From positions 1-36,643 of IMG/VR virus record IMGVR_UViG_3300036716_000469: 36,643 nucleotides of DNA, one strand, 5' to 3'. This DNA is from a virus. Both the position numbers and the translations under genes were made by a program. Positions 1 through 36,643 of this stretch are shown here, in pieces. The first letter of the stretch is position 1. Each line of letters begins with the position of its first letter. The notes under the pieces were generated by a model. It saw only the letters and a program-made list of their open reading frames with translations. It made no database searches and was not told the origin of the DNA.

Positions 1-1
1 T

Positions 2-403
2 GCTAACATAGATTTATTTCAAGCAGTAACTACTAGCCTTAAAGAAACTGGCTTTACATTTTTTTACAAAGAAGAAACAAATCCTGATATGTTAAAAACT
101 AAAGGTGCTTTGTATATTGATCATGAAGGCAAGGTTATATTGTATGAAGATAAGCCAGAATTTAAAGGAACAAATAATTACGAAGCCTTTAATGCTTTTT
201 GGTGTAGTTTTGCTTTTACAAAAGAAGTATTTGACGACTGTATTGCTTTTATGGAAAAAAGTACATTAAAGCAACACGTTGATACAAACGATATAGTAAC
301 AACACCTATTTTTAAAAGCAAGGGCATTAAAGTTGATGACTATAAGGACTTAGGTACATGGCAAGAAATACGAAGACTATTATCAACTCACGAGGTTGAA
401 TAA
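2..403 (+). CDS. Sugar-phosphate nucleotidyltransferase-like protein, C-terminal part (5' truncated)
   Basis: The reading frame is open from base 2, before the first ATG at 89, so this is the 3' end of a gene that begins outside the window. About 133 residues remain. The closing segment, with TTPIF, a run around GIKVDDY, then DLGTWQEI, resembles the C-terminal core of NTP-transferase proteins that make NDP-sugars, where a DxGT(W/P) motif near the end contacts the sugar. The catalytic N-terminal half, with the GGxGxR loop, is not in the window, so the assignment rests on the tail alone. The nearby glycosyltransferase and FkbM methyltransferase support a role in sugar activation. It ends just before a promoter that starts the next gene. 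The family is likely; the substrate is unknown. Confidence 0.55.
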   Translation, partial: ANIDLFQAVTTSLKETGFTFFYKEETNPDMLKTKGALYIDHEGKVILYEDKPEFKGTNNYEAFNAFWCSFAFTKEVFDDCIAFMEKSTLKQHVDTNDIVTTPIFKSKGIKVDDYKDLGTWQEIRRLLSTHEVE

Positions 404-408
404 TAATG

Positions 409-437
409 TTGACCTTTAGTTAAAATTTTGTTATACT
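409..437 (+). promoter_or_regulatory. Early-type sigma70-like promoter for thyX
   Basis: TTGACC (409-414) and TATACT (432-437) are separated by exactly 17 bases. They lie 25 bases upstream of the thyX ATG, with a GAGGA ribosome-binding site at 450-454. The spacing and hexamers match the other strong promoters at 8555, 9234, 13075 and 29540. Confidence 0.8.
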
Positions 438-461
438 GAATGTACAAATGAGGATATTTAA

Positions 462-1124
462 ATGAAAGTAAAATTAGTAAGTTATAGTAAAGCCACACCT
501 GAATTTGAAGCAGAAGGTCTTAGCAATTTACAAGAACTTATCGCCTATTGTGCCAAAGTAAGTAATCCTACAAATCAAATAAACAGTGAAACAAGTGAGC
601 GATTAATTAAATACTTAATTAAACATCAACACTGGTCACCTCTTGAAATGGTTAATGCTTGTTTAGAAATAGAAACTACAAGAGATATTGCTCACCAAAT
701 GGTTAGACATCGTAGTTTTAGTTTTCAAGAATTTAGTCAACGTTATGCTGATCCGACTACTATGGAAGATTGGTATGTAATGAGAGAAGCACGTTTACAA
801 GATACTAAAAATAGACAAAATAGCATTGAAACTAAAGACAAGGAATTAACTGTTGAATGGGTTAAGAAACAAGAAGCAGTACAACAGGCGTCTGAGAGCG
901 CCTATGAGTGGGCTATAAGCAACGGTATTGCCAAAGAGCAGGCTAGAGTAGTATTACCAGAAGGAATGACTAAAACTCGCTTGTATATGAATGGGACATT
1001 AAGAAGTTGGGTACATTATATTGAATTACGAGGCTCCCACGGAACACAAAAAGAACATATGGAAATAGCTCATGCTTGTGCTAAGATTATTGCTGAGGTA
1101 TTTCCTTTAATTGAGGATATTTAG
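462..1124 (+). CDS. thyX: FAD-dependent thymidylate synthase ThyX
   Basis: ThyX makes dTMP from dUMP using methylenetetrahydrofolate as carbon donor and reduced FAD, without needing dihydrofolate reductase. The family signature RHRx7S is intact: R82-H83-R84 followed by S92 in RHRSFSFQEFSQR. At 220 residues the protein has the normal length for the family. The ATG at 462 follows a GAGGA site with a good 7-base spacer and lies downstream of its own strong promoter. The stop codon abuts the ATG of the cupin gene. Together with nrdA, nrdB and glutaredoxin at the right end of the window, it would supply deoxynucleotides for replication of an AT-rich genome that needs much dTTP. The identification is secure. 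Confidence 0.96.
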   Translation: MKVKLVSYSKATPEFEAEGLSNLQELIAYCAKVSNPTNQINSETSERLIKYLIKHQHWSPLEMVNACLEIETTRDIAHQMVRHRSFSFQEFSQRYADPTTMEDWYVMREARLQDTKNRQNSIETKDKELTVEWVKKQEAVQQASESAYEWAISNGIAKEQARVVLPEGMTKTRLYMNGTLRSWVHYIELRGSHGTQKEHMEIAHACAKIIAEVFPLIEDI

Positions 1125-1481
1125 ATGACAGTAAAGGCAGGAAAAGTATGGGGCCAAACAGAATTAATACACGCCAACGGTGTGTTAGAATTTCATAGAA
1201 TAGAATTTAAAGCAGGTTACAAATGTTCTGAGCACGAACACAAGTATAAGTTTAATGGTTTCTTTGTTGAATCAGGACAAATGATTGTTCGTGTTTGGCA
1301 AGACAATGATCAAGAAGGATTAATAGACGAAACAGTTTTAAGTGCCGGCGATTTTACTGTAGTTAAACCTGGCATGGTACATCAATTTGAAGGTGTAGAA
1401 GATGGAGTAGCATTTGAGTTGTATTGGGCAGAGTTTGACCACAATGACATTGTTAGACGAACAGTAGGTAGGGAAGTATAA
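1125..1481 (+). CDS. Small single-domain cupin protein
   Basis: This 118-residue beta-barrel protein carries both cupin motifs. Motif 1 has H37 and H39 in SEHEHKYKFNG, but the usual metal-binding Glu is replaced by Asn44. Motif 2 is GDFTVVKPGMVH, with the metal-binding H86. Small cupins of this kind often bind a metal and a sugar, or act as isomerases or sensors beside nucleotide-sugar genes. The start codon directly follows the thyX stop, and the stop overlaps the next ATG by one base (TAATG), so it is translated as part of an operon. The substrate cannot be read from the sequence. The altered ligand set may mean a different metal, or structural rather than catalytic use. Confidence 0.75.
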   Translation: MTVKAGKVWGQTELIHANGVLEFHRIEFKAGYKCSEHEHKYKFNGFFVESGQMIVRVWQDNDQEGLIDETVLSAGDFTVVKPGMVHQFEGVEDGVAFELYWAEFDHNDIVRRTVGREV

Positions 1482-3007
1482 TGGACAAGTACCACGGTAT
1501 AATTTTTGGAGGAGGCGATTTGCCAGTAGGCAATCAGCCAATGTCCGGGATATTCCGTCAGCCTGCTCCGTATAAATTAAGGACACTTGCTAGAGATGCC
1601 GGTTATAATATAAAAGCAATAGACTATACTCAAGAGTTTAGTTCGGCTGAAATAACACAAGCATTAGAAAATTTAATAACTAAAGATACTTTGTTTGTTG
1701 GTGTTAGTTTACAACATTTTGTACAACGGTCCCCTCAGTGGTTTAGAATTTATGAAACTATTTTAGCATTTCGCGAACAATCACAATATAATTTCCAATT
1801 AGCAATTGGTGGAATGAAAGCAATTTTAAAACAAGATTCTACAATGAAATGGGATTGGGTATTTTCAGGATATGTAGACCATGACTTTATACAATGGTTA
1901 CATTATCTTAGCGGAAAACCTAATAATTTTAAATGGAAAAAATTATTCAACTACAAGTGGGTAGACGGTAACAGCAATCCTGAGAATTTTACTAAACAAA
2001 TTACTGATAATATGGAAATTGAATGGCTTGAATCAGACCATATTCAACCATATGAATCGCTACCTGTTGAAATATCAAGGGGTTGTAGATTTCATTGTGA
2101 TTTTTGTGAATATCCGTTACTGCGATCAAAACAAAAAGACTTTGATGGAATACGAAAAAGTTTATCTCAACAATTTGTTACTAATAAAGAAAAATGGGGA
2201 GTAACTAACTACTGGTTTGATGACTTTACATACAATAGTCATCAAGGTAAATTAAACTTGCTCGATGACATTATTAAAGACATAGGATTTAAAATTAAAT
2301 TTTCAACTTTTATTAGACCAGAGTTATTAGTTGCTTACCCTGAACAACAACAGCAATTAGTAGAGCAAGGATTGAATGGTGTAGCATTTGGTATGGAAAC
2401 TACTGCTGATCCTATTCGTGGTTCTATTAGTAAAGGCGGCGATGTAAGTAAGATAAACCAAGCGGCCGCTTATATGAATAAAATTAGCAACGGGCAAACA
2501 TCATTTTTATACTTAATGATGATGGGAATACCCCATCAAACTATTAAAGAAATGGAAGCCGACCGAAAGTATGTTAGAGAAGCAGAACATATAGATAACT
2601 TTACATTTCACCCGTTTTGGATGGGTTATCCAAATAGTGAAGGAGGCGATTACACAGCCAACGAAAGTAAAATAACTTTAAACCCAGAAAAATATGGATA
2701 TTTTCCAGACACGTCGCCTGCGGGTTTAGATCCTGAAAATATATTAGGTGATAGATTCAATTGGGTTAATGAGCATACTTCATTTTTAGAAATGCAAAAG
2801 ATTCAAGAAGAATGGGCGGCAGAGGACTACCACTTACAGAAAGTAGGAGGAGTAAGTTCGATGTATTTTAGAGGTATGGGATTTGATGTTGATAATCTTA
2901 TTGGTAAAACTTTATGGAAAGATGTAGATATGTTATTGTCTACTAAAACAACCGAAAGAGTAAAGAAATACATCAATGGTGTATTAAGTGAAAAATTAAC
3001 ACCATGA
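1481..3007 (+). CDS. Radical SAM protein, possible B12-binding-type N-terminal domain
   Basis: The radical SAM cluster motif CxxxCxxC is present as C202, C206 and C209 in GCRFHCDFCEYPLL. It would bind a [4Fe-4S] cluster that cleaves S-adenosylmethionine. The roughly 190 residues before it (GGGDLPVGNQ, then VGVSLQHF and AIGGMKA) look like a Rossmann-type domain as in B12-binding radical SAM proteins such as methylthiotransferases and methyltransferases. The usual DxHxxG cobalamin motif is not evident, so B12 binding is doubtful. The TIM-barrel part continues through GVAFGMETTAD at about 300. It lies between the cupin and a glycosyltransferase with 1- and 4-base overlaps, so it probably modifies a sugar, lipid or other surface component. 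The substrate is unknown. Confidence 0.85.
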   Translation: MDKYHGIIFGGGDLPVGNQPMSGIFRQPAPYKLRTLARDAGYNIKAIDYTQEFSSAEITQALENLITKDTLFVGVSLQHFVQRSPQWFRIYETILAFREQSQYNFQLAIGGMKAILKQDSTMKWDWVFSGYVDHDFIQWLHYLSGKPNNFKWKKLFNYKWVDGNSNPENFTKQITDNMEIEWLESDHIQPYESLPVEISRGCRFHCDFCEYPLLRSKQKDFDGIRKSLSQQFVTNKEKWGVTNYWFDDFTYNSHQGKLNLLDDIIKDIGFKIKFSTFIRPELLVAYPEQQQQLVEQGLNGVAFGMETTADPIRGSISKGGDVSKINQAAAYMNKISNGQTSFLYLMMMGIPHQTIKEMEADRKYVREAEHIDNFTFHPFWMGYPNSEGGDYTANESKITLNPEKYGYFPDTSPAGLDPENILGDRFNWVNEHTSFLEMQKIQEEWAAEDYHLQKVGGVSSMYFRGMGFDVDNLIGKTLWKDVDMLLSTKTTERVKKYINGVLSEKLTP

Positions 3008-3708
3008 ATAATATAGCCTGCGTTTGGGTACCACCAAAGTATAATATGTCTTATGTAGAAACACTTTATAATAGTGTAAAAAGAAACACAACTCAGTCTT
3101 TTAATTTTTATTGTCTAACTACACATCCACAAGAAATTAACAATCCTAATATAATTCCAATAGCATTAGAAAAAGATACATTGTTTGAGAGTGATAGAAA
3201 ACGTTGGTGGTATAAATCTAATTTGTTTAATGAGCATAATTGGGAAGGACAAATATTATATTTAGATTTAGATATTGTAATTATAGGATCGCTAGATAAG
3301 TTTTTTGAATGGAAAGTTGATAAGTTTAGAATATGTCAAGACTTTAATCGGCATTCTATGCCTAATTATAAAATAAGTAATAGTAGTGTAATGGCATTTA
3401 ATGCAAATTCTTATACAAATTTTTATAATGAGTTTCAAGAAGAAAAAGTAGAAAATATCCGCAGACATAACGGAGATCAAGATTGGCTTACTAGAATATT
3501 AGGTGAATCTAAAAGTTGGTGGCCCAAGGAGTGGGCAATGAGCTACAAATGGGAAGTATTAAACGGCGGATTAAAACGTATGGGAACAAAAGAGTATAAA
3601 TTAGACACAACCGAAGTTCATAAGGATACTAGTATATTAGTATTTCATGGTAATCCTAATCCTGGAGAAGTTCTAGATGACCCAATAATAGCGGAGAACT
3701 GGAAATGA
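3004..3708 (+). CDS. Glycosyltransferase, GT-A type with DxD motif
   Basis: The protein has 234 residues. Its central segment QILYLDLDIVIIGSLD places a DLD motif at residues 88-90 after a hydrophobic strand. This is typical of GT-A enzymes such as the GT8-like group, in which the aspartates hold a metal-bound NDP-sugar. Upstream, residues 65-73 (RKRWWYKSN) resemble the acceptor-side region before the DxD. The later GDQDWLTRI resembles the usual Q-D-W element of these proteins. The ATG overlaps the preceding stop by 4 bases (ATGA), and the stop overlaps the next gene in the same way. The sugar and acceptor (host surface glycan, phage DNA or virion protein) are unknown. Confidence 0.8.
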   Translation: MNNIACVWVPPKYNMSYVETLYNSVKRNTTQSFNFYCLTTHPQEINNPNIIPIALEKDTLFESDRKRWWYKSNLFNEHNWEGQILYLDLDIVIIGSLDKFFEWKVDKFRICQDFNRHSMPNYKISNSSVMAFNANSYTNFYNEFQEEKVENIRRHNGDQDWLTRILGESKSWWPKEWAMSYKWEVLNGGLKRMGTKEYKLDTTEVHKDTSILVFHGNPNPGEVLDDPIIAENWK

Positions 3709-4538
3709 TTTCAAGCGGAAAGTGTAGGCATGGAAAATTTACTTGGTTTGATAATGATATTATTATTGGTAAAAGTTTAGCAAGTTACGGCGAATATTGT
3801 GAATGGGAAATAATGTGTTTAGAACAACTTATTGATCCAGAATGGCATATTGCTGATATTGGTGCTAATATTGGAACTCATACAATACCATTTAGTAAGT
3901 TAGCACATAAAGGCCATGTACACGCCTTTGAACCAAACGAGTTATCTAGAGGATTATTAAGTCGTAACATTAAAGAAAATCACATTACAAATGCTTCTGT
4001 TTTTCCTTATGCTTTAAGTAAAAGTTCTGGTAATAGATATCTAAGTAATTATAATCCTCAAGTAGCAGGCAATTACGGCGAAGCAAGTTTAAATAGCAGT
4101 GGAGAACTTATGGAATTAGTTCCTACTATGAGATTAGATCAAATAAAGTTTGAAAGATTAGATCTTATCAAATGTGATGTAGAGGGTGAAGAGCCTAATG
4201 TTTTTAAAGGTGCTAAACATATACTAGCAGAACACTTACCAACTTGTTTTATTGAATGTAATGATGAAGCAAATCTTAAACCTTTGTACAAACGATTTGA
4301 GAAATTAGGTTATACTCAAATGTACTGGTGTCCGGTAAGGAATTTTAATCCTGATAACTACAAAGGATTTACAAAAAATGTGTTCGGTAGTAGCGGAGTT
4401 ATTAACATTTTAGTAATATCTCCAAAGTTAAATGTTAAGTTTGAATACCTAGACAGTATAAGAGGTGCAGATGATACTTATAAAAAGATGTATGAGAGAG
4501 TTTCGTCGGATATTACAACACCTAAAAAATTACTTTAG
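3705..4538 (+). CDS. FkbM-family SAM-dependent methyltransferase
   Basis: SAM-binding motif I is clear as IADIGANIGTHT at residues 49-60, followed by the acidic residue E76 in HAFEPNE that would hold the ribose. A second typical element, IKCDVEGEEPNVFKGA, lies near residue 160 and matches the FkbM hallmark D(V/I)EG. FkbM enzymes methylate hydroxyls of sugars or other small molecules. The reaction would produce S-adenosylhomocysteine, which the nucleosidase at 8611 could remove. It is the last gene of the leftward plus-strand unit. Its stop region overlaps the end of the convergent minus-strand gene by 9 bases, and no terminator lies between them. Confidence 0.88.
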   Translation: MISSGKCRHGKFTWFDNDIIIGKSLASYGEYCEWEIMCLEQLIDPEWHIADIGANIGTHTIPFSKLAHKGHVHAFEPNELSRGLLSRNIKENHITNASVFPYALSKSSGNRYLSNYNPQVAGNYGEASLNSSGELMELVPTMRLDQIKFERLDLIKCDVEGEEPNVFKGAKHILAEHLPTCFIECNDEANLKPLYKRFEKLGYTQMYWCPVRNFNPDNYKGFTKNVFGSSGVINILVISPKLNVKFEYLDSIRGADDTYKKMYERVSSDITTPKKLL

Positions 4539-5678
4539 TATTTGTCCTGAGTCAAATGTTAATCCTTTTTCGTTTTCAATAGGCACACTTCCAATAACTA
4601 AACTTTTGTTGGGTAATTTACTTTTTAACTGGTTATACCATTGATTGGTCATTTTTAATCTACTATCTGTTATATAAAAATTATCTTTGTTTGTGGCGTT
4701 AATGGCACAAACAGGGCTAGAATCAAATATATTACTAATCCAAAGTACTGTTGGAGCATCTTCTAAGTTTTTAAATATAACTTCTTGGCCTACAGTATCA
4801 GTTGCTATGTTGAGAGTACACCAAGAAATATCACCATTTACTTCTGCTTCTTTTAATTTAGCCATTGTAGATTTAATATTTTCTATACCACCCCAAAGTT
4901 CAACTTCATTTACCCACATATTATCCCATTCTTTAGGGCCAGCACCCGGTCTGATCCCTTCGTTAATTTGACCACTTGCTATTAATATACCTTTTGCTAC
5001 AGGATCTTCCAATGCCCAATCATGTAGAGGATAAGAACCATCCCAAGATAATATCATTTCTTTAGCAAAAGCAATAGGAAAACTACTAACATCAAATAAT
5101 ACTAATTTTTTATCTGGTTCGTAATTTAGTTGATGTAATAGCCAAGCAAATTTTAAACCACTAGGTAGCATAACAAATTGATTAAACTTTTTATTATCTC
5201 TATCTGCTCTACTAACAAACTTATTTTCGTATTTTTCTGTATTGTACATATGATGTACAAGCGAATAACCACCCAATGTAGTTGTTATAGCATTTTTAGT
5301 ATAGTTTTTAGTTTGCCAATCGTTTGTGATTTCTAATACATTGTTAAATTCTTCAGTATCTATTGTTACTATTTTGTCTTGTGGAAACTCTTTGTTTATT
5401 GCAGTGATAAAACCATCAACTGTATTAACAATACCTGCTTCGTGTTCCACTTGATATTTTACTAATAGCATTAAAATATCTTCACTAATAGAACGTGTAT
5501 CTTTTGTACAAGTAAAATATCCTACTGTTTTGCAAATATCACTTGGTTTTATTATTTTATCGTTGATACAATAACTAGCAAGTTTTATAAAAAAGTTTGT
5601 ATTCTGGTCAAGGCTAGATTGATCTATAACAAACGTATAGTTTTCACGTAAGTATTGATATATGTCGTAATACTTCAT
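4530..5678 (-). CDS. Unknown protein, paralogue of the preceding gene in the minus-strand unit
   Basis: This 382-residue protein matches no family I can name. It is clearly related to its neighbour at 5678-6883. Shared blocks in the same order include NTEKY, then VM(L/V)xSGxxxAWLL, L(V/T)LF(D/N), AK(G/S)I(L/M)I, NG(D/K)(I/L)S, SNIF and a C-terminal (I/V)xGSxP. The arrangement of a strand (LVLFDVSS) after a helix (SGLKFAWLL) suggests a Rossmann-like enzyme core in the C-terminal two thirds. The N-terminal third is less conserved. The ATG at 5678 overlaps the upstream TAA by one base. It is the last gene of the minus-strand unit and its end runs into the convergent FkbM gene. Confidence 0.8.
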   Translation of the reverse strand: MKYYDIYQYLRENYTFVIDQSSLDQNTNFFIKLASYCINDKIIKPSDICKTVGYFTCTKDTRSISEDILMLLVKYQVEHEAGIVNTVDGFITAINKEFPQDKIVTIDTEEFNNVLEITNDWQTKNYTKNAITTTLGGYSLVHHMYNTEKYENKFVSRADRDNKKFNQFVMLPSGLKFAWLLHQLNYEPDKKLVLFDVSSFPIAFAKEMILSWDGSYPLHDWALEDPVAKGILIASGQINEGIRPGAGPKEWDNMWVNEVELWGGIENIKSTMAKLKEAEVNGDISWCTLNIATDTVGQEVIFKNLEDAPTVLWISNIFDSSPVCAINATNKDNFYITDSRLKMTNQWYNQLKSKLPNKSLVIGSVPIENEKGLTFDSGQILK

Positions 5679-6883
5679 TATATTTCTATTGGTCTTTTAG
5701 CAGAAAGTATCTTTTGATCCTCTTGGTATGGAGTACTGCCATGTACAATGTCTTTTTTGTTTAATTTCTTTTTAAAATCTTCAAAAAATTGAAGTTCGAC
5801 GGCTTTAGAACCACCTGACCACATTCTACTACCATAACTAGCAAAAATATTACTTACAAACCAAAATGCTCTGCCACTACAAAGGGTAGATAGTTTTTTT
5901 GTTAATAAACTGTCAGACATAATGTTTAAATTAGCAATAGATAATTTACCATTTGCTTCTGCCCATTGCCATTTTCTAAAGAAACGTAAAAATACTTCTT
6001 CTCCTACTTTAGGATCGTTACTATTGTCTATTTTTGCCCAACGTAACATTTCGTGATCCCACATTTCTTGTAATACTTGTTTATATTTTGGCCCAATAGT
6101 AGTCATATCAGATTCTGGTTCTATAAGGCCTGCTTTAATCATTATACTTTTAGCCATTTCGTTTGTTGTAACAAAGTCAACATATGATTGGTCCCATGGA
6201 GACCAGTAATGTACTAGATTAGTTACATGAGTTAGTGCTGGGCCATCAATATTAAATAATGTTAAGTGTTGTGTTTCAGGATTCCAGTCGTTACTTTCTA
6301 ATAACCACGCCCATAACCAACCAGAACTTACCATAACATAATGATCAAAGTTGGTATTTTGTATTTTATGATAAGGATCAACATACTTTTCAGTATTAAA
6401 AGCAAATAAGTTATTAAGCCATGGACTAATAATTTCGTTAATTCTCAATGTTGTTAAATCTATACATTGAGGGCGATCAACTTCTTCGTATTTTCGTAGA
6501 TCTGTGTCGACTTTCACATGATCTAAATTTTGTTCTTGCTTTATAGCATGAACATCGCCAGTACTAATGCCGTTATCAACTTGGTCAAGTTCCATCATTA
6601 GTTGTACAAACAAAGTTTCAGTGAATTTAGCATCTCGTTCTACTACGATATAATATTTGTGTTCTTTTTTTGCTATTATGTCTTTTGCTTCTTGGAGGGT
6701 TTTAACATTAACAAGTTCGTCAACCACATTACCAACAAGTACTCCGTAAAAGTCTGTTTCGTTGTTAGGGTTTACAATGATTAATTTAGTTTCTATTATT
6801 AATCTATCTTGATAATGTATATAATCATTTTTTTCTATTAAATATTTTTCGTAGTCTGTATTACCGGTTGAATGGTCACTCAT
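5678..6883 (-). CDS. Unknown protein, tandem paralogue of the 4530-5678 product
   Basis: The product has about 401 residues from the ATG at 6883. A longer reading from a TTG at 6910 is possible. I prefer the ATG because AAGGA lies 10 bases upstream and the overlap with the previous gene is then short. The conserved blocks shared with the next gene are FNTEKY, VMVSSGWLWAWLLE, LTLFNIDG, AKSIMIKAG and FVSNIFASYG. The N-terminal part has YYIVVERDAKF followed by a helix, which weakly resembles a segment of the gene upstream (YAIIQIPGSVIAREF). The whole unit may therefore derive from repeated duplication. The function is unknown; membership of one family with its neighbour is strongly supported by the shared blocks. 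Confidence 0.8.
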   Translation of the reverse strand: MSDHSTGNTDYEKYLIEKNDYIHYQDRLIIETKLIIVNPNNETDFYGVLVGNVVDELVNVKTLQEAKDIIAKKEHKYYIVVERDAKFTETLFVQLMMELDQVDNGISTGDVHAIKQEQNLDHVKVDTDLRKYEEVDRPQCIDLTTLRINEIISPWLNNLFAFNTEKYVDPYHKIQNTNFDHYVMVSSGWLWAWLLESNDWNPETQHLTLFNIDGPALTHVTNLVHYWSPWDQSYVDFVTTNEMAKSIMIKAGLIEPESDMTTIGPKYKQVLQEMWDHEMLRWAKIDNSNDPKVGEEVFLRFFRKWQWAEANGKLSIANLNIMSDSLLTKKLSTLCSGRAFWFVSNIFASYGSRMWSGGSKAVELQFFEDFKKKLNKKDIVHGSTPYQEDQKILSAKRPIEI

Positions 6884-7610
6884 ATTTTTCAGGTCCTTCG
6901 CCTTCTTCAACGTATTCTGCCATATTATCTATTAACCATTTGTGTTGTTTTAGGTCTTGGTCGTTTTCGTAATATATGTATTGTTTAAATGCGTTCATCT
7001 TGTCTGTAAAATTGTGTATTTCTTGTCCTTCTTGTAGGAATTTAGAAAGCCAATACCAACCATGAAACAATCTTTGGCTGTTTATTGTATCTTCTTTGCC
7101 ATTAGAGGATAGTATACCGTTATTCTCAATTACCTCAGGAAACAATTGGTTTGCTTCTGGGCGATCTTTTTTGTTTCCAAACAACAATCTACCTGCTTTT
7201 TGAAAATGTTCTAAGTTTACAACCATAGTGTACGGCATAATACCCCACCATCTATCGCCTTCTCCTTCATCTTTCTTGTGTGTAGTCATTCCTAATACAG
7301 CACAGTTAGGATTATTTTCCATATATGTTGTTACAATTAAAGAAAATTCTCTAGCAATAACACTACCTGGTATTTGTATAATAGCATACTTACAATTTGA
7401 TTTTTGGATTGCTTTAACGATACCTAATTCTACAATAGGCCCTGAGTAATTAAACCCAAACATATCTTGTAGTTCGTTATGATTTGTAGTTGTAAGTTCA
7501 GAACCTAAATCGCCAGTGTCTTTTATAGTGTTTACTTTTGAATTTATAAATTCTCTGTAATCCCATTGTATTAAAGCAACTTCATTTCGAATGAAACTCC
7601 AACTAATCAC
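6876..7610 (-). CDS. Unknown protein of the minus-strand unit
   Basis: The start is most likely the GTG at 7610, which overlaps the upstream TAG and has GGAAG 8 bases before it. That gives a protein of about 244 residues beginning with (M)ISWSFIRNEV. An upstream GTG at 7649 would overlap the previous gene by 47 bases and is less likely. The segment CKYAIIQIPGSVIAREF followed by NNPNCAVLGM looks like alternating strands and helices, as in a nucleotide-sugar or Rossmann fold. It faintly resembles the N-terminal part of the downstream gene. No catalytic motif could be assigned. Tight coupling on both sides suggests that it works with the oxygenase and the paralogue pair. Confidence 0.75.
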   Translation of the reverse strand: MISWSFIRNEVALIQWDYREFINSKVNTIKDTGDLGSELTTTNHNELQDMFGFNYSGPIVELGIVKAIQKSNCKYAIIQIPGSVIAREFSLIVTTYMENNPNCAVLGMTTHKKDEGEGDRWWGIMPYTMVVNLEHFQKAGRLLFGNKKDRPEANQLFPEVIENNGILSSNGKEDTINSQRLFHGWYWLSKFLQEGQEIHNFTDKMNAFKQYIYYENDQDLKQHKWLIDNMAEYVEEGEGPEKYE

Positions 7611-8499
7611 TTGAACCGCTTCCAAAATACAGTCCATCAGATGCATCACCAGTTGGCATCCATCCTACATTTGATTCTTTAATTTCCCCGTCAATTTCTT
7701 CTAAGTATATACCATTTGACTGTTCCCTAAAACTTTTAGAAACAACAGGAGCCCAAAAGTTCTCATCTGGTGTTCCACTAACAATCATGTGGTAACGCAC
7801 TTCGTCGGAGTCGTTAACAACACAATGATAATGCTCGTTAGCAAAATTCCAAATACTTCCTGCTTTCACCGGCATAATCCCCCACATCCCCATCCAGAAA
7901 AAACAATTATCTGGGTTGTTTAATGCCATGTTATGTACAGCCAATGGATACATAGGATCTTCACCTTCGGGAATATCATTATGCCAGCGTATAAACCCAC
8001 CCGGCTCTACTTTCATAAATCTAATTCTATTATAACGTTTATAATTAAAGTTTTCTTTAAAGAATTTCGTAGAAATAGGGCACTTTTCTGAAATATCAGT
8101 CCAGTCTAACGCACCGGCGGCCCGTGCTTCATTATAATTCGCATAACCATATTCTTCTGGCGGCAAAGTAGAGTCAGAACTTAATCCGTATAAGGCAACT
8201 GCTCCCCAACCGATATTATTTCCATCATTGTATTTAGGTATAAAATTTTGTTTGTCTAATGCTTTTGCTTCTTCGAGCATTTCTTGGTAAGGCCAGTCTT
8301 CTTTTTTTTCAAATTCTTCATTTACCATAACCCATGGCAGGTGGCAAGGACCGTGGCCACCATTAGGATGTTCACCATCTCTTAACCAGTCATACATTTG
8401 TAGATTATCTGAAGGGAATATGTTATGATCTCTAGGCCTTGTAAGATTGCCACTTTCTCGATTTTTCATATTCTGTTCTTTGAGCTCTTTTAGATTCAT
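7603..8499 (-). CDS. 2-oxoglutarate/Fe(II)-dependent oxygenase, aspartyl/asparaginyl hydroxylase-like
   Basis: The 298-residue protein contains an HxD iron-binding pair in GGFIRWHNDIPEG. A distal His is in NEHYHCVVND and an Arg in EVRYHMIVSG, as expected for the double-stranded beta-helix of 2OG oxygenases. The arrangement (RIRFMKVEPGG before the HxD, and GSIWNFANEHYH near the distal His) resembles the aspartyl/asparaginyl beta-hydroxylase group. These enzymes hydroxylate protein, nucleotide or small-molecule substrates. The ATG at 8499 has AGGAG 6 bases upstream. It leads the four-gene minus-strand unit, so the unit may carry out an oxidative modification. The family is well supported; the substrate is unknown. 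Confidence 0.82.
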   Translation of the reverse strand: MNLKELKEQNMKNRESGNLTRPRDHNIFPSDNLQMYDWLRDGEHPNGGHGPCHLPWVMVNEEFEKKEDWPYQEMLEEAKALDKQNFIPKYNDGNNIGWGAVALYGLSSDSTLPPEEYGYANYNEARAAGALDWTDISEKCPISTKFFKENFNYKRYNRIRFMKVEPGGFIRWHNDIPEGEDPMYPLAVHNMALNNPDNCFFWMGMWGIMPVKAGSIWNFANEHYHCVVNDSDEVRYHMIVSGTPDENFWAPVVSKSFREQSNGIYLEEIDGEIKESNVGWMPTGDASDGLYFGSGSSD

Positions 8500-8520
8500 A
8501 CATATCTCCTTATTTTATGA

Positions 8521-8539
8521 TATTTATCTGAGTATTTAA
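8521..8539 (-). promoter_or_regulatory. Candidate late-type promoter elements for the minus-strand unit
   Basis: Read on the minus strand, this stretch holds TTAAATAC (8539-8532) and ATAAATA (8527-8521). Both resemble T4-type late elements and lie 22-40 bases upstream of the ATG at 8499. No good -35/-10 pair faces this way, so the unit may be expressed late, unlike the divergent plus-strand gene. Confidence 0.4.
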
Positions 8540-8554
8540 TGTGTGGGTAGATAC

Positions 8555-8583
8555 TTGACACAACGATTGTTGTATGTTATAAT
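8555..8583 (+). promoter_or_regulatory. Consensus sigma70 promoter for the nucleosidase gene
   Basis: TTGACA (8555-8560), a 17-base spacer and TATAAT (8578-8583) form a perfect consensus promoter. The expected start lies near 8590, and AGGAG at 8598-8602 precedes the TTG start at 8611. It diverges from the minus-strand unit. Confidence 0.88.
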
Positions 8584-8610
8584 AGTAAAGTATTTATAGG
8601 AGAACATATA

Positions 8611-9168
8611 TTGAAGTTATTATCTATTGCTCTTGAACAAGAGTATAATCGAGACAATAAACCAGAAGATCATGTAATAGTATACACAGGAGTTGGTAAA
8701 ATTAATGCCACTTTTGCTCTTACTAAAGCAATTTTACAAACCGGAGCAACAGAAGTTATTAATTATGGCTCAGCAGGATCTGTAAATGGAACACTCAAAG
8801 GGTTAGTTGAAGTAGATACAATTTTACAGAGAGATATGGTAGCAGAGCCGTTATCTCCTCGTGGAGAAACACCATATCAACAAGATGATTTCTCTCACGC
8901 CATAATTCTTAATTCAGGTACTAATATTACATTAGGAACAGGCGATAGTTTTGTAAATACTGATGACCCATGGTTCAAATATGCTGATATAGATATAGTA
9001 GACATGGAAGGTTATGCTTTGGCTGTTGTATGTGCCAAACTAGGTGTAAACTTTAGGTGTTTTAAGTATATTTCCGATAATGCCGACGATAATGCCGCCA
9101 CAGATTGGGAAAAATCACTCAAAAACGGTGAAATTGCCTTCCAAAACTGGCTCCAAAATCAAAAATAA
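8611..9168 (+). CDS. Nucleoside phosphorylase-superfamily protein, MTA/SAH nucleosidase-like
   Basis: The 185-residue product starts at a TTG, supported by AGGAG 8 bases upstream. Motifs of the PNP/UDP/MTAN superfamily occur in order: TGVGKINA (26-33), NYGSAGS (51-57), VDMEGYALA with E133 for ribose contact, and YISDNAD with D156 as the likely general acid. The DMEGxA...ISD(N/x)AD pattern fits 5'-methylthioadenosine/S-adenosylhomocysteine nucleosidases, although the protein is shorter than the usual 230 residues. MTAN-type enzymes also cleave 5'-deoxyadenosine, the inhibitory by-product of radical SAM enzymes. This phage encodes three radical SAM proteins and a methyltransferase. A nucleoside phosphorylase with another substrate remains possible. 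Confidence 0.75.
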   Translation: MKLLSIALEQEYNRDNKPEDHVIVYTGVGKINATFALTKAILQTGATEVINYGSAGSVNGTLKGLVEVDTILQRDMVAEPLSPRGETPYQQDDFSHAIILNSGTNITLGTGDSFVNTDDPWFKYADIDIVDMEGYALAVVCAKLGVNFRCFKYISDNADDNAATDWEKSLKNGEIAFQNWLQNQK

Positions 9169-9215
9169 TCAAAAATAATTTGAAAATCCAGTAAAATCAA
9201 TAACTTATATCAGAA

Positions 9216-9231
9216 AAAAAGACGTCTTTTT
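9216..9231. repeat. Perfect 16-bp palindrome just upstream of a promoter
   Basis: AAAAAGACGTCTTTTT is a perfect palindrome with no loop. It ends two bases before the -35 hexamer at 9234, a fitting place for an operator bound by a dimeric regulator. It could also contribute weakly to ending transcripts of the nucleosidase gene. Confidence 0.5.
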
Positions 9232-9233
9232 GG

Positions 9234-9262
9234 TTGACTTTTGGCCTAAGTGAACGTATAAT
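9234..9262 (+). promoter_or_regulatory. Early-type sigma70-like promoter for the AAA ATPase gene
   Basis: TTGACT (9234-9239), a 17-base spacer and TATAAT (9257-9262). Transcription would begin near 9269, about 40 bases before the ATG at 9311. Confidence 0.85.
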
Positions 9263-9310
9263 AGTAGAGTAAGTTAAGAAAAGCAATAGACAATGAAAAG
9301 GAGTAACTAT

Positions 9311-10357
9311 ATGTCATATGTTAATATCAAGAAAGGTTCTTACAGGAATAAACCTGTTGAGAATATCATTTTTCCACTCATCAAGAACATGACTTCCGGT
9401 AAGAAAGGAATGTTTCTTACTGTTGACGGTTCAAAAGTATTTGGACCTGATTTTGCTAAGATTAGGGTAACAGTTAAACCAACTGGTTTTAACTTTATTG
9501 AAGATGAGCAGGATTATTTAAATCAATGCGAAACACTTGGAATGAACGAAGGCCAGAAAGAAGGCGAGTTTAGTTCTCAAGTTAGTGATGAAAAACGTAT
9601 TCAAGAAATTGACGAACGTTTTGAAATTTTAAACGAAATGGCGGGCAGTCTTAAAAATGGCGACATCCGTGCTTTAATTGTAACAGGTCCTCCGGGAGTT
9701 GGTAAATCTTATGGTGTTGAAAAAACATTAGATGAACATAGTTTGTTTGATGATATTAGTGCTAGTAAGAGAAAGTACGTGGTTGTTAAAGGTGCTATGA
9801 CGGCATTAGGTCTTTATGCTAAACTTTATGAGTATAGTGATCCTGGTAATGTTATTGTGTTTGATGACTGTGACTCTGTACTATTAGATGATTTGGCTTT
9901 AAACATTTTAAAGGCGGCATTAGATAGTGGTAAAAAACGAACTTTAATGTGGAGTGCCGATAGTGCTAAGTTAAGAGCAGAAGGTATTCCTAATCAGTTT
10001 GATTTTAACGGATCTGCTTGTTTTATTACTAACATTAATTTTGAACATATTAGATCTAAAAAACTACAGGATCATTTACAGGCACTTATGTCAAGATGTC
10101 ACTATTTAGATCTTACTCTTGATACAATGAGAGATAAGTTTTTGAGGATTAAACAGATTGCTGATAAAGGTGATTTGTTTCAAGGCTATGGTTTTAGTAA
10201 AGAAGAAGAACAAGAAATACTTGCTTTCATTTACGAAAACAAAAACAGACTTCGTGAAATGAGTTTAAGGACAGCACTTAAAGTTGGTGACCTTAAGAAA
10301 ATTTCCGATAAGTGGCAGAGCTTGGCTGTATCGACCTGTATGAAACGGGCGGCATAG
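9311..10357 (+). CDS. AAA-type ATPase of phage replication region
   Basis: The start is taken at ATG 9311 because AAGGAG lies 7 bases before it, inside the reading from the earlier ATG at 9293. The 348-residue product has Walker A GPPGVGKS at residues 126-133 and a Walker B strand, NVIVFDDCDSV, near 181-188. A later ITNIN element could serve as sensor 1. An SRC triplet near 262 recalls the SRC motif of clamp-loader ATPases, but the Walker B is DDCD rather than DE(A/F)D and the remainder does not look like T4 gp44. It is monocistronic, with its own strong promoter and a strong terminator, which suggests independent and high expression. The exact role is unknown. Confidence 0.8.
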   Translation: MSYVNIKKGSYRNKPVENIIFPLIKNMTSGKKGMFLTVDGSKVFGPDFAKIRVTVKPTGFNFIEDEQDYLNQCETLGMNEGQKEGEFSSQVSDEKRIQEIDERFEILNEMAGSLKNGDIRALIVTGPPGVGKSYGVEKTLDEHSLFDDISASKRKYVVVKGAMTALGLYAKLYEYSDPGNVIVFDDCDSVLLDDLALNILKAALDSGKKRTLMWSADSAKLRAEGIPNQFDFNGSACFITNINFEHIRSKKLQDHLQALMSRCHYLDLTLDTMRDKFLRIKQIADKGDLFQGYGFSKEEEQEILAFIYENKNRLREMSLRTALKVGDLKKISDKWQSLAVSTCMKRAA

Positions 10358-10374
10358 TTACTCCGAACCAAGCA

Positions 10375-10404
10375 GGGCGGGCCTTGACACCCGCCCATTT
10401 TTTT
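10375..10404 (+). terminator. Rho-independent terminator after the AAA ATPase gene
   Basis: GGGCGGG (10375-10381) pairs with CCCGCCC (10390-10396) around an 8-base loop. One A and seven T residues (10398-10404) follow. It is the most GC-rich hairpin in the window and separates the ATPase gene from the helicase block. Confidence 0.92.
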
Positions 10405-10416
10405 AAAGGATAGTTT

Positions 10417-11628
10417 ATGAAAATGTTGATGCCGGCTGATATAGAATACTGTATAGAAATTATGTCAGGTTCTGCGTCCCCACCTAAAATACCTCATGGT
10501 AGGCATACAGGAATAGGTATGTATATTAAACTAGCAAGGTATGACGTAAACTTTGTTAATAATGTGTCAAGTTTTATCTATCGCGGATTAGGTATGACAA
10601 AAAGACAACGGGAGTTAGCAATAAAACTAACGGCTAAATACCGTAAGCAATTCCGCAATATTGGAATTGATGTTTCTAAAATTGTTCAAGCACCTGAATT
10701 TCGTACAGAAGTTAGAACAGTTGATCGCCGTAAAAGATTTACAGTTAACGGTGATTTAATTCACTTGTATTTTCCGTATAATCAAGACTTAATTAAAGAA
10801 CTCAACACAATGTTACGAGAAGATGACTTAATCCACAATTCGCAATCACACTGGAACCAAGAAGAGAAAAGATGGGATATTAATAATCTAGAAGGTAATT
10901 TTATTACATTATATAATTGGGCAAAAAATAATACATTTGATTTCTCACTAGAAAGCATAAAATATTATAAGCAATTAGATAAAATTATTCAAAATAAAGA
11001 AAAGTATAATATATATGCTACCGCTAAAGACGAGTCGTCTTTAAAATTACATAATGCTCCAAAAGAATTACAAGAATACTGGGACAGTCACATTAAAGAC
11101 AAATTTGTATTAGAACAAATAAAAAGTTGCGGATTATTGGCAATAGATCTTGACAATTCAGTGCTAACCAAGTATAATTTTAATAAGAAAGAACAAGAAA
11201 TCCTGTGTAATACGTTCCTTACCACAGAAGATTCTATTTCTTCGGTATTGTTTAGTTGTTTAGGTTTAGGATTTGAAAAAATTGCTGTCGGGTTAAGTAG
11301 TCATTCTGTTTCTAATGTAGAAGAAGTAAACAAGATTATTAAATGGTATAAAGTTAAGTTTAGTAATACTGACGATGTAGTAATTAATAGCAAGAACGCT
11401 GTTTTTACTGATCTCGGAATAGGAAGTGAACCAAATGATAACACTAGGCTCATTATAACTGATAGAATGAGTAGGCTACAAAATAAACATTGGGATTTTA
11501 AAGCCGATGTAACAATAGGACAAGGTATGTATAATAAAAGAAACATATTTCAAGGCAGTAAAATTATAGACGTTACGCCACCAGCAGAATCTGATAGTTG
11601 GTCAATTGATAGTGATGAATTATTTTAA
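10417..11628 (+). CDS. Unknown protein next to UvsW, with possible HARP-like segment
   Basis: The 403-residue protein starts at an ATG with AAAGGA 6 bases upstream. Residues about 100-150 contain IHLYFPYNQDLIKEL, then QEEKRWDINN. This FPYN...W/KRW pattern recalls the HARP domain of annealing helicases such as SMARCAL1, which binds single-strand/double-strand junctions. That link is an inference from a short pattern. No ATPase motif is present. The stop overlaps the ATG of uvsW by one base, so the two products are probably made together and might act together at forks or recombination intermediates. The C-terminal half (GLGIGSEPND, LIITDRMSRL) is not recognised. Confidence 0.75.
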   Translation: MKMLMPADIEYCIEIMSGSASPPKIPHGRHTGIGMYIKLARYDVNFVNNVSSFIYRGLGMTKRQRELAIKLTAKYRKQFRNIGIDVSKIVQAPEFRTEVRTVDRRKRFTVNGDLIHLYFPYNQDLIKELNTMLREDDLIHNSQSHWNQEEKRWDINNLEGNFITLYNWAKNNTFDFSLESIKYYKQLDKIIQNKEKYNIYATAKDESSLKLHNAPKELQEYWDSHIKDKFVLEQIKSCGLLAIDLDNSVLTKYNFNKKEQEILCNTFLTTEDSISSVLFSCLGLGFEKIAVGLSSHSVSNVEEVNKIIKWYKVKFSNTDDVVINSKNAVFTDLGIGSEPNDNTRLIITDRMSRLQNKHWDFKADVTIGQGMYNKRNIFQGSKIIDVTPPAESDSWSIDSDELF

Positions 11629-13094
11629 TGAGCAAATGTATATTACATATAAAAGATGAAGTTAACGTTAAGATTGAGGGTTTAGATCTTCATGCTCGTA
11701 AAAAACTGTCTAACAAATTCAAATACGAAGTTCCTTATGCTAGATATCTTCCAGCAGTAAGACTAGGACGCTGGGACGGAAAGATAGCATTTTTTCAATT
11801 AGGTGGTTCAACCTATACTAATCTGTTACCAGACATTATCCCTGTACTCGATGAACTAGGTTATGAAATCGAGTTAAACGATTTACGTGAATACAAAACT
11901 AATTTTAACTTTGAGGCGGTTAATGAAGATTCGTACAGTCATCTCACATGGCCAGACGGTCATGTAGTCGCAGGCGAACCGATTAAGGTACGCGATTACC
12001 AAATAGGCACTATTAATAAGTTTTTAGAGAATCCACAAAGTATACAAGAAATAGCCACAGGTGCTGGTAAGACGTTAGTAACAGCAATATTAAGTCATAA
12101 AATAGAACCATATGGTAGAAGTATTGTGATTGTACCTAATAAATCATTAGTAACACAAACAGAAGAAGATTATATTAATATGGGTCTTGATGTTGGTGTA
12201 TTTTTTGGTGATAGAAAAGAGTTTGGTAAAACACATACTATTTGTACTTGGCAAAGTTTAAACATATTATTAAAGAAAACAAAAAATGCTGAAGCACCTA
12301 TAAGTATTGGAGAATTTATAGAAGATGTAGTATGTGTTATGGTCGACGAAGTACATATGGCTAAAGCAGATGTACTAAAAACTTTATTAACAAGTGTTTT
12401 CGCTCACGTACCTATACGTTGGGGGCTAACAGGAACTATACCTAAAGAAAACTTTGAATGGAAAAGTTTACACGTTAGTTTAGGAGATGTGACAGCAAGA
12501 ATACAAGCCAGTGAATTACAAGATCAAGGTGTACTAGCAAGATGTCATGTTAATGTTGTACAATTACAAGACTACGGTGACCATGGCAACTATCAGCAAG
12601 AACTTAAATACCTATTAACTAATGCTGATAGGTTAAAGTATATGTCAAAATTATTTAATAAAATATCAGAGTCAGGTAATACACTTATACTAGTAGATAG
12701 GATTAAAGCAGGAAACGATCTAGTAGAAATGTTAGGTGATAAAGCAGTATTTGTTTCAGGTGCTACTAAGGGAGTTGACAGAAAAACAGAATATGATGAG
12801 ATTGCTAATGTAGATGGTAAAATAATTGTAGCAACCTATGGCGTAGCATCTGTAGGAATTAATATACCAAGAATTTTTAACCTTGTTTTACTTGAGCCAG
12901 GAAAAAGTTTTGTAAGGGTAATTCAAAGTATAGGTAGAGGAATAAGAAAGGCAGAGGACAAAGATTTTGTACAAGTATGGGATATTACTAGTACTTGTAA
13001 ATTTGCCAAAAGACATTTAACTAAACGTAAGAAATTTTACAAAGAAGCAAATTATCCCTTCCAGGTAGAAAAAGTTGACTGGGAGGCAAAATAA
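11628..13094 (+). CDS. uvsW: UvsW-type superfamily 2 helicase
   Basis: T4 UvsW is an ATP-dependent helicase that unwinds R-loops and branched recombination intermediates and helps switch from origin- to recombination-dependent replication. At 488 residues the length is close to that of T4 UvsW. Motifs are in order: the Q-like VRDYQ (121-125), Walker A ATGAGKT (143-149), the DEVH box (240-243), LTGT motif III (267-270), a C-terminal DTL-like ILVDR (354-358) and motif VI QSIGRGIR (433-440). The N-terminal RLGRWDGKI region fits the UvsW DNA-binding domain. A promoter for the next gene lies within its last codons. The identification is strong. Confidence 0.93.
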   Translation: MSKCILHIKDEVNVKIEGLDLHARKKLSNKFKYEVPYARYLPAVRLGRWDGKIAFFQLGGSTYTNLLPDIIPVLDELGYEIELNDLREYKTNFNFEAVNEDSYSHLTWPDGHVVAGEPIKVRDYQIGTINKFLENPQSIQEIATGAGKTLVTAILSHKIEPYGRSIVIVPNKSLVTQTEEDYINMGLDVGVFFGDRKEFGKTHTICTWQSLNILLKKTKNAEAPISIGEFIEDVVCVMVDEVHMAKADVLKTLLTSVFAHVPIRWGLTGTIPKENFEWKSLHVSLGDVTARIQASELQDQGVLARCHVNVVQLQDYGDHGNYQQELKYLLTNADRLKYMSKLFNKISESGNTLILVDRIKAGNDLVEMLGDKAVFVSGATKGVDRKTEYDEIANVDGKIIVATYGVASVGINIPRIFNLVLLEPGKSFVRVIQSIGRGIRKAEDKDFVQVWDITSTCKFAKRHLTKRKKFYKEANYPFQVEKVDWEAK

Positions 13095-13103
13095 TGCTAT
13101 ACT
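13075..13103 (+). promoter_or_regulatory. Early-type promoter inside the 3' end of uvsW
   Basis: TTGACT (13075-13080), a 17-base spacer and TATACT (13098-13103), the same arrangement as the thyX promoter. It overlaps the last uvsW codons and would drive the downstream replication genes separately. Confidence 0.75.
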
Positions 13104-13122
13104 ATATAATAAAGGAAATAAT

Positions 13123-13629
13123 ATGAGTCAAATATTAACATTAGATAATAAATGTTTTCCAATGACAGAAGTACCAGACGAAGTAGATGATATGAGATTT
13201 GGTGTATTAGATAATTCAGATCCAACTGATCCTGATTATTTTTTTATACCACTTATATTTTTAGAGAGTTTTAATAGTCCGGCACTAGTACTTAAAATTG
13301 GAGATCACCAAATTAAGATGCCTTTAGATTGGTGTATGCTTATTGGTGAAGAAGATCACGGAGACTTAGAAGTATTAAGTTTAACAAGTATTAATGACAG
13401 GGGATTTAAGGCGTTTGTGTTTAATCAATTAACTGATTTTAAACCTGATTTCTATCCTGTAGAAATAGTAGATGTATATCAAGAAGTAAGATGGTTTTTT
13501 CCTAAACTAAAAGCAGGACAATTATTAGCAGTTCCATTACACAACGGACCTAAGCCTAAGTGTGCTTTCTTTGTTAAAGAAGTAACAAGGAATAATGAGA
13601 TTGTAGATGTAGGAAAAGCGTGGGGATGA
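13123..13629 (+). CDS. Conserved phage protein of unknown function in the replication block
   Basis: The start is set at ATG 13123, preceded by AAAGGAAAT and by a promoter at 13075. The longer reading from 13075 would start inside the promoter. The product has 168 residues, is acidic overall and has a regular beta-rich look (FFIPLIFLES, ALVLKIGDHQIKMP, AVPLHNGPKPKCAFFV). No catalytic motif or membrane segment is evident. Its end overlaps the next ATG by 4 bases. Its place between uvsW and a possible clamp-loader subunit suggests a part in replication or its control, but nothing in the sequence proves this. Confidence 0.75.
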   Translation: MSQILTLDNKCFPMTEVPDEVDDMRFGVLDNSDPTDPDYFFIPLIFLESFNSPALVLKIGDHQIKMPLDWCMLIGEEDHGDLEVLSLTSINDRGFKAFVFNQLTDFKPDFYPVEIVDVYQEVRWFFPKLKAGQLLAVPLHNGPKPKCAFFVKEVTRNNEIVDVGKAWG

Positions 13630-14096
13630 GTTTACCATTAAACAAAGTGTTACCAGCACTTGATCGCAAAGATAGAAAATTTTGGGATAATCTTTCTGAA
13701 GAAGAAAAGAAAGCATTCTCACCTTTTTTGTATAATAGATATAGTTCAAGTGTTACAGGTGAAGAACTTTTACAGCAATGGTATTTGAGAGCAACCAACG
13801 AACGTACTAATAAAAACTTTTTTGATATAAACAGTTCAAAACATCCAAAGTTACATTGGTTGTTGTTAACAACAGTTAGTCCAAAGATGGGAACACAGTT
13901 TCATGAATGGATACCTCATAAGAAAAAAGAAAAGTCTAGTAAAAACGGGTTTGATAAAGTTATTAGGAAATTATATCCTAATATGAAAGAAGACGAAGTT
14001 CAACTATTAGCATTGATCGTAACTAAAAAAGAACTTAAAGAACAACTAAAATTATTAGGGTGGGATGACAAAGATATAAAGGCAGAGGTTAAGTGA
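13626..14096 (+). CDS. Phage replication-block protein, possibly a gp62-like clamp-loader small subunit
   Basis: I start at ATG 13626 (an ATGA overlap with the previous stop) rather than at the GTG 6 bases earlier, giving 156 residues. The segment LDRKDRKFWDNLSEEEKKA, followed by FSPFLYNRY, ATNERTNKNFF and TTVSPKMGTQ, resembles from memory the small protein annotated as clamp-loader gp62 in marine T4-like phages. It does not resemble T4 gp62 closely by eye, so the name is tentative. The protein is helical and lysine-rich toward its C terminus (KKKEKSSK, then DDKDIKAEVK). The GTG of the next gene overlaps its stop by 4 bases. No gp44-like partner is in the window, which weakens the case. Confidence 0.6.
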   Translation: MSLPLNKVLPALDRKDRKFWDNLSEEEKKAFSPFLYNRYSSSVTGEELLQQWYLRATNERTNKNFFDINSSKHPKLHWLLLTTVSPKMGTQFHEWIPHKKKEKSSKNGFDKVIRKLYPNMKEDEVQLLALIVTKKELKEQLKLLGWDDKDIKAEVK

Positions 14097-14830
14097 ATTT
14101 AGCAATGGTAGATATAATCAAAACAGCCGCTAATAATTATAAAGCACCAAAGAAGCACATTTGTAAATATTGTGATAGGGGTTTTGTAAAAGAATCAACA
14201 TTGTTGGCTCATATGTGCGAATCTAAAAGACGTTGGGAACAAAAAGACGAACCGCACGTTAGATTAGGTCAACAAGCCTATATTATTTTCTTTAAACAAA
14301 CACAACCTAATTCTGATAAACTTAAATATGGTGACTTTGTTAAAAGTAATTATTATAATGCCTTTGTAAAGTTTGGTAGATTTTTAATTGATTATAGGGT
14401 TGTAAATACAAAGCGATATATTGAGTATGTTATTAATAGTAAATTTAAACTAGATCGGTGGTGTACAGAGCAATATTACTTAGACTGGTTATCAGGATAT
14501 CTTAGAACAGAACACTGGGAAGATGCTTTAACTAGAAGTTTAGTTACAATGGATGACTGGGCAGAGGCGGCCGGTGAGAATATTCAAAGTAAAAGTTATT
14601 TCTTTGCTAATAGTTCAAATAAAATTGTACAAGATATTATTAATGGTCGCATTAGTTGTTGGGTTATTTTTAATACTGAGACAGGCAAAGAATTTTTAAG
14701 TAAACTAAATGAAGAACAAGTAACATTAGTATATGATTATATTGATCCAGACTATTGGAGACAATATTTTATAAAATTTAATAAAGAATCTAAGATTGTA
14801 AAAGAAACACTAAAAGAGGTAGGATTTTAA
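14093..14830 (+). CDS. Unknown protein with an N-terminal C2HC zinc finger
   Basis: The reading begins at a GTG that overlaps the previous stop (GTGA). An ATG four codons later (14105) is an alternative start. Residues 24-42 contain CKYCDRGF and then LLAHMC, giving Cys24, Cys27, His40 and Cys42, a classical-type zinc-finger spacing that could bind DNA or RNA. The remaining 200 residues are rich in aromatic and charged residues (YRVVNTKRYIEYV, RWCTEQYYLDWL) with no recognised enzyme motif. It lies between the possible clamp-loader subunit and the mini-DnaE protein, with overlaps on both sides, so a role as a DNA-binding accessory factor of replication is plausible but unproven. Confidence 0.72.
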   Translation: MNLAMVDIIKTAANNYKAPKKHICKYCDRGFVKESTLLAHMCESKRRWEQKDEPHVRLGQQAYIIFFKQTQPNSDKLKYGDFVKSNYYNAFVKFGRFLIDYRVVNTKRYIEYVINSKFKLDRWCTEQYYLDWLSGYLRTEHWEDALTRSLVTMDDWAEAAGENIQSKSYFFANSSNKIVQDIINGRISCWVIFNTETGKEFLSKLNEEQVTLVYDYIDPDYWRQYFIKFNKESKIVKETLKEVGF

Positions 14831-15396
14831 TGGTTAAGTTGCCTGACATTGATATAGACTTTGCTAATAGAGACGATATATTAAGCAAGTTAAAACATAT
14901 ACCTGCTACATTAGATAGTGGCAAGAAGCATAACACAGGTGCTTATTTTATAGATATACCAATCAATCCGATGACAGGACAAGCAAGTATTGATCATGAA
15001 ATAGCAGAGGCCAGAGGTTACTTTAAAGTAGACTTTTTAAATGTAAACGTGTATCAAGGCATTAAAGACGAAGAACACATGAATACATTACTTGCTAAAG
15101 AACCTAACTGGCAACGTATATGGACAGACAAAGAATTTTGTGAAAAAGTAATCCACGTTAATAATCATTTTGATTTATTACAGCATCTAAAACCAGATAC
15201 CATGACAAGGATGGCTATGTTTTTAGCAGTAATGAGACCAGGTAAAGCAAACCTGAGGAACTACGATTGGAAAACAATCGCAAAAACTGTATGGGATAAA
15301 CCTGCCGATGGTAGTTACTATTTTAAGAAAGCCCATGCGGTTGCTTATGCTCATTTAGTAGCATTACACATTAACTTATTAGAGGAAGGAGAATAA
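14830..15396 (+). CDS. Miniature DnaE-like protein (PolIII alpha landmarks in 188 residues)
   Basis: Five segments match landmarks of bacterial C-family polymerase DnaE in the same order. LPDIDIDF (residues 4-11) corresponds to the palm motif with catalytic aspartates D8 and D10. TGAYFIDIP (36-44) resembles the HAGGVVI-type strand. GYFKVDFL (63-70) corresponds to KFDFLGL with the third aspartate, D68. AVMRPGKAN (133-141) corresponds to the ALYRPGP element. YYFKKAHAVAYA (163-174) corresponds to FGFNKSHSAAYA. In full DnaE these span more than 350 residues, so most connecting sequence is absent. PHP, tail and clamp-binding domains are missing. It could be a compact nucleotidyltransferase, a polymerase-derived accessory protein or an inhibitor. 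The start is ATG 14830 (TAATG overlap). Confidence 0.75.
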   Translation: MVKLPDIDIDFANRDDILSKLKHIPATLDSGKKHNTGAYFIDIPINPMTGQASIDHEIAEARGYFKVDFLNVNVYQGIKDEEHMNTLLAKEPNWQRIWTDKEFCEKVIHVNNHFDLLQHLKPDTMTRMAMFLAVMRPGKANLRNYDWKTIAKTVWDKPADGSYYFKKAHAVAYAHLVALHINLLEEGE

Positions 15397-15397
15397 T

Positions 15398-15553
15398 ATG
15401 ACTTTTATAATTTGGCACTTACTAGCAATAGTATCAGTAATGGCAATATCTTTTGTTGCTGGATTTTGGTATGCGAATAATTCTTATTTAAGACATAAGA
15501 GAACAGTCGACAGTATAACTAATGTTAAGTACAACTTACATCAACGTAATTAA
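15398..15553 (+). CDS. Small single-span membrane peptide
   Basis: A 51-codon ORF starts at ATG 15398, two bases after the previous stop, with GGAAGGAG upstream. Residues 2-25 (FIIWHLLAIVSVMAI, then SFVAGFWY) form one hydrophobic membrane span, followed by a charged tail (RHKRTVDS). The arrangement fits an inner-membrane peptide with its N terminus outside. Its last 32 bases overlap the start of the radical SAM gene, so the two are coupled. Candidate roles are a membrane anchor, a lysis or inhibition peptide, or, more speculatively, a substrate of the radical SAM protein. Such tiny membrane ORFs are common in phage replication regions. Confidence 0.6.
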   Translation: MTFIIWHLLAIVSVMAISFVAGFWYANNSYLRHKRTVDSITNVKYNLHQRN

Positions 15554-16562
15554 ACATTTACAGGTAGAAACGACAACTTATTGTAATTCGTTTTGTCCAG
15601 GATGTTCTAGGAATATAGACGGTGGAGAAGTCAATCCGCATATTGGCTTAGAACATATGAGTATGGAAACATGGACAAAGTTATTTGAGAACGATAGTAT
15701 ATCTGCTTTAACTTTAAATGGTACGTTTGGTGATACAATGATGAATCCTAATATTGTAGAAATGTTAAATGAAGTTGCTAATACCGGTCATATAACAGAT
15801 ATGGTTTCTTTACATACTAATGGAGGATTAAGAAGCCAAGACTACTGGCGAGATTTAGCAACTGTTTTAAAAAGATTTAAAAACCATGAAGTAGTATTTT
15901 CAATTGATGGGTTAATTGATACTAATCATATACATAGACGGGGTACTGATTTTAATAAAATAATAGATAATGCTAAAGCATTTATTCTAGCAGGAGGAAC
16001 AGCCTCGTGGCGTATGATTGTATTTGATCATAATAAGCATCAAATAGAAGAAGCAAAACAGTTTGCTAAAGAATTGGGATTTAGATATTTTATGGTAAAA
16101 TCAAGTTATGATAAAATAATGTATGCTAAAAAATATAAAAATATGCCAGAAGCAACTATTACAGCACCAGATAATAATGTTTACAAAAAGTTAAAAGAAC
16201 TTCAAGAAGATTTTTACCCCGAAAGAGAAGGAGTTCATTTTTGGGCAAATGAAAACAAAAGTAAGGAATTTACAAACACGTTTAATTGTCCTTGGTTAAA
16301 TGATTTAGCATTACAAGTTGATGTTAAAGGAAGAATATGGCCGTGCTGTTACATTTCAGATAATGCTAATAACACATTTTATGATAATGAATGGTCGATC
16401 AGTTCTATTAATGAAAACTTTCCGCAAGACTTTAACAACATTAATAAATTTAACCTAATAGAGATTTTATCTCACAAGTTTTTTACTGAACACTTAAATA
16501 ATGTTTGGGAAAATAAAGAATCACAAATATGTGAAAATTGTATGAATAAGGAAATAATATGA
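15522..16562 (+). CDS. Radical SAM/SPASM-like protein
   Basis: The cluster motif is CNSFCPGC, with C21, C25 and C28 of CxxxCxxC. The next landmarks, [13 protein letters not shown] and [10 protein letters not shown], fit the SAM-binding barrel. The C-terminal Cys-rich part (FNCPWLNDL, then RIWPCCYIS, then ICENCMN) resembles a SPASM or twitch domain that holds auxiliary Fe-S clusters, as in peptide- and cofactor-modifying enzymes. It is a close paralogue of the protein at 23508-24596; both share TNG, (I/V)FDHNxHQ and an AKELGF-type segment. The ferredoxin gene overlaps its end by 4 bases, suggesting that the electron donor is made with it. The substrate is unknown. The length of 346 residues is typical. 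Confidence 0.88.
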
Positions 16563-16909
16563 GTACCTATATAGTAGATGACGGGTGTATTAATTGTAAA
16601 CATAAAGATTGTGTAGAAGTTTGCCCAGTTGATTGTTTTTACGAAGGAATAAACACACTAGTAATTAATCCAGATGAATGTATTGATTGCGGTGTTTGTG
16701 AACCAGAGTGCCCAATTGAAGCAATACATTCTGACACCACTGAACATGGAGCCAAGTGGGTAGACTGGAATTGGAAGTATGCTAACGAACATGGTTGGCC
16801 GGTGATAACAGAAAATGGCCCAGCAATGGATGAACACGAAAAGTACGACCCTAAAAACTTTCCAAACGGCAAAATGGAATTCTTTAAAGAAGAGCCAGGC
16901 GAGAGTTAA
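16559..16909 (+). CDS. 7Fe (3Fe-4S/4Fe-4S) ferredoxin, FdxA-like
   Basis: All nine cysteines of the Azotobacter ferredoxin I pattern are present, each shifted by two: C10, C13, C18, C22, C26, C41, C44, C47 and C51. By homology C10, C18 and C51 would bind the [3Fe-4S] cluster, and C22, C41, C44 and C47 the [4Fe-4S] cluster. The typical sequence [12 protein letters not shown] is well kept, and the C-terminal extension after residue 60 is like FdxA. The 116-residue protein would carry low-potential electrons in the cytosol. Its ATGA overlap with the radical SAM gene implies that it reduces that enzyme's cluster. AAGGAAATAAT precedes the ATG. Ferredoxins reported in cyanophages are mostly plant-type 2Fe-2S, so this type is notable. 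Confidence 0.93.
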
Positions 16910-17715
16910 TGTCAAATTGGTTTAAAGACCACCACCGTGTATTAGTATATCTACCTGGAGCAGGTGGTGAGTATATAACATCGGTTCTTAGCGGTCAAAC
17001 TGTTAATTTTGGCACAAATCTGGCAAAAGGGTGGCAAAATAGACATCATTCTAAGAATATTTTCCCAGGGCATGAAGAATTGCTTAAATTTGCCCATACA
17101 TTACCTAAAGTTCATGGAGAATGGACAGAAGAATGCCGTCTTAATTTTTCTAATGAGATGGCAATTAAAAAGTTTATTAATAATAAAGAACCTAATAACC
17201 ATTGGGGAATTGATAAGGAAGAACATCTCAGGGTTCCTTTAGTAATATATGATACTGGTAATATTAGATCTAATAAAAAACCAGAATGGTTTCCAGCACA
17301 TTATGATTTTGGCGTATTTAGAATGCCAGTTTGGTACTGGTTAGATTTTGATAACCCGTATTGGTCAACACACTGGGCGTTTTGTTCTTTTTTTAAGGCA
17401 ACACCAACTGATATTTCTAACAATAAATTAAAGATGTTTGAACTGTTATTAAGACATTTAAATACGTTTGATGTGGTTGATAATAGGTTATTTAGACCAA
17501 ATGAAGACATTTATAGAAATTATTATAATCAAAAATTTTCTAAATATAGGATAAGTGTAGATAATGAAAGTTTCCAAAATGAAACAAATTATATTACGTG
17601 GGCAGAAGAAAATTTAAAAGCAATAGGAACTCATTTAAGCATTAAACCGAAGTCGGCATTAGGTAGTACAGCAACTCAATGTTGGGAATATTTAAATGAT
17701 TGTTTACCTAGGTAG
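16909..17715 (+). CDS. Unknown protein with a glycine-rich loop, possible sulfotransferase-like fold
   Basis: The 268-residue product begins with RVLVYLPGAGGEYITSVL, where a strand is followed by a glycine-rich loop and a helix. This resembles the 5'-phosphosulfate-binding loop of sulfotransferases or a degenerate P-loop. No other motif of either family is clear. The remainder is rich in Trp, Asn and His (WGIDKEEHLRVP, PEWFPAHYDFG, THWAFCSFFK). The ATG overlaps the ferredoxin stop (TAATG), so it belongs to the radical SAM/ferredoxin transcript. Its 3' end overlaps the convergent minus-strand gene by 8 bases. The function cannot be assigned. Confidence 0.7.
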   Translation: MSNWFKDHHRVLVYLPGAGGEYITSVLSGQTVNFGTNLAKGWQNRHHSKNIFPGHEELLKFAHTLPKVHGEWTEECRLNFSNEMAIKKFINNKEPNNHWGIDKEEHLRVPLVIYDTGNIRSNKKPEWFPAHYDFGVFRMPVWYWLDFDNPYWSTHWAFCSFFKATPTDISNNKLKMFELLLRHLNTFDVVDNRLFRPNEDIYRNYYNQKFSKYRISVDNESFQNETNYITWAEENLKAIGTHLSIKPKSALGSTATQCWEYLNDCLPR

Positions 17716-18079
17716 GCTTTTTAACTAACTGAATACTTCTTTTCTTAACACGCTTTTCGCTAATATTTTTTAAACTTATTTGAGGCCCAGCAATAATTTC
17801 ACTGTCTTTAGCAATGAAGGTTTGTAAGCAGATTTTAAAATACTTAAAATCTTTCTTTAGAAAAATATTAATAGGAATTAATCGATTCGATTCATTCCAC
17901 CAAACATCTCCCATTTCTAGGAATAATTTTCTTTCGTCTAACGTGTTTAGTTTATTAATATCATATATACTTAAACAATGCTTGTCAAAGTTTTGTACAA
18001 TTCCAATAAACTCGTTGCCAGCATATTTTACGTGGCTTAAAAAAGGGTACTTCTCTCGTAACTTCTCAAATTGATTCAC
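17708..18079 (-). CDS. Conserved marine-phage protein of unknown function
   Basis: The 123-residue protein starts at a GTG (18079) with GGAG 5 bases upstream. The N terminus NQFEKLREKYPFLSHVKYAG and the later WWNESNRLIPINIFL are like a small conserved protein I recall from T4-like cyanophages with no assigned role. The C terminus is basic (KRVKKRSIQLVKK), which could bind nucleic acid. It stands alone on the minus strand between two plus-strand blocks. Its stop codon lies inside the end of the convergent gene, and its start is close to the late promoter of the next plus-strand gene. No enzyme motif was seen. Confidence 0.75.
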   Translation of the reverse strand: MNQFEKLREKYPFLSHVKYAGNEFIGIVQNFDKHCLSIYDINKLNTLDERKLFLEMGDVWWNESNRLIPINIFLKKDFKYFKICLQTFIAKDSEIIAGPQISLKNISEKRVKKRSIQLVKKPT

Positions 18080-18095
18080 GGCCGCTCCAATTGCA

Positions 18096-18107
18096 ATAAA
18101 TACATAT
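18096..18107 (+). promoter_or_regulatory. T4-type late promoter
   Basis: ATAAATACATAT matches the T4 late -10 element (TATAAATA) and lies 23 bases before the ATG at 18130, with an AAAGG site between. The same 12-base word, with one G for A, occurs at 23493 and 34669. Confidence 0.65.
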
Positions 18108-18129
18108 AATACTTATAAAGGTAACTAAA

Positions 18130-18879
18130 ATGTTAAAAACTACAACATATTTAACAACACAATCACACTCAGTAGTATATAGCACTATTGGGTCAACACC
18201 GAACAGGAATATGACTATGTATGCTCGTAATTTAAAAGTTTACAAGGGTGCTAAAAACCCTATTGTAATTGAAATGAAAAACAATGATCAGAAAGCCATA
18301 GATATTACAGGTAAATCATTTGTCTTTAATATCCTAGATCAAGAAGAACGTCAAACACTTATTAGTAAAGGCGGCACAATTATTAATGCTAGTAAAGGTA
18401 AAGTACAATTTGATATAACAGAAAGTGACTTACAAAAAGTTAGTGGAATGTATTTAAATTATAGTGTTTTAGATAACACTAATGGCGAAAGAGGTGTAGT
18501 ATTTGTAGATGATCAATTTGGTGCTATGGGCAATATAGAAGTTGTAGACGGCCCATATACAGAATTTAGAGATTCACAATCAATTACATTGCCGGATATT
18601 AACCCAGTGGCAGTACAAGCCTATCCCCATTTAAATGAAAATGCGGCCTTACACACCGCTCAAGTATACTTTACAAACTTTACAGGAACGTTAAAAATTG
18701 AAGGCAGTATGGCGGCTATAAGTGAATTAGATAATGATGAATGGTTTACTATTACTACAGAAACATATACAGACCAAGCAGATAACGTTTATATTAACTT
18801 TAATGGTGTATATTCGCACATTAGGTTCTCTAGAACAATAACTAGTGGAACTGTTGATAAGATATTATATCGCTTATAA
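18130..18879 (+). CDS. Virion baseplate/fibre-type protein with a BppU-like N-terminal domain
   Basis: The 249-residue protein has a beta-rich N-terminal region (VYKGAKNPIVIEM, then IDITGKSFVFNIL, then GGTIINASKGKVQFDITE). It resembles the immunoglobulin- or BppU-like domains at the start of many phage baseplate and fibre proteins, which carry the same GG...ASKGKVxF(D/T)(I/L)T pattern. The C-terminal part (LHTAQVYFTNFTGTLKIEGS, then YINFNGVYSHIRFSR) looks like a second beta-sandwich. It follows a late promoter and has AAAGG before the ATG. Its stop is directly adjacent to the stop of the convergent lipase gene (TTATAA). A structural role is likely; its position in the particle is inferred. 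Confidence 0.72.
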   Translation: MLKTTTYLTTQSHSVVYSTIGSTPNRNMTMYARNLKVYKGAKNPIVIEMKNNDQKAIDITGKSFVFNILDQEERQTLISKGGTIINASKGKVQFDITESDLQKVSGMYLNYSVLDNTNGERGVVFVDDQFGAMGNIEVVDGPYTEFRDSQSITLPDINPVAVQAYPHLNENAALHTAQVYFTNFTGTLKIEGSMAAISELDNDEWFTITTETYTDQADNVYINFNGVYSHIRFSRTITSGTVDKILYRL

Positions 18880-19593
18880 ATTGCTATTTTTTGTATGTTT
18901 AATATAATGGGCTATCCCGTGGTCCCTAAAACCATCTGCTAATTCAAACTTTTTAATTGCTTGCCAATGTCCTCTCATTTTATCTTTAAAACGTTGCCAA
19001 AGGCTCATGCCATTTCTAAGTTTCCCATAACTGTTTAAGTAGCAAAAAGTACCATGGTGTCTAAATCCCATAATAAAAAAAGGAACAGTAGGAACTAAAT
19101 CATTATTATTACGCCATCTGTAGTGTTTAACAAGAACATGGTCTATAAATTTTTTATTACCAACACGAGGTGACCCAAACGTATATAAGCATTCGGTTTG
19201 TTTTTCTAGTCTACTAGCGGCGATTGTTGCCATTGCTCCACCTAAACTATGTCCGGTTATAAACAACGGTTTAGTTGCACTTATTAAAGGAATAATATCA
19301 GCCCATAGTTTCTCAACTTCGTCATAAAACCCATCGTGTACTTCGCCGTCTGTTTTAGACTTCATCTTCCAAGATTTTAAATCTGCGGCTATATCATTTA
19401 ATTCTTTAGGTTGTGTACCTCTAAATGCTAATACTTGTTCGGTGTTATTAGTTAAAATCATTGCTTGAGCGCCGTCTTTATTGAGGTATTTTATTTTTTT
19501 ATACCCTAGTTTTTTTAATTTTTCAGTTAATTTGTCGTTGAATGGTTTGTATGCTAAGCCTGATATATTAGCAAAATGACTACTTCTATTCAT
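18874..19593 (-). CDS. Class 3 (Lipase_3 family) lipase
   Basis: The start is placed at ATG 19593, which has AAAGGAG 5 bases upstream. A longer reading to 19653 lacks this. The 239-residue product carries the GHSLGG nucleophile elbow with S116, an acidic D165 in RNNNDLVPTVPF, and a histidine in GFRDHGIAHY (H225 or H229), completing a Ser-Asp-His triad in the usual order. FRGT (58-60) supplies the oxyanion-loop region. Lipase_3 enzymes hydrolyse triacylglycerols or phospholipids. No signal peptide is seen, so it would act inside the cell or in the virion. It sits on the minus strand inside a plus-strand late block, hinting at separate acquisition or timing. A role in envelope breakdown or lipid use is a reasonable guess. 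Confidence 0.88.
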   Translation of the reverse strand: MNRSSHFANISGLAYKPFNDKLTEKLKKLGYKKIKYLNKDGAQAMILTNNTEQVLAFRGTQPKELNDIAADLKSWKMKSKTDGEVHDGFYDEVEKLWADIIPLISATKPLFITGHSLGGAMATIAASRLEKQTECLYTFGSPRVGNKKFIDHVLVKHYRWRNNNDLVPTVPFFIMGFRHHGTFCYLNSYGKLRNGMSLWQRFKDKMRGHWQAIKKFELADGFRDHGIAHYIKHTKNSNL

Positions 19594-19613
19594 GAGATCT
19601 CCTTTAATAACTG

Positions 19614-19620
19614 TATTTAA
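19614..19620 (-). promoter_or_regulatory. Candidate late promoter element for the lipase gene
   Basis: On the minus strand TTAAATA followed by C (19620-19613) lies about 20 bases before the lipase ATG and just before its AAAGGAG site. It resembles the other late elements. No clear -35 accompanies it. Confidence 0.4.
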
Positions 19621-19653
19621 CCGATTTAGGTTATAAATGAATTTTAAGATCAT

Positions 19654-19683
19654 TTGACAAGTACACCAAATTAAATAAATAAT
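19654..19683 (+). promoter_or_regulatory. Candidate promoter for the 19705 gene
   Basis: TTGACA (19654-19659) is followed after 18 bases by AATAAT (19678-19683), and the same stretch holds TTAAATAAATAA, which resembles a late element. Either or both could start the transcript. GGAG follows at 19695-19698. Confidence 0.4.
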
Positions 19684-19704
19684 AGTAATATATTGGAGAC
19701 TCTA

Positions 19705-19953
19705 ATGAAACGACGAACAAGATCATTATTAGAAGAGCTAGATGAAATAGCGATCAACAAAGACCGAAAACACGTGGTGGAAAGTAGAGCAACTCACCTA
19801 ATACAATCATCGATTAATTTAATACAAATGATTAAAGAAAATTTTTCTGAGGAAGTATCGCAAGATTTAGAAAAAAGATTTATAGCGGCAATTAAAAAAC
19901 AAGAACCAGTTAAATTTACTAGAGGGATTAGGAAGTTAAAAAATGATAATTAA
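19705..19953 (+). CDS. Small charged helical protein, unknown function
   Basis: An 82-residue protein starts at ATG 19705, six bases after the GGAG at 19695. A TTG reading 12 bases earlier would place the site inside the gene. It is almost wholly helical and strongly charged (MKRRTRSLLEELDEIAINKD, then SQDLEKRFIAAIKKQEP, with a basic end RGIRKLKN). Such proteins in T4-like late regions may act in head assembly, but no family was recognised. Its stop lies within the start region of the next gene (11-base overlap), so the two are coupled. Confidence 0.72.
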   Translation: MKRRTRSLLEELDEIAINKDRKHVVESRATHLIQSSINLIQMIKENFSEEVSQDLEKRFIAAIKKQEPVKFTRGIRKLKNDN

Positions 19954-20611
19954 TGAAATTGATGTAGAAAAATATGTTAAAAAACATCAACAAGCACAGA
20001 AAAAATCATCAAAATTATCAGGTGGTTTCTCAGGAAAAGGCGGCCAAATAGGCGAAGTTATAGACATGGTTAAAAAGCATCATGCTTTTTGGACTCATGC
20101 TATTAAAAAGAATGAACATTTCGCATTAACTAATCCACAAGGATTGCTTAATGCTTGGATAGATAAGTTTTACGGATCTAGTTCAGTTAACATTAATCAT
20201 AAAAAAGCCAGTACCAATGGTGCTATAAATTATAAGCCTGGAACAAAAGGTGCTAATGCTATATTTAGAATTGTAACAGCAATATTGTTAAAACCAACTA
20301 GTGAGCAACAAGCACAATTATTCAGAGATCAAATTGAAAAACATTTACCCGATGATATAAAAAAAGAATTAGGCGAACCAATGCCTAAGCCTAAGGACAC
20401 AAACCCAGATGCGGCACAAAATCAAGTGCCTAATAAAGTTTATAAAGCCGGCGACACAGTTTCGTGGACTACAGCAAAAGGCACACCTGCTTCGGGTGTT
20501 GTTACTGGTGAAGAAGTAAAGCCAGGATATACTCAAGTAAAAACTAAAAAAGGTGCATTAATAGCCGTTAATTTTAATAAAACAGCACATACACATCAAG
20601 CAGGATCATAA
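19943..20611 (+). CDS. Late-region protein with CTS-like N terminus and SH3-like tail
   Basis: The 222-residue product begins MIINEI, one of six late proteins here with an M-x-hydrophobic-x-E-hydrophobic start. It continues with a Lys/Gln/Ser-rich stretch (KKHQQAQKKSSKLSG), a helical middle and a Pro-rich linker (GEPMPKPKDTNPDA). It ends in a compact beta segment (KAGDTVSWTTAKGTPASGVV) that looks like an SH3-type barrel in the style of small GDxVSW domains. No enzyme motif is visible. The position just before the KxDG protein suggests a virion or capsid-internal protein. The function is unknown. Confidence 0.68.
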   Translation: MIINEIDVEKYVKKHQQAQKKSSKLSGGFSGKGGQIGEVIDMVKKHHAFWTHAIKKNEHFALTNPQGLLNAWIDKFYGSSSVNINHKKASTNGAINYKPGTKGANAIFRIVTAILLKPTSEQQAQLFRDQIEKHLPDDIKKELGEPMPKPKDTNPDAAQNQVPNKVYKAGDTVSWTTAKGTPASGVVTGEEVKPGYTQVKTKKGALIAVNFNKTAHTHQAGS

Positions 20612-20614
20612 AAT

Positions 20615-21877
20615 ATGTTAATAACAGAAGTACTAGAGCCAGGTAGCAAATGGCAAACATTAACCGAATCTAGCGATAAAAATTTACATTTAGAACATTT
20701 AGAAGATTTAATTTTAAATGATGGGTATCAAGGTGCCGTTACAGCATTAAAGTATGTTAATGCTTTAAGAATGATGCTTAATGTTGGCGGTGAAGGACAA
20801 AGTAAAGTCACAGTTAAATGGGACGGTGCTCCTGCTATATTCTGTGGAACAGACCCAGTTGATGGCAAGTTCTTTGTAGGTACTAAAGCAGTATTTGGTA
20901 AAACAGAAAACAAAGCGGCAAAAACAAGTGCAGAGATTGACAATTGGTATCCAGGAGAAGGCCTTAATAAAAAACTTAAAATAGCACTCTCAGAGTTAAG
21001 TAAATTAGGTATACAAGGTGTTCTACAAGGTGATATGATGTTTACTGCCGACGATATACAAACTGCTACAATAAGCGGCGAAGATGTTTATACATTTACA
21101 CCTAATACTATTACATATTCAGTACCGGTTGATAGCGATATTGGTAAAAGAATTAAATCTGCCAATATAGGTATAGTATTTCATACAACATATACAGGCG
21201 AAACACTAGCAGATATGAAAGCAGAGTTTGGAGCCAAAGTTGGTAGTTTGAAACAGACAAGTAGTGTATGGTTCGACGATGCTTATTATAAAGATGTAGG
21301 CGGAAAAGCAACACTAACAAGCCAAGAAGATAAAGTAGTTTCAAATGGTTTAGGACAAGCACAAGTTACACTAAAAAAAGCAACACCAGAAACATTTAAT
21401 AAATTTTTAGAAGACCCTGCTCTTGCTACTTGGTTAAAACCTTTTATTAATAAAAGAATTACAGCAGGTACTAGTGTTGGGGAACCAATACAGTTTGTAA
21501 AAGAATTTATAGAATATTTTAAAGAAAAAATGGAAGGCGAAATATCTAAACTTAAAACTGGAGCAGAAGGCCCGGCGGCACAAAAGAGATTAGAAAAGAT
21601 ATTAGCAACAGAAAAATTTGTAGAAGATAATTTAAACACAATATTAATAGTAATGGCAGTATACAAACAAGTTATACAACTTAAATTAAAACTATTAAAG
21701 AAATTAGAACGTATTGAACAAAGTGTTGGCACATTCTTAAAAACAGACGATGGCTATAAAGTTACAAACCCTGAAGGATTTGTAGCATTTGGTATGGAAG
21801 GTGGAGCAGTTAAACTTAATGATAGACTTGAGTTTAATAAAGCAAACTTTAATCAAGCAAAGAGTTGGAGCAAATAA
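20615..21877 (+). CDS. KxDG-motif nucleotidyltransferase/ligase-like late protein
   Basis: The 420-residue protein contains an apparent set of covalent nucleotidyltransferase motifs. K68-W-D-G71 in VTVKWDGAPA matches motif I (KxDG), whose Lys would be adenylated. VLQGDMMF (136-143) resembles motif III, IGIVFHTTYTG (185-195) resembles IIIa, NPEGFVA (385-391) resembles motif IV (EGxV) and GAVKLNDR (397-404) resembles motif V. These are the landmarks of DNA and RNA ligases and capping enzymes, but a large helical insert (about 260-370) separates III and IV. From memory, relatives in cyanophages carry only a domain of unknown function (DUF6267), so ligase activity is an inference. The start MLITEV fits the capsid-targeting-like signature. 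It follows the preceding gene by three bases. Confidence 0.72.
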   Translation: MLITEVLEPGSKWQTLTESSDKNLHLEHLEDLILNDGYQGAVTALKYVNALRMMLNVGGEGQSKVTVKWDGAPAIFCGTDPVDGKFFVGTKAVFGKTENKAAKTSAEIDNWYPGEGLNKKLKIALSELSKLGIQGVLQGDMMFTADDIQTATISGEDVYTFTPNTITYSVPVDSDIGKRIKSANIGIVFHTTYTGETLADMKAEFGAKVGSLKQTSSVWFDDAYYKDVGGKATLTSQEDKVVSNGLGQAQVTLKKATPETFNKFLEDPALATWLKPFINKRITAGTSVGEPIQFVKEFIEYFKEKMEGEISKLKTGAEGPAAQKRLEKILATEKFVEDNLNTILIVMAVYKQVIQLKLKLLKKLERIEQSVGTFLKTDDGYKVTNPEGFVAFGMEGGAVKLNDRLEFNKANFNQAKSWSK

Positions 21878-22530
21878 TGGCTTTTGAATTTATAAAAGAA
21901 GAATTAGCAGAAGCAAGAATGTTTAAGAGCCCAACAAGAATTGCGGCTAATAGTCAAGGACAATTAGCAGATACTTTATATTCTCATTTACTTGGTTTAC
22001 AAGTAATGAAATATGAGAATCCAAAGGCGGCACAGGCTTATGCTAAAAAGACTTTAAGTTTACCGTTTAATAGTGTACGTCCTGGTGCTACAGATTTACA
22101 TAACTTAATAGCAAGTGTAGATAAAACACCTCAAAACCAAGTAAGAGGTTATTTACAAGGTATTGCTAATGGTAGATTAGATACTCAAGCAGATAGACGA
22201 AACTTAATCATGTTACAACGTGGTTTAGGTGTTAGAAGCGGAGCAACAAATCAAATGAGGCGTGTTATTGCTGACTGGCCTAGAATGTTACCATCAGAGC
22301 GTAAAGTAGCGGCTACTAGACTAGGGTTTGCTTTGAATCATAGTGCTAGAGGTAGTGATTTTATGCCAGGCTACCATAAAACAATGAGAAAGAAAGACTT
22401 AGGCATAGACCAAGCGAAGAGCCCACTTAAAAAGAACCCTCTTGTATGGGGTGCTGTAGCCGGTGCGGCATTATATAAAGCAATACGAGACCCTCGTTTA
22501 AAGGCTCGTATAGGCGGAATCAAAAATTAA
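21877..22530 (+). CDS. Basic late-region protein, unknown function
   Basis: The start is ATG 21877, overlapping the previous stop by one base (TAATG) with GGAG just upstream. A TTG 12 bases earlier is less likely. The 217-residue product is basic and mostly helical, with no motif I recognise. Its N terminus MAFEFIKEEL has an IxE tripeptide like a prohead protease site but only partly fits the signature of its neighbours. The C-terminal region has a short Ala-rich hydrophobic stretch (VWGAVAGAALYKA) followed by basic residues (RDPRLKARIGG), which could touch a membrane or DNA. It ends about 30 bases before a late promoter. A virion role is probable from position only. Confidence 0.68.
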   Translation: MAFEFIKEELAEARMFKSPTRIAANSQGQLADTLYSHLLGLQVMKYENPKAAQAYAKKTLSLPFNSVRPGATDLHNLIASVDKTPQNQVRGYLQGIANGRLDTQADRRNLIMLQRGLGVRSGATNQMRRVIADWPRMLPSERKVAATRLGFALNHSARGSDFMPGYHKTMRKKDLGIDQAKSPLKKNPLVWGAVAGAALYKAIRDPRLKARIGGIKN

Positions 22531-22559
22531 TCTAAAAACTTAAAAATCACCCATTTTGG

Positions 22560-22566
22560 CTAAATA
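22560..22566 (+). promoter_or_regulatory. Late promoter element (CTAAATA)
   Basis: CTAAATA, a form of the late element, lies 52 bases before the ATG at 22619. A small hairpin (CCCGA pairing with TCGGG) sits in the leader before an AGGAG site. Confidence 0.5.
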
Positions 22567-22618
22567 TTAGTATGCCCGAAAACATATATCGGGTTCATAA
22601 AAATATAGGAGTCTTAAA

Positions 22619-22912
22619 ATGGCAAGTTTAACAAGAGTACATGGCGCAACAGCCGTTATGTTCGCAGGAAAAGAAGTAGCTCTAACGAGTTTATCTAAAT
22701 CAAATATAACACAAGCAGAGCTTGATAGTTGTATCGCTTTTATCGGCCTTACAGCAACTATCGTTGGTGTCGGTGACGATACTACTGGTGGTTTCAACGC
22801 TGGCGCTTCAGATGTAGTTCACGTATTATCAGAAGGCCCAGCACCGGCGGCAGGTTCTAACTTTGGTGGCGTTACAGGCGTAACATCAGCAGTTGTGGCT
22901 TATTTTAACTAA
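22619..22912 (+). CDS. Small virion-type protein, possible head decoration or tail protein
   Basis: The 97-residue product is rich in Ala, Gly, Val, Ser and Thr and has few charged residues, as is common in abundant structural proteins. It starts MASLTRV, matching the MANLSRV start of the protein at 23057; both have a Thr/Ala/Gly-rich interior, so the two may be distant paralogues. AGGAG precedes the ATG, and both a late promoter and a terminator flank the gene, making a single-gene unit. That is consistent with high expression of a capsid decoration or tube-like protein. No family was recognised. Confidence 0.7.
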   Translation: MASLTRVHGATAVMFAGKEVALTSLSKSNITQAELDSCIAFIGLTATIVGVGDDTTGGFNAGASDVVHVLSEGPAPAAGSNFGGVTGVTSAVVAYFN

Positions 22913-22937
22913 AACTAGTTAAAATTATAAAATACTA

Positions 22938-22963
22938 GAAAGGGTCTTAGGACCCTTTCTTTA
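22938..22963 (+). terminator. Hairpin terminator after the 22619 gene
   Basis: GAAAGGGTC (22938-22946) pairs with GACCCTTTC (22951-22959) around the loop TTAG. A weak T-rich stretch follows. The 9-bp stem is strong, but the T-run is short. Confidence 0.75.
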
Positions 22964-22984
22964 TGATCAAACACTCATAATAGC

Positions 22985-22991
22985 ATAAATA
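22985..22991 (+). promoter_or_regulatory. Late promoter element upstream of the 23057 gene
   Basis: ATAAATA lies 65 bases before the ATG at 23057. An inverted pair, GTAACAC and GTGTTAC with a 12-base loop, sits just downstream (about 23001-23026) in the leader, followed by a GGAG site at 23046. Confidence 0.5.
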
Positions 22992-23056
22992 AACGTGTAA
23001 TGTAACACTTTAAAATATAGGTGTTACCAATAAAATGTTATAAATGGAGATATATT

Positions 23057-23407
23057 ATGGCAAATTTATCAAGAGTAAGTCCTACAGCAACAACATCAAA
23101 CACAGAGATGGTTGGTGCTAACATGACTTTCTTTACAGTAGACTATGTGAATGCTAACGCTTCAACTGGTCCTGCTGGCGCTCAAGCGGCGGCACACCAA
23201 ACAATTAGTTCTACTAATACAATCGTAGCAATTGGTCCTATGATAGAGTCTAACAAACAGCAAACTTTTGCTGTTGAAGGTGACCTAGACGCGGCAACAA
23301 TGCAGGCGGCTATTAGAGCACTAGGTACTGTTGACTCAGTTAACTTAGGTAGTTCTACAGTAACAGAAACTAAATTAGGTATTTTGACTGCCGCGGCAGT
23401 GGCTTAA
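23057..23407 (+). CDS. Small virion-type protein
   Basis: The start is ATG 23057, with GGAG 7 bases upstream. An earlier ATG at 23021 lacks a ribosome-binding site. The 116-residue product is Ala/Thr/Ser/Asn-rich (NANASTGPAGAQAAAHQ, then DLDAATMQAAIRALG) and ends in a hydrophobic ILTAAAVA. The start MANLSRV resembles the neighbouring MASLTRV protein, suggesting an old duplication. It has its own promoter and a strong terminator, so it is likely an abundant structural protein such as a decoration protein. No domain was recognised and no enzyme motif is present. Confidence 0.7.
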   Translation: MANLSRVSPTATTSNTEMVGANMTFFTVDYVNANASTGPAGAQAAAHQTISSTNTIVAIGPMIESNKQQTFAVEGDLDAATMQAAIRALGTVDSVNLGSSTVTETKLGILTAAAVA

Positions 23408-23443
23408 TAACTATTAAGAGTTAAAACTTCCTCCCGAAGTTTA

Positions 23444-23472
23444 AATAGGCACTTTATTGTGCCTATTTTTTT
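23444..23472 (+). terminator. Rho-independent terminator after the 23057 gene
   Basis: AATAGGCAC (23444-23452) pairs with GTGCCTATT (23459-23467) around a 6-base loop, followed by a run of T to 23472. A second hairpin (about 23424-23442, stem AAACTTC with GAAGTTT) lies immediately before it. Confidence 0.9.
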
Positions 23473-23492
23473 GACTTCAATTTCAGCACTAG

Positions 23493-23504
23493 ATAAGTAC
23501 ATAT
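23493..23504 (+). promoter_or_regulatory. Late-like promoter element with near-leaderless start
   Basis: ATAAGTACATAT (23493-23504) is identical to the word at 34669-34680 and differs by one base from that at 18096. A start about 6 bases downstream of ATAAGTA would fall within 4 bases of the ATG at 23508, which has no ribosome-binding site. Confidence 0.45.
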
Positions 23505-23507
23505 ATA

Positions 23508-24596
23508 ATGAATTATCTAAATCTCAACGAAATTACAGGATTACACATAGAACATACAAGTAAATGTAATTTACTTTGTCCTCAATGTGCTAGGGTTGAT
23601 AGTGATGGCAAAAGGAATCCAATACTTCCAATGGAAGAACTAACTATTGACGACTATAAAAGAATACTAACACCTGAGTTTGCTAAACAAATAAAACGTA
23701 TATTTTGGTGTGGTAACTATGGCGATAGTATTGCTAGTAATAACTTTTTAGAATGTTTAGAATTTATAAGACATTCAGGAGTTCAAGGACTAACTGTTGT
23801 AACTAATGGTAGTGCCCAGTCACCTGCTTGGTGGACTAAGATAGCACATATATTAAACAGAGATACTGATAGAGTAGATTTTAGTGTAGATGGTTTAGAA
23901 GATACTAATCACTTATATCGAATCAATAGCAACTGGTCTAAGTTAAAAGAGAATATTACAGCATTTATCGATGCTGGAGGAAATGCCCATTGGGATTATT
24001 TAATATTTGATCATAACATACATCAAGTAGCACAAGCAAAAACTCTTGCTAAAGAAATGGGATTTAAAAGTATTAATTTTAAAAATACTAGTAGGTTTGT
24101 AAAAGTAAGTGATTTTAATGAAGTAATGGAAATAAAAACAAAAAATAAAAACATTATTTCTAGTAAGGAAAATAAAAATAAAACAAAGTACGATCAAATT
24201 ATAGACAAGTTTGGAGATTTCAATTCTTATGTAGATCAGACACCTATAACGTGTAAATATAAAAAAGACAAGTTTGTTTATATTGATTTTCAAATGAAAC
24301 TATGGCCTTGTTGTTGGGTAGGAGCACCTACTTATTTTGATAACGAAGAAAATATCCAAAAAGCACAGTTAAAAGCATTACAAAGTCGTTATGAAAAAGA
24401 TTTTAATTCATTAAAAAAACACACACTACAAGAAGTATTAGAACATGAATTTTATAATAAAGATTTAAACGATAGTTGGAAAAATACAATGGCAGATAAA
24501 AATTCAAAATTATTTACGTGTGGAAGAACTTGTGGAAGTGATTATGAATTTAGTAGTCAAGATGGCACATTTAATTCTCAAAGGTATACATTATGA
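23508..24596 (+). CDS. Radical SAM/SPASM-like protein in the late region
   Basis: The cluster motif is CNLLCPQC, with C20, C24 and C27. The next landmarks match those of the protein at 15522: WCGNYGDSIAS, VVTNGSAQSP, VDFSVDGLEDTNHLY and LIFDHNIHQVAQAK. C-terminal cysteines (ITCKYKK, then LWPCCWVG, then TCGRTCG) suggest a SPASM-like auxiliary cluster domain. It differs from its paralogue in having a lysine-rich insert near residues 205-225. No ribosome-binding site precedes the ATG, so the transcript may be nearly leaderless. Its end overlaps the next gene by 4 bases. A radical enzyme inside a structural block could modify a virion protein; this is a guess from position. Confidence 0.87.
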   Translation: MNYLNLNEITGLHIEHTSKCNLLCPQCARVDSDGKRNPILPMEELTIDDYKRILTPEFAKQIKRIFWCGNYGDSIASNNFLECLEFIRHSGVQGLTVVTNGSAQSPAWWTKIAHILNRDTDRVDFSVDGLEDTNHLYRINSNWSKLKENITAFIDAGGNAHWDYLIFDHNIHQVAQAKTLAKEMGFKSINFKNTSRFVKVSDFNEVMEIKTKNKNIISSKENKNKTKYDQIIDKFGDFNSYVDQTPITCKYKKDKFVYIDFQMKLWPCCWVGAPTYFDNEENIQKAQLKALQSRYEKDFNSLKKHTLQEVLEHEFYNKDLNDSWKNTMADKNSKLFTCGRTCGSDYEFSSQDGTFNSQRYTL

Positions 24597-25123
24597 CAAG
24601 CACAGCAACACACGGTTCGGTTACAGCAGGATATAGTTTTGGTACAGTAAGAAGCAAGTATCAAATAAAAACATTAATAGATATCTCGCCTACAGGTATG
24701 ATATCAGAATTTAGAGATAATATACCATTGCCCTTTGTTGACGATTTAAAAAATATTATTAATAATCAAGAAACTTGGAATGTTAGTAGAAACGAACAGC
24801 GTAATTGGGAAACATTAGTTCAGTGTATTTCTATTAGGGCACAACCGATTATGTTACAAGCACCATTAATAGAAACAGTTAGTGTAGGCCCATTGGGATT
24901 TACAGGTTATAAAGGCAAGAAAAAAGTATGGACTTTTGAGTTTGGATTTGAAACACCAGACATTTATTTAGATGCTAATGACCCTGTTAAGTTACTAAAA
25001 CAGCAATTAGACGTTATACCTATTATAATTGGGTTAAATGAAACAGCAAATATAACAACTAGTACCTTAGTTACAACCGGCATTAAAGTAAATACACTCT
25101 GTTATCCGATTGATATTGAATAG
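24593..25123 (+). CDS. Late-region protein, probable virion component
   Basis: The 176-residue protein overlaps the preceding stop by 4 bases (ATGA). It starts TSTATHGSVTAGYSFGTVRS and has several strand-like segments, for example PIMLQAPLIETVSVGPLG and KVWTFEFGFETPDIYL, so it is probably beta-rich. No catalytic residues or membrane spans stand out. It has the look of a small tail or neck protein, but I cannot match it to a T4 gene product. Translational coupling to the radical SAM gene makes it the most obvious candidate partner or substrate of that enzyme, although nothing in the sequence proves a link. Confidence 0.68.
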   Translation: MTSTATHGSVTAGYSFGTVRSKYQIKTLIDISPTGMISEFRDNIPLPFVDDLKNIINNQETWNVSRNEQRNWETLVQCISIRAQPIMLQAPLIETVSVGPLGFTGYKGKKKVWTFEFGFETPDIYLDANDPVKLLKQQLDVIPIIIGLNETANITTSTLVTTGIKVNTLCYPIDIE

Positions 25124-25254
25124 GTAAATACTTGTGGTTAGAAAAGCAAGTTGACACTAGAAGGCAACACACAGGCAAACTTTATAGGCATAACACAATT
25201 CATTGTAATAGTAGCAACTCACTAATAAACGATATACATAGGTGAGAAGACACA

Positions 25255-25518
25255 ATGGCGGTTTTAGACGTTGAAAAAGAAAGCCTCGAAGCACACGTGG
25301 ATTTATGTGCAGAAAGGTACAAGAGAATGGAAGAGAAATTAGACTCGATAGACGAGCGTATGGCTAAGGTTGATGAAGTTTTAGTTGAATTACGTGACGC
25401 TATGTATAAAGACAAAGCAGGTCGTAGTAAACAAATGACGACTATAGGGGTAGGTATAATAGGAGCATTGGTGTCAGCAGTGGCATTTTTGACCTATCAA
25501 CTAATTATTCTTAATTAA
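25255..25518 (+). CDS. Small coiled-coil protein with C-terminal membrane span, holin/XhlA-like
   Basis: The 87-residue product has a long heptad-rich coiled coil (AERYKRMEEKLDSIDERMAK, then VDEVLVELRDAM) followed by a positive hinge (KDKAGRSKQ). One membrane span (GVGIIGALVSAVAFLTYQLI) completes it. This plan matches XhlA-type hemolysin/holin helper proteins of phages, which bind the cell membrane and help release lysis enzymes. GGTGAGAAG precedes the ATG. The 130-base leader upstream contains TTGACA at 25151 and GTAAATAC at 25124 but no convincing complete promoter. No endolysin was identified next to it. The inverted lipase gene 6 kb upstream could be related to lysis. The function is inferred from architecture. 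Confidence 0.65.
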   Translation: MAVLDVEKESLEAHVDLCAERYKRMEEKLDSIDERMAKVDEVLVELRDAMYKDKAGRSKQMTTIGVGIIGALVSAVAFLTYQLIILN

Positions 25519-25527
25519 TATCGCGTA

Positions 25528-25535
25528 CTAAATAC
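25528..25535 (+). promoter_or_regulatory. Late promoter element giving a leaderless transcript
   Basis: CTAAATAC ends 5 bases before the ATG at 25540. With the usual late-promoter spacing the transcript would begin at or next to the start codon. No ribosome-binding site is present. Confidence 0.5.
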
Positions 25536-25539
25536 AAGT

Positions 25540-25818
25540 ATGCTAGTCGAAGAAATCACACAAGAAACAACAATGGCATGGGCCAGGTCAGGCAAGAAAG
25601 TTGTCCGTAAGTACCGCTGTTCTACAGGCAGGCTCAAAGGCAAAATTGTCTCAACGCCAGGTGCTTGTTATAAAGCACCCAATGTTAAGAAACGTATTAA
25701 GTTAATGATTACGAAAGCAAAGTTTAAACGAAGAAATGCTTTAAAATCTAAAAGAACAAAACGTATTAACCCGGCAAGTCGCAGGGTACAATCAATGAAT
25801 AAGGCAATGAGAAAATGA
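25540..25818 (+). CDS. Very basic small protein, possible packaged DNA-binding protein
   Basis: The 92-residue product is dominated by Lys and Arg (SGKKVVRKYR, then KRIKLMITKAKFKRRNALKS, then KRTKRINPASRR) with two conserved-looking cysteines (RCSTG and GACYK). It would bind nucleic acid strongly. It starts MLVEEI, fitting the capsid-targeting-like signature of six late proteins here. An alternative start at ATG 25573 (MAWARSGK) would remove this segment. Relatives of unknown function occur, from memory, in T4-like marine phages. A role in condensing or accompanying packaged DNA is plausible. The start has no ribosome-binding site but lies right after a late element. The next gene overlaps by 4 bases. 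Confidence 0.72.
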   Translation: MLVEEITQETTMAWARSGKKVVRKYRCSTGRLKGKIVSTPGACYKAPNVKKRIKLMITKAKFKRRNALKSKRTKRINPASRRVQSMNKAMRK

Positions 25819-27167
25819 GTTGGTTTGAATTATTAGAAACAGGACCGTCACAAGGAAAAGTTACTAAAATTTCCCCTGATGGTAAAAAGATATCTGTACA
25901 AACAGGCCCAGGACAAACTATGAATTTGGATTTAGATAAAGATCCAAACATTGATGTTAGTTCAAATGGTGGCAAAACATCTATTAAATTAAATCACGAT
26001 AATAAAAATAAACTTAAAAAGCCAGGCGGAGCAAAACCTGGACAAACAGTTTCTATAGAATCTAAGAAAATAAACGAACACGAAATGGGTTTACTTAGAA
26101 ATGTTGCAAGACAAATGGAAGCAGACGCCCATGCAGGCGACTACACCGCAATTGAAGAATTACTACACAACGTTTCAACAGAAGAATTAGAAGCCTTTCT
26201 TTCCGACCACAGGTCGCCAGACTGGGCAGACGAATCAGTTAAAGAAGCAGACGTAACAGTAGATAACGAAGGTAACATAGCAGGATACTTAGATACAATT
26301 GACGAGTATATTTCTATGCTATTTAAAGGTAAAGAATTACCCCTCGCTCATAAAAACGAGATAGCATATAGAATTCAAAATGCTGTAGACGATATTAGAA
26401 CTAGAGAACTTGGATTAAAGCCAAGTAACATTAGAGCTCAATACGCAAATACAGAATCGGTTCAAAAAAAAAGACTAGTTGACACTGGTTTAGACCTCGA
26501 AGAAGGCCCAAACGATAAACATATTTTCAAAGCGATTTTCATGGCTGGTGGTCCCGGTTCTGGTAAATCTACTGTAGCCGACACAGTCTTAAAACAATTT
26601 GATCTTAAAGTTATTGATTCAGATAAAATGTTTGAACATTTAATGGCAAAGAAAGGTATGGATGTAGGTGATCCAGAACAAATTTATAGTCCAGATGGAC
26701 AAGCAACTCGAGATCACGGAAAAAATCTAGTAGCAAAACAAAAAGAATTTTGGCTTGATGGTAAATTAGGTGTGGTAATAGATGGAACTGGCCGAGATAT
26801 AGAAAAAACAGCAAAAATAAGACAGGAAATGATGGATTTAGGGTATAGCACAATGATGCTATATGTTAATACTAAATTAGCAGTAGCACAAGAAAGAAAC
26901 TTACAACGTAAAAGAAGATTGCCTATATTAAAAGTAGAACAAATGTGGCGAGCAGTACAAGAAAATATAATGAAATTTCAGCAAGTATTCGGAGCAAATA
27001 GATTTATTGTTATAGACAATTCAGAAGGGTTAGAAGATCCTCAACGAGCAGAAGCATTTACAAAAGTAGAAGGAAGTATAAGAGCATTCTTACAACAAGT
27101 ACCTAGGAATAGAATAGCTCAAGCCTGGCTTGATAAAAATAAAAAATTCGGCTGGCGAATGCATTAG
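25815..27167 (+). CDS. P-loop kinase (zeta-toxin/polynucleotide-kinase-like) with an N-terminal extension
   Basis: The C-terminal half has a textbook kinase core. Walker A is GGPGSGKST (245-253), IDSDKMFE (267-274) carries acidic residues that could orient the substrate, VIDGTGRD (321-328) is a second conserved strand-loop, and RNLQRKRR (361-368) is an Arg-rich lid. This order suits zeta toxins and polynucleotide 5'-kinases. The first 90 residues are a Gly/Lys-rich beta module, and residues 90-200 are helical. The start MSWFEL fits the capsid-targeting-like signature. With the KxDG protein at 20615 it could form an end-healing and sealing pair, as T4 Pnkp and Rnl1 do. The substrate is not established. 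A toxin-type kinase acting on UDP-sugars is an alternative. Confidence 0.8.
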   Translation: MSWFELLETGPSQGKVTKISPDGKKISVQTGPGQTMNLDLDKDPNIDVSSNGGKTSIKLNHDNKNKLKKPGGAKPGQTVSIESKKINEHEMGLLRNVARQMEADAHAGDYTAIEELLHNVSTEELEAFLSDHRSPDWADESVKEADVTVDNEGNIAGYLDTIDEYISMLFKGKELPLAHKNEIAYRIQNAVDDIRTRELGLKPSNIRAQYANTESVQKKRLVDTGLDLEEGPNDKHIFKAIFMAGGPGSGKSTVADTVLKQFDLKVIDSDKMFEHLMAKKGMDVGDPEQIYSPDGQATRDHGKNLVAKQKEFWLDGKLGVVIDGTGRDIEKTAKIRQEMMDLGYSTMMLYVNTKLAVAQERNLQRKRRLPILKVEQMWRAVQENIMKFQQVFGANRFIVIDNSEGLEDPQRAEAFTKVEGSIRAFLQQVPRNRIAQAWLDKNKKFGWRMH

Positions 27168-27171
27168 ATAA

Positions 27172-27384
27172 ATGTGGTACAAAATAGCACCGACGGTTAA
27201 AGTGTGGCTATCTAAAATAGAAGTAGAAATACTTAATATGATGGATACTTTACCCGAGAGACAAATAACACGATCAGCATTAAAACACGATCAGTATGCC
27301 GGAATTAACCTTTTGGTAAGTAAAAGCATAATCTGGCGTAAGAAAATACCTGATGATGTGTTATATGGCAAAAAAAGAAAATAA
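27172..27384 (+). CDS. Small protein, unknown function
   Basis: A 70-residue ORF starts at an ATG four bases after the previous stop. It is basic at its end (VLYGKKRK) and has a helical look (KVWLSKIEVEILNMMDTLPE, then ITRSALKHDQYAG) resembling a small winged-helix or DNA-binding module, but this is weak. The ribosome-binding site is poor, so translation would depend on coupling to the gene before it. Its end overlaps the next gene by 20 bases. The reading is probably real because of its good fit between neighbours. Confidence 0.55.
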   Translation: MWYKIAPTVKVWLSKIEVEILNMMDTLPERQITRSALKHDQYAGINLLVSKSIIWRKKIPDDVLYGKKRK

Positions 27385-27760
27385 ACAGTTTCCTATAGTA
27401 ATAAAGCATGAAAAATTCACGAGAGTGAATGATTCTATAGTTGTTCAAATTAAAGGCGGCTTATGGCGTTACAAAAGAGACGGACAAAAAATAGAATTTT
27501 CTTCGAGATTGGGTGCTGTATCTTATGCTGTAGCATACGAAACAATGAATAATCCAGGTAATATTCAGAGAATTGACAATACATTAGGAAAACATAAAAA
27601 TGATGCTATGTTTCATAAGCATCATTTGAAAGAAGCACATAAAAGACGCGACGAAGATGCTATTTTATTGTATCAAACTAGGTTAGAATTAAGTATGACC
27701 GGGTGGGATAAAGCATTAACTGAATTAAAAGAAATATCAAAAGCGATGAACATTGTATAA
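27365..27760 (+). CDS. Late-region protein, unknown function
   Basis: The start is placed at ATG 27365 (MAKKENKQFPIVI), giving 131 residues. A reading from 27353 is also open. The first half is beta-like (IVVQIKGGLWRYKRDGQKIE), and the second half is a long charged helix with many histidines (MFHKHHLKEAHKRRDEDAIL). No known motif is present. The stop codon TAA lies inside the late promoter of the next gene. The gene ends the kinase transcript, and its role is not known. Confidence 0.65.
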   Translation: MAKKENKQFPIVIKHEKFTRVNDSIVVQIKGGLWRYKRDGQKIEFSSRLGAVSYAVAYETMNNPGNIQRIDNTLGKHKNDAMFHKHHLKEAHKRRDEDAILLYQTRLELSMTGWDKALTELKEISKAMNIV

Positions 27761-27763
27761 ATA
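27756..27763 (+). promoter_or_regulatory. Perfect T4-type late promoter (TATAAATA)
   Basis: TATAAATA is the exact T4 late consensus. It lies 28 bases before the ATG at 27792. The TAA stop codon of the preceding gene is embedded in it (27758-27760). Confidence 0.8.
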
Positions 27764-27791
27764 CATTATATAAAATTAAAGGGCTAAAATT

Positions 27792-28865
27792 ATGAATTTA
27801 ATGGAAATTGAAAAAAGAGTTACTAGTTCAGCAGTGAACAAGCAACTTAAAAAAACATTTAATCATGAAATTGATTTTACAAAACTAACACCAAAATTGG
27901 CATTAGATGTATTAGAATCAACCAGACATGATATTAACCAAATCAAATTAAATGGGCAAGATGCTAAAACATCTCAAAAATACCTAAATGCTGTATTAAC
28001 AGTAGAAGCATTGGAAAAATGGCTTACAGAGCAAAAAATGCCTACAGTTAAAGAACATGACATTCCAGGACGTAAAATGCAAGTAACAGATGCTGATAAA
28101 AATGCTAACACGCCAGCGTGGAAACGTTATAAAGCAGGCGATCCTAGATATGAATACAAAGGCAAAGCAAAAGAATCTGTAACAGAAGCATTTGGCGATA
28201 ACGCTACCGCTAAACAGGCACTTAGAATGCTAGTAGGTGGACAGAATTATGCTAAAGCCATTAATGCTCTTAGGATGGCAAAAGCAGGTAAAAGCGTACC
28301 AGCAAACTTTATGGAAGGCTTAATCCCATTACTAGACTTACTAGAAAACGTAATGTCAGCAAGTTTATCAAACGTTAGAATTATGCAACAACTTGACAAA
28401 AGAAGTCAAAGAATGTTGAAAGTAAAAGAAAGTGTTCTCACAGAAGGTGAAATGGAATCCGCAGAATTAGTATTAGCCGCTAAGGATATGGTTGACCAAC
28501 TTCAAAAAATGCAAGAGCAACTAGGTGAATTACAAAATGAAAACCTTCCTCCATTAGTAGATGCTATTAGAGATGAAATGGGTCAAGATAAAGCAGACAG
28601 TTTTTCTAATGCCGCTAAAGGTACTGTTGAAACTTGTTTAAGTGCTGTTGAATCAGCAAGAGCAGGAATGGATAGTGCTACTAGAATGTTAACAGGTGAA
28701 GAAACTGGTATTGATATGGGTGCTGATCCTGAAGGTGCTGATGCTATGGAACCAGCAGGTGATATAGATGTAGACGGTATGGATGCTGAAATTCCTACTA
28801 TGGATTTAGATGCTCCAGAAGGCGGAACTGAAGGTGAACCGGGGTTAGACAGAGAGGAACGCTAA
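27792..28865 (+). CDS. Acidic-tailed helical late protein, possible prohead core or scaffold-like protein
   Basis: The 357-residue protein starts MNLMEI, fitting the capsid-targeting-like signature, and is largely helical. Coiled-coil segments occur (ELVLAAKDMVDQLQKMQEQL). It ends in about 60 residues strongly rich in Asp, Glu and Gly (GIDMGADPEGADAMEPAGDI, then DVDGMDAEIPTMDL). Acidic, helical proteins of this kind are typical of scaffold or internal head proteins. The motif DIPGRKMQVTDADKNANTPA near residue 91 is a flexible linker. It is driven by a perfect late promoter. The next gene overlaps its stop by one base. No catalytic motif was seen, and the name is inferred from composition. Confidence 0.68.
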   Translation: MNLMEIEKRVTSSAVNKQLKKTFNHEIDFTKLTPKLALDVLESTRHDINQIKLNGQDAKTSQKYLNAVLTVEALEKWLTEQKMPTVKEHDIPGRKMQVTDADKNANTPAWKRYKAGDPRYEYKGKAKESVTEAFGDNATAKQALRMLVGGQNYAKAINALRMAKAGKSVPANFMEGLIPLLDLLENVMSASLSNVRIMQQLDKRSQRMLKVKESVLTEGEMESAELVLAAKDMVDQLQKMQEQLGELQNENLPPLVDAIRDEMGQDKADSFSNAAKGTVETCLSAVESARAGMDSATRMLTGEETGIDMGADPEGADAMEPAGDIDVDGMDAEIPTMDLDAPEGGTEGEPGLDREER

Positions 28866-29197
28866 TGCGACTCGACGAGTTTGCTCCTACTAAAATATCT
28901 TCGTTAATGGCTTTTTTGGCCAATAAGATAGAAGGTGATAACAAAGAAATTCCTATGAAGGCCTTTGTTGCTATGGGTCAAAGAATGGGAATACCGTTAA
29001 GTTACCCAGCACTTAAAAAAGCATATGACCAAAGTCCACAGTTAGCAAATCTTATTGCTGACATAAATCAAGATACTATTATACTAAAATCCCCCGACGA
29101 AATTGATAGCGATACTATAGATGCTGAAGAGCCAGAAATTGATGCTGATAAAAAAGTAGGCGATATGGCTAAAAGAGCTCTTAACAAAAGAAGATAA
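28865..29197 (+). CDS. Small late protein with CTS-like N terminus
   Basis: The 110-residue product starts MRLDEF, one of the six matches to the M-x-hydrophobic-x-E-hydrophobic signature. The middle is helical (KISSLMAFLANKIEGDNKEI), and an acidic stretch (DEIDSDTIDAEEPEIDAD) precedes a basic end (KRALNKRR). This charge pattern resembles small scaffold or internal head proteins. Its ATG overlaps the stop of the acidic-tailed protein by one base (TAATG), so the two are made together and may act together in head assembly. No family was recognised. Confidence 0.68.
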   Translation: MRLDEFAPTKISSLMAFLANKIEGDNKEIPMKAFVAMGQRMGIPLSYPALKKAYDQSPQLANLIADINQDTIILKSPDEIDSDTIDAEEPEIDADKKVGDMAKRALNKRR

Positions 29198-29240
29198 TCA
29201 AGAATACCCTCCCTCCTGTATAGTTTTTATAACTAATTTA

Positions 29241-29258
29241 TGTAACACTAACGTTACA
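29241..29258. repeat. Inverted repeat in the leader of the 29284 gene
   Basis: TGTAAC and GTTACA are separated by six bases. The pair lies about 25 bases before the start codon and could form a small hairpin or act as a binding site. A similar GTAACAC/GTGTTAC pair occurs near 23001-23026. Confidence 0.4.
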
Positions 29259-29283
29259 ACACACAAACACACAGGAGAAACAA

Positions 29284-29511
29284 ATGACTACAAGTAAAAA
29301 TGCGTACGAGATTCGTACAGAAATTCTAGGCATGGCCCAAGGCTTTGTTATGGACAAGTTTCACAATCAACATCAAAAATGGCAAGACTCAACTGATAGG
29401 CATCCAGAAAGTGGTGCTATACTATCTACTAATAACAGCCCAGAGTACCCTTCATCGGATGATATACTACAAGAAGCAGAGAAGTTATATTCTTTTGTTG
29501 ACGGTAAGTAA
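29284..29511 (+). CDS. Small conserved phage protein, unknown function
   Basis: The 75-residue product starts TTSKNAYEIRTEILGMAQGF and is helical with a mixed-charge surface. The pattern SKNAYE(I/V)RxEILxMAQ is, from memory, common among small proteins of T4-like marine phages, with no function known. A good AGGAG site lies before the ATG, and the upstream leader has an inverted repeat. A hairpin with a GAGA loop follows the stop. The gene stands alone between late proteins and an early-type nuclease. Its own promoter was not identified. Confidence 0.7.
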   Translation: MTTSKNAYEIRTEILGMAQGFVMDKFHNQHQKWQDSTDRHPESGAILSTNNSPEYPSSDDILQEAEKLYSFVDGK

Positions 29512-29518
29512 TCACTTG

Positions 29519-29540
29519 AGCCCGGAGGAGACTTCGGGCT
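29519..29540 (+). terminator. Strong hairpin with GAGA tetraloop after the 29284 gene
   Basis: AGCCCGGAG pairs with CTTCGGGCT (one G-U pair) to give a 9-bp stem capped by GAGA. No T-run follows, so it may protect an mRNA end or terminate only partly. Its last base overlaps the -35 box of the next promoter. Confidence 0.5.
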
Positions 29541-29568
29541 TGACTTCATTCTATAAATCTGTTATAAT
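29540..29568 (+). promoter_or_regulatory. Early-type sigma70-like promoter for a leaderless nuclease gene
   Basis: TTGACT (29540-29545), a 17-base spacer and TATAAT (29563-29568). The expected start, about 7 bases on, falls at base 29575, the A of the ATG. Confidence 0.85.
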
Positions 29569-29574
29569 ATATAA

Positions 29575-30258
29575 ATGATTACTGAAAAATTTAATTATAC
29601 ACAATTAAAACGAAAAAGTGTTGAAGGCAAACGTCTTTATACAACACCTGAAGGTACGGCAGTACCTAGTGTAACAACAATCTTAGATAAAACCAAATCT
29701 GAAGAAAAACGATTAGCATTAGCAAATTGGAAGAAAAGGGTAGGTCCTCAGGCGGCTCAAGAAATTGTCACTGAAGCATCGGGTCGCGGAACAAGAATGC
29801 ACAAATACTTAGAAGATTATTGTATTAATGATGAATTAAAAGCGCCAGGTTCAAATCCTTTTAGTCAACAAGCAAATGATATGGCTAAAGTTATTGTTGA
29901 AGAAGGTATGTGTAATTTTACTGAAATATGGGGGACTGAAATACCGTTGTATTTTCCAGAATTATATGCTGGAACAACAGATGCTGTAGGAGTATATAAC
30001 GGTGACCCAAGTATTATTGATTTTAAACAAACTAATAAACCTAAGAAAGAAGAATGGGTAGATGATTATAAAACACAATTAGTGGCTTATGCCCTCGCCC
30101 ATAACGAAGTATATGGTACAACTATTAAACAGGGCGTTATTTTAATGTGTAGTAAAGACCTATTATACCAAACATGGACAATTAAAGGCGACGAATTTGA
30201 ACTTTTTACAGACCACTGGTTAAATAGAGTACAATCATACTATCGACTTATAGCATAA
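29575..30258 (+). CDS. PD-(D/E)XK-type exonuclease, Cas4/MGME1-like
   Basis: The 227-residue protein shows the core motifs of the RecB/Cas4/MGME1 nuclease group. GRGTRMHKYLED (70-81) is the motif with a conserved His, AGTTDAVG (132-139) supplies the first acidic residue, IIDFKQTNK (147-155) is the D-x-K catalytic core, and QLVAYALAH (168-176) is the trailing helix. Such enzymes cut single-stranded DNA ends and are common in T4-like marine phages. An in-frame TAA lies immediately before the ATG, so the start is certain. No ribosome-binding site exists and the promoter is 7 bases away, so the transcript should be leaderless. It is an early-type gene inside a late region. Confidence 0.87.
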   Translation: MITEKFNYTQLKRKSVEGKRLYTTPEGTAVPSVTTILDKTKSEEKRLALANWKKRVGPQAAQEIVTEASGRGTRMHKYLEDYCINDELKAPGSNPFSQQANDMAKVIVEEGMCNFTEIWGTEIPLYFPELYAGTTDAVGVYNGDPSIIDFKQTNKPKKEEWVDDYKTQLVAYALAHNEVYGTTIKQGVILMCSKDLLYQTWTIKGDEFELFTDHWLNRVQSYYRLIA

Positions 30259-30261
30259 ATA
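30255..30261 (+). promoter_or_regulatory. Late promoter element upstream of the tail-fibre gene
   Basis: ATAAATA followed by C overlaps the TAA stop of the nuclease gene (30256-30258) and lies 23 bases before the ATG at 30285, with AAGGAG at 30271 between. Confidence 0.65.
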
Positions 30262-30284
30262 CTTCTATATAAGGAGTTTTAAAA

Positions 30285-31841
30285 ATGGCTGTAGTTCAAA
30301 TATCACGAATTCAACACAGACGAGGTTTAAGTGACGATTTACCTCAATTAACATCAGCAGAACTTGGCTGGGTTATTAATCAACGTAAACTTTATATTGG
30401 AAACGGTTCTACTGTAGAAGGTGCTCCTAGCATCGGTAATACTGAAGTATTAACAGAGCATAGTAATATTTTAGGCGGTGCTACTAGTTATACATATAAA
30501 GGTGACAGAGCTGGTTATACAGCATCAAGCACATCAGCAAGAAGTTTACAATCTAAACTAGATGAACTAGTTAGTGTATTAGATTTTGGTGCCAAAGGCG
30601 ATGGTGCTACAGATGACACCGCGGCTATTAATAATGCTTTATATCAATTATATTGTGTACAAGAAACAAGTACAATTACAAGAAGAGTGTTATATTTTCC
30701 ACCAGGAACGTATCTGTTAACTTCAGATGAATTAAAAGTTCCAGCGTATGCTCATATGGTAGGTGCTGGGCAAGAAAAAACATTTATTAGGCAACAAACA
30801 GCATCGAGAAGTGTTTTAAGAACAGCAGATAGTGATCAGAATATATCTTCTAGTATAGGAACAGCATCAGCAGTAACACCGAGGTACATTACTGTAACAG
30901 GAATGACACTGCATCAGTCACTAGCATATAATGTTGCTATTATTGAACAATGTAACGAAGTAAGATTTAATAATGTAGGTTTTAAAGGAAGACTTTCAGC
31001 AGGACCGGCCACAGTTGGTAGTAAATATGCCTGTGTTAAATTAGATCAAACAGCAACTCATGTAACAAGTCAAGTTGTGTTTGATGGATGTGATTTTACA
31101 TTTAGTGAAATAGGTGTTATATCAGATGTAGCACATACAAATGTTGTATTTGACAAGTGCTCGTTTGCTTATTTGTATGAAGCATTTCGTATAGGCGAGA
31201 ACGTTAGTGGTAGTACATACGCCAAAGGACTAAGGATTCAAAATAGTCAGTTTGATAATATTACAGGTAGAGCTCTTTACATTTTTAATGGAAAAGCAGT
31301 TACATCATCATTTAATACTTACAAAGATTGTGCTACAAATTTAGTTGGAGCAGGCAATCCTATAACACCTGTTATTGAATTTAACCAAGACGGTAACGGT
31401 GCTTTTGGTGACTGGTTTGACAGAAACGACGCAGACGCTAATACTTTTCCTAGAATTGATCATAAAGGAAAAGAAATATACCAAGCACTAGCAGACAATC
31501 ATATTGGATATGGTTATTCAAAAGAGTTTGCTGGTAAGAAAATTATTTTAGCAGATAACCAAAGTTCAGCAATTACAACTGGTGTTGCTTTTGACAGATC
31601 AAAAGAAACAGGTTTAAAATTATCTTACACTATTAATAGAGGTGTTAGAAAAAGAACCGGTACATTACTTGTAACCAATTCAACAGCAGATAGTTCAATT
31701 GAAGACGATTTTATTGAAGAATCAGACGTTGGTGTTACTTTTACACTAGATAGAAGTGGAAGTGATACTAAATTGTTTTATGCTACAAACAACCAAGGCA
31801 ATACTGCCGATTTCTATTACAAAATAGAACGTAATTACTAA
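30285..31841 (+). CDS. Tail fibre/spike protein with pectate-lyase-like beta-helix
   Basis: The 518-residue protein begins with ISRIQHRRGLSDDLPQLTSA and then AELGWVINQRKLYIGNG, a short repeat-like module common at the start of phage fibre proteins. Residues about 95-115 (SVLDFGAKGDGATDDT) are the signature of the pectate lyase superfamily domain, followed by a parallel beta-helix (VVFDGCDFTFSEIG, VVFDKCSFAYLYE). A C-terminal beta domain ends it. These proteins bind or degrade host surface polysaccharide and act at the tip of the virion. A late promoter and an AAGGAG site precede it. No catalytic residues could be assigned, so binding without cleavage is possible. Confidence 0.85.
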   Translation: MAVVQISRIQHRRGLSDDLPQLTSAELGWVINQRKLYIGNGSTVEGAPSIGNTEVLTEHSNILGGATSYTYKGDRAGYTASSTSARSLQSKLDELVSVLDFGAKGDGATDDTAAINNALYQLYCVQETSTITRRVLYFPPGTYLLTSDELKVPAYAHMVGAGQEKTFIRQQTASRSVLRTADSDQNISSSIGTASAVTPRYITVTGMTLHQSLAYNVAIIEQCNEVRFNNVGFKGRLSAGPATVGSKYACVKLDQTATHVTSQVVFDGCDFTFSEIGVISDVAHTNVVFDKCSFAYLYEAFRIGENVSGSTYAKGLRIQNSQFDNITGRALYIFNGKAVTSSFNTYKDCATNLVGAGNPITPVIEFNQDGNGAFGDWFDRNDADANTFPRIDHKGKEIYQALADNHIGYGYSKEFAGKKIILADNQSSAITTGVAFDRSKETGLKLSYTINRGVRKRTGTLLVTNSTADSSIEDDFIEESDVGVTFTLDRSGSDTKLFYATNNQGNTADFYYKIERNY

Positions 31842-31856
31842 TTACATATACAAGGA

Positions 31857-32309
31857 ATGTTTGACCTTTCGTATCAAGAGAAAGTCAGGGCATGGCGTAA
31901 TTTTCGCTTAGAAGTGTCTTGGCTGGATAGAGATGTTATACTAAATCGTACAGCCAAATTGTGGGAAATGGCTCCTTTAGCCATGCCTCATCTTGCTTAT
32001 GATTTGCCTGATACGTGGCCGCAACCTTGGGACTTGATGTCATATCATTCTTTTGACGAAGTTGGTAAAACATTAGGAATATATTATACACTTTTTTTGA
32101 CAAATAGATTTGACAAACGGGACCTAGATGTAGTAATATATAACAATAAAGAAAGTTCAACATTGACCCCTACTGTCGATGTCTACAACAAATATACTCT
32201 TAATTGGAGTAATGGAGAAGTTGTAAATACTTCAGTAGTAAGAAATAGTTCCAATAATAGACTTTGGAGATACAATTATGTTGAACTTAGAACAGAGACG
32301 TACCTATAG
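31857..32309 (+). CDS. Unknown protein between tail fibre and nrdA
   Basis: The 150-residue product starts at an ATG with AAGGA only one base upstream, so the true start is uncertain; a later start is possible but none is clear. It is rich in Trp, Tyr and Leu (AWRNFRLEVSWLDRDVIL, then DTWPQPWDLMSYHSFDEVGK), with no transmembrane segment or catalytic motif. It resembles, in general look, small proteins next to tail-fibre genes of marine T4-like phages, which may be fibre chaperones or tail parts. Its end overlaps the longer reading of nrdA but not the preferred nrdA start at 32335. Confidence 0.62.
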   Translation: MFDLSYQEKVRAWRNFRLEVSWLDRDVILNRTAKLWEMAPLAMPHLAYDLPDTWPQPWDLMSYHSFDEVGKTLGIYYTLFLTNRFDKRDLDVVIYNNKESSTLTPTVDVYNKYTLNWSNGEVVNTSVVRNSSNNRLWRYNYVELRTETYL

Positions 32310-32334
32310 TAATTATCAACCGAAAGTAGGAAAT

Positions 32335-34668
32335 ATGGTGGCAATAAAACAAATTCAAATTCAAAAAAGAGATGGAATCAAAGAACCTTTAGATCTAGAA
32401 AAGATGCATAAGGTTGTTTTTCATGCTTGTGGCAACTTAGCAAATGTAAGTGCTAGTCAAGTAGAAATTAATAGTCATTTAAGTTTTTTCGACGGAATGA
32501 CAACTGTAGAAATACAAGAAACATTAATTAAAAGTGCCGCTGATCTAATTAGCGAAAATACACCCAACTATCAATACGTTGGTGGAAGATTAATATCATA
32601 TCATTTAAGAAAGATGGTTTATGGACAGTTTGAGCCATGGCACGTTTTAGATTTAGTTAAGAAAAACGTTGCTGAAGGCTATTACGACGCAGAACTATTA
32701 GAAAGTTACACAGAAGATGAATGGAATAAATTAAACAGTTTTATTAAACACTCGCGAGACGACAATTTAACTTATGCCGCAATGGAGCAGTTTAGAGGAA
32801 AGTACCTAGTACAAAATAGAGTTACTGGAGAACTTAAAGAAACACCTCAAATGACTTATTTGCTAATCGCCGCGACGTTGTTTGGCAAGTATCCAAAAGA
32901 AACAAGATTAAAATGGGTTAAAGATTATTATGATGCTATTAGCAATTTTGATCTAAGTTTACCCACGCCAGTTATGGCAGGAGTTAGAACACCCCAAAGA
33001 CAATTTAGTTCGTGTGTTCTTATTGAAACAGGTGATAGTTTAAATTCAATTAATGCTACTACAAGTTCTATTGTAAAGTACGTTAGTCAAAAGGCAGGTA
33101 TAGGAATAGGCGCAGGTTCTATTCGTGCTTTAGGCTCACCAATTAGGAAAGGCGACGCTTATCATACAGGTGTTGTTCCTTTTTATAAAATGTTTCAGGC
33201 CGCAACTAGAAGTTGTAGCCAAGGCGGTGTAAGAAATGGAGCCGCTACTCTTTACTATCCTGTTTGGCATTACGAAATTGAAGACTTATTAGTTTTAAAG
33301 AACAATAAAGGAACAGATGACAACCGTGTTAGACATATGGATTATGGTGTACAGTTTAATAAACTTATGTACGAACGATTAATCCAAGGTGGAAACATTA
33401 CGTTGTTCAGCCCACACGACGTTCCAGGGCTTTATGAATCATTTTTTGCTGATCAAGATAAGTTTAAAGAACTTTATGAAAAAGCAGAACGTATGACATC
33501 AATTCGCAAAAAGACTATTCCCGCTTCTAAATTGTTTGGTAATTTTATGGAAGAACGTAAAAATACCGGACGTATATACTTAATGAATGTTGATAATGCT
33601 AACGAGCATGGAGCATTTAAACAAGAAGTAGCACCTATTAAACAAAGTAATTTATGTTGTGAAATCGACTTACCAACTAAACCTTTAAATGATTTAAATG
33701 ATAACGAAGGTGAAATAGCACTATGTACTCTTTCAGCAATTAACTGGGGCAATATAAAAGATCCTAGGGATTTTCAATTGCCTTGTGAGTTAGCAGTAAG
33801 AGGGTTAGATGCTTTACTAGATTATCAAGATTATCCTGTTAAAGCCGCAGAAAATAGCACAATGAAAAGACGCCCATTAGGTGTTGGTATTATCAATCTT
33901 GCTTACTGGATGGCTAAACATGATATGACATATAGCAATCCTAATCTAGAAGTAATTGATAGATGGGCAGAAGCATGGAGTTACTACTTAATTAAAGCAA
34001 GTGCTGATTTGGCTGTAGAGCATGGTGCCTGTCCTGGAAACAACGAAACAAAATACGGTGATGGACTATTGCCAATCGACACTTATAAAAAAGATGTAGA
34101 TGAATTAGTTCCACACAAGGAACGTATGGCGTGGACAAGTTTGAGGAAACAACTTAAAGAAACAGGAATTAAGAATTCAACACTAATGGCACTTATGCCT
34201 GCCGAAACATCAGCACAAATTAGCAACAGCACTAATGGAATTGAGCCACCTAGGAGTTTAGTAAGTGTTAAACAAAGTAAACATGGTGTACTCAAACAAG
34301 TAGTACCAGGCATTGCCACACTTAAAAAGAAATATGAACTACTTTGGGACCAAGAATCCCCAGATGGTTATATTAAGATTATGGCAATATTACAAAAGTA
34401 TGTAGATCAAGGTATTAGTGTTAATACAAGTTACAATCCAGTACACCACGAAGATGAAAAAATACCAATGAGTACTATGCTTGGTCATCTTTTAACTTTT
34501 TATAAGTTTGGAGGTAAGCAGTTATATTATTTTAACACTTATGACGGTGCTGGCGAAATAGAAATCAAAGATATGGTCAATGAAGCAGAAGAAGTTACAA
34601 CATTTAATAGAAATGAATTTGACAGCGATGCTGAATATGACGAATATTGCGAATCTTGTGCTATTTAA
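32335..34668 (+). CDS. nrdA: Class Ia ribonucleoside-diphosphate reductase, large subunit
   Basis: NrdA reduces ribonucleoside diphosphates with NrdB and a thiol donor. From ATG 32335 the active-site residues all sit two positions after those of E. coli: C227 and C464 (the redox pair, in FSSCVL and ALCTLSA) and N439, C441 and E443 (in SNLCCEI). The radical-path YY occurs in KQLYYFNTYDG. The consistent offset supports this start over the earlier ATG at 32278, and AGG lies a few bases upstream. The C terminus ends in CESCAI, whose cysteines would be re-reduced by glutaredoxin. The product has 777 residues, the normal length. It forms an operon-like set with nrdB and the glutaredoxin gene. Confidence 0.96.
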   Translation: MVAIKQIQIQKRDGIKEPLDLEKMHKVVFHACGNLANVSASQVEINSHLSFFDGMTTVEIQETLIKSAADLISENTPNYQYVGGRLISYHLRKMVYGQFEPWHVLDLVKKNVAEGYYDAELLESYTEDEWNKLNSFIKHSRDDNLTYAAMEQFRGKYLVQNRVTGELKETPQMTYLLIAATLFGKYPKETRLKWVKDYYDAISNFDLSLPTPVMAGVRTPQRQFSSCVLIETGDSLNSINATTSSIVKYVSQKAGIGIGAGSIRALGSPIRKGDAYHTGVVPFYKMFQAATRSCSQGGVRNGAATLYYPVWHYEIEDLLVLKNNKGTDDNRVRHMDYGVQFNKLMYERLIQGGNITLFSPHDVPGLYESFFADQDKFKELYEKAERMTSIRKKTIPASKLFGNFMEERKNTGRIYLMNVDNANEHGAFKQEVAPIKQSNLCCEIDLPTKPLNDLNDNEGEIALCTLSAINWGNIKDPRDFQLPCELAVRGLDALLDYQDYPVKAAENSTMKRRPLGVGIINLAYWMAKHDMTYSNPNLEVIDRWAEAWSYYLIKASADLAVEHGACPGNNETKYGDGLLPIDTYKKDVDELVPHKERMAWTSLRKQLKETGIKNSTLMALMPAETSAQISNSTNGIEPPRSLVSVKQSKHGVLKQVVPGIATLKKKYELLWDQESPDGYIKIMAILQKYVDQGISVNTSYNPVHHEDEKIPMSTMLGHLLTFYKFGGKQLYYFNTYDGAGEIEIKDMVNEAEEVTTFNRNEFDSDAEYDEYCESCAI

Positions 34669-34680
34669 ATAAGTACATAT
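34666..34680 (+). promoter_or_regulatory. Late-like element upstream of nrdB
   Basis: TAAATAAGTACATAT begins with the TAA stop of nrdA and contains the 12-base word found at 23493. It lies 36 bases before the nrdB GTG. A promoter is plausible, but read-through from nrdA may serve as well. Confidence 0.35.
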
Positions 34681-34715
34681 TCGTAAAATAGAAACAACAA
34701 TCAAGGACTAATATA

Positions 34716-35849
34716 GTGAAGACAGTTTTTCAAACCGACGGAAAAAATAATCATACAACAGCAAAAGCATTCTTGGACCCGAAAGGTGGCGTAAATATAC
34801 AACGTTACGATACATTAAAATATAGACAATTTGATAAACTAACTGATAAGCAGTTGGGATTTTTTTGGAGGCCTGAAGAAGTTGATATCACTAAAGATCA
34901 AAAAGACTTTAAAGAGTTAACTCAATGGGAACAACACATTTTCACGTCAAATCTAAAACGTCAAATTCTTTTAGATAGTGTACAAGGTAGAGCACCAGCA
35001 GAAGCATTTGGTCCTATTGTAAGTTTGCCAGAATTGGAAAACTGGATTACTACTTGGACGTTTAGTGAAACAATTCACAGTAGAAGTTATACACATATTA
35101 TTCGTAATATTTACAGTAATCCTAGTCTTATTTTTGACGAAATGTTAGAGATACAAGAAATTGTAGATTGTGCTAAAAGTATTACAAAAGCATATGATTT
35201 GTTAATTTATAAATCAAAGTTATATGAATTACTAGGCGAAGGAACACATACAATTAACGGAAAGAAAGAAACGATTAAATTATATGAACTCAAGACGTTA
35301 CTATGGAAGTGCTTAATGAGTGTAAATATTCTCGAAGGCGTTCGTTTTTATGTTTCGTTTGCTTGTAGTTGGGCATTTGCCGAACTAAAGAAAATGGAAG
35401 GTAATGCTAAACTTATTAAGTTTATTGCTAGAGATGAAAATGTTCATCTAGCAAGTACACAAACTTTATTAAAAATATTACCAAATGACGACCCGGACTT
35501 TAAAACGATTGCTAAAGAAACAGAGCAAGAATGTATAGATATGTTTATGGATGCAGTACAACAAGAAAAAGACTGGGCAAATTATTTGTTTAAAGACGGA
35601 TCAATGATAGGATTAAATGCTGAATTATTAAACCAGTACGTAGATTGGATTGCTCATAGACGAATACTAGCAGTAAGTTTACCTAGTCCTATTAAAGTTC
35701 CAGCGGCAAATCCGTTACCGTGGACAGAGAAATGGATTGCTGGAAGTGATGTACAAGTAGCACCACAAGAAACAGAAATAAGTTCTTATATAATAGGCGG
35801 AACAATACAAGATGTCACTGAAGATACGTTTAGTGGTTTTAAATTATGA
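34716..35849 (+). CDS. nrdB: Class Ia ribonucleoside-diphosphate reductase, small subunit
   Basis: NrdB houses the di-iron centre and the tyrosyl radical. The ligands are D87, E118, H121, E207, E241 and H244, and the radical residue is Y125. Each is three positions after its E. coli counterpart (84, 115, 118, 204, 238, 241, 122), so all key residues are present. The 377-residue length is normal. It starts at a GTG with AAGGA 8 bases upstream; no closer ATG fits. nrdA lies just before it and the glutaredoxin gene after it. The radical Tyr in SETIHSRSYTHI makes this a tyrosyl-radical (class Ia-like) enzyme. Confidence 0.96.
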   Translation: MKTVFQTDGKNNHTTAKAFLDPKGGVNIQRYDTLKYRQFDKLTDKQLGFFWRPEEVDITKDQKDFKELTQWEQHIFTSNLKRQILLDSVQGRAPAEAFGPIVSLPELENWITTWTFSETIHSRSYTHIIRNIYSNPSLIFDEMLEIQEIVDCAKSITKAYDLLIYKSKLYELLGEGTHTINGKKETIKLYELKTLLWKCLMSVNILEGVRFYVSFACSWAFAELKKMEGNAKLIKFIARDENVHLASTQTLLKILPNDDPDFKTIAKETEQECIDMFMDAVQQEKDWANYLFKDGSMIGLNAELLNQYVDWIAHRRILAVSLPSPIKVPAANPLPWTEKWIAGSDVQVAPQETEISSYIIGGTIQDVTEDTFSGFKL

Positions 35850-35857
35850 AGGAAAAT

Positions 35858-36118
35858 ATGTTAACAGTATATACAAAAAATGTGTGCCCTTATTGTGTAA
35901 AAGCAAAAAACTTTTTAGATATAAAAGAAATAGCATACGAAACAATTAATATAGAAGAAGATATAAACGGGAGAAACTTTTTAGTAGATCAAGGCCTTAG
36001 GTCAGTCCCGCAAATTTTTGTAGGTAATAAGTTATTAGTTGCCGGTGGAGCCAACGAACTAGTTAGATTATCAACAGAAGAAATCAATGAAAGAATAGAA
36101 TCAATTCAAGGAGAATAA
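35858..36118 (+). CDS. Glutaredoxin
   Basis: The 86-residue protein has the classic CPYC active site (C10 and C13 in NVCPYCVKAKNF) followed by a cis-Pro element (RSVPQIFVG) and a GGANEL end, as in glutaredoxins such as phage NrdC. It would reduce the C-terminal cysteines of NrdA using glutathione. I place the start at ATG 35858 with AAGGA upstream. A reading from ATG 35846, overlapping the nrdB stop (ATGA), adds four residues and is possible. Its place directly after nrdB supports the reductase role. Confidence 0.92.
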   Translation: MLTVYTKNVCPYCVKAKNFLDIKEIAYETINIEEDINGRNFLVDQGLRSVPQIFVGNKLLVAGGANELVRLSTEEINERIESIQGE

Positions 36119-36119
36119 A

Positions 36120-36452
36120 ATGTTAGTAACAACAAGTTCTTATAAAGAAAACGATATCATCTGCTTTAGAATTACAACAGGTGAAGAAATTGTAGCAAAG
36201 TTAAAAGCAGAATCAGACACAACTTACACAGTTACAAAACCGTTAGCATTAGTTAATGGCCCAAAAGGTGTAGTTATGGTTCCTGCGATGGTAACTGTAG
36301 ATCAGCATAGTGAAATTACTTACAATAAGTCAGCAATTATTTCTGCTAGTGTTCCTACTAAAGCAGTTACAGGTAGTTACGTTGAAACAACCAGTGGTCT
36401 AGTTATGGCTACTACTTCTAACCCAAATAAACTAAAAACAAAAGTAAACTAA
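36120..36452 (+). CDS. Small conserved protein, possibly Sm-like
   Basis: The 110-residue product starts at an ATG one base after the glutaredoxin stop, with GGAG a few bases before it. The first 60 residues (DIICFRITTGEEIVAKLKAE, then TYTVTKPLALV) have the strand-turn-strand look of an Sm-like or small beta-barrel domain (G-E-E-I-V-A after a strand), and the tail is Thr/Ser-rich and probably flexible. From memory, similar proteins of unknown role occur near nrdAB in T4-like cyanophages. RNA binding would follow if the fold is right, but no catalytic or binding residues can be named. Confidence 0.65.
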   Translation: MLVTTSSYKENDIICFRITTGEEIVAKLKAESDTTYTVTKPLALVNGPKGVVMVPAMVTVDQHSEITYNKSAIISASVPTKAVTGSYVETTSGLVMATTSNPNKLKTKVN

Positions 36453-36455
36453 ACT

Positions 36456-36643
36456 TTGTCAAACTTAACAGTCAACTCTTGGGATGAATTTCAACCATTA
36501 CGAACTGTAATGGTAGGGTCAGTCTTTGAGGATAGTTTCTTAGACGGTATTAAGAATACAACTATTAAAAACGGTTTAGCAAAGATACTTCGAGAAACAA
36601 GAGAAGATATTGAATACTTTAAGCAAACATTAATAAGCCACGG
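36456..36643 (+). CDS. Amidinotransferase-like protein, N-terminal part (3' truncated)
   Basis: A reading from a TTG at 36456 continues to the end of the window (62 residues). It contains VNSWDEFQPLRTVMVGSVFE, which resembles the N-terminal strand of glycine/arginine amidinotransferases and related enzymes (pattern W(D/E)xLxxV(I/M)VG). A helical part follows (LAKILRETREDIEYFKQTL). The frame is in phase with the upstream gene but starts after its stop, and the ribosome-binding site is weak. Catalytic residues lie outside the window. The family call rests on one motif and position. Confidence 0.6.
   Translation, partial: MSNLTVNSWDEFQPLRTVMVGSVFEDSFLDGIKNTTIKNGLAKILRETREDIEYFKQTLISH

What the first reader, a model, noticed from the sequence alone, without database searches (positions are those of the whole stretch)
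20615..21877. Cryptic ligase/nucleotidyltransferase in the late region
Seen: KWDG (68-71), a GDMMF motif III-like segment, a IVFH segment, EGFV (387-390) and VKLNDR (399-404) occur in the order of covalent nucleotidyltransferase motifs I, III, IIIa, IV and V. Known: DNA and RNA ligases and capping enzymes use the KxDG lysine for AMP or GMP attachment. Inference: a family of marine phage proteins treated as unknown may be a ligase or adenylyltransferase with a large helical insertion between motifs III and IV.
Basis: partly seen in the sequence, partly recalled or inferred. Interest (0 to 1): 0.8.

Follow-up and report, generated by a model that had tools for sequence, protein, structure and literature searches.

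The report
Hidden ligase family of marine phages
A protein of unknown function found in nearly every T4-like virus of marine cyanobacteria has the predicted fold and conserved active-site residues of enzymes that join broken RNA or DNA strands, and may be the ligase these viruses were thought to lack.

Summary
The 420-aa ORF at 20615-21877 is a member of PF19782/DUF6267 (phrog_455, cyanophage cluster T4-GC 71), so far without a function. In an alignment of 213 relatives K68 and D70 are invariant (213/213), E387 and K400 are present in every sequence that reaches them (211/211), and position 140 is always acidic. Two AlphaFold2 models are confident (pLDDT 90.7 and 94.3). For the short form, all 50 best structural matches are polynucleotide ligases: Naegleria RNA ligase Z 8.5, T4 Rnl1 7.8, T4 Rnl2 6.7, DNA ligases 5.2-5.8. 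Sequence profiles alone do not detect this. The protein is a ligase-type covalent nucleotidyltransferase core with a ~130-residue helical insertion between motifs IIIa and IV and no C-terminal domain after motif V. DUF6267 is near-universal in T4-like cyanophages. Of 17 Kyanoviridae genomes carrying it, 16 have no recognisable DNA or RNA ligase, and T4 gene 30 is reported missing from cyanomyoviruses. I therefore propose that DUF6267 is their missing polynucleotide ligase. Substrate and activity are not shown. Many long forms, but not clearly the window's protein, carry a T4-like capsid-targeting propeptide, which suggests that some are injected with the genome.

The parts
20615..21877 (+). 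DUF6267 (PF19782) protein, 420 aa: predicted covalent nucleotidyltransferase / polynucleotide ligase core
   Evidence: (E 8e-107)
20615..20668 (+). Low-confidence N-terminal tail (residues 1-18, with ITE and LTE), at the place where many relatives carry a T4-like capsid-targeting propeptide; the window's own tail does not match the strict motif
20687..20707 (+). HLEHLED (residues 25-31), near-invariant signature of the family, upstream of motif I
20816..20827 (+). Motif I KWDG (68-71); K68 is the predicted AMP-accepting lysine
20885..20887 (+). Invariant K91, position of the post-motif-I basic residue (compare T4 Rnl1 K119, Rnl2 R55)
   Evidence: the equivalence is inferred from spacing
21026..21034 (+). 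Motif III QGD (138-140); D140 is D in 209 and E in 4 of 213
21173..21187 (+). Motif IIIa-like strand IVFHT (187-191); H190 and T191 invariant, an atypical IIIa
21320..21709 (+). Helical insertion (residues ~236-365, five to six helices) between IIIa and IV; shorter in ~300-aa relatives
21773..21784 (+). Motif IV EGFV (387-390)
21809..21826 (+). Motif V VKLNDR (399-404); K400 invariant, second lysine of KxK replaced (N402)
19943..20611 (+). Upstream neighbour, conserved with the gene in the close clade; function unknown
21865..22530 (+). Downstream neighbour, overlapping; conserved in the close clade; function unknown
25815..27167 (+). P-loop kinase domain protein (AAA_33 / zeta-toxin-like; weak polynucleotide-kinase PHROG match), possible but unproven partner

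Best explanation
DUF6267 is a divergent family of the polynucleotide-ligase branch of the covalent nucleotidyltransferases. Inferred mechanism, by analogy with solved ligases: K68 attacks the alpha phosphate of ATP and carries AMP; D140 and E387 bind metal; K91 and K400 hold the phosphates; AMP passes to a 5'-phosphate end, which is then sealed to a 3'-OH. The helical insertion between motifs IIIa and IV probably replaces the missing C-terminal or OB domain in holding the nucleic acid. In T4-like cyanophages and pelagiphages it is the best candidate for the phage's own, hitherto missing, ligase. Shown: conservation, predicted fold, distribution, absence of other ligases. Inferred: catalysis, donor, substrate.
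For: Active-site residues invariant and kept in relatives found without motif patterns. Long-form model pLDDT 90.7: the top 14 VIA rows are RNA ligases of four families, Z 6.7-7.9. Short-form model pLDDT 94.3: 50 of 50 VIA rows are ligases, Z 8.5 to 5.2, and most top Foldseek matches, though weak, are ligases or a capping enzyme. The C-terminal alignment ends keep register with motif V: model 410-414 pairs with Rnl2 234, Rnl1 252 and NgrRnl 339, each 9-14 residues after the motif V lysine. DUF6267 is as common as gp41 in T4-like cyanophages (Synechococcus 371 vs 376, Cyanophage 61 vs 61). 16 of 17 DUF6267-bearing Kyanoviridae lack PF01068, PF01653, PF09414 and PF09511 hits, while T4 is positive for three of these in the same searches. 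PMC2984593 reports g30 homologues not found in cyanomyoviruses and leaves open unidentified distant homologues.
Against: No sequence-level link: Pfam, PDB profile and hhalign against Rnl1/Rnl2 are not significant (Rnl1 was the best of 15 profiles tried and aligned motifs IV-V, at probability 3.5%). VIA Z near 8 is modest. Motif III is D rather than E; motif IIIa is atypical; the second motif V lysine is missing (as in MthRnl and PAB1020, PMC3514331). No OB or C-terminal domain, which most ligases need. Host ligase can substitute for g30, so its absence proves nothing. S-CRM01, G004, XaC1 and EniLVp02 have DUF6267 and a canonical DNA ligase.
Confidence: 0.68

Rival explanations
1. RNA-repair enzyme rather than general ligase (a sub-case of the best explanation that names the substrate): it reseals tRNA or other RNA cut by host defence, with kinase and nucleotide-activating partners, and in some phages is injected with the genome.
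For: Best fold matches are RNA ligases, well above DNA ligases. P-loop kinases lie near some copies. Strict capsid-targeting-like N-termini in 56 of 118 long forms versus 2 of 260 genes at positions -5 to -2. T4 Rnl1 and RLIG1 are precedents (PMC11494293).
Against: The gene follows uvsX/gp41 in many genomes, suggesting replication. The window's kinase is about 4 kb away and not shown to be a polynucleotide kinase. The S-SZBM1 copy, which has no propeptide, was not among 30 virion proteins.
Confidence: 0.4
2. DNA ligase that replaced T4 gene 30 and seals Okazaki nicks (the other substrate sub-case of the best explanation).
For: g30 reported missing and ligase census; position beside gp43, uvsX, gp41 and primase; near-universality.
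Against: Closer in fold to RNA ligases; no OB domain; host ligase could serve; it coexists with a DNA ligase in S-CRM01, XaC1 and EniLVp02.
Confidence: 0.3
3. Nucleotidyltransferase with a non-ligase substrate: it forms lysyl-NMP and passes it to RNA 5' ends (cap-like), a protein or a small molecule, in a pathway with the adjacent NMNAT/cytidylyltransferase-like enzyme.
For: Cytidylyltransferase-like gene within three genes downstream in 51 of 103 long-form loci, 0 of 83 upstream; BFVD matches that look like fusions in S-PM2 and uncultured phages; atypical motifs IIIa and V.
Against: All 50 shown structural matches of the short form are ligases; Foldseek matches to guanylyltransferase are weak.
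Confidence: 0.2
4. Catalytically dead ligase fold used as a structural or packaging protein.
For: No activity is shown; some relatives carry a packaging-like N-terminus.
Against: The catalytic lysine and acids are among the most strictly conserved columns, the opposite of decay.
Confidence: 0.07

Closest known systems
Naegleria gruberi RNA ligase (nick-sealing; PDB 5cot, 6vt1)
   Same: Nucleotidyltransferase core, motif order, K/E/K positions; best structural match (Z 8.5, 3.8 A, 176 residues)
   Different: NgrRnl has an N-terminal OB domain (general knowledge); DUF6267 has none and carries a helical insertion; 14% identity
T4 RNA ligase 1 (PF09511)
   Same: KxDG motif I, a basic residue about 20 on (K119 versus K91), 13-residue IV-V spacing; Z 7.8; weak hhalign match at IV-V
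   Different: Rnl1 has motif III E, KxK motif V and a C-terminal RNA-binding domain; no sequence-profile link
T4 RNA ligase 2 / REL1 (PF09414)
   Same: Core fold, Z 6.7 (1s68) and 6.2 (1xdn)
   Different: KxHG motif I, KxK motif V; Rnl2 has a C-terminal domain; no profile match
RLIG1 (C12orf29; PMC11494293)
   Same: A KxDG ligase made of the core without the Rnl1 RNA-binding domain; its Dali best hit is also NgrRnl
   Different: Different family; kinship not tested here
MthRnl / PAB1020 archaeal ligases
   Same: Motif V keeps the first lysine and lacks the second (PMC3514331)
   Different: Have further domains; archaeal RNA ligases score lower (Z ~6)
T4 gp30 DNA ligase (PF01068)
   Same: Possible functional slot; same superfamily
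   Different: OB domain and motif VI; no profile match; DNA ligases are structurally less similar

Membership tests
Covalent nucleotidyltransferase (ligase/capping) superfamily | Motif I KxDG/KxxG with invariant lysine | tested here: met
   K68, D70, G71 in 213/213; 18/18 in a set found without motif patterns
Covalent nucleotidyltransferase (ligase/capping) superfamily | Acidic residue in motif III strand | tested here: met
   D140 in 209, E in 4 of 213; on strand 136-144. Mostly D, usually E elsewhere
Covalent nucleotidyltransferase (ligase/capping) superfamily | Motif IIIa (aromatic stacking on the base, then D) | tested here: inconclusive
   A strand is present at the right place (185-194) but reads IGIVFHT; H190 and T191 invariant
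Covalent nucleotidyltransferase (ligase/capping) superfamily | Motif IV EGxV | tested here: met
   E387 and G388 211/211 of sequences that reach it
Covalent nucleotidyltransferase (ligase/capping) superfamily | Motif V lysine | tested here: met
   K400 211/211; the second lysine of KxK is absent, as in MthRnl/PAB1020
Covalent nucleotidyltransferase (ligase/capping) superfamily | Nucleotidyltransferase core fold | tested here: met
   Predicted models only: (50/50 rows ligases for the short form)
Covalent nucleotidyltransferase (ligase/capping) superfamily | Lysyl-NMP intermediate and strand joining | not testable with these tools
   needs biochemistry
Rnl1 (PF09511) | Sequence-profile match | tested here: not met
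   No match for the window protein; 1 of 92 relatives at E 0.017; hhalign probability 3.5%
Rnl1 (PF09511) | C-terminal RNA-binding domain | tested here: not met
   The chain ends 20 residues after K400
Rnl2 (PF09414) | Sequence-profile match and C-terminal domain | tested here: not met
ATP-dependent DNA ligase (PF01068, OB domain with motif VI) | Profile match and C-terminal OB domain | tested here: not met
   No PF01068 match; no domain after motif V
RLIG1 / C12orf29 family | Sequence or structural kinship | not tested
   No direct comparison was made
PF19782 DUF6267 / phrog_455 / T4-GC 71 | Profile match over the whole domain | tested here: met
   E 8.4e-107, 376/376 positions; phrog_455; cluster name from the records of relatives
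T4-type internal head proteins | N-terminal capsid-targeting sequence with (L/I)xE cleavage site | tested here: inconclusive
   Strict motif in 56/118 long relatives, but the window protein has only ITE/LTE without the FxxF part
T4-type internal head proteins | Presence in virions | tested here: inconclusive
   S-SZBM1 copy, which lacks the propeptide, is not in its 30-protein virion list; no proteome of a propeptide-bearing form was found

The most novel reading that the evidence does not exclude
DUF6267 is a new ligase family that is the long-missing, near-universal polynucleotide ligase of marine T4-like phages; in many of them it is made with a propeptide, packaged in the head and injected with the genome as part of a repair or counter-defence set.
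Probability: 0.25. Interest if true: 0.88.

Novelty: new variant of a known kind. Interest (0 to 1): 0.74.

Why it matters
T4-like cyanophages and pelagiphages are among the most abundant viruses in the sea. Cyanomyoviruses were reported to lack the T4 gene 30 ligase, leaving open whether they use the host's enzyme or carry an unrecognised one (PMC2984593). A near-universal gene in their genomes now has a specific predicted activity and a predicted catalytic lysine, so the question can be settled with one expression clone and one point mutant. If active, it would also be a ligase of unusual build, without the usual second domain, possibly delivered with the virion.

Tried and rejected
Sequence-only detection: NCBIfam none; PDB phmmer none; PDB hmmsearch with the 92-row profile gave only weak matches, mostly of the helical insertion to unrelated helical proteins; hhalign against T4 Rnl1 and Rnl2 alignments not significant, with 13 unrelated control profiles giving probabilities of 0.2-1.8%. 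Foldseek against PDB with the long form was swamped by the helical insertion, hence the short-form model. RLIG1 did not appear among the VIA rows shown, which excludes nothing. Chance motif match rejected. A defence-system protein: PADLOC no match. Direct virion evidence for DUF6267: S-SZBM1 negative; the passages of the S-CREM2 proteome table that I read show no entry at the DUF6267 position, 58914-59762. Upstream neighbours as PD-(D/E)XK nucleases: suggested by eye, Pfam gives nothing. No paper in the held library mentions DUF6267 or phrog_455.

Full report
WHAT IS THERE. The ORF at 20615-21877 encodes 420 aa. It matches PF19782 (DUF6267) over its full length (E 8e-107) and phrog_455 (unknown function). 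It matches nothing in NCBIfam and nothing solved in the PDB by sequence. In annotated cyanophages the family is cluster T4-GC 71, 'hypothetical protein'. The window is a 36,643-base virus record with one copy.

CONSERVATION. I collected relatives from phage records, viral contigs and genome bins. In an alignment of 213 full-length members, K68, D70, G71, P73, G78, K91, Y168, H190 and T191 are invariant; E387, G388 and K400 are present in all 211 sequences that reach them; D140 is D in 209 and E in 4. Most loci were found with patterns that include the KxDG or GTKSxF region, which could inflate the count. Relatives found by tblastn, mostly at 24-45% identity, keep KxDG in 18 of 18 and EGxV plus the following K in every locus read that extends that far. 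The ordered motifs are rare elsewhere: 2 of 655 other ORFs of at least 250 aa, against 155 of 215 family ORFs.

FOLD. AlphaFold2 on 92 aligned sequences gives pLDDT 90.7 and pTM 0.87. K68 ends strand 64-68; motif III is on strand 136-144; the IIIa position is on strand 185-194; motifs IV and V are on strands 388-392 and 398-401, followed by a last helix, 404-413. A helical block, ~236-365, sits between IIIa and IV. A VIA-align comparison restricted to Foldseek's candidates puts RNA ligases in ranks 1-14: NgrRnl 7.9, T4 Rnl1 7.3, REL1 7.2, T4 Rnl2 6.8 (rmsd 3.6-5.0 A over 162-196 residues). DNA ligases follow at 5.3-5.9, among unrelated helical rows. Because Z below 8 is not decisive, I folded a ~300-aa relative with a shorter insertion: pLDDT 94.3, pTM 0.89. 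Now all 50 rows shown are polynucleotide ligases, NgrRnl first (Z 8.5, 3.8 A, 176 residues), then T4 Rnl1 7.8, T4 Rnl2 6.7 (1s68), fungal tRNA ligase 6.6, archaeal RNA ligases ~6, DNA ligases 5.2-5.8. Foldseek alone gives weak E-values, but its best rows are DNA ligases and NgrRnl, with guanylyltransferase and NAD ligase further down. The ends of the alignments fit the motifs: residue 410 pairs with Rnl2 234, 413 with Rnl1 252 and 414 with NgrRnl 339, that is 10-14 residues after K400 and 9-13 after the first motif V lysine of each. The Rnl and NgrRnl residue roles are from general knowledge; I checked the T4 letters.

HOW IT DIFFERS. No OB fold or C-terminal domain follows motif V; the chain ends 20 residues after K400. 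Motif III is mostly D; IIIa reads IVFHT; the second lysine of motif V is replaced, as reported for MthRnl (T248) and PAB1020 (V) (PMC3514331). RLIG1 is a precedent for an active RNA ligase made of the core without the Rnl1 RNA-binding domain, also with NgrRnl as best structural match (PMC11494293). Profile methods do not join DUF6267 to Rnl1, Rnl2 or DNA ligases. So it is filed as a new family within the superfamily, not as a member of a known ligase family.

DISTRIBUTION AND THE MISSING LIGASE. tblastn finds the family in 469 phage records, 371 Synechococcus, 61 Cyanophage and 24 Prochlorococcus by name. The gp41 helicase query finds 376 Synechococcus and 61 Cyanophage records (tallies by name, not intersected). 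I searched 17 Kyanoviridae genomes with DUF6267 for DNA ligase PF01068, NAD ligase PF01653, Rnl2-type PF09414 and Rnl1-type PF09511. (One of the 17, P-HM1, is listed in its record under Eurybiavirus without the family name.) Only S-CRM01 has one, a DNA ligase. T4, in the same searches, is positive for PF01068, PF09414 and PF09511; XaC1 and EniLVp02 have DUF6267 and canonical ligases. A review states that g30 and rnh homologues are not found in cyanomyoviruses (rnh only in S-PM2), that unidentified distant homologues are possible, and that host enzymes are the likelier answer (PMC2984593). In several genomes DUF6267 lies two to four genes after gp41, consistent with a replication role.

SURROUNDINGS. 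In long-form loci a cytidylyltransferase-like (HIGH-motif, NMNAT-like) gene lies within three genes downstream in 51 of 103 and never within three upstream (0 of 83); in short-form loci 4 of 64. BFVD holds a 591-aa S-PM2 protein named cytidyltransferase-like that aligns with the whole DUF6267 model, probably a fusion, not opened here. A cytidylyltransferase of this kind is a virion protein in S-SM1 (T4-GC190, PMC3037559), S-SZBM1 (PMC9146016) and S-CREM2 (PMC10665884; there it is not next to DUF6267). The window lacks it nearby but has a P-loop kinase protein at 25815-27167.

PACKAGING SIGNAL. T4 internal proteins carry a ~10-residue N-terminal capsid-targeting sequence cleaved after (L/I)xE (PMC9026906); T4 IPI begins MKTFKEF...ITEA. 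Many long DUF6267 proteins begin M(K)xFxx(F/Y)(L/I)xE, then A/S/D, just before the conserved KNxHLEH. The strict motif is in 56 of 118 long forms, 1 of 91 short forms, 2 of 260 genes at positions -5 to -2, and 6 of 4611 interior methionines (relatedness makes p-values overstated, and the motif was worded after seeing the sequences). The two virion-detected cytidylyltransferases examined start MRFRQFIIEA and MKNFSSFLTEA. The S-SZBM1 DUF6267 starts MAKNTHLEH and was not detected in the virion. The window protein starts MLITEVLEPGSKWQTLTE and fits only partly. So packaging is a hypothesis for part of the family.

VERDICT. Nucleotidyltransferase core: about 0.85. Strand-joining ligase: about 0.68. 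RNA and DNA substrates are close to even, with a slight lean to RNA from the fold and to DNA from the neighbourhood. No experiment has been seen that tests it.

Noticed in passing
L071 2-1189, L053 1011-2120, L124 6785-7873, L010 6926-7984, L013 5000-5899: The gene just upstream of DUF6267 is occupied by several unrelated-looking families (about 350-500 aa) that each show a D...(S/E)LK-like stretch (e.g. TPKTDIVLGNKKVSLKKGSSQ), suggestive of PD-(D/E)XK nucleases; Pfam gives no support.
   Followed up: partly
L010-L129, N-termini; L281 6188-7276; L282 6609-7469: T4-like capsid-targeting N-termini (MxxFxxF(L/I)xE) recur on long DUF6267 proteins and on their cytidylyltransferase-like and kinase neighbours, marking a possible set of injected enzymes in marine T4-like phages.
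   Followed up: partly
BFVD A0A0M6VVW4 (S-PM2) and A0A6J5L7B8: Proteins named cytidyltransferase-like that align with the whole DUF6267 model, so probably natural fusions of the two neighbours.
   Followed up: no
L014 (S-T4, record 5778-6368 and 177347-177937): Two identical-scoring DUF6267 copies near the two ends of the record, probably a terminal repeat of the assembly.
   Followed up: no
window 15522-16562 and 23508-24596: Two radical SAM proteins, the first with a SPASM domain, flank the region; unusual cargo for a T4-like phage.
   Followed up: no
window 18874-19653 (-): Minus-strand ORF conserved at the same place in relatives (cluster 12), lipase-like by eye.
   Followed up: no
window 29575-30258: Weak PD-(D/E)XK nuclease match (PDDEXK_1, E 0.0019), below Pfam's cut-off.
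   Followed up: no
L298 287-1168 (S-CRM01): The one tested Kyanoviridae genome with a small canonical ATP-dependent DNA ligase (293 aa) in addition to DUF6267.
   Followed up: partly
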